Assembly: GCF_014217685.1 (NCBI RefSeq)
Contig: NZ_CP043653.1
Location: 1,492,419 to 1,556,418 of the forward strand
DNA length: 64,000 bases
Direction of reading: 5' to 3'
Origin: Glaciihabitans sp. INWT7
GTDB lineage: Bacteria; Actinomycetota; Actinomycetes; Actinomycetales; Microbacteriaceae
A program made the translations under genes and the position numbers. Within the stretch, counting starts at the first letter, position 1; every line of letters starts with the position of its first letter. This document shows positions 1-64,000 of this stretch, one piece after another. The notes below the pieces were generated by a model. The model saw only the letters and a program-made list of their open reading frames with translations, was not told the DNA's origin and searched no databases.

Positions 1-912
1 TGGGGCAAACCGGTCGCCATCGCCGCGGTGGTCGCACTTGTGGCCGTCAACTACCGGGGTGTCACGCGCACGGCGACGCTCATCCGCATCCTCGTGGTGA
101 TCGTGCTCGCGGTGCTCGTCATCGTCGTCGCCGCGGGAGCGGTCGCTCCCCGCGCAGCCTTCGACCCGATGGCGGATCTCTCCGCGCACGGCTGGTACGG
201 CGTGTTGCAGTCCGCCGGGTTGCTCTTCTTCGCCTTCGCCGGCTATGCGCGCATCGCGACGATGGGGGAAGAGGTGCGCGATCCGGCCCGCACGATCCCG
301 CGAGCGATCGTGATCGCGCTCTCCATCACGGTGGTGGTGTACGCGACGGTGGCTGTCGTGCTGCTGGGAACCCTCGGCAGCGCGGCGCTCTCCGATGCCG
401 CAGCGCCCCTCGGAGCCGTCGTGCGGGCGAGCGGATGGGGCTGGGCCGGTCCTGTCGTCGTGGCCGGGGCGGCCGCGGCATCCCTCGGCGCCCTGCTCGG
501 GCTCATCGCCGGCATCGGCCGCACGGCCCTCGCGATGGCCCGTGAGGGCGATCTGCCCCGCGGCCTGGCGGCGGTGCATCCGCGATTCGGGGTGCCGCAT
601 CGGGCTGAGGTCGCGCTGGCGATCGTGGTGTGCCTGATCATCCTCGTCGTGGATGTGCGCGGCGCCATCGCATTCTCCTCCTTCGGGGTGCTGCTGTACT
701 ACCTGGTCGCCAACGTGGCGGCCTTCACCCAGGGGAGGCAGCAACGACGCTATCCCCGCGCCGTGCAGGTTCTGGGCGCGGTGGGATGCGCCGTGCTGGT
801 GCTGACGCTTCCCCTCCTCGGCACGCTCGTCGGTGTCGCAGTTCTCGGGGTGGGTGTGCTCTACCGGGCCGCGCGTCTCCGGATGGATGCCCGGCGCGAG
901 CGCGCGGGGTAG
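1..912 (+). CDS. APC-family amino acid permease, 3' part
   Basis: The frame is open at the window edge, so the start lies upstream and only the last 300 or so residues are present. The protein is almost entirely hydrophobic, with about eight membrane segments. The stretch FFAFAGYARIATMGEEVRDP followed by a basic, proline-containing loop is typical of the APC superfamily, where it forms the unwound core helix and the next loop. A later loop (AMAREGDLPRGLAAVHP, then a PHRAE motif) is also characteristic. By family it should be a proton-coupled importer or exchanger of amino acids or amines in the plasma membrane; the substrate cannot be read from this fragment. It ends in a basic tail (RRERAG). 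The next gene starts 51 bp downstream on the same strand. Confidence 0.85.
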   Translation, partial: WGKPVAIAAVVALVAVNYRGVTRTATLIRILVVIVLAVLVIVVAAGAVAPRAAFDPMADLSAHGWYGVLQSAGLLFFAFAGYARIATMGEEVRDPARTIPRAIVIALSITVVVYATVAVVLLGTLGSAALSDAAAPLGAVVRASGWGWAGPVVVAGAAAASLGALLGLIAGIGRTALAMAREGDLPRGLAAVHPRFGVPHRAEVALAIVVCLIILVVDVRGAIAFSSFGVLLYYLVANVAAFTQGRQQRRYPRAVQVLGAVGCAVLVLTLPLLGTLVGVAVLGVGVLYRAARLRMDARRERAG

Positions 913-963
913 GCGAGCCTGTCCTACGTGGAAATCCGTCGCGAAAACGGGTTCCATTAGCCT

Positions 964-1692
964 ATGAGCTCCGAGACCGCACCCGACCAACAGATCGACG
1001 AACCGCACATGGGCGGCGTCGCGCAGAGACTGAACTGGCTGCGCGCCGGAGTGCTCGGCGCCAACGACGGGATCGTGTCGGTCGCGGCCATCGGCGTCGG
1101 TGTCGCCGGAGCCACCACCGCGACCGCGCCGATCCTCACCGCCGGCCTCGCCGCTCTCGTCGGTGGCGCCATCTCGATGGCCCTCGGCGAATACGTGTCG
1201 GTGAGTGGGCAGCGCGACAGCGAGCACGCGCTCATCGAGAAGGAGCGTCGGGAGCTCCTGGAGACCCCCGACGAGGAGCTCGCCGAGCTCGCCGGCCTGT
1301 ACCAGGCCAAGGGGCTCAGCCGGGAGACCGCGCTCACGGTCGCCACCGAGCTGACCGCCCACGATGCGCTCGCCGCACACCTCTCGATCGAGCTGAACAT
1401 CGACCAGAACGACGTGGTCAGTCCCTGGCACGCCACCTTCGCTTCGGCGGCGGCATTCCTCATCGGCGGCATCATCCCGCTGCTGGCGATCCTGCTCCCG
1501 CCCCAGCAGTTGCGGGTGCCCGTCACGTTCACCGTCGTGTTGATCGCCCTTGCTGCAACCGGGCTGGTCAGCGCCAACCTCGGCGGGGCCGGTCGGGTGC
1601 GCGCGGCGGCTCGTGTGGTCATCGGTGGCGCTCTCGCCCTCATCGCGACCTTCACGATCGGTGCGCTGCTCGGTACCACCGGCGTTGTCTAA
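964..1692 (+). CDS. VIT1/CCC1-family iron/manganese transporter
   Basis: 242 residues. After a short polar N terminus comes the family signature NWLRAGVLGANDGIVSVAAI, then TM helices at about 30-75, a soluble charged helical segment at about 80-150 (EKERRELLETPDEELAEL and following) that in this family forms the metal-binding domain, and three C-terminal helices. Members move Fe(II) or Mn(II) out of the cytosol in exchange for protons, so a bacterial copy in the plasma membrane is likely an efflux or detoxification transporter. The ATG follows an AT-richer ttccattagcct stretch and no clear Shine-Dalgarno sequence is visible. Its stop overlaps the TTG start proposed for the response regulator by 8 bp, so the two may be co-transcribed; whether the two-component system senses metal is only inference. 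Confidence 0.9.
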   Translation: MSSETAPDQQIDEPHMGGVAQRLNWLRAGVLGANDGIVSVAAIGVGVAGATTATAPILTAGLAALVGGAISMALGEYVSVSGQRDSEHALIEKERRELLETPDEELAELAGLYQAKGLSRETALTVATELTAHDALAAHLSIELNIDQNDVVSPWHATFASAAAFLIGGIIPLLAILLPPQQLRVPVTFTVVLIALAATGLVSANLGGAGRVRAAARVVIGGALALIATFTIGALLGTTGVV

Positions 1693-2404
1693 CCCCGCGC
1701 TACCCGGCCTCACCGGCACGGGCCCGACCCGCATCCTCGTCGTGGAGGATGACGAGGCCATGGGCGCTCTCATCGTGAGGGGTCTCACCGGCGAGGGCTA
1801 CGACATCACCCTCGTGACCAACGGCATGGAGGCGCTCATCGCCGCCGCCGGATCGGAATTCGCCGCGGCAGCGATCGACGTGATGATGCCGGAGATGACC
1901 GGATTCGAGGTGTGCCGGCATCTCCGCCAGCACGGAAGCACGCTTCCGGTGTTGCTCATCACGGCTCGGGACGCGGTCGAAGACCGGGTATTCGGCCTCG
2001 ACTCCGGCGCGGACGACTACCTCACCAAACCCTTCGCCTTCGCGGAGTTCAGCGCCCGCATCCGGGCTCTCGTGCGACGGGATGCCGCGACCCCCAAGCC
2101 GGTGCTGCGTCTTGGCGCACTCTCACTCGACACCGCGAGCGTTCGGGCCACTGTCGAGAACAAGCCTTTGCCGCTCAGTACCAAGGAGTTCTCGCTGCTG
2201 CGCTACCTCGTCTCGAGGCAGGGCGAGGTGGTCTCCCGAAACGACATCCTGCAGGAGGTCTGGGGCACCACCCGTCACATCGATCCCACGATCGTCGATC
2301 AGTACGTGCGGTACCTGCGTCGCAAACTTGATCCGGTGAACGCCGACATCACCATCACGACGGTGCGCGGTTCCGGGTATTCACTCACGGCCAGGGCGAC
2401 CTGA
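1685..2404 (+). CDS. OmpR/PhoB-family response regulator
   Basis: 239 residues from a TTG start overlapping the end of the VIT1/CCC1 gene. An ATG further upstream in frame would put 45 residues of low-quality sequence inside that gene, and any later GTG would cut into the receiver strand RILVVEDDE, so TTG 1685 is preferred. Receiver domain about 14-130: acidic pair in VEDDE, phosphoacceptor Asp about 65 in AAIDVMMPEM, Thr in LLITARD and Lys in YLTKPFAF. C-terminal winged helix about 140-235 (LSTKEFSLLRYL, IVDQYVRYLRRKLDP, TVRGSGYSL). It should bind direct-repeat operators when phosphorylated by the kinase encoded 2 bp downstream. The flavin-reductase cassette after the kinase is the obvious candidate target. 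Confidence 0.92.
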   Translation: MSNPALPGLTGTGPTRILVVEDDEAMGALIVRGLTGEGYDITLVTNGMEALIAAAGSEFAAAAIDVMMPEMTGFEVCRHLRQHGSTLPVLLITARDAVEDRVFGLDSGADDYLTKPFAFAEFSARIRALVRRDAATPKPVLRLGALSLDTASVRATVENKPLPLSTKEFSLLRYLVSRQGEVVSRNDILQEVWGTTRHIDPTIVDQYVRYLRRKLDPVNADITITTVRGSGYSLTARAT

Positions 2405-2406
2405 TC

Positions 2407-3756
2407 GTGTTCCAGCGCCTCACCATCCGTGCCAGGATCACCATCGGCAGCGTGGTCGTCGCTGCCGTGATCTTCACCATCGCGATGGTGGCCGCCCAAT
2501 CACAGGTCGTCTCCATCCTCTCCGCCTCCGACGCCTCGCTCGCCCGCGTCGATCTCGACTCCTACGCACAGGAGATCGTGGCGAACCCCACGGGACTGGT
2601 GGATGACTCCGGCAAGGGCCTGCTCGTATTCGTGCGCGACCCGAGCGGAGTCGTGAAGCTCGACACTCTCCCCCACGAGATCCACCAGGCCGTGGAGCAT
2701 AGGCCGGGCAGCGACGAGACCTTCACCTCCGGCGAGGACGGCACGTCATTCGTCGTCGTGGGCAGGATCGTCTCGACCAAGACCGGCGAATGGTCGCTGT
2801 GGGCGGCGCGCAGCACGGCCGCGAGCCTTCTCGCCATGCAGAGTCTCGATGTCGCCTTCGTCATCGGAGGGATCGTGCTGCTCGTCGCCTTCGGTTTCGC
2901 CTCGTGGCTGCTCGCGTCCGCGGCGCTCGGCCCGGTGCGACGGATGCGCAAGAGGGCGGAGTCCCTCGGGATGGACTCTGCCGCCGTGCTGCCCGTTGGT
3001 GAGGCGAACGACGAACTCTCCGAGCTCGCGACGACCCTCAATGCCTTCCTCGGCAGGGTGCGCGCCTCGAGTGCGCGCGAGAAACAGGTGGTGTCGGATG
3101 CGGCCCACGAGTTGCGCACACCGCTTTCGGCGCTCAAGACCCAGCTCGAGCTCGCCCACGACGACTTCGACGATGCCCCCGCGCTCGCTGCCCAGGTCGT
3201 TGCGGCCGAGAAGTCGGTGGCCCGGCTCTCCTCTCTCGCGAGCAACCTGCTCGAGCTCTCCCGGCTCGACGCGCAACCCCTGCCGCTGCGGGCGAGTTCC
3301 GCCGACCAACTCGTCTCCGAACTCATGGGCAGCATCGATCGCGCCCGCCTGATCGGGCTCGCGAGCGATGCGGAGGTCGGGTTCACGGTCGCCGACCTCG
3401 ACAGCGAGGCGCGCTACGCGATCAGCGCGGAGAATTTCGCCCGCCTCATCGACAACCTGCTGGCCAACAGCCTCGCGGCGATTCCGCCGGGCGGATCGGT
3501 GGATGCCGACCTCACCGGGGAGTCCGGCACTCTCGTGCTCCGCATCTCCGATTCCGGCCCGGGTATGGCCGAGGAGTTTCTGCCGCACGCGTTCGACCGG
3601 TTCTCGCGGCCGGATGATTCCCGCTCGGCGAACACCGGGGGAAGTGGCCTCGGGCTCGCCCTGGTTCACGCGATTGTGACGGCGGCACACGGCTCGATCC
3701 AGCTCAGGAACACCGGTGGCGGGCTCACGGCAACGGTATCGATCCCCAAGATGTGA
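2407..3756 (+). CDS. Sensor histidine kinase (HAMP, HisKA, HATPase_c)
   Basis: 449 residues, GTG start 2 bp after the response regulator stop. TM1 at about 12-32, an extracytoplasmic sensor of about 110 residues with no recognised fold or cysteines, TM2 at about 148-172, HAMP to about 225, then the dimerisation/phosphoacceptor helix with His about 234 in AAHELRTPLSALK. The ATP-binding domain shows the N box (NLLANSLAAIPPGG), G1 (SDSGPGM), an F box (AFDRFSRPDD) and G2 (GSGLGLALVHAIV), so the kinase looks intact. It is the partner of the preceding regulator. The stimulus is unknown; position directly before a transmembrane flavocytochrome and FMN-protein cassette makes a redox or metal signal reasonable but unproven. 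Confidence 0.92.
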   Translation: MFQRLTIRARITIGSVVVAAVIFTIAMVAAQSQVVSILSASDASLARVDLDSYAQEIVANPTGLVDDSGKGLLVFVRDPSGVVKLDTLPHEIHQAVEHRPGSDETFTSGEDGTSFVVVGRIVSTKTGEWSLWAARSTAASLLAMQSLDVAFVIGGIVLLVAFGFASWLLASAALGPVRRMRKRAESLGMDSAAVLPVGEANDELSELATTLNAFLGRVRASSAREKQVVSDAAHELRTPLSALKTQLELAHDDFDDAPALAAQVVAAEKSVARLSSLASNLLELSRLDAQPLPLRASSADQLVSELMGSIDRARLIGLASDAEVGFTVADLDSEARYAISAENFARLIDNLLANSLAAIPPGGSVDADLTGESGTLVLRISDSGPGMAEEFLPHAFDRFSRPDDSRSANTGGSGLGLALVHAIVTAAHGSIQLRNTGGGLTATVSIPKM

Positions 3757-3821
3757 GAACTCACGCGGGAGTGCTCTCCCGTTCACGGCAAGCGCATAGC
3801 AAACCACCAGAAGCTGTAGTC

Positions 3822-5243
3822 ATGTCAGCAAACACCACCACCCGGCGCCCCGTTCCTTCGGGGTCGTCGCGGGTGGCGGCGCCCGATCGGCGCAAGCAAT
3901 ACCGACGTCGCGCGCGCATCGCCGATGCGCTCGTCACCGCCCTCTGGGCATCAGGCGCCGCTGCCGCCGCCCTCTTCCTCGCCACCGGCGGTGCCGCCAA
4001 ATTCGGCACCGCCGCGGATGCCGTCACGAGCCTCGGAATCGTCACGGGCCTCATCGGCACCGACTTCGTGCTCGTGATGATCGTGCTTGCGGCTCGCATC
4101 CCGGTCATCGACCGCACCGTCGGTCACGACCGGGCGATCGCCGTGCACCGTTCGCTCGGAAAGCCCGCTCTCTATCTTCTGCTCGCCCACGGCCTGCTCC
4201 TGCTGGTGGGCTACGGCATGAGTTCCGGTTTCAACCCGATCGCCGAGATCGGTCCGATGCTCGCCATCCCTGACATGCCGCTCGCTTTCGTCGGTCTCGG
4301 CCTGCTCATCGTCGTCGTCATCACCTCGCTGGTGGCCGTGCGACGCAAATTCAGCTACGAGGGCTGGCACATCGTTCACCTGCTGAGTTACGTCGCGGTG
4401 CTCGTCGCCGTGCCGCATCAGTTGAGCGTCGGGGGCATCCTCGCTGCGGGCAGCGTCGAGCGGGTCTACTGGATCGCCCTCTACGTTCTCGCCTTCGGTT
4501 CGATCGCCACCTACCGCTTCGCCGAGCCGGTGATCTCCACGTTCCGTCATCGCCTGCGGGTCTCCCGGGTGGAGACCGTGGCCCCGGGAGTGGTGTCGAT
4601 CCACTTCTCCGGTCGCAATCTCCGATCGCTGGAGTCGGCCGGCGGCCAGTTCTTCGTCTGGCGATTCTGGACCGGACGCACCTGGTGGCATTCGCATCCG
4701 ATCTCCCTCTCCTCCGTTCCGACCGACGCGAGCGCTCGCATTACCGTGCGCGACCTGGGCACGGGCAGCAGCGCCATCAGTTCGGTGCGACCGGGAACCC
4801 GTGTCTCGTTCGAAGGTCCCTACGGCATGTTCACGGATGCCGGACGCACCGCCCCCAAGCTGGCCATCGTCGTCGCGGGGATCGGCATCACTCCGGTGCG
4901 GGCATTCCTGGAAGATTCGAGGGTGCGACCGGGCGAGACGACGATTTTGCTTCGGGCGTCGACCCAGGACGAGACCTATCTCTGGAACGAGATCTCCGAG
5001 CTCGCCGCCAAGAAGGGTGCGCGCCTCTACACGATGGTGGGAAAACGAGCACGATCGGGACCGGGATGGATGCCTCAGCCCGATGCCTCCCGCGGCGTCA
5101 CGCTGAAGAGCGTCTTTCCCGACCTAGCCGACTCCGACCTCTATATCTGCGGCCCGACCGCGTGGCTCGACCTGGTCGAGAACGACGCGCGACGTGCCGG
5201 AATCCCCGAGCATCAGCTCCACACAGAAAGGTTCGACTGGTGA
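3822..5243 (+). CDS. Ferric-reductase-like flavocytochrome with FAD/NAD(P)-binding domain
   Basis: 473 residues from ATG 3822; an earlier in-frame ATG at 3753 overlaps the kinase stop and would add a non-conserved peptide. N-terminal half: six TM helices with histidines suited to bis-heme ligation in AVHRSLGKPALYLLLAHG and GWHIVHLLSYVAVLVAVPHQ. C-terminal half is a ferredoxin-NADP reductase fold: HPISLSSVP (FAD), GTGSSAIS, the nucleotide motif GIGITPVRAFLE and the terminal CGPTAWLDLV with a final aromatic residue. By family it passes electrons from cytosolic NAD(P)H through FAD and heme across the membrane. The next gene overlaps by 4 bp (GTGA) and encodes an exported FMN-binding acceptor, so trans-membrane electron export is the likely job. 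A 6-bp hairpin (3766-3781) lies between the kinase and this gene. Confidence 0.9.
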   Translation: MSANTTTRRPVPSGSSRVAAPDRRKQYRRRARIADALVTALWASGAAAAALFLATGGAAKFGTAADAVTSLGIVTGLIGTDFVLVMIVLAARIPVIDRTVGHDRAIAVHRSLGKPALYLLLAHGLLLLVGYGMSSGFNPIAEIGPMLAIPDMPLAFVGLGLLIVVVITSLVAVRRKFSYEGWHIVHLLSYVAVLVAVPHQLSVGGILAAGSVERVYWIALYVLAFGSIATYRFAEPVISTFRHRLRVSRVETVAPGVVSIHFSGRNLRSLESAGGQFFVWRFWTGRTWWHSHPISLSSVPTDASARITVRDLGTGSSAISSVRPGTRVSFEGPYGMFTDAGRTAPKLAIVVAGIGITPVRAFLEDSRVRPGETTILLRASTQDETYLWNEISELAAKKGARLYTMVGKRARSGPGWMPQPDASRGVTLKSVFPDLADSDLYICGPTAWLDLVENDARRAGIPEHQLHTERFDW

Positions 5244-5746
5244 GAACACGCGCAACACTCAGCGGCATCTTCGCCTCCGTCGCGATCCTCGTCGTCGGCT
5301 GGCAAGCCGGCTCTGCCGCGGTGACCGCCGCGAACGGCGGCCCCACCGCCAGCACCACCACGAGCACGGGAACGAGCACGGGAACGAGCACCACGACCGC
5401 CCCGGCTCCGTCGGCCTCGGCTGCGCCGACCACGACCGCCCCCGCTGCCGCGCCAGCGACCACAGCGAAGAGCGGGACCTTCACCGGATCCGATGTCGGC
5501 ACGCGCTTCGGCAACGTGCAGGTGAAGGTGGTGGTGGCCGACGGAAAGATCACCGACGTCACGCCGCTGCACCTCACCGACAACGGCGGGCGCTCCGTGC
5601 AGATCAGCAACTATGCGGCTCCGATCCTCCGCTCCGAGGTGCTCAGCTCCCAGTCCTCGCAGGTCTCCACGGTCGGTGGCGCCACCTATACCAGCGAGGC
5701 GTACCTCACGTCTCTGCAGTCCGCGCTCGACCAGGCGGGGATCTGA
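5240..5746 (+). CDS. Exported FMN-binding domain protein, predicted ApbE substrate
   Basis: 168 residues, GTG start overlapping the reductase stop by 4 bp. One N-terminal hydrophobic segment (about 8-32) acts as signal anchor, followed by a Thr/Ser/Pro/Ala-rich low-complexity linker (about 35-80) and one FMN_bind domain (about 85-168). The motif STVGGATYTSEAY fits the (S/T)GAT signature whose threonine receives FMN through a phosphoester bond catalysed by ApbE. The ApbE gene starts 4 bp after this stop, which strongly supports covalent flavinylation. The protein should lie outside the membrane, take electrons from the upstream flavocytochrome and hand them to an unknown extracytoplasmic acceptor. 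The linker probably spans part of the cell wall. Confidence 0.9.
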   Translation: MRTRATLSGIFASVAILVVGWQAGSAAVTAANGGPTASTTTSTGTSTGTSTTTAPAPSASAAPTTTAPAAAPATTAKSGTFTGSDVGTRFGNVQVKVVVADGKITDVTPLHLTDNGGRSVQISNYAAPILRSEVLSSQSSQVSTVGGATYTSEAYLTSLQSALDQAGI

Positions 5747-5750
5747 GCTC

Positions 5751-6500
5751 GTGGGTTCACACGTCTTCGAGACGATGGGCACCGTCGTGTCCCTCGCCAT
5801 CGCAGACGCCCCGGATGTCGACGAAGCCGTGGCGGCGGTCGAGCGCCATTTCGGCGCCTTCGACGGTCGCTTCAGCCTCTATTCTGCGCAATCAGAACTC
5901 TCCCGTGTCGCGAGCGGGCAGCTGGCGCTCACCGCATCGAGCGACGAGCTGAGGTCGACCTATGCCTCCGCCCTTCGTTGGCGGGACGACACCGGCGGCG
6001 CCTTCACCCCCCATCGCCCGGACGGCGTCATCGACCTCAACGGCACGGTGAAGGCACTGGCGATGCAGGCGGCCGCGGACGAACTGCTGGATCGCGGTTT
6101 CTCGGACTGGTGCCTGAATGCGGGCGGAGATGTGCTCTGCGCGGGCAACCAGCCGGACGGAAAGCCCTGGCGGGTCGGGGTGGTCGATCCGGCTGACCGC
6201 AGCGCGCTCCTCTTCAGCATCCCGATGGACGGCACGCGCCACGCCGTCGCGACCTCCGGGAGCGCGGAGCGCGGCGATCACATCTGGACGGCCACCGCGA
6301 TCGACCGCAGCTACCTCCAGGCGACGGTGGTGGCCGACGATATCGAGACGGCGGACGTGCTCGCGACCGCGATCATCGCGGGCGGTCCGGACGCGCTCGC
6401 CTCCTATGTGCAGCGCTGGTCGATCGATGTGCTCACCGTCGCCCGGGACGGATCGCTCTCCGCGACACCGGGTCTCACGGCTGCCCTCGACCGGGCGTAA
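5751..6500 (+). CDS. apbE: FAD:protein FMN transferase (ApbE)
   Basis: 249 residues from GTG 5751, 4 bp after the FMN-binding protein; an in-frame upstream start at 5613 lies inside that gene and is rejected. Family landmarks: FETMGTVVSLAI at the N terminus, the FDGRFSLYSAQSELSRV segment, IDLNGTVKALAMQAAADEL, NAGGDVLCAG and the metal/substrate motif HAVATSGSAERGDHIW. The enzyme transfers FMN from FAD to a threonine of FMN_bind domains. It is shorter than many Gram-negative ApbE proteins and has no signal peptide or lipobox, so it may act in the cytoplasm before export of its substrate or use another route. Third gene of the reductase, FMN-protein and ApbE cassette. Confidence 0.93.
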   Translation: MGSHVFETMGTVVSLAIADAPDVDEAVAAVERHFGAFDGRFSLYSAQSELSRVASGQLALTASSDELRSTYASALRWRDDTGGAFTPHRPDGVIDLNGTVKALAMQAAADELLDRGFSDWCLNAGGDVLCAGNQPDGKPWRVGVVDPADRSALLFSIPMDGTRHAVATSGSAERGDHIWTATAIDRSYLQATVVADDIETADVLATAIIAGGPDALASYVQRWSIDVLTVARDGSLSATPGLTAALDRA

Positions 6501-6596
6501 CCGGGCGTTTCGACAGACTCAGGTGTCTCACTGATTGAGCAGCTAGACAACTAAGTGAGAACAGCTAGTATATCCAGTGCGCCTTGGGCGGCGCCG

Positions 6597-6622
6597 CTGG
6601 AGGCCGTCGGGATGGCCTCCAG
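6597..6622. terminator. Hairpin between convergent apbE and tetR-like gene
   Basis: A 9-bp perfect stem (ctggaggcc / ggcctccag) with an 8-nt loop sits in the 165-bp gap between two converging genes. There is no T-run on either side, so it would be a weak or Rho-assisted bidirectional terminator. The same gap begins with gtttcgacagactca (6507-6521), which resembles a dispersed intergenic repeat I associate with Microbacteriaceae genomes; no second full copy was found in this window. Confidence 0.4.
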
Positions 6623-6665
6623 CATCCCCCCCCGTTCAGCTGGGCTCGCTGCTGGGAGCCTCTGC

Positions 6666-7460
6666 CTACAGGCCGTACTCGAGTGCGAATGCAGCGTCTC
6701 GTTCGGAGAGGTCATGTTCCGTGGCGGAGACTCCGCGCGGGGCATTGGGAGAGTCTTGCTCGCTGAGCAGGGCATCCCACTCGCTCCACTCGATCCCGCT
6801 GGTCTGCGTCTCGGCGAGCCCGCTCACCCGGTGCTCACGAATCAGGGCTCGCGCCATGCCCTGAGCGCGGGTGGCGGCACGGAGGTCCCCCTCGGCGGCC
6901 GCGATGATCGAGCCCTTCATCAGGATGTGCCAGGAGTGGGCGAACTCCTCCGGCTCTGGCAGTCCCATTTCCTCGGCGAGGCCTGTCACGATCTGACGAC
7001 TCTGCCCGAGGTATTCGATGCAGGCCTTGCCCAGCGGATGCTTCACACCCATCTCGAGCATGACGCTGATGAACGAGCAGGCCTCGAAGTCCTCGCGGTG
7101 GAACCATTCGTCGAACACGTCGAAGATGGCGAGCATACGTTCCTCGGCCGTGTTTCCACGGGCGTGCGCACCGGCCTCGACGGTACCGACGGTCCAGTCA
7201 CGCGCATGTCGAGCGAGGAACTCTGCGGCGGCCTCATCCCGGGAGCCGTATACCGAGGCGAGCTCGTCAGAGCCGACTCCCGCCGCGCTCTGGATGTCAT
7301 GAAGACTGACGTTCCGCACTCCCCGATGGATGAACAGGGGGTAGGCCGCATCGCTGAGGCGTTGTCGCAGCGACGTGCTCAGGGCCACCCCTCTCGCGTC
7401 CATGGCGAGTCCAGCGGGGCGCCTCAGGGTCGCGGCGGTAGTGTCCTCTGACGAAAGCAT
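6666..7460 (-). CDS. TetR/AcrR-family transcriptional regulator
   Basis: 264 residues. The start is supported by a GAAAGGA Shine-Dalgarno sequence 5 nt before the ATG. The helix-turn-helix lies at about 30-75 (AAYPLFIHRGVRNVSLHDIQSAAGVGSDELASVYGSRDEAAAEFLARH), preceded by an unusual 28-residue N-terminal extension. The C-terminal ligand domain is helical with one Trp-rich helix (FAHSWHILMKGSIIAAA), as in many TetR repressors of drug or lipid genes. Divergently oriented from the MarR-type gene; an AT-rich palindrome lies in the shared 152-bp gap. No transporter or enzyme target sits next to it, so the regulated gene is unknown; autoregulation or control of the MarR gene is the simplest guess. 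Confidence 0.82.
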   Translation of the reverse strand: MLSSEDTTAATLRRPAGLAMDARGVALSTSLRQRLSDAAYPLFIHRGVRNVSLHDIQSAAGVGSDELASVYGSRDEAAAEFLARHARDWTVGTVEAGAHARGNTAEERMLAIFDVFDEWFHREDFEACSFISVMLEMGVKHPLGKACIEYLGQSRQIVTGLAEEMGLPEPEEFAHSWHILMKGSIIAAAEGDLRAATRAQGMARALIREHRVSGLAETQTSGIEWSEWDALLSEQDSPNAPRGVSATEHDLSERDAAFALEYGL

Positions 7461-7524
7461 CGGGGTCCTTTCGATCGCCGCGCCTCGGCGGGGCGTGGCA
7501 TATTACAAAGTAGAAGTCATTCAG

Positions 7525-7537
7525 ATTATGAAATAAT
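7525..7537. promoter_or_regulatory. AT-rich palindrome between divergent regulators
   Basis: attat-gaa-ataat is a perfect 5-bp inverted repeat in an AT-rich island that contrasts with the GC-rich surroundings. A TTGACA -35-like hexamer for the MarR gene follows at 7543-7548 (no good -10 found at normal spacing), and a TAATAT -10-like hexamer for the TetR gene lies at 7500-7505 on the other strand. The position suits an operator for one or both regulators; which protein binds is not known. Confidence 0.45.
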
Positions 7538-7612
7538 AGACCTTGACAAATGTACACATCGAGTGAAGTCCGGGAGCTTCCGGGCCAGACGACTCGACAG
7601 ACAGGGGTTCTC

Positions 7613-8074
7613 ATGTACAAGCAGTTCGGGTCTGCCCATACGCTCGACGGCTTTCCGGCCGCCGCGCTCGTCTTTCTCCGGGCGCTCGACAGCAACCGCC
7701 ATCGCATCTCTCGTGAGGCGGGCGTCACCGGCAGCGAGCTTCGTGCCCTGTCCCGGGTGGCCGAGGCCGGGAGCATGACTCCGAAAGAGCTGGCAGAGTC
7801 GATGGAGATGACCACCGGCGCCGTCACGGCGATCTCGACCCGGCTCGTCGAGGCTCAGCTGATGCGCCGGGTCGATCATCCGAGCGATCGTCGCAGCCTG
7901 TTCCTCGAGCTGACCCCCGCCGCGGATGAACTCATGAAACTGCACTACCGCGAGTTCGAGAGCTCCATCGGAATCGCCACCGAAGGTCTCAATGAAGAAG
8001 ACCTCCGTGCGTGTTCGGCCCTGCTCCTGTCGGTTTCGGAGCAACTCGCCTCGATCGAAACTGCGGCACCGTAG
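7613..8074 (+). CDS. MarR-family transcriptional regulator
   Basis: 153 residues from ATG 7613, which has an AGGGG Shine-Dalgarno sequence 6 nt upstream; the in-frame ATG at 7550 lies directly against a TTGACA promoter element and is unlikely to be used. Winged-helix core at about 35-105: LRALSRVAEAGSMTPKELAE, then METTTGAV-like recognition helix (MEMTTGAVTAISTRLVEAQL) and the wing MRRVDHPSDRRSLFLEL, whose DRRS pattern is the MarR signature. The C-terminal helix (LNEEDLRACSALLLSVSEQL) forms the dimer interface. No ligand or target can be read. It is followed by a stress-protein gene 136 bp away that has its own promoter features. Confidence 0.85.
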   Translation: MYKQFGSAHTLDGFPAAALVFLRALDSNRHRISREAGVTGSELRALSRVAEAGSMTPKELAESMEMTTGAVTAISTRLVEAQLMRRVDHPSDRRSLFLELTPAADELMKLHYREFESSIGIATEGLNEEDLRACSALLLSVSEQLASIETAAP

Positions 8075-8116
8075 CGGCGGACCCCGCGCGGCCGCCCGTT
8101 GCCTCGATGCAGTCGG

Positions 8117-8130
8117 GGGTCTTTAGTCCC
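8117..8130 (+). promoter_or_regulatory. DosR/DevR-like box upstream of universal stress gene
   Basis: GGGTCTTTAGTCCC matches the mycobacterial DosR core GGGACTWWAGTCCC at 13 of 14 positions. It ends 22 nt before a weak -10 candidate CATCCT (8153-8158), so it would overlap the -35 region as DosR boxes often do. The gene it precedes encodes a universal stress protein, the most typical DosR target class. No DosR-type (NarL-family) regulator is in this window. Confidence 0.55.
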
Positions 8131-8210
8131 GGAATCGAGCCGCCGCCCTCGGCATCCTGAGTACACGCACCCGTCGCCAAGGCGGATGCCCGCTGCGGGA
8201 AGGTCGTGCG

Positions 8211-9065
8211 GTGATGCCCGAGAGAATCACCCTTGCCATCGATGGCGGGATCGCGAGCGCGGTCGCCCTCGAGTGGGCGCTCGCCCGCGCTTCGACCACG
8301 GCGGTGGACGTGCGGCTCACCACGATCGATGAGTCCGGCGTCTCTGTCATGGATTCACTCAAACAACTCCAGGCGGCGCAGGCCCTCGGGAGGGCCGCCG
8401 CGCGGTTCGCGGCGGTGGCTCCGCTAGCGCAGGTCGAGATGGTGATGCTCCGGGGCGATGCGGTCGACCGGCTGGCTCGCGAATCGATGAGCGCCGATCT
8501 GATCGTCATCGGATCCCACCCCGTCGGAATGCTCGCCGGACTGTTCAGCGCCACCCTTCCGCTGGCCATCGCTGCGCGGAGCGCGTGCCCCGTCGTCGTC
8601 GTGCCGGTCGGCTGGCGCTCCTCGACCGGTCCGGTGGTGGTCGGAGTCGACGAACCGACTTCGGAGCGAGCTCAGGAGTTCGCCGCCACCGAGGCCGAAC
8701 GTCTCGGACGGGAACTCGTGATGGTACGGGCGTGGGAGCTGCCGCCCGCGGTGACCCCTCATCTACTGGGGGTGGGCACCGTCGACGAGGCCATCCACGA
8801 CGCCAATGCCGAGCTGCTCTCCTCCGCCGCATCCTCCGTGGCGAGCCGTCACGGGGCTCTCCCGCTGCGGGAGAAGCTCAGCTACGCGACACCGTCCATC
8901 GCGCTGGCGGGCGGCGCCCAGAAGATGGAACTCGTCGTGGTGGGCACTCATCATCGACGCGGACTGGCAGAGTGGGTGCATGGCTCGGTCGGTCACGAAC
9001 TGGTGATGCACCTGCCGTGTCCGATCGCGATAGTGCCCCCAGCTTCGCTCCCGGCCGTCGCCTGA
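8211..9065 (+). CDS. Universal stress protein, tandem UspA domains
   Basis: 284 residues. GTG 8211 is 7 nt behind a GGGAAGG Shine-Dalgarno sequence; ATG 8214 directly follows and is the alternative. Two UspA domains in tandem: about 1-137, with an ATP-binding type glycine motif (GSHPVGMLAGLFSATLPLAI) and the edge strand CPVVVVPVGW, and about 140-284, with GTHHRRGLAEWVHGSVGHEL and CPIAIVPPA. This tandem form is the actinobacterial type that binds ATP and supports survival in hypoxia or stationary phase. A DosR-like box lies 80 bp upstream. A DUF2269 membrane protein follows after 32 bp and may be co-expressed. Confidence 0.9.
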   Translation: MMPERITLAIDGGIASAVALEWALARASTTAVDVRLTTIDESGVSVMDSLKQLQAAQALGRAAARFAAVAPLAQVEMVMLRGDAVDRLARESMSADLIVIGSHPVGMLAGLFSATLPLAIAARSACPVVVVPVGWRSSTGPVVVGVDEPTSERAQEFAATEAERLGRELVMVRAWELPPAVTPHLLGVGTVDEAIHDANAELLSSAASSVASRHGALPLREKLSYATPSIALAGGAQKMELVVVGTHHRRGLAEWVHGSVGHELVMHLPCPIAIVPPASLPAVA

Positions 9066-9097
9066 ATCCACTTCGACATCGCCTCCGAAAGGTCACC

Positions 9098-9556
9098 ATG
9101 GACACCCTGTTCGCTGTTCTCCACGTCGTCTCCGCCGTCTTCATCATCGGCCCGATGGCGATCCTGCCCATGACTGCCATGCGTGCCGCCCGCGCGGGCA
9201 ACGGCCCACAGGTGCAGTCGTTGGCGCGTGCCACATCCACCTTCACGCTGCTGTCGCTCGTCGTCTTCGTGCTCGGTTTCGCCGTACTGGGGATGAGCGA
9301 TCCGAAGGATCACTTCAGCTTCTCGTCGGGCTGGATCATCGGGTCGATCGTGCTGTACGTGCTCGCTCTCGGGATCAACCTGTTCGTCACCGTCCCGGCG
9401 ATGAAGCGAGTCGCCGCGGGCGCCTCCGTCTCGAGCGGCTCGGATGGCGCGGTCGCGGAGGGTCGTCCCGACGGCTACGGTGCGATCGCCGGCGGATCCG
9501 GCCTCGCCAGCCTGCTGCTGGTCGCCGTGGTGGTGTTGATGGTCTGGAAGCCTTAG
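9098..9556 (+). CDS. DUF2269-type integral membrane protein
   Basis: 152 residues with a GAAAGG Shine-Dalgarno sequence before the ATG. Four TM helices: about 2-25, 48-68, 78-100 and 128-150. The opening LFAVLHVVSAVFIIGPMAILP and the following basic loop resemble the DUF2269 (predicted integral membrane) family, which has no established function; a histidine in helix 1 is often kept. It lies 32 bp after the universal stress gene and is probably in the same transcript, so a membrane role in the same stress response is possible. I do not recognise a more exact function. Confidence 0.7.
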   Translation: MDTLFAVLHVVSAVFIIGPMAILPMTAMRAARAGNGPQVQSLARATSTFTLLSLVVFVLGFAVLGMSDPKDHFSFSSGWIIGSIVLYVLALGINLFVTVPAMKRVAAGASVSSGSDGAVAEGRPDGYGAIAGGSGLASLLLVAVVVLMVWKP

Positions 9557-9610
9557 AAGGGCCTCCCCGGGGCCTACAGACAACCTCGGAGTGCTGCGGA
9601 ACCCGCGGAC

Positions 9611-9892
9611 TCAGGCCGCGCGAAGGCCCCGGCGCAGGATGTGGCGCACGGCGGACCGCCAGGTCTCGAACCGCTCGCGCTCCCCGCTCTCGTCATCGAC
9701 GACCGCAAACCCCGCGTCCTCGGTGACGAATTCCCCCACGAGCGATCCGGAGGATTCGAGAAGGGTCCAGCTCCCGCCATCCTGCACCGCGATCGAGTGG
9801 CGCAGATTGCCACTCCAGAAGGTGACAGGGGGCTCCCCCGGGCCGGGAAGTTCGTCGATCTCGCTCAACTGGGCCTGGTGTGAATAGCGCAT
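9611..9892 (-). CDS. Small conserved hypothetical protein
   Basis: 93 residues from the ATG at 9892, chosen because GGAGG lies 6 nt upstream; a longer in-frame version to 9952 has no such site. The protein is a compact mix of strands: RHSIAVQDGGSWTLLESSG, LVGEFVTEDAGFAVVDDE, then a helical tail RFETWRSAVRHILRRGLRAA. No catalytic motif, metal site or membrane segment is visible. It reads like small beta-rich proteins common in Microbacteriaceae, but I do not recognise a family. Convergent with the DUF2269 gene, 54 bp apart. Confidence 0.65.
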   Translation of the reverse strand: MRYSHQAQLSEIDELPGPGEPPVTFWSGNLRHSIAVQDGGSWTLLESSGSLVGEFVTEDAGFAVVDDESGERERFETWRSAVRHILRRGLRAA

Positions 9893-10035
9893 GGATGTCC
9901 TCCGCCGGTGCGACAAGTGGTGTGCGCGATTCATGCGCTGGTCACCAGCCAACTCCCTGCGCGTGCCGCCGTCAAAGGGCTTGCGTACACCGCCCGGACG
10001 TGCAGGGGTGTCACCCGCCCGGCGAGGGTGTAACG

Positions 10036-10728
10036 CTACAGAGTGGCTACCGCGTCCTCGCGGTACGACGCGCTCACCATGATCGGCATGTGGTCGGATG
10101 CCCCGCGCTGGAGGGTCTCGACATTGTCGATGCCCAGGCCGACGGAGGTCGCGAAGTCGAAGTGGCCGCGGAAGAACTTGTATCGCGTGTAGGTGCGGCG
10201 ATCGCTGAGCGAGAGGTCGTAGCCCGATTCGTTCACCTTCTGGGTGAGTGAATTCGTGAACAGTGGATAGTTGTAGTCACCCACCATGAGGGTGGGAAGT
10301 CCGTGTCCGAGGGTGAGCAGCAGTTCGTGGGCCGCGCGGATCTGCTCGCGTCGCAGCGAGTTGCGCGCGGTGAGCGGAGCGGCGTGGAAAGAGGCCACCA
10401 CGAGCTGACGATCGGTCTCGTGGTCGACCAGCCGTGTGCCGATCAGGCGTTCGTGCGCGGGCTTCAGAACCATGTCGTGCAGGGACTTCTTGAGGGAGAA
10501 GGCCTGGGTCTCGAGCGCGCTGAAGCGGTCGGTACGGAAATAGACGGCGAGGCCGAGCCTGTTGCGCTTCGTGGAATCGGCCAGATGCAAGTGCCCGACA
10601 TCCGCCGGGAGGTCTGTGGTGTCGCATTCCTGCAGGCACAGAACATCCGGGTCGAACTTCTGCACGAGTTCCACGAGCTCTCCGCTCGCATGATTCTTGC
10701 GCAGGTTGTAACTGATGACTCTGATCAC
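10036..10728 (-). CDS. Endonuclease/exonuclease/phosphatase (EEP) family protein
   Basis: 230 residues from a GTG at 10728 (VIRVISYNLRK); an in-frame GTG at 10761 would add MCPMGESSGIP and cannot be excluded. The EEP active-site set is present in order: Asn in SYNLRK, Glu in LCLQECD, a histidine in VVASFHAAP, Asp/Asn in VGDYNYP, and the final Asp-His pair in GASDHMPIM. The fold hydrolyses phosphodiester or phosphomonoester bonds using Mg2+. No signal peptide is seen, so it is cytoplasmic, and the substrate is unknown. A second, distinct EEP protein lies at about 34.4 kb. The gene stands alone, divergent from the small acidic pair. Confidence 0.85.
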   Translation of the reverse strand: MIRVISYNLRKNHASGELVELVQKFDPDVLCLQECDTTDLPADVGHLHLADSTKRNRLGLAVYFRTDRFSALETQAFSLKKSLHDMVLKPAHERLIGTRLVDHETDRQLVVASFHAAPLTARNSLRREQIRAAHELLLTLGHGLPTLMVGDYNYPLFTNSLTQKVNESGYDLSLSDRRTYTRYKFFRGHFDFATSVGLGIDNVETLQRGASDHMPIMVSASYREDAVATL

Positions 10729-10949
10729 TGGGATCCCGCTCGACTCGCCCATCGGGCACACCGATCGGAGGCCACCCGCAAGATCCTACGGTGGCCCGTG
10801 GCATCCGCACGACATTCATCACCTGTGAGAAGGCTGGATCGCACCCCCGACGTGCGCCGGGAATTCCGTGATGGGGGCTAGCAATCGTCGACGCCCTGTC
10901 TATCGTTGGAGTGCGACAGCGTCGACGCGGTCGTAGAAGGAGTATGCCT

Positions 10950-11114
10950 ATGAGCGGCCCACCGACCGAGCATGCCAAAGCGGATGCGGTCTACGGCGAC
11001 GGCGAGATGCCCGCCGACGCAGACCTCGTGGCTCCCGGCTCAGAACAGGGAGACAGTGCTCACGGCAATGATGACGACACCACCCCATCCCACACGACAG
11101 CGGAGGAAGAATGA
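10950..11114 (+). CDS. Small acidic protein, first of a pair
   Basis: 54 residues from ATG 10950, with GAAGGAG 7 nt upstream; another ATG at 10944 is too close to that site. The peptide is hydrophilic and acidic (GDGEMPADADL, GNDDDTTPSHTTAEEE), with no hydrophobic core, cysteines or membrane segment, so it is probably disordered in the cytoplasm. Its stop overlaps the ATG of the next small gene (ATGA), which argues that both are real and translationally coupled. I do not recognise a family. Confidence 0.6.
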   Translation: MSGPPTEHAKADAVYGDGEMPADADLVAPGSEQGDSAHGNDDDTTPSHTTAEEE

Positions 11115-11290
11115 CTGACAACGCAGGCGACGCTCGCGGCGAACGCGAACCAGACGGCAAGTTCACCGACGAAGAGTTCAAGGACGGATCGCACACCTCG
11201 GATCGCTCGGAGGTATCCGAAGAAGAGGGCGAGTACACCGATTCGGAACTCTCTGAGACCGACAAGGACCGCACCGAACGTCACGACTGA
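11111..11290 (+). CDS. Small acidic protein, second of a pair
   Basis: 59 residues, starting in the ATGA overlap with the previous gene and preceded by a GGAGGAA Shine-Dalgarno sequence inside that gene's 3' end. Composition is very acidic and polar (DGKFTDEEFKDGSHTSDRSE, then SEEEGEYTDSELSETDKD), rich in D, E, S and T, without hydrophobic clusters. The coupling, the good ribosome site and the strong terminator 23 bp after its stop support a real two-gene transcript. Function unknown; such disordered acidic peptides are often seen as stress-related proteins in actinobacteria, but that is only analogy. Confidence 0.62.
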   Translation: MTDNAGDARGEREPDGKFTDEEFKDGSHTSDRSEVSEEEGEYTDSELSETDKDRTERHD

Positions 11291-11312
11291 CTCGGCGACA
11301 GCAGAGTCGAAC

Positions 11313-11350
11313 AGAGGTGCCCCGGCCAACCGCCGGGGCACCTCTTTTGT
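11313..11350 (+). terminator. Strong intrinsic terminator
   Basis: A perfect 14-bp inverted repeat (agaggtgccccggc / gccggggcacctct) with a 5-nt loop CAACC, followed by tttgtt. It closes the small acidic gene pair and, read on the other strand, lies just past the end of the converging nuclease/helicase gene, so it may serve both. Confidence 0.9.
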
Positions 11351-11384
11351 TGGGTCAACCAACAGGGTCGCGGACTGCTGTCGG

Positions 11385-14300
11385 CTACCCCGCCTCCTCC
11401 ACCAGAGTGATGAACGCGCTCAGCTGGGCCAGCGCGGTGATGCTCGTGGGCAGCGATTCGGTGATCCCGGGCGAGTAGACGAGCCAGGCGGCCCACTGTG
11501 CGCGTGAGATCGCGACATTCAGCCTGTTCGCCAGAAGTAGGAACTCGAGTCCGCGCGGCACATCCGCCGCCGACGACGCCGCGAGCGAGACGATCGCGAC
11601 GGCCGCCTCCCTGCCCTGGAACCGGTCGACGGTACCCACTGCCACCGCCTCGAAACCGGCCTCGTCGAGGGTCTCGCGCAGCAGCTGGACGTGAGCGTTG
11701 TACGGCGCAACCACGATGACATCCTCGGGCCCGAGTTCTGTCGTGGTGCCGGCCGAGGTCCAGGCGCGGCCGACCACGTCCCGCACGATCGCCAGCACGG
11801 CGGCGGCCTCCTCCGGGGATGATGTCGAATTGTCGTGCGCGATGACCGGCACCGGATGCAGCCCGGGCGCGACCCCGGCGAGACTTCGATCCGAGGGATG
11901 AGAGTGCAGACGGCCCTCATAGGACAGCCTCGAGACGGGGGCGCAGACAGCCGGATGCATGCGGTGACTCACGTCGAGAAAGTAGCCGAACTCGGGCGGC
12001 AGCACGTCGTGACCGTCGCTCAGCCATCCCAGCGCCGAGACATCCACCGGCTCCGGATGCGTGCCCTGGCTCACCTGGGGCAGCTGCTGCGGGTCGCCGA
12101 GCAACAGCAGGCGCGTGGCGCTGACGGAGGCGGCGATCGTGGCGGCGAGGGAGAACTGCCCGGCCTCGTCGATCACCAACAGGTCGAGGGATTCGCGCGG
12201 AATACGCCCCTCGTTGCTGAACAGCCAGGCGGTGCCGCCGAGGACGAAGCCGGCTTGCGCGGTGAAGTCGCCGAGCGATCGGTCGGTCAGGGGTGTCCAG
12301 GCTGTCCGCTCGGACTCCCCGCCCGGGCGCGGCTTCTTGCCGACGAGAGCGGGCTCGAGTCCCGCGGCGACCACCGCGCTGAGCATGTTCTCGACAGTGG
12401 CATGGGACTGTGCCACCACGCCGATGCGCCAGCCGTGGTTCTTCACCAGGTCGGCGACGACCCGCGCCCCATTCCAGGTCTTCCCCGTGCCGGGTGGTCC
12501 CTGCACCGCGAGATACGAGTGATCGAGGGCGAGAAGGGAATCCCGCATTCTTTCGGCAATCGTGCCTCGCGTGGCGGTGACGGCGTCGCCCGCGCCGCGT
12601 GGTGCGCTACGGCGGAGGATGTCCAGAGCGGCGTTCGGGATCATCTGCGGATAGGCGTCGAGCACGGAACGACCCCATTCGGAGATCGCCGTGACCTGGG
12701 TGCCCGGATTCGGCGGCGACCCGGGGGCGAGCGCGAGCGGCACCTCGTCATAGGGCGGAGCGCCGGATGCCAGCCTCTCGGTCAGCAGCAGAGAGCCGTC
12801 ATCGGCTGTGATGACGGCCGAGCGGGAGTGGGCGACCCGGGCGGCGGGATCGCGACCCGCCGCGATCGGCGGGAATGGCGGGTCGTAGACCACCCACGGG
12901 GCATCCGCACCGCCGAAGGAGCTTCCGGGGGCTGCAGTGCCGGTGAGCCGCAGCACGCGGGATTGGTTTCGGGCGCGCCCCTCGATCCCCCAGCGACGCA
13001 CGACCTCCGCACCCTCCACGACGAAGACATCGCGCGAGTCTGCCCACTCCTCGAGCGGTGCGACGAGCCGGGCGAAGTGATCCCACCAGAAGCTCTTGCC
13101 TTCGCGCCGGTGGTAGTCGATGGCCGCCGAGGCGAGCGCGAGCGCCGTCTGGTCGGCCGTGCGCTCCCCCGAGGGGAACTCCGCGACGATGGCGGCGAGC
13201 TCGACGTAGACCGGATCCGGCTCGGGAAGGGGCACGTCGAGGACGAGCTCGTCCCGCGTCGCCGGGGAAACCGCGTTCTCGGCAGCCCGCTCGAGCAGCC
13301 AGTCGCGCAGGGCGAGCGTCGAGACGCAGTCGTATTCGTTGTAGCTCGCGATCTCCGCGAGAACGCGCGCTGCCTCGCCCGCATCGCCGGCTTCGAGGAG
13401 GTCGCGGGAGCGCACGTACTCGCTGATCGAATCGGCAGCGTTGTCGACACCGGTGCGGCCTCGCGAACCCATATAGAGCGGTTCCAGCTTCTTGAGCGAA
13501 TAGCTGCGGCTCCCCACCCGCAGCGACTGCTTCACTATCGGATAGAGGTCGACGAGCACGCCGTTTCGCAGAAGGTCGTCGACTGCCTCCTCGCCCACTC
13601 CATGCCGTGCCGCGATCCCCAGCAGGTGGGTGCGCTCGTACGACGCGTAGTGATAGATATGCATCGCCGGATGCGCGCGCCGACGCTCCCCGACGTAGTC
13701 CAGGAATTCGAGCAGAGCCTGCTTCTCCCCCGCGAGATCATGAGCCCAGAACGACCGGAACGTCTCATCGGCTTCGACCAGCCCGAAGAGGTAGTCGAGC
13801 CCCCATTCGGTGCCCTCCTGGTGCAGTGGGTCACCCTCGAAGTCGAAGAAGATGTCTCCCGGGTCTGACACGGGGATGGCGGCGAGGGCGGCGGGATCGA
13901 CGACCCGCCAGGCCAGCCCCGGCGAGAGTTGCACGATAGCCTGCTCGCGGAGGGCGGTGAGCGTGGTATCGGAGATCCCGGCCACCGGCCCGGTCGCCTC
14001 GGCGAGCAGCTCGATGGTGTCGATGCCCGATTCGATCAAGCGGGCACGCTGGGTGACGCGAAGGCCGGCGACGAGCAGGAGGTCCCGGTGCAGTTGTACC
14101 TGTTCTTCGCAGACCGCGCAGCCACCGCAGGCGACGTATCGGGGGTCGCCCCACTCCGTCGCCGAGCCATCGGACACCCGCTCGTCGATCGCCTGTTCGA
14201 GTCGAGCGCGTCGATGGCGGTACACCGGGAGGATGTCGGCGAGGCGGTGTTCGCTCACGCTGTCGTCGCCGAGGATCAGCGAGACCCTGTCGGCGGTCGG

Positions 14301-14774
14301 GATGCCGAGCCGCTGCAGTTGCTCACCGTAGGCCGCGAGTTGTAAGAGCGCGGTGATCTTCGCATGCCGGGCAAGCTTCGTGTCGTACACCTCGTACGCG
14401 CCGGAGGCATTGCGGATGATGAAGTCCGCATAGCCGAGGAACCGGCCGTCGAAGAATGCGGCCTGGTATACCGCCGGCGCCCCCGCCTCGAATGCCGCGG
14501 TGGTGAGCTCGACAACCTCGGCCGGATCGGTCGGGCTCTCGGGCCGGGGGATCTCCACCACCGGCGTCTCCGTTCGCAGGCGTTCGAGAAAACGCTCCTC
14601 GTGCCGGTCGCCGAGGCGCGCGGCCCGCTCGAGCATGTCGTCGGTGGTCGCGGGGGGTGCCGCGATGCGCCCGAGGCGAGCATCGAGCTTGCGCATCACC
14701 GCCCATTCGCAGCCGGCTGCCGCGCTGAGGTCGGAGGCGGAATAGACGACGGTGCCGTCATCGAGCAGGAACAT
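11385..14774 (-). CDS. TM0106-family RecB-like nuclease fused to SF1 helicase
   Basis: 1129 residues; ATG supported by GGAGGATG upstream. N-terminal RecB/Cas4-like nuclease region (about 1-260): GYADFIIRN at about 112 and YEVYDTKLARHAKI supply the Asp and Asp-X-Lys of the PD-(D/E)XK core, followed by a Cys cluster GGCAVCEEQ. Middle about 310-500: DEDDh-type exonuclease-like segment (IFFDFEGDP, HIYHYASYE, YNEYDCVSTLALRDWL). C-terminal SF1 (Dna2/UPF1-like) helicase: Walker A GPPGTGKT at about 757, DEAG in LLVIDEAGQFS at about 867, motif V VDRFQGREAAVAI and motif VI NRLNVAISRAQ. Likely acts on branched or single-stranded DNA in repair. It stands alone and is not next to CRISPR or restriction genes. 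Confidence 0.9.
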   Translation of the reverse strand: MFLLDDGTVVYSASDLSAAAGCEWAVMRKLDARLGRIAAPPATTDDMLERAARLGDRHEERFLERLRTETPVVEIPRPESPTDPAEVVELTTAAFEAGAPAVYQAAFFDGRFLGYADFIIRNASGAYEVYDTKLARHAKITALLQLAAYGEQLQRLGIPTADRVSLILGDDSVSEHRLADILPVYRHRRARLEQAIDERVSDGSATEWGDPRYVACGGCAVCEEQVQLHRDLLLVAGLRVTQRARLIESGIDTIELLAEATGPVAGISDTTLTALREQAIVQLSPGLAWRVVDPAALAAIPVSDPGDIFFDFEGDPLHQEGTEWGLDYLFGLVEADETFRSFWAHDLAGEKQALLEFLDYVGERRRAHPAMHIYHYASYERTHLLGIAARHGVGEEAVDDLLRNGVLVDLYPIVKQSLRVGSRSYSLKKLEPLYMGSRGRTGVDNAADSISEYVRSRDLLEAGDAGEAARVLAEIASYNEYDCVSTLALRDWLLERAAENAVSPATRDELVLDVPLPEPDPVYVELAAIVAEFPSGERTADQTALALASAAIDYHRREGKSFWWDHFARLVAPLEEWADSRDVFVVEGAEVVRRWGIEGRARNQSRVLRLTGTAAPGSSFGGADAPWVVYDPPFPPIAAGRDPAARVAHSRSAVITADDGSLLLTERLASGAPPYDEVPLALAPGSPPNPGTQVTAISEWGRSVLDAYPQMIPNAALDILRRSAPRGAGDAVTATRGTIAERMRDSLLALDHSYLAVQGPPGTGKTWNGARVVADLVKNHGWRIGVVAQSHATVENMLSAVVAAGLEPALVGKKPRPGGESERTAWTPLTDRSLGDFTAQAGFVLGGTAWLFSNEGRIPRESLDLLVIDEAGQFSLAATIAASVSATRLLLLGDPQQLPQVSQGTHPEPVDVSALGWLSDGHDVLPPEFGYFLDVSHRMHPAVCAPVSRLSYEGRLHSHPSDRSLAGVAPGLHPVPVIAHDNSTSSPEEAAAVLAIVRDVVGRAWTSAGTTTELGPEDVIVVAPYNAHVQLLRETLDEAGFEAVAVGTVDRFQGREAAVAIVSLAASSAADVPRGLEFLLLANRLNVAISRAQWAAWLVYSPGITESLPTSITALAQLSAFITLVEEAG

Positions 14775-14840
14775 TCCGCATCCTCCGGATCAGCCTGAGG
14801 TCACCCTGGGGCGACCGGGTCGGAACTTCACCAGTGTGCC

Positions 14841-15695
14841 TCACACCGGTGACAGCAGTGTGTTCACGATGGCGGTCTCACGATCGAGCAACCAGAGTCG
14901 CCGACGCTCGATGACGTCGCCGACGCCCTCCTGCCACAGGCGGGCCCAGCCTCCCCCGGACTCCGCACGAAGCCTCATCCGGCGCCAGCTCAGGGCGGCG
15001 CGATCGGCCGCGAAGCGTGCACAGCTTCGGCGCTCGGCGACGGTCCAGTCCGACGCATCCGCGAATATCTTCAGGCGCGCAAGCTGGTCGAGACCCCTGG
15101 ATGAGGCGGGGAGGTCGACCGGGTCGCGCAGCGGCACCCAGTGCATCGCCGCGTTCACCGAATCGGTGAACCGAGTGCTCGGTCCGGCGAGGTCGAAGTC
15201 GACGAGACCGATGGCGCGGCCATCGCGAACGACGACATTCTGCGGGGTCACGTCCAGGTGGGTCACGAGCTCGAATGGATCCTGGGCGATCTCTCGAGCG
15301 GGAAACGGCTCCGCGACGGGTTCGAATCCGGCGGAGGCGCGGTGCAACGCGGTGACGAGCACGGCGACCGATTCGAGCAGGGCGTCCGTGAGCACCCAGG
15401 GCTCGAGCACGGCCTCGGCCACATCCCCGGGGATGAAGGTCAGCGTGTCCCGCCCTTCGGCATCGAGCCCGAGAAACCGGGGACTCGCGGGGGAACCGTC
15501 GATGGTGAACCCCACAGAGGCGAGGTGATCGAGGTAGCTCGCAACGGCCCAGGACTGTCTTTGGTGAGGCCGGCGCACGGTCTCGCCGATGCGGATGACG
15601 CCGACAGTGACATCGCCCGCGGGCAGCTCGACGACCGCGCCGCGGCCATCGTCGAGGTACCTTCTCGCCCTCACCCCGCCGTCTGGAACCATCAC
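14841..15695 (-). CDS. Aminoglycoside phosphotransferase (APH)-like kinase
   Basis: 284 residues. The kinase catalytic loop is THLDVTPQNVVV (H-x-D-x4-N, about 144-152) and the metal-binding DFD motif is GLVDFDLAG at about 164. The N-lobe is reduced: an RRYLDDGRGAVVEL strand and IRIGETVRR, with no clear glycine-rich loop. Members of this loose family phosphorylate small molecules such as aminoglycosides, macrolides, choline or sugars; nothing here selects one, and resistance should not be assumed. The start is GTG 15695 or the following ATG; neither has a good ribosome site. Divergent from the DUF2510 gene, with 138 bp between them. Confidence 0.8.
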   Translation of the reverse strand: MMVPDGGVRARRYLDDGRGAVVELPAGDVTVGVIRIGETVRRPHQRQSWAVASYLDHLASVGFTIDGSPASPRFLGLDAEGRDTLTFIPGDVAEAVLEPWVLTDALLESVAVLVTALHRASAGFEPVAEPFPAREIAQDPFELVTHLDVTPQNVVVRDGRAIGLVDFDLAGPSTRFTDSVNAAMHWVPLRDPVDLPASSRGLDQLARLKIFADASDWTVAERRSCARFAADRAALSWRRMRLRAESGGGWARLWQEGVGDVIERRRLWLLDRETAIVNTLLSPV

Positions 15696-15833
15696 GATGC
15701 AACATACCAGTGGCCCGCCGACACGGCTCAGAACCCCGCGTACTGGGGTACATCGGAGCCTAGATCGCCGGCCACCCTCGCTTGTAAAATCAGAGTCTGC
15801 CCAGTCCAGGCGGGTCTACCCGGGGGAATAATC

Positions 15834-17459
15834 GTGTCACTCACTCTGCAATCGGATACCGAGGCGCAGCCCGCTGCGCCGTCTCGAAGAAGCGCGCTTC
15901 ACGGAGTGGGACCGGTGCCCGCCGAGCCAGGGGAAGGCACGGTCGCTGCGGCGACATCCGCGATCGCCGCCGGATGGTACGCCGATCCCATGGGCGCGCC
16001 CCTGTCCCGCTGGTGGGACGGAACCGCGTGGACCGCGGAATTGAGCGCCGAAGCTCCCGCAGAACCCGGTACCGAAGTGAGAGCCACCGTCGAGTCGCCG
16101 GCTGCGGAAGTGAACAGCGTGCCCGCAGCCGCGGATCCCGTGGCGGCACTCCCGCCCGTGGCTCCGGCGACACCTTCCGCTCTGCCCGCGGACGCCCCTG
16201 CAGTACCCCTCAGTCGCCGGCAGCTGCGTGAGCTCGTCGGACCGCTCACCACGGGCCCCGTTCCGACCGACACCACGCAGGCCGGCCCGGTTGCCGTCGA
16301 GGTAACGGATGTCGCCGTCGCCGGCCTTCTCGTCGCTCCGGAAGCCGCGCCCCTGACCTCCGCGGCCTTCGCTGCGGGTGCCGCCACCGAATCGGCCGCG
16401 CCATCGCCCTTCGAGGCGCTGTTCTCTTCCTCCCCCGCCGAGCGGGAGTCAGCGGAATCGGCCGCATTCGACGCGACCGCCTTCCTCGGGACTGCTCCCG
16501 TCTCCGATTCGTCGGTCGCGCGCCCCTGGATCGGAGCCGCCGCGCCGCTGGTGCCCGCGGCATCCGTCCCCGAGGCCGTGACGGTGCAGCCGAGTCCGAC
16601 GATTCGCGCAGAGGCGCCCGCCGCGGTCGTGGCCGAATCGGCCACCCCGTCGTTCTCCGCCGGGCCTCTGGGATTCATCCTCCCGCCGGATCCTTTCGCC
16701 ACTCCCGCAGCATCGGGTGGGGCGGACCCGCTCGTCACGGCTCCCACGTTCGCACCGCCCGTGGCGCCCGCAATCGTCCCGACAGTCGCCAAGCCGACGC
16801 GGTCGAACACAGCAGCCATCTGGCTCTTCGTGCTGCTGCCCATCCTTCACGTCGCTCTTGTCTGGTTCGTGCTCGTGTGGCTGGATCTCGGGGGCGACCC
16901 CCTGGTGCGCTATTCCGTGCTCGGTGCACCGCTGTTCCTCTACCTCGTCTTCGCGTTCGCCGACCGTCGCGTGCTCCGCTCGCGCGGCTTCGAGCGTCCG
17001 GCTTCTGTCGTCCTCGCCCTCATCCCTCCCGTCTACCTCCTGGTGCGGGCCATCCGTGTGGGGGCCGCGGGAGTCGTGCCCCTTCTCCTGTGGCTGCTTC
17101 TGCAGACCGCGGCGTACTCCTTCGTGCTCCTGCAGTTCCCGGCGGTATTCGCCCTTGCTCCACTCACGCCCGCCGCCGATTCCGCGCCGGTGGCCGTCGT
17201 CAGCGGTCCGATCACCGATGCCCAGCGCGCCGCAGAGCTGACCCCGAAGGGAATGGCGGCAGAGCTCACCCGGCAGACCCTGGCGAAGAACCTCACGTTC
17301 TCGTCGATCAGCTGCCCCGCGATTGCGGTCAACCTCGATGGAACCGCGGTCACCTGTATCGGCACCCTCGATTCGGTGAAGATGAATCTCAATGTGGTCA
17401 TCGACTCGACCCTGCCCAACTCCGCCTTCGCCCTCGTGAGCGAAGCACCGGCCAGCTGA
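15834..17459 (+). CDS. DUF2510 membrane protein with DUF4333-like C terminus
   Basis: 541 residues from GTG 15834, 4 nt after GGGGGAA; a much longer upstream in-frame extension runs over the promoter region and is rejected. One DUF2510 motif (AGWYADPMGAPLSRWWDGTAWT, about 46-67 with one residue shift) carries the conserved W/P/RWWDG pattern. A low-complexity Ala/Pro/Val-rich linker covers about 75-320. Three or four TM helices follow (about 325-435), then an extracytoplasmic C-terminal domain of about 80 residues with two cysteines (SSISCPAIAV, GTAVTCIGTL), as in DUF4333-type domains. Likely an envelope protein with the N terminus in the cytoplasm. Function unknown. The next gene is a shorter DUF2510 protein on the same strand. 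Confidence 0.78.
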   Translation: MSLTLQSDTEAQPAAPSRRSALHGVGPVPAEPGEGTVAAATSAIAAGWYADPMGAPLSRWWDGTAWTAELSAEAPAEPGTEVRATVESPAAEVNSVPAAADPVAALPPVAPATPSALPADAPAVPLSRRQLRELVGPLTTGPVPTDTTQAGPVAVEVTDVAVAGLLVAPEAAPLTSAAFAAGAATESAAPSPFEALFSSSPAERESAESAAFDATAFLGTAPVSDSSVARPWIGAAAPLVPAASVPEAVTVQPSPTIRAEAPAAVVAESATPSFSAGPLGFILPPDPFATPAASGGADPLVTAPTFAPPVAPAIVPTVAKPTRSNTAAIWLFVLLPILHVALVWFVLVWLDLGGDPLVRYSVLGAPLFLYLVFAFADRRVLRSRGFERPASVVLALIPPVYLLVRAIRVGAAGVVPLLLWLLLQTAAYSFVLLQFPAVFALAPLTPAADSAPVAVVSGPITDAQRAAELTPKGMAAELTRQTLAKNLTFSSISCPAIAVNLDGTAVTCIGTLDSVKMNLNVVIDSTLPNSAFALVSEAPAS

Positions 17460-17494
17460 GCGTGCCCGAAAGACGTGCGGGGTGGTGAACCGTC

Positions 17495-18223
17495 GTGGAT
17501 GATGGCGGGCTCGTCGTCGCTCCGCCGGGGTGGTTCGCCGATCCGGTCGGTCTGAGCGACCTGCGCTGGTGGAGCGGTGCCGAGTGGACGGCCCACGTGG
17601 CGCCGAGCCCCACGATGCATCCCGCGGATATTCCGCGCCCCGGCACCGTGCTCGGCAGTGTCGCCCTGGCGCACGGCTCGACGCCGGTGCCTCCTCCCGG
17701 GTCGTTCGTTGCCGCCCAGCCCGTGACGCCGGCCTATTCACTCTTCGCGGAGACCCCCGCCGAATCGCAGGATCGGCGCTCCGCCGTCGCTCCGTCCACT
17801 CCTGCGGCCACCTTCGGGGCAACCCGTTGGAACACCGTCGGAGCCTGGGCGCTCGGCGCCACTCCGCTGATCGGTGTGGTCAGCGGCATCGGGATGCTGT
17901 TTGTGAGCAAGCTCCTGCCGCAGGCTTGGTGGTGGTCGCTCCCGATCGCCCTGTTGCCCCTTCTGTGGACGATCGTCGCGGCCACCAGGGACCGCATCGC
18001 TCTCGGTACCTTCGGCTACGATCGCCTTCCCAGTCGGTGGTGGTTGCTCGTCGGCCCGCTCGCATACCTCATCGCTCGCACGGTCTTCGTGCGCCGGCAG
18101 TCCGGCCGCGGATCCGCCCCGCTCTGGTGGTATCTCGCCGTCTCGCTGATCGTCACCGCGCTGGTCATCGCCGCGGGGTTCCTGGTCTTCGCGCGGATTT
18201 CTGCCGCCCTCCACACCGGCTGA
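17495..18223 (+). CDS. DUF2510 domain membrane protein
   Basis: 242 residues, GTG start 35 bp after the previous DUF2510 gene. The N-terminal motif APPGWFADPVGLSDLRWW followed by SGAEWTAHV is DUF2510 at about 8-35. A Pro-rich linker (about 40-105) leads to four TM helices (about 112-240), including WWWSLPIALLPLLWTIVA and WWLLVGPLAYLIARTVFV. Shared domain, orientation and spacing suggest a co-transcribed pair that arose by duplication of the DUF2510 module. DUF2510 is thought to be a small membrane-associated module in actinobacteria with no assigned role. Confidence 0.75.
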   Translation: MDDGGLVVAPPGWFADPVGLSDLRWWSGAEWTAHVAPSPTMHPADIPRPGTVLGSVALAHGSTPVPPPGSFVAAQPVTPAYSLFAETPAESQDRRSAVAPSTPAATFGATRWNTVGAWALGATPLIGVVSGIGMLFVSKLLPQAWWWSLPIALLPLLWTIVAATRDRIALGTFGYDRLPSRWWLLVGPLAYLIARTVFVRRQSGRGSAPLWWYLAVSLIVTALVIAAGFLVFARISAALHTG

Positions 18224-18260
18224 GATTGTCACGCCGGTCGCAGCGTGAGCGGAGCCAGGA

Positions 18261-19181
18261 TCAGACGAAGCGGATGCCGGCCTGCAGCCGCGTGCGCACG
18301 TCGAAGAGCTCGTTGCCCCCGATCAGTCGCGCTCCCGGTACTCCGTCGCGCAGAAGCGCCGGAAGCATCGACTGGCGCGCGATCACCGTCGTGGCGCCGC
18401 GGATGGTGCCGAGCACCGTGAAGGACTCGTCGAGGGCATCGTCGGGAAGCACGATGAGCAGGGCGGTGAACTTCACTCGAGTCGCGCGGGACACGATCTT
18501 GGCGCGCACGCCGAGGTCGTGCATCGGTCGTGCCTCCCCGAGCGGTTTGCCCAGGAGCTCGCCCCGCCGACTCTTCACCGGCTCGCCGTAGTCTTCCGAC
18601 AGTATTGCGAACAGTCCGGTCGGGCCGAGCACGACATGGTCGATCTTCTCTTCCGGCGGCCCGGTGCTGACGTCATGCCACACGGTGAAGCCGATGCCGA
18701 GCGCTGCAAGGGTGCGGGCCGTGGCTTCCTCCGCGAGGGCATCCGCGAGCAGATGGCGCAGATCCATCGGTGCCGATCTCACCAGGGCGGGGTCGTAAGG
18801 GTCGTCCAACGGCTCTCCACGACCCACCCATTCGCGCATCAGCACCAGGTAGCGCTCCCGCCTCCATCCACCCGGATGTCCGTAGGAGCGCGCCCGCGGG
18901 CGCGTGTCTGCCTGTTTCGGCTTCGCCCGCGGAGCCCAGGTGAACGGAGTCTCGTCGTCTCTCGTCGAGGGACGTCCGCGATCATAGGCCGCCCGGTCAT
19001 CCGGGTCGCCGACACGCTCCCAGGCGACCTGCACGGCGGTGAAGCGGGCGGCGTCTCCCCCGGTGTCGGGGTGGGTCTCCCGCATCAGCCGTCGGTAGGC
19101 GCGGCGCAGGTCGTCCTGGCTCGCTGTCGAGCTCACGCCGAGCACCTCGTAGGGGGTGGCGGAGATCGGGCTGTCGGGCAT
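18261..19181 (-). CDS. J-domain protein with NERD-like C-terminal domain
   Basis: 306 residues. J domain about 8-68: YEVLGVSSTASQDDLRRAYR and the diagnostic HPD in RETHPDTGG, so it can stimulate a DnaK-type ATPase. A basic linker (about 75-115) is followed by a helical segment and, from about 150, a region like the nuclease-related NERD domain: EEATARTLAALG, EEKIDHVVLGPTGLFAILSE and a later strand KFTALLIVLPD. The Asp in KIDHVV fits the family's conserved acidic position; a full set of nuclease residues is not obvious. No Zn-finger or glycine-rich region of DnaJ proper is present. Divergent from glutathione peroxidase, 218 bp apart. A role linking the chaperone system to nucleic acid is inference. 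Confidence 0.8.
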   Translation of the reverse strand: MPDSPISATPYEVLGVSSTASQDDLRRAYRRLMRETHPDTGGDAARFTAVQVAWERVGDPDDRAAYDRGRPSTRDDETPFTWAPRAKPKQADTRPRARSYGHPGGWRRERYLVLMREWVGRGEPLDDPYDPALVRSAPMDLRHLLADALAEEATARTLAALGIGFTVWHDVSTGPPEEKIDHVVLGPTGLFAILSEDYGEPVKSRRGELLGKPLGEARPMHDLGVRAKIVSRATRVKFTALLIVLPDDALDESFTVLGTIRGATTVIARQSMLPALLRDGVPGARLIGGNELFDVRTRLQAGIRFV

Positions 19182-19399
19182 GACGCGCTTTCGATGGGGA
19201 TGTTCGTGTCGGGCGGCGGAGCCTCTCTAAAGAGCGAACCACCTCACGACGATAGCGAAAGCTGGCTGGGATCCGCGTGAAGAGAGCCTCTGCGGCCGCT
19301 GGGCGCGCCCCCGGGCGGCGCCCGCGAAAAAAATACCTCAACCCATTCCCAGCTTCCTGCGCGGGGAATACCCGGCTGCGAACGGTAGGTTGCTCAGTT

Positions 19400-19900
19400 A
19401 TGACCCTCAGCGACAGCGCCATCGGAACCATCCCGCTCACCACGATCGATGGGAGCACCACGACCCTGTCCGATCTCGGAGACAAGGTCTATCTGGTGGT
19501 GAACGTCGCCTCGCGATGCGGTCTCGCCCCCCAGTACGAGAAGCTCGAGGATCTGCAGAAGACCTACGGCGAACGGGGATTCAGCGTGCTCGGCTTTCCG
19601 AGCAACCAGTTCTTGCAGGAGCTCAGCAGCGAGGATGCGATCAAGGAATACTGCTCTACTACATGGGGCGTGACCTTTCCGATGTTCGAGAAGATCCGTG
19701 TGAACGGCAAAAATGCACACCCGCTTTATGCCGAGCTGACGAAGAGCTCCGACTCGGCGGGTAAGGCGGGCAAGGTGAAGTGGAACTTCGAGAAGTTCGT
19801 GATCACCCGAGACGGTGAAGTGCACCGCTTCCGCCCGACGACAGAACCGGACGCCCCGGAGATCGTGAACCTCATCGAGGCATCCCTCGCCACCGCCTAG
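19400..19900 (+). CDS. Glutathione peroxidase-family thiol peroxidase
   Basis: 166 residues from ATG 19400. The GPx signatures are all there: VVNVASRCGLAPQYEKLEDL with the peroxidatic cysteine at about 40, the GFPSNQF motif and WNFEKFVI with the catalytic Trp/Asn. The codon at the active site is tgc, so it is the cysteine type. Actinobacteria of this kind lack glutathione, and such enzymes normally use thioredoxin or mycothiol systems to reduce H2O2 and lipid hydroperoxides. A TAGGTT -10 box (19386-19391) lies 8 nt before the ATG and no Shine-Dalgarno sequence is seen, so the message is probably leaderless. Confidence 0.93.
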   Translation: MTLSDSAIGTIPLTTIDGSTTTLSDLGDKVYLVVNVASRCGLAPQYEKLEDLQKTYGERGFSVLGFPSNQFLQELSSEDAIKEYCSTTWGVTFPMFEKIRVNGKNAHPLYAELTKSSDSAGKAGKVKWNFEKFVITRDGEVHRFRPTTEPDAPEIVNLIEASLATA

Positions 19901-19933
19901 GCTTTGCGAGCTCGTCGCACAGTCATAGGCGCC

Positions 19934-20479
19934 CTATCGAGGACCCCGACCGTCGGCGGTGGGATGCTCGCGAGCGATCTTCCGCGTTTGCGGCAGTTCC
20001 GCAGCATCTCGCGTGCCCGGCGCCTCTCGCGTGCCGGCGCCTTTCTCGACCTCCCCGGATGCATCCCAGCGGAAGTCGTCTGCGGCGAACCAGCGCACCC
20101 CACGGCTGTGACTGACGAGGGTTGCGCGCACGGGTAGTCCCGCTCCCGCGAAGCCCTCGCCTAGAGCCCGCGCCCACGCCTTGTCAGCGGAGCTGAACTG
20201 AGGCCCAGCATACCGTTCGAGCACGAGGATCACCGATCGGGCGTCGAGATGTTCGACCCCCTGGGCGATGGTGTCTGCCAGCCGGGCTGTCGCGTCGTCC
20301 GGGAGCACTGGCGGGTCGGCGACCGGGATGATCAGGGGCAACTGCACATCCTCGCCGTCGAGGAACAGGAACCAGATCTGCCGTCGGCAGGCGCGCCCGA
20401 CGAGATCGGACACCCGGGCATGAATGAGCTCATCGCTCGTGAGGGGCTGAGTGACGGTGTCTTCGTAGTGGGGTTTCAT
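19934..20479 (-). CDS. Conserved actinobacterial hypothetical protein
   Basis: 181 residues from the ATG at 20479 (MKPHYEDTVTQPLTSDELIH); an in-frame ATG at 20596 would add 39 low-complexity residues. The central part has alternating strands and helices: RQIWFLFLDGEDVQLPLIIP, LADTIAQGVEHLDARSVILVLE, AWARALGEGFAGAGLPVRATLVSHSRGVRWF and FAADDFRW. This pattern, with a predicted alpha/beta core, is common near helicase genes in related genomes by memory, but no catalytic motif can be named. The C terminus is polar and probably disordered. Divergent from the RecQ gene. Function unknown. Confidence 0.65.
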   Translation of the reverse strand: MKPHYEDTVTQPLTSDELIHARVSDLVGRACRRQIWFLFLDGEDVQLPLIIPVADPPVLPDDATARLADTIAQGVEHLDARSVILVLERYAGPQFSSADKAWARALGEGFAGAGLPVRATLVSHSRGVRWFAADDFRWDASGEVEKGAGTREAPGTRDAAELPQTRKIAREHPTADGRGPR

Positions 20480-20667
20480 CGCCTCAGGATGATGCCGTGC
20501 CGGCTCCGACGGCACCCGGCCCGGGGTGTCCGGGGAGAGCTGAGGGGACTCTCCGATGGTGGAGGAGGAGTGCGGCCTCTCCTCCCCACGGTTCATTGAG
20601 CCCGGACTCCGCAGAGGTATCGGGGGTCGAGCGCCGCGCTGTCATCCGGGCCTGTCAAGCTGGGTCG

Positions 20668-22767
20668 ATGACCGACAGTCGTGCTTCCGCCCTCGCCATC
20701 CTCCGTACCCTCGTGGGTCGCGACGATGCCGCGTTCCATGAGGGCCAGTTCGAGGCGATAGAGACTCTTGTCGACCATCGTCGCCGAGCCCTCGTGGTGC
20801 AGCGCACAGGTTGGGGCAAATCCGCGGTGTATTTCGTCGCGACCCTGCTCCTTCGGCAGCGGGGAGCCGGTCCGACCATCCTGGTCTCCCCCCTCCTTGC
20901 CCTGATGCGCGACCAGGTCGCTGCGGCCGCCCGCGCGGGGGTGCGAGCTGTCGCCATCAATTCCGCGAACGCGCACGAGTGGGCGGAGGTGCTCGCGGGC
21001 CTGCGGTCCGACGAGGTGGATGTGTTGCTCGTCTCTCCCGAGCGGCTCAACAATCCATCCTTCCGCGACGAGCAACTCCCCACGCTGATCGCCCGTGCCG
21101 GGCTGCTCGTGGTCGACGAGGCACACTGCATCTCGGACTGGGGGCACGACTTCCGACCCGACTACCGCCGGTTGCGCGAGCTCATCGCCCAGCTCCCCGC
21201 AGGAATCCCCGTACTGGCGACCACAGCCACGGCCAACAGCCGGGTGGTGGCGGATGTCGCGGAGCAACTCGGCGGCACAGACGGGCCGGGCGGCTCGGAG
21301 GTATTCACCATCCGGGGTCCGCTCGCCCGGGCCTCCCTTCGTCTCGGAGTGTTGAGACTGCCGGACTCGAAAGCGCGGCTGGCCTGGGTGCTGAGCCATC
21401 TCTCGCAGCTTCCGGGAAGCGGCATCATCTACGCCCTCACCGTCTCGGCTGCGGAGGACACGGCTCACCTGCTGCGTGAGGCCGGGCACGAAGTGCATGC
21501 CTACACCGGTCGCACCGACACCGCCGAGAGGGAGCAGCTCGAGCAGCGCCTCAAGTCGAACGAGGTCAAGGCGCTCGTCGCCACCAGTGCGCTCGGAATG
21601 GGCTTCGACAAACCCGACCTCGGGTTCGTCCTTCACCTCGGCGCGCCTTCCTCTCCGGTCGCCTACTACCAGCAGGTCGGTCGGGCGGGTCGTGCGACCG
21701 AGAATGCCGACGTTCTGCTGCTGCCCGGCACGGAAGATGAGGCGATCTGGAACTATTTCGCCACCTCGTCCATGCCCGTCGAGCCGAAAGCTCTCGCGGT
21801 CATCGACGCGCTCGGCAGCACGCCGCTGTCGACCGCGGCGATCGAGGCACGGGTGGATCTTCGGCGGACTCCCCTCGAGCTGCTGCTCAAGGTGCTCGAT
21901 GTCGACGGTGCGGTACGCCGGGTGTCCGGGGGCTGGGTGGCAACCGGCGACCAGTGGACCTACGATTCCGAGCGCTACGAACGCATCTCCGCTGCACGAG
22001 CGGCGGAACAACAGTCGATGCTGGACTACGAGACGACCTCCGGATGCCGCATGGAATTCCTGCAGCGCGCCCTCGATGACGACACCGCGGTCCGCTGTGG
22101 GCGCTGTGACCGGTGCGCCGGCGTCTGGTACCCCACCGGAATCGAGTCGGATGCCGTCGCGGCCGCCTCCGCTGCGCTCGACCGGGTGGGCGTCGCGCTC
22201 GAACCACGAGCCCAGTGGCCGGGCGGAATGGACCGGCTGGGCATCACGGTTCGAGGCAACATCGCGGTGTCGGAGCGCATCGAACAGGGGCGGGCGCTGG
22301 CCCGACTCACCGACCTCGGCTGGGGCGGTGTGCTCAGGGAGGTGTTCGCCCCGGCGACTCCCGACGCCCGAGCGAGCCCGGCGCTGGTCGCGGCATGCGT
22401 GCGAGTGCTCGCCGACTGGGGCTGGCAGGAACGCCCGGTTGCCGTCGTCAGCATTCCCTCCCGCGAGCGTCCGTTGCTCATCGCTTCCGTCGCGGAGGCT
22501 CTTGCCGCAGCGGGAAAGCTGCCCTACCTCGGTGCGCTCGAACTGATCGGCGGGGGCCCCTCAGGGGGCGCGGGAGGCAACAGCGCCTACCGACTCGCCG
22601 GGGTCTGGGAGCGGTTCTCTCCGGCGGGACTCGACCTCCCGTCGGGACCGGTGCTCCTGGTCGACGACCTGGCGGACAGCCGGTGGACGGTCACGGTGGC
22701 CGGTCGCGAACTGCGGAGAGCCGGCGCCACGGCCGTGCTGCCCTTCGTGCTCGCCCTGCGCGGGTGA
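20668..22767 (+). CDS. RecQ-family DNA helicase with PRTase-like C terminus
   Basis: 699 residues from ATG 20668 (MTDSRASALAILR); the upstream in-frame extension overlaps the divergent gene. Helicase core: RTGWGKSAVYF (Walker A, about 47), VDEAHCISDWGHDFRPDYR (DEAH and the RecQ aromatic-rich loop, about 150), TATAN, and motif VI QQVGRAGRA. A four-cysteine zinc region follows at about 460 (GCRMEF and RCGRCDRCAG). After a short winged-helix-like part comes a domain unlike HRDC: VAVVSIPSRERP, GNSAYRL and LLVDDLADSRWT at about 665, the PRPP-loop pattern of type I phosphoribosyltransferases. RecQ unwinds 3'-to-5' in recombination repair; the tail may be a regulatory or nucleotide-binding module. 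Confidence 0.9.
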   Translation: MTDSRASALAILRTLVGRDDAAFHEGQFEAIETLVDHRRRALVVQRTGWGKSAVYFVATLLLRQRGAGPTILVSPLLALMRDQVAAAARAGVRAVAINSANAHEWAEVLAGLRSDEVDVLLVSPERLNNPSFRDEQLPTLIARAGLLVVDEAHCISDWGHDFRPDYRRLRELIAQLPAGIPVLATTATANSRVVADVAEQLGGTDGPGGSEVFTIRGPLARASLRLGVLRLPDSKARLAWVLSHLSQLPGSGIIYALTVSAAEDTAHLLREAGHEVHAYTGRTDTAEREQLEQRLKSNEVKALVATSALGMGFDKPDLGFVLHLGAPSSPVAYYQQVGRAGRATENADVLLLPGTEDEAIWNYFATSSMPVEPKALAVIDALGSTPLSTAAIEARVDLRRTPLELLLKVLDVDGAVRRVSGGWVATGDQWTYDSERYERISAARAAEQQSMLDYETTSGCRMEFLQRALDDDTAVRCGRCDRCAGVWYPTGIESDAVAAASAALDRVGVALEPRAQWPGGMDRLGITVRGNIAVSERIEQGRALARLTDLGWGGVLREVFAPATPDARASPALVAACVRVLADWGWQERPVAVVSIPSRERPLLIASVAEALAAAGKLPYLGALELIGGGPSGGAGGNSAYRLAGVWERFSPAGLDLPSGPVLLVDDLADSRWTVTVAGRELRRAGATAVLPFVLALRG

Positions 22768-22862
22768 GCACCGGCGGCTCACAACTCGGCTTCGGCATCC
22801 GGGAGCAGCGCTCGGGGGTGTAGCGCCACGACTGCGCCAACGTCGGGATTAGGGTTGCGATC

Positions 22863-23231
22863 ATGATCATCGTGACCACAAACGACATCGCCGGCTACCG
22901 CATCGACGCCATCTACGGCGAGGTGATGGGACTCACCGTGCGGTCCCGCGACATCGGCGCGAGCTTCACGGCGAGCCTGCGTTCGATCGCGGGCGGCGAA
23001 CTTCCCGAGATGACGCGCATGCTGTACGAAAGCCGCCAGGAGGTCATGCGACGGATGATCGCCGAGGCGGAGGCGAAGGGTGCCAACGCGATCGTGGCGA
23101 TGCGGTTCGACACCTCCGATCTCGGCACCAACTGGACAGAGGTCTGCGCCTACGGCAGTGCAGTGATCGTGTCTCCGATCGCCGCGGGCGAACCCGGATC
23201 GACCCTGCAGTCCGCTCCGCTCGCCAGCTGA
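22863..23231 (+). CDS. YbjQ/UPF0145 family protein
   Basis: 122 residues. Closely follows the family pattern: VTTNDIAGYRIDAIYGEVMG, the charged helix LPEMTRMLYESRQEVMRRMIAEAEAKGANAIVAMRFDTSDLG and the final strand EVCAYGSAVIV. YbjQ proteins form pentamers and have been called heavy-metal-binding, but the function is not established. The start has a TAGGGT -10 box (22850-22855) 7 nt upstream and no Shine-Dalgarno sequence, so a leaderless transcript with its own promoter is likely. Confidence 0.9.
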   Translation: MIIVTTNDIAGYRIDAIYGEVMGLTVRSRDIGASFTASLRSIAGGELPEMTRMLYESRQEVMRRMIAEAEAKGANAIVAMRFDTSDLGTNWTEVCAYGSAVIVSPIAAGEPGSTLQSAPLAS

Positions 23232-23266
23232 GGCCGGCGGGAGCGCGGCTCAGGGCCGCGAAACTA

Positions 23267-23280
23267 GGGACTTTCGTACT
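23267..23280 (+). promoter_or_regulatory. DosR/DevR-like box upstream of phosphoketolase
   Basis: GGGACTTTCGTACT matches the DosR core at 11 of 14 positions, with a perfect left half GGGACTTT. It ends 22 nt before a good -10 hexamer TACGGT (23303-23308), the same distance as the box in front of the universal stress gene. On its own this match is modest; the shared geometry makes it worth testing. Confidence 0.42.
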
Positions 23281-23354
23281 ACTGCGCGTCATCTCGGTCG
23301 AGTACGGTGCCACACAGGCTGCAGCACCCGCAGCCCGATTGAAGTGGAGCCCAG

Positions 23355-25877
23355 ATGACCGACACGATCAGCACCGTCGATACGGCGAACATCCCCGCGG
23401 CGAACACGCCCGGTGAGACCGAGCACGGCGCCGGGGGCACCTCCTTCTGGCCGTCCAAGAGCATCACCCCGCTCGACCCCCACACCCTCGCCCAGATCGA
23501 CGGCTGGTGGCGGGCCGCGAACTACCTGTCGATCGGCCAGATCTACCTGCTCGACAATCCCCTACTCCGCACCCCCCTGGCGCGGGAGAACATCAAACCC
23601 CGCCTTCTCGGTCACTGGGGCACTACCCCCGGCCTCAACTTCCTCTACGCGCACCTCAACCGGATCATCCGGGAACGCGAACAGAAGACCCTCTACATCA
23701 CCGGGCCCGGGCACGGCGGTCCGGGCATGGTGGCCAACAGCTATCTGGACGGCACGTATTCGGAGCTGTACTCGTCTATCCGCGAGGATGAGGAGGGCAT
23801 CCGTCGGCTGTTCCGACAGTTCTCCTTCCCCGGTGGCATCCCGTCTCACGCGGCCCCGAACGTGCCCGGATCGATCAACGAGGGCGGAGAGCTCGGCTAT
23901 TCGCTCTCGCACGCCTATGGGGCAGCCTTCGACAATCCCGACCTGCTCGTGGCATGTGTGATCGGCGACGGCGAGGCAGAGACGGGTCCGCTCGCGACCG
24001 CCTGGCACTCCAACAAGTTCATCGACCCGCTTCAGGATGGCGTGGTGCTGCCGATCCTGCATCTCAACGGCTACAAGATCGCGAACCCCACCATCCTCGC
24101 GCGCATCCCGGAGGAGCAACTGCTCGAGCTCATGCGCGGCTACGGCCACAAGCCGTACATCGTCTCGGGCGGATTCGACGGAGAAGACCCCTTGCGCGTG
24201 CACGAGCGGATGGCGGAGACCCTCGACGAGGTGCTCAATGAGATCGCTCGCATCAAGAAGGCGGCAGCAGAGGGAGAGCTCGAGGGCACCGCAGTCTGGC
24301 CGATGATCATCCTGCGCACGCCGAAGGGCTGGACCTGCCCGGCGGAGATCGACGGAAAGCCGGTGGAGAACACCTGGCGAGCCCACCAGGTACCCCTCGC
24401 GAACGCGCGCGACACCGAGGCGCACACGCGCATCCTGGAAAACTGGATGCTGAAGTACAAGCCGGCGGAGCTCTTCGACGAATCCGGCCGACTGGTCGAC
24501 TGGATCGCGGAACTCGCGCCAGAGGGCGACCTGCGCATGTCGGCGACCCCCTTCGCGAACGGCGGTCGACTGCGTCGCGACCTCGAGCTCCCGGACTTCC
24601 GGGGGTCGGCGATCGAGGTCGGAGAGCCGGGAAGCGTCGCCATCGAAGCGACAAAGGTGCTCGGTGGATGGCTCGCCGGTGTGATCCGCGCGAACCCCGA
24701 CAACTTCCGCATATTCGGACCGGACGAGACCGCGTCCAACCGACTGCAGGACGTCTACGAAGCCACCGACAAGCAGTGGGACTCGGCCATCTGGCCGGTC
24801 GATGAGCACCTCGCCCGCGCCGGGCGAGTGATGGAGATGCTGAGTGAACACCAGTGCGAGGGATGGCTCGAGGGCTATCTGCTCACGGGGCGTCACGGCA
24901 TGTTCAACTGCTACGAGGCATTCATCCACATCATCGATTCGATGTTCAGCCAGCACGCCAAGTGGCTGCAGGAGTCGAAGAAGCTCGAGTGGCGTCGCCC
25001 GATCTCCTCGCTCAACTACCTGTTGTCGAGCCACGTGTGGCGGCAGGACCACAACGGGTTCAGTCACCAGGACCCGGGGTTCATCGACCATGTGGTGAAC
25101 AAGAAGGCGAGCATCGTGCGGGTCTACTTCCCGGTCGATGCGAACACCCTGCTGTCCACCTACGACCACTGCCTCCGCTCCGTCGACTACGTGAACGTGG
25201 TCGTGGCCGGCAAGCAGCCGAGCCCCCAGTGGTTGAGCATGCCCGACGCGATCGCGCACTGCACCCGTGGGGTCGGCATCTGGGGCTGGGCGGGCACCGA
25301 GGTCGAGGGCGAAGAGCCCGATGTGGTGCTCGCGTGCGCGGGGGATGTGCCGACCCTCGAGACCATGGCGGCGGCATCCATCCTGCGTGAGCGGCTGCCG
25401 GAGCTCAAGGTGCGGGTCGTCAACGTGATCGACCTCATGCGCCTGCAGGACGAGTCGGAGCATCCGCACGGCCTTGCCAGCACCGAGTTCGACGCGATTT
25501 TCACGACTGACAAGCCCGTGGTGTTCGCCTACCACGGCTATCCCACGCTGATCCATCGACTCACCTATCGTCGCAGCGGGCACTCCAACATCCACGTTCG
25601 CGGCTTCAACGAAGAGGGAGGGACGACGACGCCGTTCGACATGGCGATGCTGAACAGTCTCGACCGCTATCACCTCGTGATGGACGTGATCGATCGCGTT
25701 CCCGGTCTCGCCGCCCGTTCGGCGGGACTGCGGCAGGACATGCAGGACTCCCGCCAGCGCGCCCGGGCCTACACCCGCGAGCAGGGTGAGGACATCCCGG
25801 AAGTCGCCGACTGGACCTGGAACGGATCCGGGGTCGGCGCGATCTCCGCCGCCGAAACGGGCGGGGACAACACCTGA
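23355..25877 (+). CDS. xfp: Phosphoketolase (xylulose-5-P/fructose-6-P)
   Basis: 840 residues, full length for the family. Landmarks: [71 protein letters not shown] and the thiamine diphosphate/Mg2+ motif [19 protein letters not shown] at about 204. The C-terminal third includes [20 protein letters not shown]. It cleaves xylulose-5-phosphate (and often fructose-6-phosphate) with phosphate to acetyl phosphate plus glyceraldehyde-3-phosphate or erythrose-4-phosphate, giving a pyruvate-bypassing route to acetyl groups. No acetate kinase or phosphotransacetylase gene is next to it. A DosR-like box and a TACGGT -10 lie upstream, suggesting induction under low oxygen. The coding start has weak ribosome-site sequence (gtggag). 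Confidence 0.97.
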
Positions 25878-25980
25878 GACTGAGCCGAAAGGTCACGATT
25901 CGGGCACGCACCGAAACAGGGTAGACCGACGCGTACAGTGCGACCGAGAATGGTCAGGTGTGGTGAATGGGGGCTCGGTC

Positions 25981-28179
25981 GTGATTCGTAAGTTGCGGGA
26001 GCCTGCACCATTGCAGACCGCCATGAGCCAGTCTTCGGTGTCTGACTACGGAAAACGGGGCACGGTATTCGGTTCTCTGGTTGGTCTGGTGTTCTTCAGC
26101 CTGCTCGCCGGTGTGCTGGTGGCATCCCTCGCTCTGCCGTCGATTCTGGTTGCCAGCCGGAGCGCCAGCGCCTCGATCGGGTTCTTCGACAATCTGCCGG
26201 GGTACCTCACCATCGATGCGCAGACTCAGCGCAACCAGATCTTCGCCCAGCGAGACGGCGCGCCCGTAGCCATAGCCACGATCTACGACCAGGACCGCCA
26301 GAGTGTGGCCTGGGATGCTGTCTCCCCGTTCATCACCCAAGCGACAGTCGCCGGCGAAGACCGCCGGTTCTGGGAGCACGGCGGGGTCGACGTCAAGGCG
26401 ATCGTGCGGGCGGCGGCGGGCAACCTCGCGCATAAGTCGATCACCAGTGGCAGTTCGACCATCGCGATGCAACTCGTGAAGAACATCCTGATCCAGCGGG
26501 CGCTGCGGGTAGACGATCCGGCGAAGAAGAAGGCGGCCTACGCGGCCGCGATCGACGACACTCTCAATCGCAAACTGCGCGAGATGAAGTTCGCCATCGG
26601 CCTGGAGAAGCGGTACTCCAAGAAAGAGATCCTGCTCGGTTATCTGAATATCGCCGGCTTCGGGGGCAACACCTACGGCATCGAATCGGCGGCTCAGAAG
26701 TACTTCAGTGTGAGCGCGAAGGACGTCACACTGCCCCAGGCCGCCAGTCTGATCGCCATGGTGCAGCAGCCCAATGCGCGCAATCTCAGCGATCCCTCGC
26801 TCTATGCCGCCAACAAAGAGCGGCGCGACCTGATCCTGTTCGACATGCACGACCTCGGCTATATCGATGACACCGCCTACCAAGCGGCCTTGGCGACTCC
26901 GATCAAACCCAAGCTGCGCACCCCCAACAACGGATGCCTGTATGCGGCCGACGCGAAGTCCGCGTGCGACTTCGCCCTGCGGCTGGTGCCCACTCTCACC
27001 GCCCTCGGCGCCACCGCGGACGCTCGGGCCGCCGCATGGGCCGCCGGCGGTTACAACATCTACACGAGCATCGATCTCAATCAGCAGGATGTGGCCCAGA
27101 GCAATCTGATCGCGAGCGCTCCCCCGCAGGAGTCGCGCTTCGCACTGGGGGCGGCGGCAGTGGCGATGCAACCGGGCACGGGTCGCATCCTGGTGATGGC
27201 GCAGAACAAGGGCTTCGACAACTCCAAGGACGGCGGGGGGCCCACGACGACCGCCGTCGACTACATGACCGACAAGCAGTACGGGGGCTCGATCGGCTTC
27301 CAGACCGGATCCACCTACAAGATCTTCACCCTCACCGAATGGCTGAAGAAGGGGCACACGCTCAGCGAGGTCGTCAACGGCACCTCCCGCGCCTTCGACC
27401 TGAGCACCTTCAACTCGCGATGCATCAACTCGGACGGCCAGGCACCCTTCGTTTTCCACAACGACTCTCCCGGAGAGGGCGGCATGATGACCGTTGCGGC
27501 CGCCACCAAGAACTCGGTCAACCTCGCGTTCCTCTCCATGGCGCAGAAGCTCGACGTCTGCGACATCCGGGACACCGCGAAGGCCTACGGTGTCCACCGC
27601 GCCGACGGGGCGGAACTCGGTGCGCAACCCGCGGCGATCATCGGCACCAACGAGATCGCCCCGGTGACCATGGCAGCCGCGATCGCGACAGTCGGGGCGA
27701 ACGGACTGTACTGCGCGCCGACGATCATCGACAAAGTGGTCGGGCCGGACGGCAAGGATGCCCCGGGGCAGCCTCGCTCCTGCACCCAGGCGATCGCACC
27801 CAACGTCGCCGCGACCGTGGCCTACGCCCTGAGCGCCGTCATGACGGCCGGCACCGGCACGGCCGGGCGCCCACGCGACGGTGTTCCCATCGTCGGCAAG
27901 ACCGGGACGACAGACGATGCGGCACAGAACTGGCTGATCGCCACCACCACGAAGATGTCTCTCGCGGTGTGGGTGGGCAACACGGATGGCGGGCACCGCT
28001 CCCTGCGCAAGATCACGCTCGCCGGCACCAACGGCTACAACACCAAGTTCAACATCTTCCGCAACACCATGACCTCGCTGAACGCGAATCCGGACTATCG
28101 CGGTGGCTCGTTCCCCGCTCCCGATCCGGCCCTGGTGAGCGGCCGCGGCACCGCGGTGTCAAAAGCCGGAGCCAGATAG
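25981..28179 (+). CDS. Class A penicillin-binding protein (GT51 plus transpeptidase)
   Basis: 732 residues from GTG 25981; ATG 26023 is an alternative and the longer upstream frame runs into the intergenic region. One TM anchor at about 28-58. Glycosyltransferase domain: EDRRFWEHGGVDVKAIVRA at about 126 with the catalytic Glu, then SSTIAMQLVKN and the ERYSKKEILLGYLN-like motif (EKRYSKKEILLGYLNIAGFG). Transpeptidase motifs: STYK at about 444, SVN at about 512 and KTGTT at about 640. Together these polymerise and cross-link peptidoglycan at the outer membrane face. No PASTA repeats are present. The gene appears monocistronic; the next gene has its own promoter. Confidence 0.95.
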   Translation: MIRKLREPAPLQTAMSQSSVSDYGKRGTVFGSLVGLVFFSLLAGVLVASLALPSILVASRSASASIGFFDNLPGYLTIDAQTQRNQIFAQRDGAPVAIATIYDQDRQSVAWDAVSPFITQATVAGEDRRFWEHGGVDVKAIVRAAAGNLAHKSITSGSSTIAMQLVKNILIQRALRVDDPAKKKAAYAAAIDDTLNRKLREMKFAIGLEKRYSKKEILLGYLNIAGFGGNTYGIESAAQKYFSVSAKDVTLPQAASLIAMVQQPNARNLSDPSLYAANKERRDLILFDMHDLGYIDDTAYQAALATPIKPKLRTPNNGCLYAADAKSACDFALRLVPTLTALGATADARAAAWAAGGYNIYTSIDLNQQDVAQSNLIASAPPQESRFALGAAAVAMQPGTGRILVMAQNKGFDNSKDGGGPTTTAVDYMTDKQYGGSIGFQTGSTYKIFTLTEWLKKGHTLSEVVNGTSRAFDLSTFNSRCINSDGQAPFVFHNDSPGEGGMMTVAAATKNSVNLAFLSMAQKLDVCDIRDTAKAYGVHRADGAELGAQPAAIIGTNEIAPVTMAAAIATVGANGLYCAPTIIDKVVGPDGKDAPGQPRSCTQAIAPNVAATVAYALSAVMTAGTGTAGRPRDGVPIVGKTGTTDDAAQNWLIATTTKMSLAVWVGNTDGGHRSLRKITLAGTNGYNTKFNIFRNTMTSLNANPDYRGGSFPAPDPALVSGRGTAVSKAGAR

Positions 28180-28210
28180 GACGCGATCCGAGCAGTAGAC
28201 AGATCGGGTG

Positions 28211-28239
28211 TTGACCGAACTCGGTTGCGGGGCTAGCGT
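28211..28239 (+). promoter_or_regulatory. Sigma-70 type promoter of GH15 gene
   Basis: TTGACC (28211-28216) and TAGCGT (28234-28239) are separated by exactly 17 bp, a good match to a housekeeping promoter in GC-rich DNA. Transcription would begin near 28246, giving a leader of about 30 nt with an AAAGGAGA ribosome site before ATG 28275. Confidence 0.72.
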
Positions 28240-28247
28240 TCGAAATC

Positions 28248-28257
28248 AGAACGTTCT
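28248..28257. promoter_or_regulatory. CG-centred palindrome at the GH15 transcription start
   Basis: AGAACGTTCT is a perfect 10-bp palindrome with a central CG located 9-18 nt after the -10 box, over the expected transcription start. LacI-family repressors of sugar genes typically bind palindromes with a central CG at such positions. No LacI gene is in the window, so assignment is inference. Confidence 0.45.
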
Positions 28258-28274
28258 CAAAGGAGAGATCCCCC

Positions 28275-31200
28275 ATGTTCCGACGTCGTCTTGTCGCGCC
28301 AGCGCTCATTGCAAGCCTCGCCCTCGTGACGCTGACGGTGGGCTCGGCTTCCGCCTCCACCGCGAGCGCTCCTGCGGCTGAGGCGACCGGTTCGCCGGGT
28401 GGCCCGAGTCATCAGGGCCAGTCCCGCAAAGACTGTGTCGGCACCTCGCGCACGACCGACTCGAAGATCTGGTTCACCGTGGCCGGAGGTATCCTCTCCG
28501 ATGTCTACGCCCCCACCCTCGATGCGACAAATGTCGAGACGATGCAGTACCTCGTCACCGACGGCTCCTCCTTCACCGACTTGCAGAGCCGGGACACCAC
28601 CTACACCGTGTCGTCCGATCCCACGGGCACGGTCTGCACGATAACGTCGACCGCGAAGAGCGGTGCCTACCGCTTGGTGAACACCTACCTCACCGATCCC
28701 GCCCGTGACAGCGTGGTGGTGCGCACCACGTTCCAGCCGCTGACGAAGGCGGCCCGCAGCTACTCTCTCTTTGTGCGGCTCGACGCGAACGCCGGCGGGA
28801 ACGGCGGCGGAGGCACCGCCAACGGGGGCGCCGACAGCGCCGTCATCGACACCAGCAGCGGGGGGTCCGTACCGGTCTCGTTCGACACGAAGACGACGAG
28901 CCAGGCCGACCGCACCGCCTATGCGGTGCCCTCCTATCTCGCGCTCACCGCCGATCGCTCCTTCAGCAGCGCCAGCAGTGGATTCGTCGGAACGGCGAGC
29001 GACGGACTCGTCCAGCTCGATTCATCCCACACTCTCGGCCCGGTCACGACGACGGCGACCGACGGCAATGTTGAGCAGACCGTCGGCGTGCAGCGCGACC
29101 GCGACGGAAGAGCCGTGCTCGCGCTCGGATTCGGCACCTCGCAGGCTTCGGCCGTGGCGACGGCGCGGGCGACCGTGAGCTCCTCTCAGGCGCGCCTCAC
29201 GGCGAATTACCTCGCCGGCTGGGCTCGCTACGACGCCGGTCTCAAGTTTCCCGTGCTCACCACTCCCGGGCTCACCGGCTCGCAGCGGCTGGCGGCGATC
29301 AAGAACTACTACCAGTCGGCCAATGTGGTGAAGGCCTCAGAAGACAAGACCTACCCGGGCGCGATCGTCGCCGGATTGGATGCTCCCTGGGGCCAGTCCA
29401 TCGTGGCGAACGACCCGAACAACCTCTTCGTCGGCGGCTACAAGGAGGTCTTCGCCCGCGACCTCTACGAGGCCTGGACGGCGCTTTACACCGACGGCGA
29501 CGTCTCCACGGCCCAGGCGACGGTGCGGTACCTCCTGCTGAAGAGCCAGCAGGCAAACGGCTCGCAGCCGCGCAACTCCCTGCTCGACGGCACGAAGGCG
29601 GCCGACGCCTTCAACGACCAGCTGGATGAGACGGCCTACCCGATCCTGATGGCGCTGCAGTCCGGACTCGCCGGAGACAAGGCCCTCTGGCCGCACGTGC
29701 GCTCGGCGGCGAATTTCCTCGTGAGCCACGGGCCCAGCTTCGGGGTCGAGCGCTGGGAGGAGCAGACCGGCTACTCCCCGTCCACCATCGCCGCCGAGAT
29801 CGCCGGGCTCATCGCCGCCGCGACCATCGCCGACCAGCACAATGATCCCGCGAGTGCGCGGGTCTGGAGGGCGACAGCCGACCAGTACCAGCGCACGATC
29901 AAGACCTGGGGCGTGACGACGAACGGACCGCTATCGAGCTCCCCGTACTTCATCCGGCTCTCCAAGACCGGCGACCCGAATGCCGCGATCAGCTACAACG
30001 TGGGCAATGGCGGACCGACGCTCGACCAGCGTGCTGTTGTCGACGCGGGCTTCCTCGAATATGTGCGCCTCGGCATCCTGCCGGCGACCGACCCGGTGAT
30101 CCTCAATTCGCTCGCGGTGACGGATGGCACGATCCAGCGGCCCACCGACAGCGGCGCCGGATGGTTGCGCTACAACGGTGACGGCTACGGGGACTGCTTC
30201 GTGGGCGCCGGGACGAACTGCACTGTCACCGGAGCCCCGTGGACGAACAACTTCTCCGGAACCGGTCACCCGTGGCCTGTACTGGGGGCGGAACGCGCGC
30301 AGCAGTATCTCGCCCAGGGACAGAAGTCCGACGCGTCGTCGGTGCTGGTCTCGATCAATCGCATGAACTCCGGCCCGGGACTCGTGCCGGAGCAGGTGTG
30401 GGACCGGGCGGATGTTCCCGCCTCGCCGTTCGGCACCGATCCGACGACGGCATCCATCGGCTTCGTCAATGGCAGGGCCGACGGCTCGGCCTCCCCGTTG
30501 ACCTGGGGATCGGCGTCGCAGGTCCGCCTCACGGCTGACCTCGCCCTGGGGCGCAGCCTCGAGCAGCCTGCAGTGGTAAGGGACCGCTACGTTGCGCGCA
30601 CGCAGGGCTCGACCCCGCTCGCCGTTACAGCTCCGGCCGACGGATCCGCGACCGGCGCCACGACCACGGTGAGCGGCACCGCCGCGGCGGGCTCGGCGAT
30701 CGACATCGCCGACGTGGCGACGGATGCGAACAGTGTCACGACCCTGACACACACGACCGCAGGTGCGGATGGGTCGTTCAGTGTCGACGTCACCTCAGCC
30801 GCCGGCACCAACGTCTTCGTGATCACGAGCACGGCGACGAACGGTGGTACCGCGCAGGTGGTGCGATCGGTGGTGAACGATGTCGTGAACGGCACCCTCG
30901 TCTACAGCACCGACGACCCCACCGGTGACGACAACGGGCCGGGCAACTACGCCTACCCCAAGGCCGGTGATTTCCACGCGGGAGCCTTCGACCTCGATCG
31001 CTTCCAGGTGTACGACACCGGCTCAACCGTCACCTTCCGGGTGCAGACCGCAGACCTCACCCCCACCTTCGGATCGACCAACGGCGCCCAGCTGGTGGAT
31101 GTCTACGTCTCTACGCCCGGCGCCGCAGCCACCTCCACGACATCCTCCTACCCGGGGATGAACTACTCGACCCTCACCCCCTGGAACCGGTTGATCGAGG

Positions 31201-31592
31201 TGCAGGGCTTCGGCAACAACAGGTTCGTGGATGCCGCGGGCACCTCACTCGGTGCGGTGAGTGTCGGGGCCAACGCGGTGAGCCGGTACATCACCTTCAG
31301 CGTCGACAAGGCGGCACTGGGAGGAACACCCGCCTCGGGATGGGGCTTCACCGTGGCCCTCACGGGCCAGGATGGCACGCACGGCGTGGATCAGACCCGC
31401 GCCTTCAGCGCGACGGCCGGTGATTACAGCTTCGGGGTGTGCGCCGTGGCATCGCCGAGCGCCCTGTGTTCGGCCGATCCGAACACCGTGCCGAAGGTGA
31501 TGGACACGATCGTGCCGGCGGGAGTGTCCCAGGCGACCGAGCTCGACTACACGACGGGGCCGGTGAAGCTGGCGGCGGTGGTGCTTCCGTAG
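28275..31592 (+). CDS. Secreted GH15 glucodextranase/glucoamylase-like enzyme
   Basis: 1105 residues. Sec signal peptide about 1-27 (RRRLVAPALIASLALVTL, then ASA cleavage). Beta-sandwich N domain about 50-310 (DSKIWFTVAGGILSDVYAPT). (Alpha/alpha)6 GH15 barrel about 315-735: GAIVAGLDAPWG, the general acid Glu region ERWEEQTGYSPST at about 495 and the base Glu region GLVPEQVWDR at about 706. Then an Ig-like domain about 755-850 (glucodextranase B type) and a C-terminal sandwich about 860-1100 that resembles glucodextranase C. The four-part order matches Arthrobacter-type glucodextranase, which releases glucose from the ends of dextran or other alpha-glucans. Exported, with no cell-wall sorting signal. 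Promoter and possible operator lie directly upstream. Alternative: glucan 1,4-alpha-glucosidase. Confidence 0.92.
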   Translation: MFRRRLVAPALIASLALVTLTVGSASASTASAPAAEATGSPGGPSHQGQSRKDCVGTSRTTDSKIWFTVAGGILSDVYAPTLDATNVETMQYLVTDGSSFTDLQSRDTTYTVSSDPTGTVCTITSTAKSGAYRLVNTYLTDPARDSVVVRTTFQPLTKAARSYSLFVRLDANAGGNGGGGTANGGADSAVIDTSSGGSVPVSFDTKTTSQADRTAYAVPSYLALTADRSFSSASSGFVGTASDGLVQLDSSHTLGPVTTTATDGNVEQTVGVQRDRDGRAVLALGFGTSQASAVATARATVSSSQARLTANYLAGWARYDAGLKFPVLTTPGLTGSQRLAAIKNYYQSANVVKASEDKTYPGAIVAGLDAPWGQSIVANDPNNLFVGGYKEVFARDLYEAWTALYTDGDVSTAQATVRYLLLKSQQANGSQPRNSLLDGTKAADAFNDQLDETAYPILMALQSGLAGDKALWPHVRSAANFLVSHGPSFGVERWEEQTGYSPSTIAAEIAGLIAAATIADQHNDPASARVWRATADQYQRTIKTWGVTTNGPLSSSPYFIRLSKTGDPNAAISYNVGNGGPTLDQRAVVDAGFLEYVRLGILPATDPVILNSLAVTDGTIQRPTDSGAGWLRYNGDGYGDCFVGAGTNCTVTGAPWTNNFSGTGHPWPVLGAERAQQYLAQGQKSDASSVLVSINRMNSGPGLVPEQVWDRADVPASPFGTDPTTASIGFVNGRADGSASPLTWGSASQVRLTADLALGRSLEQPAVVRDRYVARTQGSTPLAVTAPADGSATGATTTVSGTAAAGSAIDIADVATDANSVTTLTHTTAGADGSFSVDVTSAAGTNVFVITSTATNGGTAQVVRSVVNDVVNGTLVYSTDDPTGDDNGPGNYAYPKAGDFHAGAFDLDRFQVYDTGSTVTFRVQTADLTPTFGSTNGAQLVDVYVSTPGAAATSTTSSYPGMNYSTLTPWNRLIEVQGFGNNRFVDAAGTSLGAVSVGANAVSRYITFSVDKAALGGTPASGWGFTVALTGQDGTHGVDQTRAFSATAGDYSFGVCAVASPSALCSADPNTVPKVMDTIVPAGVSQATELDYTTGPVKLAAVVLP

Positions 31593-31699
31593 CGGGGCGG
31601 GCCGCGCGACGTTTGCACTGGCGGACAGGGAACTGACCCGACGATGGCAGACTGGACCGCATCGATTCCCTGTTCGCTCTGCTCGCGCGCACGACCCCT

Positions 31700-32377
31700 G
31701 TGCCCATCCCCGTGCCGGTTCTGCTGGCTATCGTGGCGGTCGCCGCCACCCTCAGCCTCCCGCGGGCAAGCTGGCAGTATTTCGGACTCTTCGCGACACT
31801 GGTGCACAAACTCGGGCATGCGGTCGCCGCGATCCTCACCGGGCGGGTCGTCCACGGCATCCGCATCCGCCGCAATCACTCCGGTGATGCACTGAGCAGC
31901 GGACGCGGCATACTCGGCACCGTCGTGAGCGGAGTCTTCGGCTATCCGGCGCCCGCGATCGTCGGCGCAGCCCAACTCTGGAGTGTCTTCAGCGGCTACA
32001 CCGCGATCGCCCTCTTCGTGGGCGGGATCCTTCTGGTGCTCACCATGCTGGTGATCCGGAACGCCTTCGGTGCCGTCGTCGTACTCGCCTCCGCGGCGAT
32101 CAGCGCTCTTCTCTGGTTCTTCGCCCCACCGACGGTTCAGGGCTATGCCCTTCTGATAATCGGAATCGCGCTGTTGGTAGGCGCTGTGCGAGCCCTGGGC
32201 ACGGTGCTCGCCGTGCATCTGCGCCATCGCGACCAGCTCTCCACCTCGGACGCCTATCTGCTCTATCGCCGCACTGGCATCCCGTCGCCGTTCTGGCTGC
32301 TCATCTTCGCCCTGCTGATCGGCGGATGCGTCGTGGCGGCGCTGGCCGCCTACCTGGCGTCGTCACCACCGGCGTGA
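31700..32377 (+). CDS. M50B-like membrane protein with altered HExxH motif
   Basis: 225 residues from GTG 31700; no clear ribosome site. About six TM helices. It follows the M50B-like pattern (FATLVHKLGHAVAAILTGR, then RGILGTVVSGVFGYPAPAIVG and a long hydrophobic tail), but the zinc motif reads HKLGH at residues 36-40: the catalytic Glu codon is AAA (Lys). Both histidines remain. If the substitution is real the protein could still bind zinc yet should lack peptidase activity, so a binding or scaffolding role is possible. Neighbours are a PBP/glucanase pair upstream and an antiporter pair downstream, which give no clear substrate. Confidence 0.8.
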   Translation: MPIPVPVLLAIVAVAATLSLPRASWQYFGLFATLVHKLGHAVAAILTGRVVHGIRIRRNHSGDALSSGRGILGTVVSGVFGYPAPAIVGAAQLWSVFSGYTAIALFVGGILLVLTMLVIRNAFGAVVVLASAAISALLWFFAPPTVQGYALLIIGIALLVGAVRALGTVLAVHLRHRDQLSTSDAYLLYRRTGIPSPFWLLIFALLIGGCVVAALAAYLASSPPA

Positions 32378-32425
32378 CCGCTGGAGCCAAGAGGCCGCGA
32401 ATGGGCGGCCTGTTAGGGTTGCGGC

Positions 32426-32914
32426 GTGAGCGTACGAGTCGAAAAAATCGATCTGCCGGGAATCGGCACCCGTCACGATGTGATCACCAAGAAGGGTCGT
32501 CGCATCGGTGTCGTTTCCCATCGATCGGGTGAACGCGAGCTCGCACTGTTCGGGGTGGATGACCCGGACGAAGCCGTCGATTCCATCGCGCTGACCGACG
32601 ATGAGGCCGCCGCCCTCGCCGATGTGCTCGGAGCCTCCCTGATGCTGGGGCAGCTCGCAGGCATCCGCGAACAGGCCGCGGGCCTCTTCACCGAGCAGCT
32701 TCTTATTTCCGCGGGATCGCCCTACGCCGGTGAGGTGCTCGGCGCAACGAAGGCACGCACCCGCACGCACACTTCGATCGTCGCGATAGTGCGGGGAGCT
32801 GATGTCATCCCCTCCCCCACCCCGGACACTCCCCTCTCCGCCGGCGACACCATCGTCGCGGTCGGCACCCGTCCGGGGCTCGATGCCCTCGCCCGTGTTC
32901 TCACCGACGGCTGA
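32426..32914 (+). CDS. Antiporter regulatory subunit (KhtT-like, TrkA-C domain)
   Basis: 162 residues. An N-terminal domain (RVEKIDLPGIGTRHDVITKKGRRIGVV) like the KhtT N domain is followed by a TrkA-C/RCK-C fold at about 85-160 (LLISAGSPYAGEVLGATKARTRTHTSIVAIVRG, LSAGDTIVAVGTRPGLDAL). Such subunits sit on the cytoplasmic face of CPA2 antiporters and gate them in response to ligands such as nucleotides or c-di-AMP. The membrane subunit starts 14 bp downstream, so the two make one transport system. A TAGGGT -10 box lies 6 nt before the GTG start, implying a leaderless message. Confidence 0.9.
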   Translation: MSVRVEKIDLPGIGTRHDVITKKGRRIGVVSHRSGERELALFGVDDPDEAVDSIALTDDEAAALADVLGASLMLGQLAGIREQAAGLFTEQLLISAGSPYAGEVLGATKARTRTHTSIVAIVRGADVIPSPTPDTPLSAGDTIVAVGTRPGLDALARVLTDG

Positions 32915-32928
32915 TATCCCCTCCGCCG

Positions 32929-34134
32929 ATGCATGACGCCGCCCTCCTGCTCATCGAAGTCGGGGCCGTGCTGCTCGGTCTCAGCCTCCTGTCACGACTG
33001 GCCGACCGCATCGGCATCTCCGCCATCCCCTTCTATCTGTTGGCGGGCCTCGCATTCGGAGTGGGCGGGTTCGTGCCCCTCGACGCCGGCAACGAGTTCT
33101 TCAGCTTCGGGAGCGAGCTGGGCGTGATTCTGCTTCTGGTTATGCTCGGATTGGAATATTCCCCGACCGAGCTGATCACCAGCCTCAAACGGTCACGCCG
33201 GGCGGGCATCCTGGATGCCCTGCTCAATGCGCTGCCCGGTGCGGCTCGTGCACTGATCCTCGGGTGGGGGCCGGTCGCAGCCGTCGCGCTGGCGGGGATC
33301 ACCTGGGTGTCGTCCTCCGGCGTGATCGCCAAGGTGCTGCGGGATCTGCGGCGGCTCGGAAACCGGGAGACGCCGACGATCCTGTCGATCCTCGTGATCG
33401 AGGACCTCGCGATGGCGTTCTACCTCCCCGTGCTCTCGGCCCTGGTGATCGGCGCCGGTGTGCTCGCGGGAGCGACCGCCCTCGTCGTGGCCGTGCTGGT
33501 GGTGACGGTGATTCTCTTCCTCGCCCTGAGACACGGGCGGGTGATCTCCCGGCTGTTCGCCGCCGACCACGCGGAATCCCTCCTCCTCGGCGTGCTCGGA
33601 CTCACCATGCTCGTCGCCGGCATCGCCCAGGAGGTCAACGTGTCCGCCGCGGTGGGCGCCTTCCTGGTGGGGATCGCCCTGTCGGGGCGGGTGGCGCACA
33701 ATGCCCAGCACCTGCTGTCTCCCCTCCGCGATCTCTTCGCGGCGGTGTTCTTCGTCTTCTTCGGCCTGTCCACCGAGCCGACCAGCATCCCGCCGGTGCT
33801 GCTGCCGGCGGCGATCCTCGCGGTGATCACCATGGCGACGAAGACCTTCACCGGGTACCGGGCGGCCGCGGCGGCGGGCATCGGCGTGCCTGGCCGGTGG
33901 CGCACCGGTTTCGCCCTCACGCCTCGCGGTGAGTTCTCGATAGTTATCGCCGGCCTCGCCGCCGGTTCCGGCATCGAGCCACGACTGGCCCCCCTCGCCA
34001 CGGCGTACGTGCTGCTGACCGTCATCGCCGGTCCGCTCCTGGCCCGGATGACGGATGCCGCGTGGTTCCGCCGCCGGGTCGGTGCCCGGCAGATGCGCGT
34101 GCGCGCGGCCGCGGTCGCGTCGGAGCCGGGCTGA
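32929..34134 (+). CDS. CPA2-family cation:proton antiporter (KhtU-like)
   Basis: 401 residues, about 12 TM helices. Family landmarks: IGISAIPFYLLAGLAFG, VILLLVMLGLEYSP, the unwound-helix region SSSGVIAKVLRDLRRLGN, LSILVIEDLAMAFYLP (with the ED ion-site acidic residue) and NVSAAVGAFLVGIALSG. The C-terminal RGEFSIVIAGLA motif is also typical. Together with the preceding TrkA-C protein it should exchange K+ (or Na+) for protons and protect against alkaline pH or osmotic shock. Only 10 bp separate its stop from the convergent DUF1653 gene. A second CPA2 antiporter without a partner subunit lies near 55 kb. Confidence 0.92.
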   Translation: MHDAALLLIEVGAVLLGLSLLSRLADRIGISAIPFYLLAGLAFGVGGFVPLDAGNEFFSFGSELGVILLLVMLGLEYSPTELITSLKRSRRAGILDALLNALPGAARALILGWGPVAAVALAGITWVSSSGVIAKVLRDLRRLGNRETPTILSILVIEDLAMAFYLPVLSALVIGAGVLAGATALVVAVLVVTVILFLALRHGRVISRLFAADHAESLLLGVLGLTMLVAGIAQEVNVSAAVGAFLVGIALSGRVAHNAQHLLSPLRDLFAAVFFVFFGLSTEPTSIPPVLLPAAILAVITMATKTFTGYRAAAAAGIGVPGRWRTGFALTPRGEFSIVIAGLAAGSGIEPRLAPLATAYVLLTVIAGPLLARMTDAAWFRRRVGARQMRVRAAAVASEPG

Positions 34135-34144
34135 TCCCGACGGA

Positions 34145-34372
34145 TCAGCCTTCCACGGGCGCGAACCGACGCACGCTTCGACCATCCACCTCGACGTCGC
34201 CGAGGAACATCTCGCGAGGCCGCACCCAGAGCCCGAACTGCCCGTAGAGCGCGCGGTAGACGACGAGGGACTCCTCGGTCTCCGAGTGCGTTGCCTCCCC
34301 GATAACCTCGTACAGGTTGCCCTTGTAGTGGCGGTAGGTTCCTGTCGGGATGTCGGGCAGCGATTCGTCCAT
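34145..34372 (-). CDS. DUF1653 family protein
   Basis: 75 residues, fitting the whole DUF1653 domain: PTGTYRHYKGNLYEVIGEA, ETEESLVVYRALYG and LWVRPREMFLGDVEVDG. It is a small SH3-like beta barrel of unknown role, sometimes fused to other enzymes. No membrane or signal segment. On its strand a TAGCCT -10 box (34379-34384) ends 6 nt before the ATG with no Shine-Dalgarno sequence, so translation is probably leaderless. Divergent from the EEP gene with only 56 bp between, so the two promoters are packed side by side. Confidence 0.9.
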   Translation of the reverse strand: MDESLPDIPTGTYRHYKGNLYEVIGEATHSETEESLVVYRALYGQFGLWVRPREMFLGDVEVDGRSVRRFAPVEG

Positions 34373-34428
34373 TCGAGAAGGCTATCCTCAGGGCGATCAG
34401 GGCGGCGCGTCGACCGTAGGCTTGACCC

Positions 34429-35253
34429 GTGACGGACATCCCCCTCCTCGGCCCCGTCATCGCGCCAGAACTTCAGGTGATGACTTTCAACATCCGTCGG
34501 AGGATGCCGCGCTTGCTGCCCGGCAACCCGGACCGCTGGGTCAAGCGTCGCCCGCTAGTCGCTCGACTTCTCGAGTCGGAGGCGCCCACGATCATCGGCG
34601 TTCAGGAGGCTCTGCCCGATCAGGCCGGGTTTCTTCGGCACGCCCTTGGGCGCAGCTATCGCCCCATCGGGTTTGGACGAAACGCCGACAAACGGGGAGA
34701 GGGGTGCCCCCTTTTCTACGATGCACACCGGCTCCAGCTGCTGCAGTGGGAGCAGACCGCGCTCTCCGATACCCCGGCGGCCCCCGGCTCCACCACCTGG
34801 GGCAACAAAGTGCCTCGGGTGCTCGTGGATGCGATCTTTCGCGATCGGGAGACCGACCTCGAGTTGCGGGTGATGAACACGCACTTCGATCACCGGTCCC
34901 GAAATGCGCGCATCCATTCCGCCTCCCTGGTGCGGGCCCTCGTCGCCGACGATTCTCTCCCCACCGTGCTCACGGGCGACTTCAACACCAGCGTCGGCTC
35001 GCTGCCTTTCGAGGAGATCACGCACGGGGGAACACTCGTCGACACGTGGGCTGTCGCGGTCGAACGGGTGACGGATGCCTGGGGCACCTTCCCCGACTAC
35101 AAGCCACCAAGACTCGATCACAAGCGGATCGACTGGATCCTCGCGACAGCTGGTATCCGGGTGGCGAAGACAGGCGTCAACGTCACCAGGTTCGACGGCA
35201 GCTGGCCCTCGGACCACGCACCGGTGCAGGCGATCATCTCCCTTCCCGGGTAG
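34429..35253 (+). CDS. Endonuclease/exonuclease/phosphatase family protein
   Basis: 274 residues from GTG 34429. Active-site series in order: TFNIRRR, GVQEALPDQ, NTHFDHRSRNARIHSA, LTGDFNTSVGS, LDHKRIDWIL and the final SDHAPVQAI. The fold hydrolyses phosphate esters with Mg2+; this branch is often annotated as metal-dependent phosphohydrolase, and substrate range is unknown. No signal peptide. TAGGCT (34417-34422) lies 6 nt upstream, so a leaderless transcript is predicted. Two GC-rich hairpins (35264-35276 and 35302-35319) shortly after the stop may end transcription. Confidence 0.9.
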   Translation: MTDIPLLGPVIAPELQVMTFNIRRRMPRLLPGNPDRWVKRRPLVARLLESEAPTIIGVQEALPDQAGFLRHALGRSYRPIGFGRNADKRGEGCPLFYDAHRLQLLQWEQTALSDTPAAPGSTTWGNKVPRVLVDAIFRDRETDLELRVMNTHFDHRSRNARIHSASLVRALVADDSLPTVLTGDFNTSVGSLPFEEITHGGTLVDTWAVAVERVTDAWGTFPDYKPPRLDHKRIDWILATAGIRVAKTGVNVTRFDGSWPSDHAPVQAIISLPG

Positions 35254-35573
35254 CTGCCGCACGGCCCCGCGGGGGCGCGGGCGCCGGTTGGAGATTGCGC
35301 AGGAGACGCTCCCGTCTCCCTAGACCATTGACTCCGAGGACGCTCGACGGGGCTGTTCGAATGAGCCCTCAGCGCTAGCCGACCATCTCCGCGCTGCGCT
35401 CCCTGATCGCTGAGAGGAACACACCGTTCTGATGGGCGGGATACTCACGGGTGAAGCGGTGAGCCAGCGCCAACGCTCAGGAGAGCGCGTATGGCGCTGG
35501 GGCGAGAGGGGCTCGCGACGTTGGGGCGTTGATCACCCCCTCATGGGTGCTTCCGCGAGATATGACCAATCGT
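35254..35573. other. Gene-free stretch with clustered hairpins
   Basis: About 330 bp without a convincing gene. It holds terminator-like hairpins at 35264-35276 (gcccc/ggggc) and 35302-35319 (ggagacg/cgtctcc), a nested two-level hairpin at 35464-35500 (outer stem CCAGCGCC/GGCGCTGG, inner stem CGCTC/GAGCG with loop AGGA), another at 35502-35516 (GCGAG/CTCGC) and one at 35534-35549 (CACCC/GGGTG). The left part also carries a short reverse-strand relic described separately. A structured RNA or a leader of the small membrane gene is possible. Confidence 0.45.
35375..35476 (-). pseudogene. Possible relic of an SDR gene 3' end
   Basis: Read on the minus strand, 33 codons ending in tag encode a peptide that finishes RERSAEMVG. 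The intact short-chain dehydrogenase about 500 bp to the right finishes WERSAAMVA, and the two DNA segments share gaccatc followed by gcgctgcgctccc after a three-base difference. An in-frame stop directly precedes the fragment. It could be what remains of a duplicated dehydrogenase gene, or chance similarity over a short stretch. Confidence 0.3.
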
Positions 35574-35585
35574 TAGTTTTGGAGA

Positions 35586-35819
35586 ATGGATTCGAACTAC
35601 TTTCCGGTCATCGCGGGTGCGGGGATGCTCGCCTTGGTTCTTTGGCTCGTCCTGGTGATCGTGGGCTTCGTGGTGTCCGCCTTCCTCACGAGCCTCTTTG
35701 TGCGGCTCGTCATCCGTTTCATGCGAAAGTCGCTGGACCGGGAGTACCGCTATCTCCGGGGCGACTACACCGCCTACGGCTCGAACCGTCCGCCGAATGC
35801 GGTCCCTCGGGAATGGTGA
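35586..35819 (+). CDS. Small single-helix membrane protein
   Basis: 77 residues. One long hydrophobic segment (about 7-46, possibly two short helices: AGAGMLALVLWLVLVIVGFV and SAFLTSLFVRLVI) followed by a basic, tyrosine-rich tail (RFMRKSLDREYRYLRGDYTAY). The ATG has GGAG only 1 nt away, too close to act as a ribosome site, but TAGTTT (35574-35579) lies exactly 6 nt upstream, matching the leaderless spacing of many genes here. I do not recognise a family. Alternative frames through this region look like shadows. Confidence 0.55.
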   Translation: MDSNYFPVIAGAGMLALVLWLVLVIVGFVVSAFLTSLFVRLVIRFMRKSLDREYRYLRGDYTAYGSNRPPNAVPREW

Positions 35820-35881
35820 TGGGTCGACCCGTAACAGCGGGTCCCGACAGGTTCCCGGCTTGCTCGGAGGAGCCGTAAGCC

Positions 35882-36694
35882 TCAGGCGACCATCGCGGCG
35901 CTGCGCTCCCAGAGTGCGCCCGCGAGCTTCGCGTCATCCGCTTGCCGGTTGGTGCGTCCGGGCTTGCGCTTGATGTAGTACTCGCCCGGTGCCCAGTCGG
36001 TGCCGGGGGCGGTCGTTGCGAGCCAGACCAGGGTGTCGGCACCCTTCTCGTTCGAGATCAGGGTGTGGCGCAGGATGCTGCGATAGATCACGCGTAGCGG
36101 GCTGGTCGATTCGCTGGCGAAGTTCGAGGCGACGACTCCGGGATGGAATGCCGCCGTACTGATGCCGTCCGCACCGAAGCGTCGGTCGAGTTCCTTGGTG
36201 AACAGGATGTTGTCGAGCTTGGCATTGCTGTAGGCCCTGCCCGGGCTGAACTGGGCAGCCAGGTCCAGGTCGTCGACGTCGATGTTGCCGCTCAAGTTCG
36301 CGACGCTCGAGGTGTTGATGACGCGCGCCCGGCTCTCGACGAGGCGGTCCATCAGCAGGGTGGTGAGCAGGAAGGGCGCGAGATGATTCACCTGCAGGGT
36401 GAGTTCGTGGCCGTCTTCGGTGATGGTGCGGTCGCCGAAGATCCCGCCCGCGTTATTGGCGAGCAGGTCGATGCGGGGATACCGCTCACGAAGCTCGGCA
36501 GCGCGGCGCCGCACCTCGCTGAGCTTCGAGAAGTCTGCGACGAAGTACTCGGCGCCGAGGGAAGCCGCCACATTTTTCGTTTTTTCGGCAGAACGGCCGA
36601 CGATGACGACAGTGTGGCCGCTGGCGGAGAGGGCTCGGGCGGCTGCGGCTCCGATTCCATCGCTGGCACCGGTGATGATCATGGTTTCGGGCAT
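35882..36694 (-). CDS. Short-chain dehydrogenase/reductase (SDR)
   Basis: 270 residues, classical SDR. Nucleotide motif ITGASDGIGAAAARALSASG with RSAEKTKNV, LLANNAGGIFGDR (NNAG), the catalytic Ser in INTSSVANLSG and the YxxxK in AYSNAKLDNILF, then FHPGVVASNFASE. This branch resembles retinol dehydrogenase/WW-domain oxidoreductase-like SDRs that act on lipophilic alcohols or ketones with NADP(H); the true substrate is unknown. GATAAT lies 5 nt before the ATG on its strand, suggesting a leaderless start. A possible relic of a related 3' end lies past its stop. Confidence 0.92.
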   Translation of the reverse strand: MPETMIITGASDGIGAAAARALSASGHTVVIVGRSAEKTKNVAASLGAEYFVADFSKLSEVRRRAAELRERYPRIDLLANNAGGIFGDRTITEDGHELTLQVNHLAPFLLTTLLMDRLVESRARVINTSSVANLSGNIDVDDLDLAAQFSPGRAYSNAKLDNILFTKELDRRFGADGISTAAFHPGVVASNFASESTSPLRVIYRSILRHTLISNEKGADTLVWLATTAPGTDWAPGEYYIKRKPGRTNRQADDAKLAGALWERSAAMVA

Positions 36695-36762
36695 TGTCGA
36701 TTATCACTTGCCGCGGCTGGGTATTCGCACCGGTCACACCACTGTGGTACGCCCGTTCGACG

Positions 36763-37296
36763 TCAGACCGGCGCTGGCGCACCCAGCGCCTGAAGCGCCC
36801 GCGCCCAGTAGTTGACCTGGGCTGCGGTAGTGGCGAGGACGACGATCTCCCGCTCGGTGAAAGAAGCCCGCAACAGTTCGCCGAATCCGTGCGGGAAGGC
36901 GAGGGGCGTCGCAGAGGCCAGCCGGGCGTAGTCGACGGCGAGTCGCTCGGCAGCGGTGAGGGAGGGCACTTCGTCGAGAGGGTGGCGTCCCTGCACGGCC
37001 GCGAGTTCGTCCTCCGAGATCAGTTTCTCCCAGCCATTGGAGTTCATACCCATACAGAATGGACACTCGACGGTGAACGAGACCGCGAGGCGCACCAGCT
37101 TGAGCATTCGCTCGGTGACCCGCCCGTCATGGTGGGCCACGAGGGATTCGAGAATGCCGGAGCCGATCGCCGCCCGGGGATACCAGCTGAGAAGCCGCGG
37201 CCCGAGGAGGCGCTGTCCCGCGGAGCGTTCGGCCATCCACAGGCCGACCCTCAGGGGGAACGGAATTCGCCGCGGCGGCGTGATGAAGGCGCTCAC
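36763..37296 (-). CDS. Carboxymuconolactone decarboxylase-family protein
   Basis: 177 residues from the GTG at 37296 (VSAFITPPRR), with GGGTGG upstream; a start at 37344 would overlap the next gene. AhpD/CMD fold with the CxxC motif in VECPFCMGMNSNGWE and helices LTAAERLAVDYARLASATP and FTEREIVVLATTAAQVNYWAR. Proteins of this type carry out thiol-based peroxidase or related redox reactions. The CxxC spacing and the following His-less pattern fit an AhpD-like rather than a true lactone decarboxylase. Possibly co-transcribed with the DUF2188 gene 22 bp upstream. Confidence 0.85.
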   Translation of the reverse strand: MSAFITPPRRIPFPLRVGLWMAERSAGQRLLGPRLLSWYPRAAIGSGILESLVAHHDGRVTERMLKLVRLAVSFTVECPFCMGMNSNGWEKLISEDELAAVQGRHPLDEVPSLTAAERLAVDYARLASATPLAFPHGFGELLRASFTEREIVVLATTAAQVNYWARALQALGAPAPV

Positions 37297-37318
37297 AGTG
37301 CCACCCGACCGGTGCGCG

Positions 37319-37519
37319 CTATTCCTGCGGATCGGTGATGTCACCCGTCGCCACCGCCGGGCGCACGGTGTGGGTCGTGCCGAGCTGGTCGGCCAGCGCT
37401 TGGCCCTCTTCGATCGCCTCTTCCTTGCTGCTGTAGCTCTCGCTGCGCTCCGGCTCGCCGATCACCCGGTTCACCCACTGGCCGTCTTTGTCGATGGTTT
37501 CCACGTCGCCGTTAGTCAT
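37319..37519 (-). CDS. DUF2188 domain protein
   Basis: 66 residues. The pattern DGQWVNRVIGEPERSESYSSKEEAIEEG (W, then a helix starting with KEEAI) and the final strand GTTHTVRPAV match DUF2188, a small alpha/beta domain of unknown function in which a C-terminal DG or D pattern is common. Hydrophilic and cytoplasmic. It precedes the CMD-family gene by 22 bp on the same strand. Confidence 0.82.
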   Translation of the reverse strand: MTNGDVETIDKDGQWVNRVIGEPERSESYSSKEEAIEEGQALADQLGTTHTVRPAVATGDITDPQE

Positions 37520-37599
37520 GTCTCTAGAGTGCGCCCCACGGAAGGATCGTGCCAGTTGTTTTCAGAATGCGCGGGTCTCGATCGGTGCCGTGAGCGGCA

Positions 37600-38601
37600 C
37601 TACGCGACCGGTACGGCCAGCATCGCCTCGGCGGTGAGCGTCACCGAGCGGAGCCGGTCATCGACATCTCGCGACTGGTGTGCGGTGATCAGTTCGTCCG
37701 CCTGCACGGAGGCCGCGAACTCCCCGAGGAAGTTGCGTACCTCCGAGGGGGTGCCGACAGCCGAGTACCGCATCATGTTGGCGATGTTCCGCCCCTCCGG
37801 TGTGGTGAGGAAGGCATCGATCTGGTCGTCGGTGTAGTCGATAGCGGAAGGCCCGCGGGCGATGAGGCTGCGCACGCGCGAGCGTCGGGTCGTCTCGAAC
37901 TGGAGTCGCGCATCCGCTTCGTCTTCCGAGGCGATCACATTGACTGCGGCGATCGCATAGGGCTCCTGCAATTGACGCGAGGGGCGGAACTCGCTGCGAT
38001 AGAGCGCCATCGCCTCGTGGAGGGCATCGGGGGCGAAGTGCGAGGCGAACGCGTACGGCAGGCCGAGCGCGGCCGCGAGTTGGGCGCCGAAGAGGGAAGA
38101 CCCGAGGATGTAGAGAGGCACATCGGTGCCCCCGCCGGGAACGGCCTGCACGCCGGGCACGATCGATTCGCCGCGCAGGAAGGCCTGCAGTTCGAGCACG
38201 TCTTCGGGAAACTGGTCGGATGACCGAGGGTCGCGCCGCATCGCCCGCGCGGTGTTCTGGTCGCTGCCGGGGGCGCGTCCGAGACCGAGATCGATGCGTC
38301 CGGGGTGGAGTTCTGCGAGCGTTCCGAACTGCTCCGCAATCGTCAGCGGAGAGTGGTTCGGCAGCATCACGCCCCCGGAGCCGAGTCGGATGGTCGAGGT
38401 GTGGTCTGCCACATGGCCGATGAGCACACTGGTGGCGGATGACGCGATCGTGGGCATGTTGTGGTGCTCGGCGTACCAGACCCGCGTATATCCGTTTGCT
38501 TCCGCGGTCTGCGCGAGGAGAACACTGCTCGCGAAACTCTCGCGAACACTCTGCCCGGGGGCGATCGGAGCGAGATCGAGGATGGAGATGGGGATGGTCA
38601 T
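37600..38601 (-). CDS. LLM-class flavin-dependent oxidoreductase
   Basis: 333 residues from the ATG at 38601 ([13 protein letters not shown]); a much longer frame running back into the next gene is rejected because this start matches the family N terminus. Luciferase-like TIM barrel: [61 protein letters not shown] and [28 protein letters not shown]. This is the subgroup with conserved single-component LLM features that use FMN or F420; substrate unknown. The gene lies 89 bp after EI24 on the same strand. Confidence 0.92.
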
Positions 38602-38690
38602 AGAGTCCGCAACGCATCTCCGAGCCGATTCGTTCCCGCTCGCGGACGATTCTTCTCCGAAGGCGACGTTCCGACCGCGAGTCGCGGGCG

Positions 38691-39422
38691 CTATTCGACC
38701 ACCGGGAGAGAATCCCGCGCCAGCTTCGTCGCACCGGCCACGGCCGCGGGCATGATCACGACGGCAGCGAAGGGCACCAGGAAGAGCAGGTAGGTGAGCA
38801 CGCCGAACCCCAGGGTTCGCGACCGGCGGGCGGCGAGCATCCGTCGCCGGTCCGCCAGGTCGATTCCACGGGAGTCGAAGGCGAACCCGCAGAGCTCCAC
38901 CGCGAGGAACCAGCCGCCGACCAACGCACCGAGCACGGGCACCACGGTTTGCCCGACGATCGGGATGAACCCGCCGGCGAAGAGCAGGAGGCCGAGGAGG
39001 GCAGTCGTGGCGAAGAGTCGGATGCCACCGAGCACCGAACGCCACCAGGGGAGGCCAGTGTCGCCGGGATCGGATCCGAAGGACTTCTCCGTGGCGCGCC
39101 AGATCCGCTCGTAGAATGGGTCGCCGACGGCCAGTGTCACCGCTGCGAATGTGAAAACCGCAAGCAGCACGACTCCGCCGATCAGCGCGACCGATCCGAG
39201 CACGCGGATGTCTGTGCGCCAGGGCTCCGTCCACCCCTGCGCGAACGGCGTCGCCCAGCCGGCGATCGCATCGAGATTCAGCGCGACGAGCACGATTCCC
39301 GCAGCGTAGAGTGCACCGACGAGGACGGCCGGGATCGCACCGAGGAGCATCAGCCGCGGTGAGGTGATCCAGAGGCGAAGGCCGCGACCGAGGTATCCCA
39401 TTCCCGAGAAGAACGACCTCAC
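38691..39422 (-). CDS. EI24/CysZ-like membrane protein
   Basis: 243 residues, GTG start. Four or five TM helices with the EI24 pattern: [25 protein letters not shown], a gap with [40 protein letters not shown] and a C-terminal helix [25 protein letters not shown]24 in this form is the bacterial CysZ-like family, in which some members move sulfate, but the actinobacterial proteins are not characterised. The start overlaps the stop of the YjbR-like gene by 4 bp (GTGA), so the two are co-translated. Confidence 0.88.
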
Positions 39423-39763
39423 CGGCGAACCCGCGGGAGGCGCGGCCGCACCAGCGCGTGGCTGGAGGAGATCAGCTGTTCGACCAGGTCATCCCCCACC
39501 GAACCATCGAGGCGGACGGTGATCCAGTGCTTCTTGTTGAGGTGGTAGCCGGGGATGATCGCGGCGAACTCCTCCCGCAGCGCGATGCTCTCCTCTGGAT
39601 CGCACTTGAGGGTCACATCGAACGAATCGGAGCCGAGCGCCGACAGGGCGAAGACCTTGCCGTTTCCGCTGGTCTTGAAGACCGAGGTCTCTTCGCCGAA
39701 GGGGAAGGTCTCGGTGGACTGGGGCAACGCGAGGCAGAATTCGCGCAGGGAATCCGGGGTCAT
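39419..39763 (-). CDS. MmcQ/YjbR-family DNA-binding-like protein
   Basis: 114 residues from the ATG at 39763. Follows the MmcQ/YjbR CyaY-like fold: [75 protein letters not shown] and the C-terminal helix [17 protein letters not shown]. The family is annotated as double-wing DNA binding but functions are not settled. TAGGGT (39771-39776, minus strand) lies 7 nt before the ATG, with no Shine-Dalgarno sequence: leaderless. It leads into EI24 with a 4-bp overlap. Confidence 0.9.
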
Positions 39764-39820
39764 GGCTTCGACCCTACCCATCGATGTGCACTCCCAGGGA
39801 CCCGCGCTTAGGCTGAATCG

Positions 39821-40159
39821 ATGTCGTCTAACGCTGCCCCGTTTCGTGGTCGGGTGAGCCTCGAGGTGCTGCGGGCAGAAGCCCGACAGGAACTCGAGAC
39901 CGTGATTCACGAGCGTCTGCTTGCGGGCGAGGATCCCTGGGCGTTCATGGAAGAGCTCCCCACCGAAGACGAACTCGTGGTCTACCTCCTCCGTGCCGAT
40001 GCGATCGCCTCGAATGATGGCCAACGCCCCTCCCCGACACGCGAATACCGGGTGTTGAGGCAGATCGCTCTCGAATACCCACCCCTGACTACCCTCGTGT
40101 GGCGCATGCTCGGGCAGCACGGTGCGATGGTGCCGACCGAGGGCATCCGCGAACCATAG
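39821..40159 (+). CDS. Conserved hypothetical protein
   Basis: 112 residues from ATG 39821, with TAGGCT (39809-39814) 6 nt upstream and no ribosome site. Soluble and helical: LEVLRAEARQELETVIHERLLAGEDP, AFMEELPTEDELVVYLLRADAIA and EYRVLRQIALEYPPLTTLVWRMLG. No catalytic or metal motif is visible. I do not recognise a family; it is likely a small lineage-conserved protein. The histidine-phosphatase gene follows after 13 bp on the same strand, so the two may share a transcript. Confidence 0.6.
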   Translation: MSSNAAPFRGRVSLEVLRAEARQELETVIHERLLAGEDPWAFMEELPTEDELVVYLLRADAIASNDGQRPSPTREYRVLRQIALEYPPLTTLVWRMLGQHGAMVPTEGIREP

Positions 40160-40172
40160 GCTGGAGAACATC

Positions 40173-40841
40173 ATGCGACTGCTGCTCATCCGACACGGAC
40201 AGACCCCCGCCAATGTGCTCGGCCAGCTCGACACGGCGCACCCCGGTCCCGGCCTCACCGCCCTCGGTGAGCGTCAGGCGATCGCTGTCGCCGAGTCTCT
40301 CAGCACCCAGCTCATCGACGGAGTCTTCGCCACGACGCTGGTGCGCACCCAGCTCACTGCGCGTCCCTTCGCCGAGGCGACCGTGATCGACGGACTGCAC
40401 GAGATCGAGGCGGGTGATCTCGAGGGGCGTTCGGACAAGGCATCCGCCCGCACCTATCTCGAGACCGCGTTCGCCTGGGGATCCGGCGAGCTGGATGTCA
40501 CGATGCCGGGCGCAACGGATGGCCATGCGTTCTTCGAGCGCTTCGACCGGGGCATCGCCGCCGTGTCGCACCTGGACTCCGCCGCGGTGTTCAGCCACGG
40601 CGCGGCTATCCGGGTGTGGACCGCCGGCCGCGCGACGAACGTGCCCCCGATCTTCGCCGGCAGTCATGAGCTCGACAACACCGGAGTGGTCGAGCTGGCC
40701 GGATCTCCCGAGGCGGGCTGGACACTGGTGTCGTGGGCCGGCGCGCCGATCGGGGGGCCGGACCTCGTTGATGAAGCTGCGGGCGACCCGACCGGGGAGG
40801 CGGTCGGCCGCTCCGCGCGGCTCACACCTCGGGAAGCGTGA
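40173..40841 (+). CDS. Histidine phosphatase (phosphoglycerate mutase-like)
   Basis: 222 residues from ATG 40173 with GGAGA 6 nt upstream. Catalytic LLIRHGQTPAN (RHG), the paired Arg in TLVRTQLTARPF and the downstream SHGAAIRVW His. The central segment HEIEAGDLEGRSDKA carries the acidic proton donor region. These enzymes use a phospho-histidine intermediate to hydrolyse phosphate from small metabolites or proteins; the substrate is unknown. The last 20 bp overlap the 3' end of the convergent monooxygenase-like gene. Confidence 0.9.
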   Translation: MRLLLIRHGQTPANVLGQLDTAHPGPGLTALGERQAIAVAESLSTQLIDGVFATTLVRTQLTARPFAEATVIDGLHEIEAGDLEGRSDKASARTYLETAFAWGSGELDVTMPGATDGHAFFERFDRGIAAVSHLDSAAVFSHGAAIRVWTAGRATNVPPIFAGSHELDNTGVVELAGSPEAGWTLVSWAGAPIGGPDLVDEAAGDPTGEAVGRSARLTPREA

Positions 40842-41112
40842 AACTCTCCACGGTGCGGGCGGCGAGCAGGGGAACGATCCGGCCGAGTACGAGTCGCTCG
40901 AAGTGGGGCGATGCGCGGTGGGTCTCGAAAGCCGCGGCGCTCTCATAGCGTTCAAGCAACACCAGCTGCTGCGCATCACCGGTCTTCAGATAGGCATCGA
41001 ACGAGATGCAGCCCTCCTCTTCGCGACTCGCGGCTTCGAGTTCGGAGACCAGCTCGAGCACTGTCCGTTCGTTTCCGGCGGAGATCGTGTAACGGGCGAT
41101 GGTGAGGAACAT
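40822..41112 (-). CDS. Antibiotic biosynthesis monooxygenase (ABM)-domain protein
   Basis: 96 residues, a single ABM/YgiN-like ferredoxin fold: TIARYTISAGNERTVLELVSELEAASREEEGCISFDAY, VLLERYESAAAFETHRASPHFERL. The GC-S/DAY and W/R-Y positions match putative quinol monooxygenases; ligand unknown. On its strand TAGAAT (41119-41124) lies 6 nt before the ATG, so a leaderless message is likely. It converges on the histidine-phosphatase gene with a 20-bp overlap of coding ends. Confidence 0.88.
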   Translation of the reverse strand: MFLTIARYTISAGNERTVLELVSELEAASREEEGCISFDAYLKTGDAQQLVLLERYESAAAFETHRASPHFERLVLGRIVPLLAARTVESFTLPEV

Positions 41113-41180
41113 GCCCCGATTCTATTTCGCGGTGCGATCGCGCCGTCGGGTGAGTCGCACCCTCGTGAGACCATGGACGA

Positions 41181-44100
41181 ATGCCCGACGCCGCACCGAT
41201 GGTCGACATCACCGACATCCAGCGACTCGTCGGCCCCGCCGCGTTCCAGCGGGGACTCGCGTATTCGCGGGGAGGGTTCGTCTCCAGTGTCAGCTGGAAC
41301 CCGGACACCCGGGTGGTGGGCGGAACCGTGAGCGGATCGGCGCCGCAGCCCTATCGTTGCAGCGCGATCGTGTCGGCGGCCACCGGCAAGCCGACGGGTG
41401 GCCTCTGCTCCTGCCCGGTCGGATTCGATTGCAAGCATGTCGCCGCAGTGCTGTTGCAGAGCAACACGACCACGCTCAAGCAGCTCCCCGGACTCGCCGT
41501 GAAGACGGCTGCTGTGCCAGCCGCTGTGTCGGCCGCTGGGTCGACAGAGACCTCGCGCGAGACCCCGCCCGACTGGAAGAGCGCCGTGATCGCGATGACC
41601 GATCGCAGCGGGTCATCCGGGGGGCGGAGCGCCCGCATCGGACTGCTTCTCGAGTTGAGGGAGTTGATTCCGCGCTCGCGCAGCCAGTGGAACGGCCCCA
41701 GCGCGAAGACCGCCACCGCATCGAGCACCGGCACGCGTCGGCTGGGGGTGCGGCCGGTGCTCCTCAGCGACACGGGCAACTGGACCCGCGGCAACGTCAC
41801 CTGGAATTCCCTCGGTTACCAAGCCAATCGACTCGCTCTCGCCACCGAACAGCAGCGCTGGTTCGCCCAGTTCGCAGCCCTTCACCGCTCGACCCGCGAG
41901 GTCTACACGGGGCAGGAGCCTGACTGGCTCTACCTCGATGACTTCCACAGTCCGCTGCTCTGGCAATTGCTTGCGGATGCCGAAGCTCGCGACATCGCGC
42001 TGGTCACGGGAAAGAAGGAGACGAGCGTCACCGTCGGCCAGGGCGCCACGGTGAGTATCGACGCCCGGCTCGACGGCGATCTGCGCCTCTCACCGGTCCT
42101 GAGTGTGGATGGTGAGCCTCATCCGGCCGCCGCCGCGGGCGCGATCGGCGACCACGGGATCTACGTGTGGGAGATCTCGCCGCGGCCGAGGTTCATCCTG
42201 GCCGCGACATCCGCCCCGCTCGTCGACGAGCAGCGCGCACTGCTCGGGGCAGTCGACACGGTCATCGTGCCGGCCTCCGACGTCGACGAATTCTTGCGCG
42301 ACTACTACCCGAGACTGAGCCGCACGATCAGCGTTGCCAGTGCTGACGCCTCGGTGACACTGCCGAAGCTGAGCCCACCGGTGCTCGTGCTCACGATCAC
42401 CTACCAGGCGAAACAGACCGTGAAGATCGGGTGGGATTGGGACTATTCCGGCATTCGAAAGTCGCTCCGCGGAGCCGATGACCGGGACTTCGCCACCGAG
42501 CATCTGGTGCTCGAGCGAACCCAGCGCGTGTTCGGCACCCTCTCGGATGACACCCTGCGAGGTCTCGACGCGGCCGAATTCGTCGACCGGGTGCTGCCGA
42601 CGCTCGGCGCGCTGGAGGGAGTGAGGATCGACTCCGCGGGATCGCGCCCCGACTATCGGGAGCTCACCGGCATCCCGAAGCTGACGTTCACGACTGTCGC
42701 CACCGACACCAGCGACTGGTTCGACCTCGGCGTGTACATCCACATCGACGGGCGGGACGTGCCGTTCACCAAGGTCTTCACTGCCCTGTCGAAAGGCAGC
42801 TCGAAGGTGTTGCTTGTCGACAATTCGTACCTCTCGCTCGAACAGCCGGTGTTCGAAGAGCTGAAGAGGCTCATCGACGAGGCCTCGGCTCTGGCCGAGT
42901 GGGAGACCGGCGTGCGCATCAGCCGGTACCAGGCCAGCCTGTGGTCGGAGTTCGAGGATCTCGCCGACGAGACCGTCGAAGCGCAGGCCTGGCGGGAGTC
43001 TGCGCGGGGTCTCCTGGCGATCGATTCGGTCGAGTCCACTCCCCTGCCCGCGAGCGTCGACGCCAGCCTGCGCCCCTACCAGAAGGAGGGTTTCGACTGG
43101 CTCGCCTTTCTCTGGGGGCAGCGGCTCGGTGGCATCCTCGCCGACGATATGGGGCTCGGAAAGACCCTTCAGGCGCTCTCTCTCATCGCCCACGCCCGAG
43201 CCGAATCACCGGGCGATCCGTTCCTGGTAGTCGCCCCCACCTCTGTCGTCTCGAACTGGCTGGCGGAGGCGGCCCGGTTCGTTCCCTCGCTGGCCGTGCG
43301 CGGTGTCTCGACCACGCGGCAGTCGCTGGCGAAGCTGGCGGACGGCGCCGACATCATCGTCACGTCCTACGCGCTGTTCCGCCTGGGGGTCGACCATTAC
43401 CGGGCACTCGGATGGTCGGGCCTGGTGCTCGATGAAGCCCAGTTCGTGAAGAACCCGGCATCGAAGGCGCACGAGGCCGCCGTCTCCCTGCCGGTGCCGT
43501 TCAAACTCGCTATCACCGGCACACCCATGGAGAACAGCCTCACCGACCTCTGGTCGCTGTTCCACATCGTCGCCCCCGGGCTGTTCCCCTCCGGTCGCAA
43601 GTTCGCTGAAGAGTACGTGCGGCCGATCGCCTCCGGTGACTCCGCCGAACACTCCGCCCGGCGGATCGCCCAGCTGCGCCGTCGCATCCGCCCGCTGATG
43701 ATGCGCCGCACCAAGGAGCTCGTCGCCGCCGAACTGCCCGCGAAACAGGAGCAGGTGCTCCAGGTCGAGTTGGCGCCCCGGCACCGCAAGCTCTACGACA
43801 CCGTGCTCCAGAAAGAGCGCCAGAAGCTGCTCGGTCTGATCGAGGATCTCGATCGCAATCGCTTCATCGTGTTCCGCTCCCTCACGCTGCTGCGGATGCT
43901 GAGCCTCGACGCGTCGCTCGTCGACGAGGCGCACGCCGACATCCCCTCCTCGAAGCTCGACGCGCTGTTCGAACAGCTGGACGACGTGGTGGCCGAGGGA
44001 CACCGCGCCCTCATCTTCAGTCAGTTCACCTCGTTCCTGCGCAAGGCCGCGAACCGGTTGGATGCCGCGGGCATCGCCTACGAATACCTTGACGGGTCGA

Positions 44101-44450
44101 CCCTGCACCGAGCCGAGGTGATCTCGCGTTTCAAGTCGGGCGATGCACCGGTGTTCCTCATCAGCCTCAAGGCCGGCGGGTTCGGGCTCAATCTCACCGA
44201 GGCCGACTACGTGTTCCTCCTCGACCCGTGGTGGAATCCCGCGACGGAGACTCAGGCCGTCGACCGCACCCACCGCATCGGCCAGACCCGACCGGTGAAC
44301 GTCTATCGGCTGGTCGCCACCGGCACGATCGAGGAGAAGGTCATGGCGCTGCGGGACCGCAAGGCGCGCCTCTTCGACGCGGTGATGGATGACGATGCGG
44401 TCTTCAGTACGGCGCTGACGGCCGACGACATCCGCGGGCTGCTCGAATAG
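41181..44450 (+). CDS. SWIM-domain SNF2-family DEAD-like helicase
   Basis: 1089 residues from ATG 41181. SWIM zinc motif GLCSCPVGFDCKHVAAVLL at about 75-93 (C-x-C-xn-C-x-H). A large beta-rich middle region (about 190-620) includes the bacterial SNF2-helicase-associated domain. SNF2 ATPase: LADDMGLGKTLQAL at about 655, VVAPTSVVSNW, LDEAQFVKN (DEAQ) at about 750, TGTPMEN, RRTKELVAAELP, then RecA2: LIFSQFTSFL, KAGGFGLNLTEADYV and the terminal QAVDRTHRIGQTRPVNVYRL. Likely a translocase that remodels protein-DNA or RNA polymerase complexes (HepA/RapA-like). It ends 7 bp from the convergent aminopeptidase gene. Confidence 0.95.
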   Translation: MPDAAPMVDITDIQRLVGPAAFQRGLAYSRGGFVSSVSWNPDTRVVGGTVSGSAPQPYRCSAIVSAATGKPTGGLCSCPVGFDCKHVAAVLLQSNTTTLKQLPGLAVKTAAVPAAVSAAGSTETSRETPPDWKSAVIAMTDRSGSSGGRSARIGLLLELRELIPRSRSQWNGPSAKTATASSTGTRRLGVRPVLLSDTGNWTRGNVTWNSLGYQANRLALATEQQRWFAQFAALHRSTREVYTGQEPDWLYLDDFHSPLLWQLLADAEARDIALVTGKKETSVTVGQGATVSIDARLDGDLRLSPVLSVDGEPHPAAAAGAIGDHGIYVWEISPRPRFILAATSAPLVDEQRALLGAVDTVIVPASDVDEFLRDYYPRLSRTISVASADASVTLPKLSPPVLVLTITYQAKQTVKIGWDWDYSGIRKSLRGADDRDFATEHLVLERTQRVFGTLSDDTLRGLDAAEFVDRVLPTLGALEGVRIDSAGSRPDYRELTGIPKLTFTTVATDTSDWFDLGVYIHIDGRDVPFTKVFTALSKGSSKVLLVDNSYLSLEQPVFEELKRLIDEASALAEWETGVRISRYQASLWSEFEDLADETVEAQAWRESARGLLAIDSVESTPLPASVDASLRPYQKEGFDWLAFLWGQRLGGILADDMGLGKTLQALSLIAHARAESPGDPFLVVAPTSVVSNWLAEAARFVPSLAVRGVSTTRQSLAKLADGADIIVTSYALFRLGVDHYRALGWSGLVLDEAQFVKNPASKAHEAAVSLPVPFKLAITGTPMENSLTDLWSLFHIVAPGLFPSGRKFAEEYVRPIASGDSAEHSARRIAQLRRRIRPLMMRRTKELVAAELPAKQEQVLQVELAPRHRKLYDTVLQKERQKLLGLIEDLDRNRFIVFRSLTLLRMLSLDASLVDEAHADIPSSKLDALFEQLDDVVAEGHRALIFSQFTSFLRKAANRLDAAGIAYEYLDGSTLHRAEVISRFKSGDAPVFLISLKAGGFGLNLTEADYVFLLDPWWNPATETQAVDRTHRIGQTRPVNVYRLVATGTIEEKVMALRDRKARLFDAVMDDDAVFSTALTADDIRGLLE

Positions 44451-44457
44451 AGGGGTC

Positions 44458-45786
44458 TCAGGCCGGCGCCAGGAATGCCGTCATCGCCGATGCGAGCGCG
44501 GCGGGATCCTCCACCCCGCACAGCTCGCGGGCTGAGTGCATGGAGAGGAGCGCGATGCCGACGTCGAAGGTGCGGATGCCGAGCCTCGTCGCGGTGATCG
44601 GACCGATCGTCGATCCGCAGGGCACTGAATTGTTCGACACGAACTCCTGATAGTCGACCCCGGCCTGGCGGCAGCTGCGCGCCCACTCCGCTGCACCCAG
44701 CGCGTCGGTGGCGTAGCGTTTGTTCGCGTTGATCTTGAGCAGTGGTCCGCTGTTCACGAGAGGCCGGTTCACCGGGTCATGACGTTCCGGATAGTTCGGG
44801 TGCACCGCATGGCCGGCATCCGCTGACAGGCACCACGACTGCGCAAACGCGCGAGCACGATCCGCGACTGTGGCGGTGCCGATCCTGGCCAGCACGCTCT
44901 CGAGGAACGGCCCAGCGGCGCCCGATCTCGTCTCGCTCCCCACTTCCTCGTGGTCGAACGCCGCGAAGACCGCGATGGACGGTGTCGTTGCGGCTGGAGC
45001 AGGCTCCCCCGCGACAGCCAGTAGTGCAGCAAGCCCGGCGTGAACGGAGGAGAGGTTGTCCAGTCGGCCCGAAGCGAACAGGGTGCCGTCCAGCCCGAAG
45101 ACCCGGGGTGCCGCGGTGTCGGCGGTCACGATGTCGTAGCCGACGACGTGTCTGCCGGCACGGCCGGCGAGGCCGGCGAGGTGGGCGACGACATCCGTGT
45201 CGGCCAGTGCCCCCACTCCGATCACGGGGTTGAGGTGTTGCTGCGGATTGAGGGTGAGTCCTTCGCTGTTCACCCCGCGATCGAGGTGAACCGCCAGTTG
45301 CGGGAATCGAAGAAAAGGCCCGGTGCGCACCAGCGCCGAAGTGCCGTCGTCGAACACGAGTCGTCCGGCGAATTCCAGCTCCCGATCGAGCCAGGAGTTG
45401 TAGAGCGGGCCGCCGTAGACCTCGACCCCCGCCTGCAGCCAGCCGTGCGCGGCCGTGGTGGGCTTGGGCTTGAGGGCGAACCCCGGAGAGTCGGTATGGG
45501 CACCGACGATGCGGAACGGAGTGGTCGGCTCGGCGCCGTCCGGAGTGATCCAGGCCACGATGGCACCGCCCCGCACCACGAAATATCGGCCGGCAGCAAC
45601 CGGCCAGTCCTCGGATTCCTCCAGGGCCGTGAAACCGGCGGAGGACAACCGGCGGGCGGCTTCTGCGACGGCGTGGAATGAGGAGGGGGATGCCTGGACG
45701 AAGGCGGCGAGGTCGGCGAGATGGGCGAGGGCTGAATCGGCGGAGGAACGATCCGCCGGAGTGGGGGCAGCGGGCGAGTCGGTCAT
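44458..45786 (-). CDS. M18-family aminopeptidase
   Basis: 442 residues from the ATG at 45786 (MTDSPAAPTP), with GAATGAG upstream; a longer in-frame extension crosses the divergent promoter. Zinc-ligand motifs of M18: GAHTDSPGFALKPKP at about 95, ASGRLDNLSSVHAG, FDHEEVGSETRSGA with the Glu pair, and the C-terminal DVGIALLSMHSARE. The enzyme removes acidic or neutral N-terminal residues from peptides; bacterial members are often named DNPEP or ApeB. Cytoplasmic. Divergent from the Eis-like gene with 71 bp between. Confidence 0.93.
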   Translation of the reverse strand: MTDSPAAPTPADRSSADSALAHLADLAAFVQASPSSFHAVAEAARRLSSAGFTALEESEDWPVAAGRYFVVRGGAIVAWITPDGAEPTTPFRIVGAHTDSPGFALKPKPTTAAHGWLQAGVEVYGGPLYNSWLDRELEFAGRLVFDDGTSALVRTGPFLRFPQLAVHLDRGVNSEGLTLNPQQHLNPVIGVGALADTDVVAHLAGLAGRAGRHVVGYDIVTADTAAPRVFGLDGTLFASGRLDNLSSVHAGLAALLAVAGEPAPAATTPSIAVFAAFDHEEVGSETRSGAAGPFLESVLARIGTATVADRARAFAQSWCLSADAGHAVHPNYPERHDPVNRPLVNSGPLLKINANKRYATDALGAAEWARSCRQAGVDYQEFVSNNSVPCGSTIGPITATRLGIRTFDVGIALLSMHSARELCGVEDPAALASAMTAFLAPA

Positions 45787-45857
45787 CTGCTCATTCAAGC
45801 ACGCGCGCCCGGTCGCAACCCCGCACGTCGAAGCGCTCGTCCCGCTACCCTCGAACA

Positions 45858-47180
45858 GTGACCTACGAATACGCCGAAGCCCCGATCGATGCCCTGTCCG
45901 CCGAACGTCTCGCCGCCCAGGGCCTGGACTTCGCGCTCGTCGACACCGCCGACCGGGAGGCACTCACCTCCTGGATCCAGGCGGAGAATCGCGGTTTTCA
46001 CGGTACGCGCATGTCGAAAGAGAAGCTCGATCTTCAGCTGCCCCACATCGCCCACCGTCGCACCACCGGGGTCTGGGATCCCGACACTGCGGATGCCGCC
46101 TCGCCGGTAGCCACCGTGAGCACCTGGGTGATGGACCTCACCGTGCCGGGCGAGAGGAGCATCCCTGCTTGGGCCGTGAGTGCCGTCACCGTCTCGCCCA
46201 CCCATCGTCGTCGGGGAATCGCCCGCGCCATGCTCGAGGCCGAACTGCGCACGGCGGTCTCCCTCGATGTGCCCGTGGCGATCCTCACCGTGACCGAGGC
46301 CACGATCTACGGCCGCTACGGTTTCGGACCCTCGGTCATGAGCGCCGACTGGACCATCGACACGACGCGCGCGCGGTGGATCGGGCCGGAGACATCAGGC
46401 TCCCTCGGCTTCGTCGAGCCGGAGACGCTGTTGCGCGAGGGCTACGAACTGGTGCAACGGGTGCGGCTGCGCACCCCGGGCCAGGTCGAGTTCGCCGACA
46501 TCCTGTGGGAACGGCTTCTCGGCATGGACGGTGATCCCGAATCGGCGAAGGGCCTCCGCGTCGTGCGGTTCGACGATGACGAGGGTGAGCTGCAGGGTTT
46601 CGCCGCGTACCGGGTGGTCGAGGTGGGCGACGACTTCACCAAGCACCGGCTCGACCTCGCCTTCCTCGTGTCTGCCACCGAGGAGGCCTACGCCGGGCTC
46701 TGGCGGTTCCTGCTCGAGATGGATCTCGTCTCTACGATCTCCGCGCCGCTGCGCACCTTCGACGAACCGCTCCTCTGGCAGCTCTCCGATCCGCGCGCCG
46801 TGGTGCGCAATGGGGTGCGCGAACACCTCTGGACGCGCATCCTGGATGTGCCGGTCGCCCTCTCGGCCCGGAGCTACAGCGCCGCCGGTGTCTTCGTGCT
46901 CGATGTCAGCGACGACCTCGGTTTCGCCGACGGACTGTTCCTTCTCACCGTCGCAGCTGACGGGAGCGCGACCGTCGAGCACCTCGACGCCGAAGCTCCG
47001 GATGACGCCGCCGCCCTCGCTCTCACTGTCGACGACCTCGGGGCCCTGTACCTCGGCGGCGTTTCGGCGACCACCCTGGCCCGGGCCGGGCGGATCACCG
47101 AGCTGCGACCGGGTTCGGCCGCATCCCTCGATGCCACATTCCGCTCGCCGGTGACCCCGTGGCTCAGCATCTGGTTCTGA
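45858..47180 (+). CDS. Eis-like GNAT acetyltransferase
   Basis: 440 residues from GTG 45858; upstream in-frame sequence lies in the divergent gene. Two GNAT folds in tandem plus a sterol-carrier-like C terminus, as in Eis: VSTWVMDLTVPGERSIPAWAVSAVTVSPTHRRRGIARAML with the acetyl-CoA loop RRRGIAR, IYGRYGFGPSVMSADWTI, and a C-terminal region ending RSPVTPWLSIWF, whose last carboxylate is catalytic in Eis. Members N-acetylate aminoglycosides, polyamines or proteins; here the target is unknown. A TACCCT -10 (45846-45851) lies 6 nt before the GTG, leaderless. Confidence 0.92.
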   Translation: MTYEYAEAPIDALSAERLAAQGLDFALVDTADREALTSWIQAENRGFHGTRMSKEKLDLQLPHIAHRRTTGVWDPDTADAASPVATVSTWVMDLTVPGERSIPAWAVSAVTVSPTHRRRGIARAMLEAELRTAVSLDVPVAILTVTEATIYGRYGFGPSVMSADWTIDTTRARWIGPETSGSLGFVEPETLLREGYELVQRVRLRTPGQVEFADILWERLLGMDGDPESAKGLRVVRFDDDEGELQGFAAYRVVEVGDDFTKHRLDLAFLVSATEEAYAGLWRFLLEMDLVSTISAPLRTFDEPLLWQLSDPRAVVRNGVREHLWTRILDVPVALSARSYSAAGVFVLDVSDDLGFADGLFLLTVAADGSATVEHLDAEAPDDAAALALTVDDLGALYLGGVSATTLARAGRITELRPGSAASLDATFRSPVTPWLSIWF

Positions 47181-47202
47181 GCACAACGAAGTCCTCGACA
47201 GG

Positions 47203-47976
47203 CTATGCCGGCGCCCGTCCCGGCACGGGAGCCAGCTCGGCGAGGTCCACAGAGGGCAGCACGATCCAGCCCTCCCGACCGGCGCGCTCGAGGGACTCGG
47301 CGGGCGGGCGGTGCCAGAGCCCGAGGGCGTGGGCGCGCGCCGCGAGAGCCGCGATGACCGCGTCGAAGACATCATCGGAGGCGATCATGGAAGCGGCCAC
47401 CGGCGCGAGGTCGAGCCACGGCGCACGTTCGCCGATCGCATCGAACAACACGGCGCGCGTGGCTGCATCCGTCTTGTAGCCGACCGTCGAGAAGCCCCAG
47501 AGTCGTAGCGTGGCCGAAGGGTAGACCTCCGCAGCGACACCTCCCGCCGCTCGATCGATGGGGCCGAGCGCCCCGGCCAGCGCGTCGAGCAGCGCGGCAC
47601 AGTGCATGGCGGTGAGTCCGAGACGGTCGGTGGCGACGCTCAGCGGCCAGCGCCCGGTGCGCGCGCGAGCGGCGCGATCGGTCTCACGGTAGGCGAGGCG
47701 TCGTCGCCACTCCATGCCCGATTCACCTCTCTCTGCGGCTAGGCGCTGAAGGGGCTCGCCCGCGGAGTGCCGGGCGATGAACGAGACGAAGTCGTCGGGC
47801 CAGCCGAAGGCGCAATCGATGCCGAGGGAGGCCACGGTCGGTGCGATCTCCGCGATCCGGGCGTCACCGACTCCGAGTTCGAGTTCGACGACGCGGGCCG
47901 GGGCCTCTGACCAGTCGATGACAGCCAGCGCGGTTCCCCGCGGTTCGGCTGCAAGGTCCACGCCGGCGGTCAGCAC
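47203..47976 (-). CDS. DUF429 family protein (predicted nuclease-like)
   Basis: 257 residues, GTG start with GAGG upstream. Pattern of DUF429: TAGVDLAAEPRGTALAVIDW at the N terminus (strand with Asp), IAEIAPTVASLGIDCAFGWPDDFVSF, YRETDRAARARTG, VAAEVYPSATLRLWG, and the C-terminal SDDVFDAVIAALAARA. The family has an RNase H-like fold by prediction and is thought to be a nuclease; no activity is proven. It converges on the Eis-like gene (22 bp apart) and lies 37 bp after the DarT-like gene on the same strand, so the last two may be co-transcribed. Confidence 0.85.
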   Translation of the reverse strand: MLTAGVDLAAEPRGTALAVIDWSEAPARVVELELGVGDARIAEIAPTVASLGIDCAFGWPDDFVSFIARHSAGEPLQRLAAERGESGMEWRRRLAYRETDRAARARTGRWPLSVATDRLGLTAMHCAALLDALAGALGPIDRAAGGVAAEVYPSATLRLWGFSTVGYKTDAATRAVLFDAIGERAPWLDLAPVAASMIASDDVFDAVIAALAARAHALGLWHRPPAESLERAGREGWIVLPSVDLAELAPVPGRAPA

Positions 47977-48013
47977 AGTGCCTCGTTCGGTCCCCGCTTG
48001 TGCCGGATGGGGC

Positions 48014-48817
48014 TCAGGCCTCTGGCTTCTGGAACCAGGGCGGGTAGACGGAGACCTTCGGGCTGTACTCGGACGATTTGAGGATCGCGCGAACCTCTTC
48101 CCGCGCTCGATCGTTGGCGACCCCGACCAGCGTCACCAGTTCGAAAGGCAAGCTGTCCTTGACCAGGAGCTCGGCCTCCACGATCGTCTCGGCGTTGTCG
48201 TCGGCACGGAGGCGACGCAGCATCCGTTCGCTCGATTCGGTGGAGGCAGCGAAGCGAGTGAGCACATGAGCGGCGTCGCCGTCGGTCACGACGATCGCAC
48301 CGTCGTCGGTGTGCTCCGTCGCATGCTTCACGGTGCTCACCAGCAGCACGAAGTCTGCGGCGACCGCTCCCCGAGCATCCGGCGAGAGGCGCGGATCGAC
48401 GGAGTCCGAGCGGATGTCCTCCCACATCGTGGAGTTCGGCACGAGGAAGAATGGCACGAATTCGGCCACATTCGGGCTGCCGAGGCCGGATACCGCTGTC
48501 GCACGTCGCGATTCCCGGGTTTCGGCGGATGAGAGGTTCACCTCCGGGCGTGCGGTGAAGGCCTCATTGCCGTCGGCGAGGATCGCCCCCGAGGAGAGGA
48601 TGCCGGCGAGATTCCGAATATGGGTGAGGTGATAGATGCGCTGGTCACTGACACTCTCGACAGTCTTCGATGCCGCCGACGCTGCTCGACGCGTCACCGC
48701 CGCCTTGGCCCGCGCGTTGCGCTGGCCTGCCGCCGTGACCACTTCGAGCACGGGAACGGCCTTGGGGAAGCACTGGTCGCACAGGCCCGCTTCGAGTCCG
48801 TGAATACATTCGGCCAC
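48014..48817 (-). CDS. DarT-like (DUF4433) ADP-ribosyltransferase with Zn-knuckle N terminus
   Basis: 267 residues from the GTG at 48817, chosen because AGAGG lies 8 nt upstream; ATG 48832 would add five residues. Residues 4-16 (CIHGLEAGLCDQC) make a C-x-H-x6-C-x2-C knuckle. From about 59 the DarT pattern appears: RIYHLTHIRNLAGILSSGAI (NAD-binding His/Thr), EFVPFFLVPNSTMWEDIR in place of the usual YVPFYFAPRSPM, FVLLVSTVKHA, and VEAELLVKDSLPFELVTLVGV, where Glu 216 aligns with the catalytic Glu. DarT ADP-ribosylates thymidine in single-stranded DNA. No DarG macrodomain antitoxin lies beside it. Could also be a non-toxic family member that acts on another base or on RNA. Confidence 0.75.
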   Translation of the reverse strand: MAECIHGLEAGLCDQCFPKAVPVLEVVTAAGQRNARAKAAVTRRAASAASKTVESVSDQRIYHLTHIRNLAGILSSGAILADGNEAFTARPEVNLSSAETRESRRATAVSGLGSPNVAEFVPFFLVPNSTMWEDIRSDSVDPRLSPDARGAVAADFVLLVSTVKHATEHTDDGAIVVTDGDAAHVLTRFAASTESSERMLRRLRADDNAETIVEAELLVKDSLPFELVTLVGVANDRAREEVRAILKSSEYSPKVSVYPPWFQKPEA

Positions 48818-49027
48818 AGCAGAACCTCTCATTTGCGCGAAGTCCGTGGTTGGCGCACTCCAGAGTCAACGTTACGCAGGTTTGGTGCCGGTGGTGCACC
48901 ACGGGCAGCAAGTCGGGCCTTCTACCGTGTTTCGCCGCGTTACGCAGCGGGATGACATCCCGGCGCCCCGAATCTAGTCTCGGGGAGAACACGCGTTCAT
49001 TTCGGTTCCCCCGGGCAGGAGGCCAGC

Positions 49028-49381
49028 ATGTCGAATACCACACCACCGGTGACCGCCACCATGCGGTGCGCTCACTCCCCTGGCGCAGCTTGCACATCTG
49101 CGGCAGCGGGCCATGCGGTTTCCGCGATCCGTGACCGGGTCACCGCCGCAACACCGAGCAAGTGGCGCGACGGACTCGTCGTGCACGTGTCAGCCACCGA
49201 CGCGGCCGGCGGAAGCTGGCTCGCCGTGGCCCTGTTCGAGCAGCCCGAGTTCGCGTGGGTCTGGAATCATGGCGACCTGAGCACCGTCGTCTCGGTCGGT
49301 GAGCCGGTCGCGCTCCACGAACTGTACGACACGCTCGCCATCGGCACGGCACGGGTGAGCGTGCTGCGCGCACTCCGCTGA
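49028..49381 (+). CDS. Small conserved hypothetical protein
   Basis: 117 residues, ATG 49028 with GGAGG 5 nt upstream. The N-terminal third is polar with three cysteines; the C-terminal two thirds form a beta-rich core: GLVVHVSATDAAGGSWLAVALFEQPEFAWVWNHGDLSTVVSVGEPVALHELYDTLAIG. The aromatic WVWN and the regular strands look like a small fold, but I cannot name a family or activity. The 195 bp before it hold no other gene. It converges on the copper-storage gene, 28 bp away. Confidence 0.6.
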   Translation: MSNTTPPVTATMRCAHSPGAACTSAAAGHAVSAIRDRVTAATPSKWRDGLVVHVSATDAAGGSWLAVALFEQPEFAWVWNHGDLSTVVSVGEPVALHELYDTLAIGTARVSVLRALR

Positions 49382-49409
49382 CGGCCGGCTCTGCTGTGCC
49401 GGCCGGTGT

Positions 49410-49817
49410 TCAGGGTGCGAGCATCGAGTCCATCATCTTCTGGCACGCCATCGCGCACTGACGGCAGACCTCGGCGCACATCGCACAGTCGGCGCTCATC
49501 CCGGCCATCGCCTCGCACTCGTCGGCGCAGCTCATGCAGGCCACCACCATCGCCTGAAGCATCGCCATCACCGCCGGCCCGTTCATGCCGTTGGGGCGCA
49601 GCATCATGCGCATCATGGTGTTCGCCATGTCCGCGGAGTTCTGGCACATCGCCGCACACATCGCCATCTCCGGCGACATGGCCATCGAGCCGGCGCACAT
49701 CGTGCAGGCCTGCTCGCAGGCCGAGCAGGCTTCGATGCATTCCTGCATCGCCTCCATGTCCATTCCCTTCATGGCGTCGGAGTGCATTTCCATCATCTGC
49801 ATCGCGGTGTTCGACAT
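49410..49817 (-). CDS. Four-helix-bundle copper-storage protein (Csp-like, DUF326)
   Basis: 135 residues with 15 cysteines and more than 25 methionines. Cysteines are placed along four helices (ECIEACSACEQACTMC, AMCAAMCQN, VACMSCADECEAM, DCAMCAEVCRQCAMAC) exactly as in Csp1/Csp3 copper-storage bundles, where the thiolates line the core and bind many Cu(I). There is no signal peptide, so it should be cytosolic (Csp3-like rather than exported Csp1). The methionine-rich N terminus may help load copper. The next genes are mycoredoxin, HTH protein and pcp, divergent, with 186 bp between. A copper sensor is not present in the window. Confidence 0.93.
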   Translation of the reverse strand: MSNTAMQMMEMHSDAMKGMDMEAMQECIEACSACEQACTMCAGSMAMSPEMAMCAAMCQNSADMANTMMRMMLRPNGMNGPAVMAMLQAMVVACMSCADECEAMAGMSADCAMCAEVCRQCAMACQKMMDSMLAP

Positions 49818-50003
49818 CGACTTCAGTCCAGCCTGGGCTGACTCGCGTCGGAGGGTCCGGCGGTGCCGAGTATCGGCCCGATCGCCTCCAACCTACGCCT
49901 CAGGTTGTCGCGCTGTCTGTCCCTCCCCGGCCGTCGATTGACCGGAGCGGACGCCAGGAGTGCACCCCAGACAAGTCGGCTTCGGGCGTCGTAGGCTCGA
50001 GGT

Positions 50004-50291
50004 ATGCCCACTCGTGCCGAATTCACACCCCCCGCCGGTTCCGTCCTGATGTTCTCCACCACCTGGTGCGGCTACTGCCGCAACCTCAAAGGCCAGCTCG
50101 AACGGGCCGGTGTTCCCTACACCGAGGTGAACATCGAAGAGGTCGACGGAACGGCTGAGCTCGTCGCCGAAGTGAACGGTGGCAACCAGACGGTGCCGAC
50201 CCTCATCTTCCCCGACGGATCGACAGCAACGAATCCCTCGCTCGCGACAGTGCAGGCTCGCCTGATGGATGCGGCCTCCGCGGGTCGATGA
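50004..50291 (+). CDS. Mycoredoxin (glutaredoxin-like thiol oxidoreductase)
   Basis: 95 residues. Glutaredoxin fold with active site TTWCGYCRNLK (Cys 22 and Cys 25), the cis-Pro region QTVPTLIFPDGS and the helix LERAGVPYTEVNIEEVDG. The CGYC site marks the actinobacterial mycoredoxin group, which removes mycothiol from mixed disulfides on proteins. TAGGCT (49992-49997) lies 6 nt before the ATG, so a leaderless start is predicted. Its stop overlaps the start of the HTH gene by 4 bp, so the two are one operon. Divergent from the copper-storage gene. Confidence 0.9.
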   Translation: MPTRAEFTPPAGSVLMFSTTWCGYCRNLKGQLERAGVPYTEVNIEEVDGTAELVAEVNGGNQTVPTLIFPDGSTATNPSLATVQARLMDAASAGR

Positions 50292-50731
50292 GCTTTCTCT
50301 CCGACGAGTCCCGGCGTGCCCTCGATTCGCTGGAGACAGCGGCGGAGCCCCTCGATCGTCTTCGCGCGGTGCGGCAGGCGGCTCTCGCGCTCGAGCGGGA
50401 TCCCGCGCAGCTGCAGGCGGTGCGGGACTCTCTCGACTCCGGCGAGACCTGGGACCGGGTGGCGGATGCCGCGGGCCTCGGAGTCGCGGCCGCCAAGTGG
50501 CGCTGGCAGGGCACCGACGAGCAGATCGCCGAGCGACTGGCCGCCGGGCGCAAGCGCTCCGCACGCCCGAGCAGCGTGCCGACGGGACTTGTCGGCGAGT
50601 CCGTGGCCGACGCCGCTCGCCTCCTCGGTGTGACGGCGCAGGCGGTATACCTGCGCATCAGCCGCGGAACCCTCACCGCGACCACCGTGACCCTCGACGA
50701 CGGACGGTCCTATAAGCGGGTGCTGCTGTGA
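50288..50731 (+). CDS. HTH-containing hypothetical protein
   Basis: 147 residues, start overlapping the mycoredoxin stop by 4 bp. Two helix-turn-helix-like parts: DSGETWDRVADAAGLGVAAAKWRWQG at about 55-80 and SVADAARLLGVTAQAVYLRISRGTLTATTV at about 103-135, the latter like a MerR/excisionase-type DNA-binding motif. The N-terminal half is helical (LDRLRAVRQAALALERDPAQL). A role as DNA-binding regulator of the redox/peptidase operon is likely by position. No sensor domain is visible. Ends in a 4-bp overlap with pcp. Confidence 0.65.
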   Translation: MSFLSDESRRALDSLETAAEPLDRLRAVRQAALALERDPAQLQAVRDSLDSGETWDRVADAAGLGVAAAKWRWQGTDEQIAERLAAGRKRSARPSSVPTGLVGESVADAARLLGVTAQAVYLRISRGTLTATTVTLDDGRSYKRVLL

Positions 50732-51378
50732 TGGCACGGGCCCGGACCATCCTCCTCACTGGCTTCGACCCTTTCGACGGCTCAGCGTCGAACAGCGCCG
50801 GTGATGCCGTCGCACTCGTCGCGTCGCGATGGAGCTCGCCGATCCGGTTGGTCACCGCGGTGCTGCCGGTGGCCTTCGCCGCCGCGCCGCGGCAGCTCGA
50901 CCGTCTCATCGCCGATCACCGCCCAGAGCTCGTGATTGCCACCGGCCTCGCCAATGGGCGTGCCGCCATCACCCCGGAGCGACTCGCGATCAACCTGGCG
51001 GACGCCCGGATTCCCGACAACGCCGGTGCTCAGCCGCTCGACGAACCAATAGACGACGGCGGGCCCACGGCATACTTCAGCGGACTGCCGGTGAAGGCGA
51101 TAGTCGCGCGACTTTCCGCCGAGGGGATTCCCGCGGCCCTCTCGCAGACCGCAGGAACTTTCGTCTGCAACGCCGTCATGTACAGCCTGATGCGCACGGT
51201 CGCGGGCACCGACATCCGTGCCGGTTTCATCCACGTGCCGTGCTCGCCAGAACTCGCGGTGGGAACATCGCAGCCGAGTGCGACGATCGAGACCATCGCG
51301 CGGGCGCTGGAACTCGCGATAGAGGTCTGCTTGCAACCGGAGTCCCTCGAACGGATCAGGGGAGGCGCGGAGAGCTGA
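50728..51378 (+). CDS. pcp: Pyroglutamyl-peptidase I
   Basis: 216 residues from GTG 50728 (overlap GTGA with the previous gene); ATG 50731 is the alternative. C15 peptidase landmarks: ILLTGFDPFDGSASNS at the N terminus, Glu 84 in ITPERLAINLADARIPDN, Cys 147 in AGTFVCNAVMYSLM and His 169 in AGFIHVPC, the full catalytic triad. It removes N-terminal pyroglutamate from peptides in the cytoplasm. The 3' end overlaps the convergent NUDIX gene by 23 bp. Third gene of the mycoredoxin operon. Confidence 0.94.
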   Translation: MMARARTILLTGFDPFDGSASNSAGDAVALVASRWSSPIRLVTAVLPVAFAAAPRQLDRLIADHRPELVIATGLANGRAAITPERLAINLADARIPDNAGAQPLDEPIDDGGPTAYFSGLPVKAIVARLSAEGIPAALSQTAGTFVCNAVMYSLMRTVAGTDIRAGFIHVPCSPELAVGTSQPSATIETIARALELAIEVCLQPESLERIRGGAES

Positions 51379-51856
51379 TCCGGAATGCCGGGTGGTCGGA
51401 GGCCGACACGGTACGCAGGTCGGCGCCGAACTCGAAGGTGGCCTTCACGAAACGACCGGCGAGGGCATCGTGCACCCAGAACCGTGCGTCGTCCCACATC
51501 CGCCCGGTCGAGATGTCGGCGACCGGAAACCACTCCGGCACCAGTTCGTCGGACTCCCGGGCATCGCCACGCCACTCCCTGCACACGAACACCCACGACT
51601 GTTGACTCCAGGCCGGCTTGAACGGGAAGGGGTAGGTCAGTTCGCCGACGAGTTCGACTTGGCCGAGTTCGATCGACGTCTCCTCGGCGACCTCTCGCCT
51701 GATCGCCCGCTCGGGAGTCTCCCCCGGTTCGATCTTTCCGCCGGGCCCGACGAGATTGCCCATACCCAGCCCGAATTTCTTGCGGCCGAGCAGCACCTCC
51801 TCGCCCTGTGCTCCCTGTCGAAGCAGATAGCAGACGCAGACCTCCGGCAGTGGCAT
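51356..51856 (-). CDS. NUDIX hydrolase (MTH1-like)
   Basis: 166 residues from the ATG at 51856 (MPLPEVCVCYLLRQ). A complete Nudix box GPGGKIEPGETPERAIRREVAEETSIEL is present at about 40-68, with the REVAEE metal-binding Glu set. Near-N-terminal VCVCYLLRQGAQGEEVLLGRKK and the C-terminal WDDARFWVHDALAGRFVKATF fit 8-oxo-dGTP diphosphatase-like enzymes, which clean oxidised nucleotides. TATGCT (51863-51868, minus strand) lies 6 nt before the ATG: leaderless. The 3' end overlaps pcp by 23 bp. Confidence 0.9.
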   Translation of the reverse strand: MPLPEVCVCYLLRQGAQGEEVLLGRKKFGLGMGNLVGPGGKIEPGETPERAIRREVAEETSIELGQVELVGELTYPFPFKPAWSQQSWVFVCREWRGDARESDELVPEWFPVADISTGRMWDDARFWVHDALAGRFVKATFEFGADLRTVSASDHPAFRISSPRLP

Positions 51857-51986
51857 CCGGCAAGCATAAGCGCCGCGGAAAAGCTGATCACCGGCACCGT
51901 CGCGCGCAGGTGCGGCCAAGACCACGGGAGGGACAGGTTCGAACGCGGAGTAGGCGACCTCAGCAGCGAGCCATTATGGTGAATCC

Positions 51987-52673
51987 GTGACGAAGATGTC
52001 TGTTGTCGATTCCCCGGTGCGCGCCGAAGCTCCTGGCCTGCGTCGAATATTCGGCTTCCTGCGCCTCGCCGTCGGCTTGCTCGTGCTCGCCGCCCTCGTC
52101 ACCCAGGTCACCGCGGACCTGCTCCACGACTCGTTCAAGCCCGGCGAGTACTTCAGCTACTTCACCATCGAGTCCAGCATGATGAACGTCGTGGTGCTGC
52201 TGGTCGGGGGCAGCCTCGCTCTTCGTCTTCCCCGGGACACCGAGCTGTTCACCAGCGTGCGAGTCGCCATCCTCTCTTACGCGGTGATCACCGGACTGGT
52301 CTACAACGTGCTGCTGCGCAACATCCCGGGCGATGGCAGCTACGAACCGCCCCGCTGGTGCAACGAGGTGATGCACGTCTGGGTGCCCATCTTCATCCTG
52401 CTCGACTGGCTGCTGGCCCCGGGGCGCGCACGAGTGCCGTGGAAGCGACTCTGGCTCGTCATCTCCTACCCCCTCGCGTGGCTCGCCTTCACCATGATCC
52501 GAGGCGCGATCACCGGCTGGTATCCCTACCCGTTCCTCGAGCCGGCCGGACCCGGCGGCATCCCGAGCCTCCTCGTCTACGTCGTCGGGATCGCCGCATT
52601 CATTGTGGCGGTGGCGTCGGCCGCCATCGGTTTTGCGCGCCTCACGGCACGGGCCGACCGCGCCGCGCCCTGA
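51987..52673 (+). CDS. Pr6Pr-family membrane protein
   Basis: 228 residues from GTG 51987, which has TATGGT (51975-51980) 6 nt upstream. Six TM helices. Pr6Pr signatures: RIFGFLRLAVGLLVLAALVTQVTADL, EYFSYFTIESSMMNVVVLLVGGSLAL, NEVMHVWVPIFILLDWLLAPGRA and TGWYPYPFLEP. The His and Asp in these motifs are kept in the family. Function unknown. It is paired with a second, more distant Pr6Pr gene on the other side of the amine oxidase. A 47-bp gap separates it from that enzyme, on the same strand. Confidence 0.85.
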   Translation: MTKMSVVDSPVRAEAPGLRRIFGFLRLAVGLLVLAALVTQVTADLLHDSFKPGEYFSYFTIESSMMNVVVLLVGGSLALRLPRDTELFTSVRVAILSYAVITGLVYNVLLRNIPGDGSYEPPRWCNEVMHVWVPIFILLDWLLAPGRARVPWKRLWLVISYPLAWLAFTMIRGAITGWYPYPFLEPAGPGGIPSLLVYVVGIAAFIVAVASAAIGFARLTARADRAAP

Positions 52674-52720
52674 GACGCTCGTCGGTCGCCTCCGGGTCTT
52701 CCGAGTACAGTGGCGCTGAG

Positions 52721-54118
52721 ATGTCGTTCAGCCGCCGCAGTTTCCTCCTCGGTGCAGGGTCAGGTCTTTCCCTGCTCGTGGTCACGGCGTGCGTCGAGGA
52801 ATCCCCTCGTCCGACGACCTCCGCGACGCCGTCCCCCACTCCGTCCTCTGCGGTGCCCCGGCCCTCCGGCATCGAACGCAGCGCGTGGTCGACGGATCCC
52901 TTCGCCCGCGGCTCCCAGAGTTTCTTCCCTCCCGGCGCGACCCCGCAGCATCGGGATGATCTGTCCCAGACGGTCGGCGGGCGCGTCTTCTTCGCCGGGG
53001 AGGCCACCTCTGCCGATCGTGCCGGAACGGTGCTCGGGGCACAGCAGTCCGGAGCGAGAGTCGCCTCCGAGGTGCTGGGGATCGTGTCATCCGGCGAGAA
53101 GGTCGCGGTCATCGGTGCCGGCGCCGCCGGAGCCGAGGCCGCTCGTGCGCTCGTGCGACGAGGGGTCGATGTCATCGTGCTCGAAGCGCGGGATCGCGTC
53201 GGCGGGCGCATCGATACCCGCACTCCGAAGTCCTGGCCGCTCAGCGTCGAGCTCGGCGCCTGGCGGCTCGGCGAAGTGGTCGACCAGTCGCTGCTCACAC
53301 GCCTCGCCGCTCTTGGCATCGAGTCGAGCGCGCTCACCGGTCTTCGTGCCCAGGGAAACGAGGCACACACTGCCGACAACACCGTCGGGGGCCCGGCGCT
53401 CGGCACGGCACAGACCTGGGCCGAAGCCCAGCTCCTCGACCCGAGTCTCACCGCGGCACTCGATGGATCCGGTGCCGCGGCGACGGCGGCCGGAACCACG
53501 GTGGAGGGGCTCGCCGGAAGCGATCTGCTCGACACCACACTGGCGACGCTCGCCGGGGTGACGGGAGCGAGCGCCTCGGAGCTGTCCACCTGGTACGGCC
53601 TCGCAGATCTCCCCACTCGCGACCGCATCGTCACCGGCGGGTACTCGGGGGTGATCACCGATGCGCTCGACGGCGTTCGGGTGTCGCTGTCCACGGCCGT
53701 GCTCGGTGTCTCCTACAGCGATTCGTCGGTGAGTCTCAAACTCGGCACCGGCGAGTCCCTCACGGTTGACCGCGTCGTCGTCACGGTGCCGCTCGGAGTG
53801 CTCAAGAAGAATGCGGTGGTCTTCGACCCCCTGCTGCCATTCCCGCATCGATCAGCCATCGCCGCCCTCGGGATGGGCTCGGTGGAGACTGTCTGGTTGC
53901 GCTTCGACAAGCCCTTCTGGTCGACGGATGCGGCGGTCTGGACTCTTGTCGGCACCGAGAGCGACATCACGGACTGGGTCAACCTTCAGGCGATCACCGG
54001 CGAGCCCGTCTTGGTGGGGATCGTGGGAGGCAAGGCGGCTCGTCGAGTGGTGAAGCTCAGCGACGACGACCTTCTCGAATCCGTTCTGGCGTCTCTCGCT
54101 CCGTTCGCTGAGGCCTGA
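52721..54118 (+). CDS. Tat-exported lipoprotein flavin amine oxidase, apparently circularly permuted
   Basis: 465 residues from ATG 52721. N terminus: twin-arginine motif SRRSFLLGAG at 4-13, hydrophobic stretch and lipobox VTAC with Cys 24, then a Ser/Thr/Pro linker. Next come motifs that normally end flavin monoamine oxidases: W-x2-DPFARGSQSFFPPGA (56-72) and RVFFAGEATSADRAGTVLGAQQSGARVA (88-115). Only after these does the FAD Rossmann motif appear: VAVIGAGAAGAEAARALVRRGVDVIVLEARDRVGGR (128-163). The protein stops after DDDLLESVLASLAPF, which is where a normal amine oxidase would continue to the W/DPF segment. So C-terminal FAD-binding motifs seem to have been moved to the front. It should be an extracytoplasmic membrane-anchored oxidase; substrate unknown. 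Both neighbours are Pr6Pr membrane proteins. The stop overlaps the next, convergent gene by 62 bp. Confidence 0.85.
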   Translation: MSFSRRSFLLGAGSGLSLLVVTACVEESPRPTTSATPSPTPSSAVPRPSGIERSAWSTDPFARGSQSFFPPGATPQHRDDLSQTVGGRVFFAGEATSADRAGTVLGAQQSGARVASEVLGIVSSGEKVAVIGAGAAGAEAARALVRRGVDVIVLEARDRVGGRIDTRTPKSWPLSVELGAWRLGEVVDQSLLTRLAALGIESSALTGLRAQGNEAHTADNTVGGPALGTAQTWAEAQLLDPSLTAALDGSGAAATAAGTTVEGLAGSDLLDTTLATLAGVTGASASELSTWYGLADLPTRDRIVTGGYSGVITDALDGVRVSLSTAVLGVSYSDSSVSLKLGTGESLTVDRVVVTVPLGVLKKNAVVFDPLLPFPHRSAIAALGMGSVETVWLRFDKPFWSTDAAVWTLVGTESDITDWVNLQAITGEPVLVGIVGGKAARRVVKLSDDDLLESVLASLAPFAEA

Positions 54119-54830
54119 GCGCCTCACGTGCCTCCCAGCGAGCCGTCCAGCGCTCACCGAGCGGCATGGTGCGACTCACCGCGACGAGCGCGGTCGAGAT
54201 GCCGCCGAACAGCAGCACCGCGATCGAGCCGAAGAAGAAGAATTGTGCGGTGTTGGCCAGCTGGGCCGGGTCGAGGAAGAAGTAGGGGTACCAGCCCACA
54301 ATGGGTCCCCGTGCGAGAGTGACCAGGCCCCAGCCCAACATGAACACGAGCACGATGGCGATACTGCGCCACGGGGCGACGCCTCGCCCGGGGCCGATGA
54401 TCCAGTCGAGAACGGCCACGGCCGGCAGCACGAAATGCAACACCACGTCGGACCAGGGCACGTCGATCCGAAAACCGCGCTCCCCCGACTGCTCGATGAT
54501 CAGGGCGAAGATGATGCCGCACGAGACCGTGCAGCTGAGCACTGTCGCCCGCGCCAGGTCGAGCCATGGCGCATCATCCTGCCCCCGCAGCGCGACGGCC
54601 GCGGCGATGACCGTCACGACGAGGAACAGCATGCTGCTCTGGATGGTGAGGTAGGCGAAGAAGTTGGCTGGCGTGAATGTCGCCGACCCGAGTCCCCAGA
54701 GGAAGCGGGAGACCAGTGCCACAAGGCAGACCACCGCCATTAGCAGCCGGAGGGCGCCGAAGGTCGCCCGTAGCTTCACCGTGCTGTCCACCTCCGCCGC
54801 GGTCCCGGGGAATCCCGGACTCGACCGCAC
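54057..54830 (-). CDS. Pr6Pr-family membrane protein, second copy
   Basis: 257 residues, GTG start with TAGACT 5 nt upstream on its strand. Six TM helices and the same signatures as the copy at 52 kb: ATFGALRLLMAVVCLVALVSRF, NFFAYLTIQSSMLFLVVTVIA, SDVVLHFVLPAVAVLDWIIGPGR and VGWYPYFFLDPAQ. It has longer polar tails at both ends. The last 62 bp overlap the amine oxidase 3' end in the opposite direction. The two Pr6Pr genes on both sides of one exported oxidase make a functional link plausible. Confidence 0.83.
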   Translation of the reverse strand: MRSSPGFPGTAAEVDSTVKLRATFGALRLLMAVVCLVALVSRFLWGLGSATFTPANFFAYLTIQSSMLFLVVTVIAAAVALRGQDDAPWLDLARATVLSCTVSCGIIFALIIEQSGERGFRIDVPWSDVVLHFVLPAVAVLDWIIGPGRGVAPWRSIAIVLVFMLGWGLVTLARGPIVGWYPYFFLDPAQLANTAQFFFFGSIAVLLFGGISTALVAVSRTMPLGERWTARWEAREALRPQRTERETPERIREGRRR

Positions 54831-54921
54831 CCAGCAGTCTACGAAGTCTCAGCGCGTCGTCCCCTCCGGCCCGCCCGCCGAGGTCCACTCCGACCTCGGA
54901 TGGTCAGCCGAATTGTCGAGT

Positions 54922-56058
54922 TCAGTCCGCGACCGCCGAGTGCTGCCGTCGTGCACGGATGCTCGCGGCCACTGTCGTCGCCGCGATCGTGAGGAGGGCA
55001 CCGAGCAGCAGTGCGGCATCCTCTCCCGGTTGCAGAAGCCGCAGTTGCGTGCCGAGTGCCGCAGCGGCGATCGGGACCCCGAGTTGCCCCGCAGCCATCA
55101 CGCCGAGCAGCACGGGTTGGGAGATCACCCGGGCGGCGAGATGGCTGAGGATCGCCGCCGCTCCGAGGCACACCCCCAGCAGGATCATGCCGGGATGGCG
55201 GCCGAGATCGGAGAGGCTTATCGATGCGCCGAGCCAGACGAAGAACAGGGGTCCGAAGAATCCCTCGGTGATGCCGAAGAGCTGACGGGCGAGCCGTTGC
55301 GGCTCTCCGATCGCCGCGACCACGAGTCCGAGCAGAAATCCCGCGAGGAGCACCGAGACCTGGGCGAACTGGGCGAGCGCGGCGAGACCGAAGAGCAGAA
55401 GCAGGTTGATGCGCAGCTCGAGCGCGAACTTGCGACGCTCCGAGAGTCGATGCACCCGCTTGCGCAGGCCGTTGCGGTCCAGTGAGCGCAACACGAAGAA
55501 GAGGATCGCCGCCGCGCCGACGACAGCGATCGCACCGATTCCGGTCGTGAGCGCCCGTGCGGGGTCGATCGCCAGGGGAAGGGCGACGATGCAGACGGCA
55601 TCCGCGATCGCTACCTGTGCGACCAGCTGGGTCGTGTCCCCGAGCTTCAGCGAGCCGACGATCGGCAACACCAGCGCGGCGGATGACGAGGCGATCACCA
55701 CCCCGTAGAGGGCGGCGTGCCCCGTTCCGAAGAGGGCGGCGAGCCCGATCCCGGCGAGAGCCGCCACCATCCCGACCAGCGCGGCTCCGAGCGCTCCCCG
55801 GCCGAATGCCCGCCGAATCGTTGCCTCGCGAAGGGGCACATGTGATCCGACGACGAACATGACCAGGGCGAAACCGACGTTGGCGAGCAGTGTGAACGTC
55901 GGCTCCGTCGAGTCGAGCAGACGAAAACCGGATGCCCCGACCAGCAGCCCCCCGAGCAGTTCACCCACCACGCCCGGCAGGTGCCACGACTCCCGCCCCG
56001 CGAGCAGCGGGCCGAGAAGCCCCACGAGCACGATGAGGGCGAGCAGGGTGAAGCTCAT
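54922..56058 (-). CDS. CPA2-family cation:proton antiporter
   Basis: 378 residues, about 11 TM helices: HLPGVVGELLGGLLVGASGF, VGFALVMFVVGSHVPLREA (the family's unwound helix), VIASSSAALVLPIVGSLKLGD and AQVAIADAVCIVALPLAID (acidic ion-site Asp). The C-terminal half contains GPLFFVWLGASISLSDLGRHPGM. It has no RCK/TrkA domain or separate regulatory partner, unlike the pair near 33 kb. Likely Na+ or K+ for proton exchange. TAGCCT (56065-56070 on its strand) lies 6 nt before the ATG: leaderless. Confidence 0.9.
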   Translation of the reverse strand: MSFTLLALIVLVGLLGPLLAGRESWHLPGVVGELLGGLLVGASGFRLLDSTEPTFTLLANVGFALVMFVVGSHVPLREATIRRAFGRGALGAALVGMVAALAGIGLAALFGTGHAALYGVVIASSSAALVLPIVGSLKLGDTTQLVAQVAIADAVCIVALPLAIDPARALTTGIGAIAVVGAAAILFFVLRSLDRNGLRKRVHRLSERRKFALELRINLLLLFGLAALAQFAQVSVLLAGFLLGLVVAAIGEPQRLARQLFGITEGFFGPLFFVWLGASISLSDLGRHPGMILLGVCLGAAAILSHLAARVISQPVLLGVMAAGQLGVPIAAAALGTQLRLLQPGEDAALLLGALLTIAATTVAASIRARRQHSAVAD

Positions 56059-56104
56059 GGCGTCAGGCTAGCCTGCCGCAGGCGAAGAGCGGCGGCGGCG
56101 CGGA

Positions 56105-56662
56105 TCAGGTGCCGGAATGTGCCTCACGCAACCACTCGAGCAGCTCATTGTCCGGCGCGGAGTCGTCATCGATGCGCACACGATGCGTGACCATCGCGTT
56201 CCACGATCCGGCCGCCTCGAATCGTTCTGTCGGTGCCACGCCCTTTCTCTTGATCCCGATGTCGAGACGCGCGGCGGTGGGGTGAAGGATCGCGAACTTT
56301 CGGCCCTCGGAGACCAGGCTGAGATAGGTGTTGGTCGGCGCGAGGCCGAGATCCCGCCCGGACTCCCGCAGGGTCTCGATGAGCGTGTCGGCGAAGAGGC
56401 GCCAGTGGGTCTTGGCGCCCGAGAAGATCGCGTCGATCTTGTCGTCGGTGCTCCCCGAAGCTCGTCCGCTCGGGGTCAGGATCGAGATGAGCGCCATGGC
56501 GTGACCCGGTCCGAGGCCGAAGTCCGCCTTCAACCAGCTCTTGATCTGGCCCGCAGTGACCCCGGGCTCGAGCAAGCCCCTGTCGCGCGCGAGTGCTCGG
56601 AAGTCCTCGGGGTCGAGACCCGTCTTCGCCTTGATGGTGTCCAGATATGCCTGGAAGGTCAC
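56105..56662 (-). CDS. DUF4287 plus DUF5655 domain protein
   Basis: 185 residues from the GTG at 56662 (VTFQAYLDTIKAKTGLDPEDF), with GGGGAG upstream; a longer frame overlaps the next gene. N-terminal DUF4287: KTGLDPEDFRALARDRGLL, VTAGQIKSWLKADFGLGPGHAMALISIL. C-terminal DUF5655 (about 90-185): IDAIFSGAKTHWRLFADTLIETLRESG, LVSEGRKFAILHPTAARLDIGIKRKG. This fusion is common in actinobacteria and of unknown function. Cytoplasmic. The DUF2834 gene lies 4 bp upstream, so they form one operon. Confidence 0.85.
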   Translation of the reverse strand: MTFQAYLDTIKAKTGLDPEDFRALARDRGLLEPGVTAGQIKSWLKADFGLGPGHAMALISILTPSGRASGSTDDKIDAIFSGAKTHWRLFADTLIETLRESGRDLGLAPTNTYLSLVSEGRKFAILHPTAARLDIGIKRKGVAPTERFEAAGSWNAMVTHRVRIDDDSAPDNELLEWLREAHSGT

Positions 56663-56666
56663 GGCG

Positions 56667-57068
56667 TCACTCCCCGGGGTCCGTCGGGCGCGACCCGACG
56701 ACCGCGCGGCGGGTGATCGTGCGTTCGCGCATGGCCAGGAACAGGGGGAAGACGAACGCGAACGCGGTGATGCCGGCGAGGACGACATAGATCCAGCCGC
56801 CTCGGAGTCCGAGGCGCCGCGATTCCACGATGATGAGGATGCTGCCGGCGACCGCGGCGATGAGCAGGTCGACGGTGAGCGAAGACACCGCCGGTCCGCT
56901 ATTGACCCAGTCCCCCGCGAAATCGCGCAGTTGCACGATTGCGGAGATGTTGAAACTCCAGGTGCCGATCAGGCCGATGACCGCGAGAACGAGATAGATC
57001 ACGGCGAGAGGCGTCCAGTGCTGGGTGATGCCGCTGCGGGGTGATGCGGTGCCGGCGGGAGGTGTCAT
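56667..57068 (-). CDS. DUF2834 membrane protein
   Basis: 133 residues from the ATG at 57068. Three TM helices: LAVIYLVLAVIGLIGTWSFN, VSSLTVDLLIAAVAGSILIIVES and GWIYVVLAGITAFAFVFPLFLAMRER. The DUF2834 pattern (W-x2-N after helix 1 and the DxLI...I..E..R motif) is present. Function unknown. It leads the DUF4287 gene by 4 bp. Divergent from gamma-glutamyltransferase with 75 bp between; longer in-frame antisense reading into that gene is spurious. Confidence 0.83.
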   Translation of the reverse strand: MTPPAGTASPRSGITQHWTPLAVIYLVLAVIGLIGTWSFNISAIVQLRDFAGDWVNSGPAVSSLTVDLLIAAVAGSILIIVESRRLGLRGGWIYVVLAGITAFAFVFPLFLAMRERTITRRAVVGSRPTDPGE

Positions 57069-57143
57069 GCACCCATGATGGCCGCTGGAGGTGCCATCCG
57101 CACCCCGGCGTTGCTCATTGCCCGCGCTTAGAATTTGCAGACT

Positions 57144-58955
57144 GTGACTTCTGCGACCCCCTTCACCCCCGCTGCGCCCGAAACCACCCGCCCCACACTC
57201 CAGGGCACGTTCGGGATGGTGGCCTCCACCCACTGGACCGCGACAGCCTCCGCACAGGCGGTGCTGGAACGCGGGGGCAACGCCTTCGATGCCGCCGTTG
57301 CGGGGGCATTCGTGCTCCACGTCGTCGAACCGCACCTGAACGGGCCCGGCGGTGATCTCGTGGGGATCTTCGCCACCGCCCTCAGGCCGTCCGAACCGGT
57401 GGTGCTGATGGGGCAAGGGCCGGCGCCGCGCAACGCGACGATCGAGCACTACCGCGCTCAGGGATTCGATCTGGTTCCCGGGGCCGGGGCACTCGCCGCC
57501 GCCGTGCCGGGCGCCGTCGACGCCTGGCTGATGCTCCTGAGGGATCATGGCACGTGGGAGCTTGGCGAGGTGCTCGCCTTCGCGCGCGACTATGCCCGAA
57601 GCGGGCATCCGCTTCTCGCAAAGGTGAGGTCGACCATCGATGCGGTCTCCGAACTCTTCGAGCACCATTGGCCGAGCTCGGCAGCGCTCTGGATGCCCGA
57701 TGGCGTTCTGCCCGGTGCGGACGAACTCTTCACCAATCCCGCCTATGCCGACACCCTCGATCGTCTGGTGGCTGCCGGCAGCGAGGCAGACTCCCGCGAG
57801 GCACGCATCGATGCCGCCCGTCAGGCCTGGAGCAGCGGGTTCGTCGCCGAGGCAGCCGCACGATTCGCGCGCGAACCGCACCGGCATTCCTCCGGCACCG
57901 ATCACGCGGGTGTCATCGACGAACAGGATTTCGCAGACTTCCGGGCGAGCTACGAACCGGCGACCACCCTCGAGTTCCGTGGTGTCACAGTGGCGAAGTC
58001 GGGAGCCTGGGGACAGGGTCCGGCACTGCTCCAGTCCCTTGCCATACTGGACGGGTTCGACACCACCCACCTCGACCCGTCGACAGCGGTGGGCGCCCAC
58101 ACCATCATCGAGGCGCAGAAGCTCAGCCTCGCCGACCGCGAGGCCTATTACGGCGACGTGGAGGTGCCTCTCACGCACCTGCTGTCGGCGGAGTATGCGG
58201 CACAGCGGAGGGCACTGATCACCCGGAGCGCGTCTCGCGAATTCCGCCCCGGGGCGGTGCCCGGCGTGACGGCATACCGGCCTCCCCTCCAGAGCGCCGT
58301 CGACCTCGTCGAAAGCACGGGGTTCGCCGGCAGCGGTGAACCGACGGTCTCCCCCGCCGGGGTCACCGCGGGCGACACGTGTCACATCGACGTCGTCGAC
58401 CGCTGGGGCAACATGATCTCGGTCACTCCCTCGGGAGGCTGGCTCCAGTCATCCCCCACCATTCCCGAGCTCGGTTTCTGCCTCGGCAGCCGCCTGCAGA
58501 TGATGTGGCTCGACCCGAACGCGCCCTCCGCGCTCGTCCCCGGTCGTCGCCCCCGCACCACGCTCACCCCCACGATGCTGTTTCGCGACGGCCATCCGAT
58601 CGCCGCCCTTGGTACACCGGGAGGGGACCAACAGGACCAATGGCAGCTGCTCTACCTCCTGCGCACCCTCGTGGGCGGCTACTCGGCTCAAGAGGCGATC
58701 GATGCGCCGGCGTTCCACACCACTTCCTTCCCCGAATCCTTCTGGCCGCGCACCTGGGAGCCGGCGGGCGCGGTCGTCGAGGGGCGCCTGGGGGCGGCCG
58801 TCATCGACGAGCTCCGCACGCGTGGGCATATCGTCACCGTCTCGGGCGACTGGAGTCTCGGCAGGATCTCGTCAGTGGGCAGAGATCCGGCCAGCGGGCT
58901 GCTGACTGCCGCAGCCAACCCCCGCGGGGCGCAGGGCTACGCAGCAGGCCGGTGA
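57144..58955 (+). CDS. ggt: Gamma-glutamyltransferase family protein
   Basis: 603 residues from GTG 57144; TTG 57135 three codons earlier is also in frame. GGT landmarks: MVASTHWTATASAQAVLERGGNAFDAAVAGAFVLHVVEPH (large-subunit start), GPGGDLVGIF, the autoprocessing nucleophile Thr at about 412 in TAGDTCHIDVVDRWGNMIS, and LTPTMLFRDGHPIAALGTPGG. The mature small subunit would begin at that Thr. It lacks a signal peptide, so it is probably cytoplasmic and may act on gamma-glutamyl amides or be a cephalosporin-acylase-like relative. TAGAAT (57129-57134) lies 9 nt upstream. The last 19 bp overlap the amidohydrolase gene. Confidence 0.9.
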   Translation: MTSATPFTPAAPETTRPTLQGTFGMVASTHWTATASAQAVLERGGNAFDAAVAGAFVLHVVEPHLNGPGGDLVGIFATALRPSEPVVLMGQGPAPRNATIEHYRAQGFDLVPGAGALAAAVPGAVDAWLMLLRDHGTWELGEVLAFARDYARSGHPLLAKVRSTIDAVSELFEHHWPSSAALWMPDGVLPGADELFTNPAYADTLDRLVAAGSEADSREARIDAARQAWSSGFVAEAAARFAREPHRHSSGTDHAGVIDEQDFADFRASYEPATTLEFRGVTVAKSGAWGQGPALLQSLAILDGFDTTHLDPSTAVGAHTIIEAQKLSLADREAYYGDVEVPLTHLLSAEYAAQRRALITRSASREFRPGAVPGVTAYRPPLQSAVDLVESTGFAGSGEPTVSPAGVTAGDTCHIDVVDRWGNMISVTPSGGWLQSSPTIPELGFCLGSRLQMMWLDPNAPSALVPGRRPRTTLTPTMLFRDGHPIAALGTPGGDQQDQWQLLYLLRTLVGGYSAQEAIDAPAFHTTSFPESFWPRTWEPAGAVVEGRLGAAVIDELRTRGHIVTVSGDWSLGRISSVGRDPASGLLTAAANPRGAQGYAAGR

Positions 58956-60178
58956 TCGCCGCCGCGCTCGACGGTGATACCGCGATGGGTGGTCTCGTCC
59001 CACTCGTAGACCGTCACGCCGCCGATGAGCACACGCTCGGCCCGGGAATTGATGTCGAGAGGATCGCCGGACCACAGCACCACGTCCCCGTCCAGCCCCG
59101 GTGACAGCGATCCGACCCGCGAATCGAGACCGAGGATCGACGCCGGATTCACCGTGAGCGCCTGCAGCGCGACCTCCCGGGGCAGCCCCTCCTTCACCGC
59201 GAGCGAAGCCTGGTGGACGAGGAAGTTGATGGGCACGACCGGGTGATCCGTGGTGATCGCCACTGTCACCCCGGCCGCCGCGATCGTTGCGAGGTTGGCG
59301 ATCGCGCGATCCTTCAACTCCACCTTCGATCGGGAGGTGAACATCGGGCCGAAGATCACCGGGATACCGCGTTCGGCGAGGATATCGGCGATCTTGTGGG
59401 CCTCGGTCCCATGATTGACCACGAGCCGGTACCCGAACTCGTCTGCGAGGCGGATGGCGGTGGCGATGTCATCGTGACGGTGCGTGTGCTGGTCCCAGGC
59501 GAGCTCTCCGTCGAGCACCCGGGCGAGCGTGTCGAGCCAGAGGTCCTTCTTGAACGGCTCACCGTTGCTGGCGGCGTTGGCGCGCTGGGCCGCATAGAAC
59601 CTGGCGTCCTCGAAGGCCTGGCGGATCACCAGGGCGACGCCCATCCGGGTGGCCGGCGTCTTGTCCTTCTGGCCGTATACCCGCTTCGGGTTCTCGCCCA
59701 GGGCCGACTTCACGCTCACGGAATCACTGATGACCTGCTCGTCGATCGTGCGACCTCCCCAAGTCTTGATCGCGACGGTCTGGCCGCCGATCGGGTTGCC
59801 GCTGCCGGGCTTGACGACGACGCTGGTGATGCCGCCGCTGAGGGCATCCCGGAATCCCTCGTCCTCGATGTCGATGGCATCGATCGCCCGCGCCGCAGCC
59901 ATGTTGGGATTGGTCATCTCGTTGGTGTCGTTGCCGGCGGGGCCATTCGCCTCCTCGTGGATCCCGACATGCCCGTGCGATTCGATGAAGCCGGGCAGCA
60001 CCCAGTTGCCCTTCGCGGGGATGATCACCGCATCTTTGGGAATGCGCACGTGCGCACCGACCCCGGTGATCACGCCGTCCTCGATGAGTACCGTGCCGTT
60101 CTCGATCGGGTCGGCTGAGACGGGTACGACATAGCCGCCGGTGATGGCGACGACGGAGGTGTGGCGAGAGGGAGTCAT
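58937..60178 (-). CDS. Metal-dependent amidohydrolase (imidazolonepropionase-like)
   Basis: 413 residues. The start has both GGAGGT and, beyond it, TAGCGT 6 nt before the ATG. Metal motif ESHGHVGIHEE (His 68, His 70), then TWGGRTIDEQVISDSVSVKSALGENPKRVYG (possible carboxylated Lys), HTHRHDDIATAIRLA, VNHGTEAHKI and the catalytic Asp in AITTDHPVVP. C-terminal strand NPASILGLDSRVGSLSPGLDGDVVLWSGDP closes the metallo-beta sandwich. Hydrolyses cyclic amides or peptides; no signal peptide. Together with the convergent gamma-glutamyltransferase it may act in amino-acid or peptide salvage, but this is inference. Confidence 0.92.
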   Translation of the reverse strand: MTPSRHTSVVAITGGYVVPVSADPIENGTVLIEDGVITGVGAHVRIPKDAVIIPAKGNWVLPGFIESHGHVGIHEEANGPAGNDTNEMTNPNMAAARAIDAIDIEDEGFRDALSGGITSVVVKPGSGNPIGGQTVAIKTWGGRTIDEQVISDSVSVKSALGENPKRVYGQKDKTPATRMGVALVIRQAFEDARFYAAQRANAASNGEPFKKDLWLDTLARVLDGELAWDQHTHRHDDIATAIRLADEFGYRLVVNHGTEAHKIADILAERGIPVIFGPMFTSRSKVELKDRAIANLATIAAAGVTVAITTDHPVVPINFLVHQASLAVKEGLPREVALQALTVNPASILGLDSRVGSLSPGLDGDVVLWSGDPLDINSRAERVLIGGVTVYEWDETTHRGITVERGGDHRPAA

Positions 60179-60187
60179 ACCTCCACG

Positions 60188-61015
60188 CTAACCCGCAAGT
60201 GCCTGTTCGATGGTGCGGGCGGGATTCCCGGTGACGCGCTCGACGTGGTCCGTGACGCGCTCGGTCTCCCCCTCGGCGATGGCCGTGTAGGTGCTGATCC
60301 AGGCATCGAGCTGCCACTGCTCCGCGCCGTAGTGCGAGCGGGATTCGTAGGCCTCCGTCACCGTTTCTGCGGCGTAACTGAGGTCTCGTCCGATGGAGGT
60401 GCCCGCGCGGGTGGCGACCTCGGCGAGAGTAAGTGCCTCTGGTCCGGTCAAGTGGTAGGTGACTCCGGAATGATCGCCGGGGACGCGAAGGATTGTGGCG
60501 GCGACGTCGGCGACATCTGCCCGTGCCACCGCGGACACTCGACCCTCTCCTGCCGGGCCGCGGATGACTCCGGAATCATCCGCGAAGAAGGGCAGCAGGT
60601 CGGAATAGAAGTTGTCCCGCAGCAGCGTGAAGTCCATTCCGCTGCCGCGGATCGCCGCTTCGGCGTCGGCGTGATCGCGCCCGAGGGTGAAGACGGCCTG
60701 GGGGTCGGCACCGAAGAACGAGGTGTAGACGATGTGCTGCACTCCGGCGGCGGCCGCGGCCTCGATGAAGGTGCGGTGCTGCACGCGCCGGAACTTGGAC
60801 TCGGCGGCTGAGACCATGAACAGCACGTCGACCCCCTCGAGGGCGCGCACCGCGTTCGCGGCGTCCCCGTAGTCGGTCACCACCACTCGCGATCCGGCGA
60901 TCGACGGGGCCTTGGCGGCATCCCGCACCACGAGGGTTGGGGAGAGGTCGGCGAGCTGTCGGGCCACGAGGCCGCCGACATGCCCGGTGGAACCGGTGAT
61001 CGCGATGACTGTCAT
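60188..61015 (-). CDS. NmrA-like NAD(P)-binding protein
   Basis: 275 residues. Rossmann motif AITGSTGHVGGLVARQLAD at the N terminus, then VVVTDYGDAANAVRALEGVDVLFMVSAAES, VYTSFFGADPQAVFTLGRDHADAEAAIRGSGMDFTLLRDNFYSD and VARADVADVAATIL. The catalytic Tyr-x3-Lys of SDR enzymes is missing, as usual for NmrA/QOR2-type proteins that sense or reduce quinones or act as redox regulators. TACCGT (61022-61027 on its strand) lies 6 nt before the ATG: leaderless. The stop lies 9 bp before the amidohydrolase start. Confidence 0.9.
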   Translation of the reverse strand: MTVIAITGSTGHVGGLVARQLADLSPTLVVRDAAKAPSIAGSRVVVTDYGDAANAVRALEGVDVLFMVSAAESKFRRVQHRTFIEAAAAAGVQHIVYTSFFGADPQAVFTLGRDHADAEAAIRGSGMDFTLLRDNFYSDLLPFFADDSGVIRGPAGEGRVSAVARADVADVAATILRVPGDHSGVTYHLTGPEALTLAEVATRAGTSIGRDLSYAAETVTEAYESRSHYGAEQWQLDAWISTYTAIAEGETERVTDHVERVTGNPARTIEQALAG

Positions 61016-61079
61016 GTGACCACGGTAGCCAGCGAATGTGGGAGTAGCCTCCCCGTTTTGCGCCGGAGCGAGGGATGAC

Positions 61080-61931
61080 TCAGCGGCTGCTGACGCTTGC
61101 GAATTTGCGGATCGCGAGCGGAACGAACACGACCAGTAGCACGATGATGCCGATCAAGACCGTTATTTCGGGATTCTGCTGCGCCCAGTTGTCGGCGACC
61201 GGAGAACCGGGCGGGGTGTTGCCGAAGAGGTTGCGCACCGCAGAGACGAGCGCCGAAACCGGGTTGAACTCCGCGAACACCCGCAAGGGCGCCGGCAGGG
61301 TGTCGCTCGGAACGAAAGCGTTCGAGATGAAGGTGAGCGGGAACAGAATGAGGAACGACACGTTGTTGATCACCTCCGGACTGCGCACGCTCATGCCGAT
61401 GAAGGCCATCACCCAGGAGAACGCATAGGCGAACAGCAGGAGGAGCGCGACGGCGCCGAGTGCCTCGAGAAAGCTCGAGCGGATGCGCCAACCTACGATG
61501 AATCCTGTGGTCATCATCACGACGAGCGACACGGCGTTGATGAACAGGTCGCCGTTCGTGCGCCCGATCAGCACGGCGGAGGGGCTCATCGGCAAGGTGC
61601 GGAACCGGTCGATGATGCCGTCTTTCAGATCCTGGGCCATCGCGGACCCCGAGTAGGTGGACCCGAACACGATGGTCTGGGCGAAGATGCCCGCCATGAT
61701 GAATTCCTTGTAGCTGCTGCCGGGGATGTTGATCACGCCCGCGTAGACGTAGGTGAAGAGCAACACGAACATGATCGGCTGGAGCGTCGTAAACACGAGG
61801 ATGTCGGGCACGCGCTTGATCTTGATCAGGTTGCGACGGGTCGTGATCCAGCCGTCGGAGAACCAGTGGGAGACGGTGGAGCCCGTCCCGGTGCCCGTCT
61901 GCAGCGGCGCGCTGTGTTCGGCGGTGGTCAT
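61080..61931 (-). CDS. ABC-2 type permease (DrrB-like)
   Basis: 283 residues, six TM helices. ABC-2 pattern: RNLIKIKRVPDILVFTTLQPIMFVLLFTYVYAG, MAGIFAQTIVFGSTYSG, AQDLKDGIIDRFRTLPMSPSAVLIGRTNGD (the amphipathic coupling region) and SNAFVPSDTLPAPLRVFAEFNPVSALVSAVRNLFG. The start overlaps the ATPase stop by 4 bp, so the pair is co-translated and forms a DrrAB-type exporter. Substrate unknown (drugs, lipids or peptides are typical). Confidence 0.92.
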   Translation of the reverse strand: MTTAEHSAPLQTGTGTGSTVSHWFSDGWITTRRNLIKIKRVPDILVFTTLQPIMFVLLFTYVYAGVINIPGSSYKEFIMAGIFAQTIVFGSTYSGSAMAQDLKDGIIDRFRTLPMSPSAVLIGRTNGDLFINAVSLVVMMTTGFIVGWRIRSSFLEALGAVALLLLFAYAFSWVMAFIGMSVRSPEVINNVSFLILFPLTFISNAFVPSDTLPAPLRVFAEFNPVSALVSAVRNLFGNTPPGSPVADNWAQQNPEITVLIGIIVLLVVFVPLAIRKFASVSSR

Positions 61932-63022
61932 GATCGGGTGCTCTCACTCTCTGCAGCACTGTTGGCTTCAGCACTGTTGGCTTCAGCACTGTTGGTCTCA
62001 GCACTGTTCTTCTCCGCGCGTTTCCGCTCGGCGCGCTTCTTCCTGCTCGGAGCGACATCCGCCGCCTCCACAGTGGCGGAGTGGCCGGTGAGTCGAAGGA
62101 AGACGTCGTCGAGGGTCGGCCGTCGCATGCCGGCATCGAACAGGCGGATGTCACGACTTCCGAGCTCAGCGAGGATCGCCTGGAGCGCGACCGGTGCGTC
62201 CGACGCGTTGACCGTGAGTTCGCGGCCCTCCGCTGCCGTCGCCGGCTCGGAATCGCCGAAGCGGCGAAGCACCTCGACGGTCGCCGCGCTGTCGGCCGGA
62301 TCGACGAGAGTGATCTCGACCCGTTGACCGCCGATGGACGCCTTCAACTCGTCTGAGGTGCCCTCAGCGATGACCTTGCCGTCGTCGATGACCGAAATGC
62401 TGTCTGCCAGCTGGTCGGCCTCTTCCAGGTACTGGGTCGTGAGGAGCACCGTCGTGCCCTGCCCGACCAGGCTGTTGATGATGTCCCACATACCCAGGCG
62501 ACTTCGTGGATCGAGTCCTGTCGTCGGTTCGTCGAGGAACAACACCTTCGGTCGGGTGACCAGCGCTCCGGCGAGGTCGATCCGTCGACGCATGCCTCCC
62601 GAGAAGCCCTTCACCGGTCGATTCTTCGCCTCGTCGAGATCGAACAGGGTGATGAGCTCCTGGGCACGGACCCGTGACTGGGTGGCTCCGAGGTGATAGA
62701 GCCGGCCGACCATATCGAGATTCTCGAACCCCGTGAGGTTCTCATCGACGGCGGCGTACTGGCCGGAGACACCGATGATCGGACGGATGCGCTCTGGCTG
62801 GGTGAGCACGTCGATGCCGTCGATATGGGCGCTGCCCGCCGTGGGGCGGGTCAGCGTGGTGAGCACCTTCACCGTGGTGGTCTTGCCCGCGCCGTTCGGC
62901 CCGAGAAGGGCGGTGACGGTGCCCTGAGGCACCGCGAGATCCAGGCCGTCGAGCGCGTGCACGGGACCGGCCCCCTTGGGGGTGTAGGTCTTGGTCAGGC
63001 CCGTCGCTTCGATGAACGCCAT
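61928..63022 (-). CDS. ABC transporter ATP-binding protein (DrrA-like)
   Basis: 364 residues from the ATG at 63022 (MAFIEATGLTKTY). Walker A LGPNGAGKTTTVKVL, signature GFSGGMRRRIDLAGAL, Walker B PKVLFLDEPTTGLDPRSR and the switch His-region TQYLEEADQLADSISVIDDG. The C-terminal DrrA domain (about 225-320) ends DDVFLRLTGHS, followed by a 45-residue extension of Lys/Arg and then NSAE(A/T) repeats not found in typical DrrA. TACCCT (63029-63034) lies 6 nt before the ATG: leaderless. Couples ATP hydrolysis to the DrrB-like permease. Confidence 0.93.
   Translation of the reverse strand: MAFIEATGLTKTYTPKGAGPVHALDGLDLAVPQGTVTALLGPNGAGKTTTVKVLTTLTRPTAGSAHIDGIDVLTQPERIRPIIGVSGQYAAVDENLTGFENLDMVGRLYHLGATQSRVRAQELITLFDLDEAKNRPVKGFSGGMRRRIDLAGALVTRPKVLFLDEPTTGLDPRSRLGMWDIINSLVGQGTTVLLTTQYLEEADQLADSISVIDDGKVIAEGTSDELKASIGGQRVEITLVDPADSAATVEVLRRFGDSEPATAAEGRELTVNASDAPVALQAILAELGSRDIRLFDAGMRRPTLDDVFLRLTGHSATVEAADVAPSRKKRAERKRAEKNSAETNSAEANSAEANSAAESESTRS
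61954..62013. repeat. 15-bp tandem repeat, four copies
   Basis: Four head-to-tail copies of cagcactgttggctt, the last two with changes in the final bases. On the minus strand it encodes repeats of Asn-Ser-Ala-Glu-Ala/Thr in the C-terminal tail of the ABC ATPase. The 15-bp unit keeps the reading frame, so copy-number changes would only lengthen or shorten the tail. Confidence 0.9.
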
Positions 63023-63086
63023 GGCCCGAGGGTAGCGAAGGCCGGTGACACCGGGCAATGATCCGCGCCCTGAGGCTGCACCAAGC

Positions 63087-64000
63087 TCAGTGGGGCGAGC
63101 GTTTCTTCTTCGTCACGTCGACCTGCAGTTGCTGCTGCACCTTCAGCGCGAGATCGCGGAGCAGGGCGGCATCCGCACGGGAGAATTTGCGCGGCTTCGA
63201 GTCGATGAGGCACAGCGCACCGACCCGCTGGCCACCCGCCTCGAGCGCCACCCCCGCGTAGAAGCGGATGCCCGCTTCTCCCGTGACGAAGGGATGCCTC
63301 TTGAAGTTCGGGTCGACCGCCGTGTCCTCGATCGTGAACTGGTCTGTGCGGGTGATCGTGGTGTTGCAGAACGCGAGCTCCCGCGGCACATCGGCCCGCT
63401 CCACGCCCACGGCCGACTTCATCCACTGGCGATCGTGGTCGATGAGGGTGATGGCGACGATGTCGGTGCCGAACGCGGCCTTGGCCTGCGCGACTATCGA
63501 ATCGAAGCCTTCCTCCGTCTCGGTGTCGAGGATGCCGAGTGCGTCGAGCGCGGCCTGCCGCGCCGCCTCGTTACGCCGGATGAATCGGGTGGCGCTCACG
63601 GTCGGCACGAAGCTCGAGACGATCGGCGGAGCGATCATGGCCGCCCATTGCCCGTAGGTCTCGCTCGTCGGATATGCCGCTGAATCCGCGAGAGCGGCGA
63701 TCCCGTCATGCTCGGGGAGATCCGGTGTGAAGGGGATGAACGTGACTCGGGGATGCCGGGCCACGACCCGCTGTGATGCCACGTTCAGCAGAGCCACCCT
63801 GCGCACGGCCGCCCGCAGCACGAACTCGGGCAGTCGAGTGATCAGACCCGCATTCGGCACGGCGACGACGAATACGAGCAGGCTCGCTGCAGCGTTCGTC
63901 TCGAGGTAGCGGAACAGCCTTTCGAGCCTCCGGGACCAGACGACAACGGACGAGAGCCGCAGTGCTTCGTTGACGCCGATGGTCATCACTATCGCGTCCT
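63087..64000 (-). CDS. SGNH-like hydrolase fused to GAF domain, 5' end cut
   Basis: The frame continues past the window end (codons before GTG 63989 still read DAIVM), so the start is missing. The visible N-terminal part looks like the second half of an SGNH/GDSL hydrolase: MTIGVNEALRLSS (block with GxND-like GVNE), VFVVAVPNAGLITRLPEFVL, ARHPRVTFIPF and a later SETYGQWAAMIAPP where the catalytic D-x2-H would be expected but is not clear. A GAF domain follows (about 150-285 of the visible part): LDTETEEGFDSIVAQAKAAFG, AITLIDHDRQWMKSAVG, FCNTTITRTDQFTIEDTAVDP and RFYAGVALEAGGQRVGALCLID. GAF domains bind small ligands or chromophores. An enzyme-sensor fusion is likely. Confidence 0.75.
   Translation of the reverse strand, partial: DAIVMTIGVNEALRLSSVVVWSRRLERLFRYLETNAAASLLVFVVAVPNAGLITRLPEFVLRAAVRRVALLNVASQRVVARHPRVTFIPFTPDLPEHDGIAALADSAAYPTSETYGQWAAMIAPPIVSSFVPTVSATRFIRRNEAARQAALDALGILDTETEEGFDSIVAQAKAAFGTDIVAITLIDHDRQWMKSAVGVERADVPRELAFCNTTITRTDQFTIEDTAVDPNFKRHPFVTGEAGIRFYAGVALEAGGQRVGALCLIDSKPRKFSRADAALLRDLALKVQQQLQVDVTKKKRSPH

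Follow-up and report, generated by a model that had tools for sequence, protein, structure and literature searches.

The flavin-containing amine oxidoreductase superfamily (PF01593) includes MAO, PAO and the LSD1 and LSD2 enzymes. In its canonical order the Rossmann motif comes first and the FAGE/GA-SG segment last. A SWIRM domain defines the LSD histone demethylases within this group. The protein described here resembles the superfamily in profile score and predicted fold, while its segments follow each other in permuted order; LSD2, its closest relative of solved structure, has the canonical order in the PDB alignment. No SWIRM domain is found among its 21 Pfam matches (E up to 10).

Some members of the superfamily are exported by bacteria. 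NicA2 and Pnao, which passages of PMC12224317 present as Tat-exported FAO dehydrogenases, share superfamily and Tat signal with the protein studied here. They have an adjacent cytochrome c, while our protein has none among its scanned neighbours, is permuted and carries a lipobox. In the same passages, Tat-exported members that have a cytochrome c gene next to them act as dehydrogenases, and most tested Tat enzymes without this neighbour react fast with O2, with one exception from Erythrobacter. A lysine near flavin N5 aids O2 reactivity there, and the low O2 reactivity of one bacterial member is attributed there to the glutamate that it naturally has at this lysine position (PMC12224317).

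Natural circular permutations, as treated in PMC3320104, feature joined original ends and new ends placed in a loop, like the protein reported here, and "permutation by duplication" is an available model for their origin. The main text of PMC3320104 has no mention of oxidase, flavin or oxidoreductase, and passage searches by enzyme terms found no flavin enzyme in it or in PMC11757225. Permutation is mentioned in the main text of neither PMC12224317 nor PMC7576179. Full-text literature searches, whose coverage left out most subscription journals, gave, among the papers listed and by title or opening of the abstract, no described permuted amine oxidase, in agreement with the preliminary description of this DNA, which knew of none. 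The protein represents a widespread, circularly permuted form of an enzyme superfamily already known, and this form is undescribed within the literature searches made.

The gene lies in the window, the whole stretch of 64,000 nucleotides that was analysed, and its reading frame is uninterrupted from the ATG at 52721 to the TGA at 54118 on the + strand, coding for 465 amino acids. It is organized as follows (basis in brackets):

52721..54118, + strand: circularly permuted FAD-dependent oxidoreductase (PF01593), 465 aa (ORF, Pfam, PDB sequence search, homologues).
52721..52792, + strand: Tat-type lipoprotein signal, residues 1-24, with RR at 5-6 and lipobox-like Cys24 (sequence, alignment).
52793..52849, + strand: Pro/Ser/Thr-rich spacer, residues 25-43, mostly disordered in the predicted model (sequence, AlphaFold2).
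52850..53077, + strand: moved segment, residues 44-119, corresponding to the carboxyl terminus of canonical amine oxidases, with W-x2-DPF-x2-GS, FFAGEAT and the GA-x2-SG helix (Pfam, LSD2 match, sub-profiles).
53078..53095, + strand: new junction, residues 120-125, from the old carboxyl-terminal helix to the old amino-terminal beta strand (LSD2 match, junction lengths, AlphaFold2).
53096..54100, + strand: core, residues 126-460, with Rossmann GAGAAG, GGR loop and substrate-binding part, corresponding to what precedes the moved segment in canonical enzymes (Pfam, LSD2 match, sub-profiles).

The amino terminus features SRRSFLL (Tat-like) followed by VTAC with Cys24 (lipobox-like), and R5, R6 and C24 are invariant in 14/14 aligned sequences, window protein included. 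The moved segment carries W56-x2-D59-P60-F61-x2-G64-S65, FFAGEAT (90-96) and GAQQSG (106-111), ahead of GAGAAG (132-137) and GGR (161-163) in the core. The Rossmann, FAGE and carboxyl-terminal helix motifs are present in one copy each, and an additional GGR triplet at 86-88, inside the moved segment, is not the FAD loop. The clean frame, the Tat motif and lipobox in front of it and the motif positions given in the preliminary description stand, except that the helix motif reads GA-x2-SG and not GA-x3-SG. Its assignment to the flavin amine oxidase superfamily also holds, while the comparison with monoamine oxidases was too narrow, the nearest solved structures being LSD2 and LSD1 both by sequence search and by Foldseek.

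The swapped order proposed there is borne out by two comparisons. A Pfam scan of the protein matches PF01593 in three stretches at 185.6 bits (cut-off 19.8), and along the genome the PF01593 stretches follow each other as C-part, then N-part. LSD2 is the top chain of the PDB sequence search; query residues 126-460 align with it at 337-692 and residues 44-119 at 699-774, each once and with the order swapped. By itself the moved segment matches LSD2 with an i-E of 5.4e-8 when 177,635 distinct chain sequences are searched. The order of segments is the reverse of the canonical one, and the protein is therefore classed as a permuted variant of the PF01593 superfamily rather than as a normal member. 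As expected of a circular permutation, two segments are swapped relative to a homologue without duplication. A second copy of the moved segment is absent, with just 1-24 residues following the core in 87 permuted ORFs (these and 53 canonical ORFs are the 140/146 two-block ORFs that pass score and coverage filters). No ORF with more than two blocks, that is, no duplicated intermediate, is present among 196 classified ORFs of at least 100 aa from the fetched loci. These two observations rule out a duplication remnant and bear out the earlier view of a rearrangement. The Amino_oxidase profile runs about 21 codons beyond the TGA, which was taken as chance, and the moved segment occurs alone in no ORF of at least 100 aa of the loci. 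None among the 25 of 63 NCBIfam matches listed for the protein attained its cut-off, and a plasmid search yielded 11 records, none with 80% of the query covered in one place. It is near certain that the ORF at 52721-54118 carries a genuine circular permutation.

Structure prediction points the same way. The AlphaFold2 model of the window protein, computed from a 25-sequence alignment, has a mean pLDDT of 89.1 and a pTM of 0.85, with pLDDT below 50 in residues 1-41 alone; residues 42-465 are ordered and the moved segment leads directly into the Rossmann strand. Its first elements are E50-53, E66-68, H75-82, E89-91 and H104-121, then E127-131 and H135-146. The model of the canonical relative L067 (14-sequence alignment, pLDDT 85.4, pTM 0.85) starts with E42-49 and H53-64 and ends with E398-403, a two-residue strand at 415-416, H423-430, E437-439 and H452-471. 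The five secondary elements that close L067 have their counterparts in the opening five of the window model, one of them being the two-residue strand in L067, and the predicted secondary structure of the window protein is a rotation of that of its canonical relative. Foldseek, which aligns in chain order, aligns the permuted model to LSD2 with TMq 0.65 over 362 columns at 26% identity, against TMq 0.84 over 443 columns at 33% identity for the canonical control model. The shortfall of about 80 columns fits the 76-residue moved segment, and the divergence (26% versus 33% identity) may contribute to it. The earlier proposal that the FAGEAT segment completes the FAD pocket is supported as far as the ordering of residues 42-465 and the rotated secondary structure go; the models suggest that the moved segment would complete the pocket itself.

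What had been described as a single odd gene belongs to a widespread family. Its full-length, same-order matches in 60 genomes searched, the window's included, are spread over eight more genomes of the genus and five genomes from other genera, at 81% to 40% identity, and were used with the window protein to build the alignment of 14 sequences; canonical-order relatives are separate genes and more distant. Of 398 Microbacteriaceae genomes, 180 match this alignment at E 1e-30 or better and at least 129 have a single collinear match in permuted order, starting in the first 50 positions and reaching past position 250. In at least 116 of these at least 129 genomes the match spans from position 4 or before to position 460 or beyond; genome G392, with an unclear match (82-463), was kept out of the permuted count. 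The homologues of like order whose search the preliminary description had proposed are thus found from 81% to about 40% identity.

Segment order was read with two sub-profiles, which divide the 196 classified ORFs into 89 permuted, 57 canonical and 50 core only. Among the best 80 of 94 relatives, permuted order is found under Microbacteriaceae names in Cryobacterium, Rathayibacter, Leifsonia, Agromyces, Frigoribacterium, Naasia and Microbacterium. Under other names, again among these best 80 of 94, it is found in L055 and L058 (Actinomycetota/Actinomycetes MAGs), L060 (an Okeania MAG), L064 (an alphaproteobacterial MAG) and L071 (Erythrobacter sanguineus). L055 lies inside the Microbacteriaceae clade of the tree and is probably a member of the family under a coarse name. 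The loci L156, L158, L180-L185 and L208-L214 are also permuted. Among 296 genomes searched from the class Actinomycetes, five from other families have the permuted gene, and a further alphaproteobacterial family has it in 4/17 genomes, the query's own included. In the Erythrobacter family 5/199 genomes match, again with the query's own, and one of the matches is canonical. Searches with a single query at E 1e-30 returned 1/292 genomes for the Okeania phylum, which is the query itself, and 2/289 for the Erythrobacter class, one being the query itself; the permuted gene is rare in these two groups beyond Microbacteriaceae.

Three observations concern the distribution of the gene. One Erythrobacter-family genome, G1402, has permuted genes in tandem on the same strand (L183, 1501-2793 and 2797-4023, both on the - strand; also L215), near the genes for phenylalanyl-tRNA synthetase and release factor RF3. 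Genus g96 is mixed, with a canonical relative in G222 and G340 (L201, L202) and the permuted gene in G109, G171, G267 and G369, and is a good place to seek the transition between the two orders. L212, L213 and L214, from small Microbacteriaceae genomes, form a divergent permuted clade with a 3-residue junction.

All 87 permuted ORFs are cut in the same short loop. The junction from the old carboxyl-terminal helix to the Rossmann strand has 3-6 residues in these ORFs, with a median of 6 overall, 3 in L212-L214, 4 in the alphaproteobacterial clade and 5-6 in a third clade; the loop that matches the cut in the 53 canonical ORFs has a median of 4 and a range of -8 to 21, measured by profile ends. 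It is possible, though rather less likely than not, that separate lineages underwent the permutation on their own, each at this same loop. The lengths of the junction, which vary by clade, speak for it. So does a tree of 105 rows (the two-block ORFs left after a 70% identity filter), with four permuted groups that need four order changes, two of them forced by starred branches. A second tree of 64 rows, for which nine long or distant canonical rows were removed and the window's clade was hand-thinned to 18 rows, has three permuted clades that join canonical ones at a node without resolution. Three order changes are needed in it, its backbone is without resolution, and one change suffices in 0/200 bootstrap trees of this set. 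Against several origins, the starred branches of the 64-row tree force just one change, and the AU test does not reject a single clade of all 31 permuted rows (p 0.295; p 0.261 when the long-branched L064 is left out). The identical cut site is also compatible with one origin followed by transfer.

Independently of the number of origins, the window protein is very probably a stable, Tat-exported enzyme of the flavin amine oxidoreductase superfamily, circularly permuted by nature and belonging to its LSD/polyamine-oxidase-like branch, and a lipoprotein in Microbacteriaceae. An RR motif precedes 84/87 permuted ORFs versus 21/53 canonical ones, and a lipobox 70/87 versus 7/53, as counted by regular expressions on up to 75 upstream residues that may take in untranslated sequence. 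Permuted ORFs beyond the window's clade mostly have the RR without the lipobox. L018, L186 and L201, near canonical relatives and among the closest normal-order sequences, bear both RR and lipobox on a signal-bearing amino terminus like that of the window protein, so the parent enzyme was probably exported already before it was re-cut. In these three the order is normal and the anchor would join the Rossmann strand, while in the window protein it would join the moved segment.

The following course of events would account for these features. The ancestor would be a normal-order enzyme, probably Tat-exported, whose old carboxyl terminus became linked to its old amino terminus through 3-6 residues. 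The chain would have been re-opened in the short loop ahead of the W-x2-D segment, with the export signal remaining in front. Knowledge of structure and family together with the Tat signal points to an FAD oxidoreductase folded prior to Tat export: the protein would fold around FAD in the cytoplasm and cross the Tat pore folded, and the re-cut enzyme is probably exported to the cell surface. In Microbacteriaceae Cys24 would be lipidated and the protein anchored on the outer face of the cell membrane. Its substrate, probably an amine, would then be oxidised with O2 or another acceptor. FAD loading, export, lipidation and catalysis of the permuted enzyme are deduced here from its relatives and motifs.

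The oxidase chemistry may differ among permuted enzymes. With an uncertain alignment of the loop concerned, the position near flavin N5 corresponds to K362 and K363 of the window protein. By the same uncertain loop alignment, a lysine at 362/363 is present in 43/71 permuted ORFs of the window's group, in 10/10 of the alphaproteobacterial/Okeania clade, in 0/5 and 0/1 of the other permuted groups and in 16/29 near canonical relatives. The missing lysine in some permuted groups could mean altered or lost oxidase chemistry. An improbable extension of this idea is that the permuted protein is a pseudoenzyme that retains its fold and perhaps FAD, has lost amine oxidation and has a binding or redox-sensing role. 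Lysine is found at neither position in 28/71 members of the window's group and in 6/6 of the two small groups, and the substrate-binding part is variable in the 14 aligned sequences. The window protein itself, however, has both lysines, lysine varies likewise in the near canonical relatives, and the FAD-site motif residues are among the invariant positions of the alignment. The natural glutamate tied to low O2 reactivity in one bacterial member, according to passages of PMC12224317, indicates that a missing lysine need not mean a dead enzyme.

Selection estimates also argue against loss of function. NG86 dN/dS is 0.10-0.12 against three relatives about 81% identical, and 0.29 and 0.34 against two more distant ones, ratios that are rough given a dS of 1.0-1.3 in all five; YN00 gives 0.07 for two relatives. 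Conservation of the moved segment is about that of the remaining protein, and selection on the permuted gene is, judged from these sequence comparisons, purifying.

The permuted enzyme could formally also be a chimera, in which the carboxyl-terminal piece of another amine oxidase paralogue became joined to the front of a truncated one. Such a fusion would produce the identical order, and the single best canonical relative is often not the same for both segments. In 87/87 permuted ORFs the two segments nevertheless have their nearest canonical relatives in one and the same group ("near" or "far", defined from the 105-row tree after it was seen), so one parent was re-cut, and we consider a fusion of paralogues very improbable. 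An assembly error, frameshift or recent pseudogene has practically no likelihood: the frame is open with a dN/dS of about 0.1, the permuted order is shared by orthologues in many independent assemblies from several phyla, and the normal-order relatives, which the preliminary description had considered as a possible sign of a misassembled copy, are separate genes.

The permuted gene is flanked by two genes coding for Pr6Pr-family membrane proteins. The genes around it are:

50728-51378, + strand: pyroglutamyl peptidase.
51356-51925, - strand: NUDIX hydrolase.
51987..52673, + strand: second Pr6Pr-family membrane protein, upstream, with a weak FAR-17a/AIG1 match (NF038065, Pfam).
54057..54830, - strand: Pr6Pr-family membrane protein, convergent, 3' ends overlapping by 62 nt, conserved neighbour (NF038065 match).
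54922-56058, - strand: sodium/hydrogen exchanger.

The two Pr6Pr genes score 102.5 (downstream) and 102.6 bits against the NF038065 cut-off of 30, and the upstream copy reaches 25.6 bits for FAR-17a/AIG1 (cut-off 24.5). The upstream copy has counterparts in some same-genus loci and its linkage is less conserved. A convergent Pr6Pr gene is found within 1.5 kb of the permuted gene in 61/67 Microbacteriaceae genome labels, a count that demands 900 nt downstream and includes a few doubles of name and handle (e.g. L039/G002). It is found in 1/17 other permuted labels, with two double pairs among them (L060/L142, L071/L157), and the one is L055, an Actinomycetota MAG whose gene falls within the Microbacteriaceae clade. 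Canonical labels, with mostly short flanks, give 0/36, and canonical relatives of the L018/L186/L201 type have no Pr6Pr neighbour within their short flanks. L212 and L213 have no Pr6Pr neighbour, and L214 is too short downstream for the count. Pr6Pr is present in 351/398 Microbacteriaceae genomes, and being common there the signal is one of linkage, not of presence. An alignment of 72 Pr6Pr sequences shows a WYPY motif to be conserved along with one Thr and one His; the Thr/His pair is, we presume, reminiscent of AIG1/ADTRP hydrolases. The literature search gave no paper using the name Pr6Pr.

A cytochrome c gene was not found beside the permuted gene in a scan of eight nearby window ORFs. Four CxxCH ORFs occur near eight non-Microbacteriaceae copies (ORFs of at least 100 aa), and the three that were scanned include no cytochrome. 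In G1290 the CxxCH ORF adjoining the permuted gene, a candidate cytochrome c partner, matches ThiF.

A speculative picture, which we regard as unlikely in its entirety, would join these elements. More than one permutation would have occurred at one loop among Tat-exported amine oxidoreductases, since the ends adjoin and the export signal frees the amino terminus. In the window's family the lipid anchor would thereby have left the Rossmann face for the substrate-domain side, with the active-site mouth now facing the membrane, the Pr6Pr (AIG1-like) membrane enzyme as partner and a lipid-soluble substrate.

The gene presents a textbook flavoenzyme fold permuted by nature and maintained by selection across much of a bacterial family. 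It offers a ready experiment on the tolerance of a fold to moved ends and on the export of a cofactor protein, and its cut site indicates where the chain may be opened for engineering. Annotation that matches parts without checking their order will label such genes as ordinary. The linked Pr6Pr gene provides the first functional handle for two uncharacterised families.
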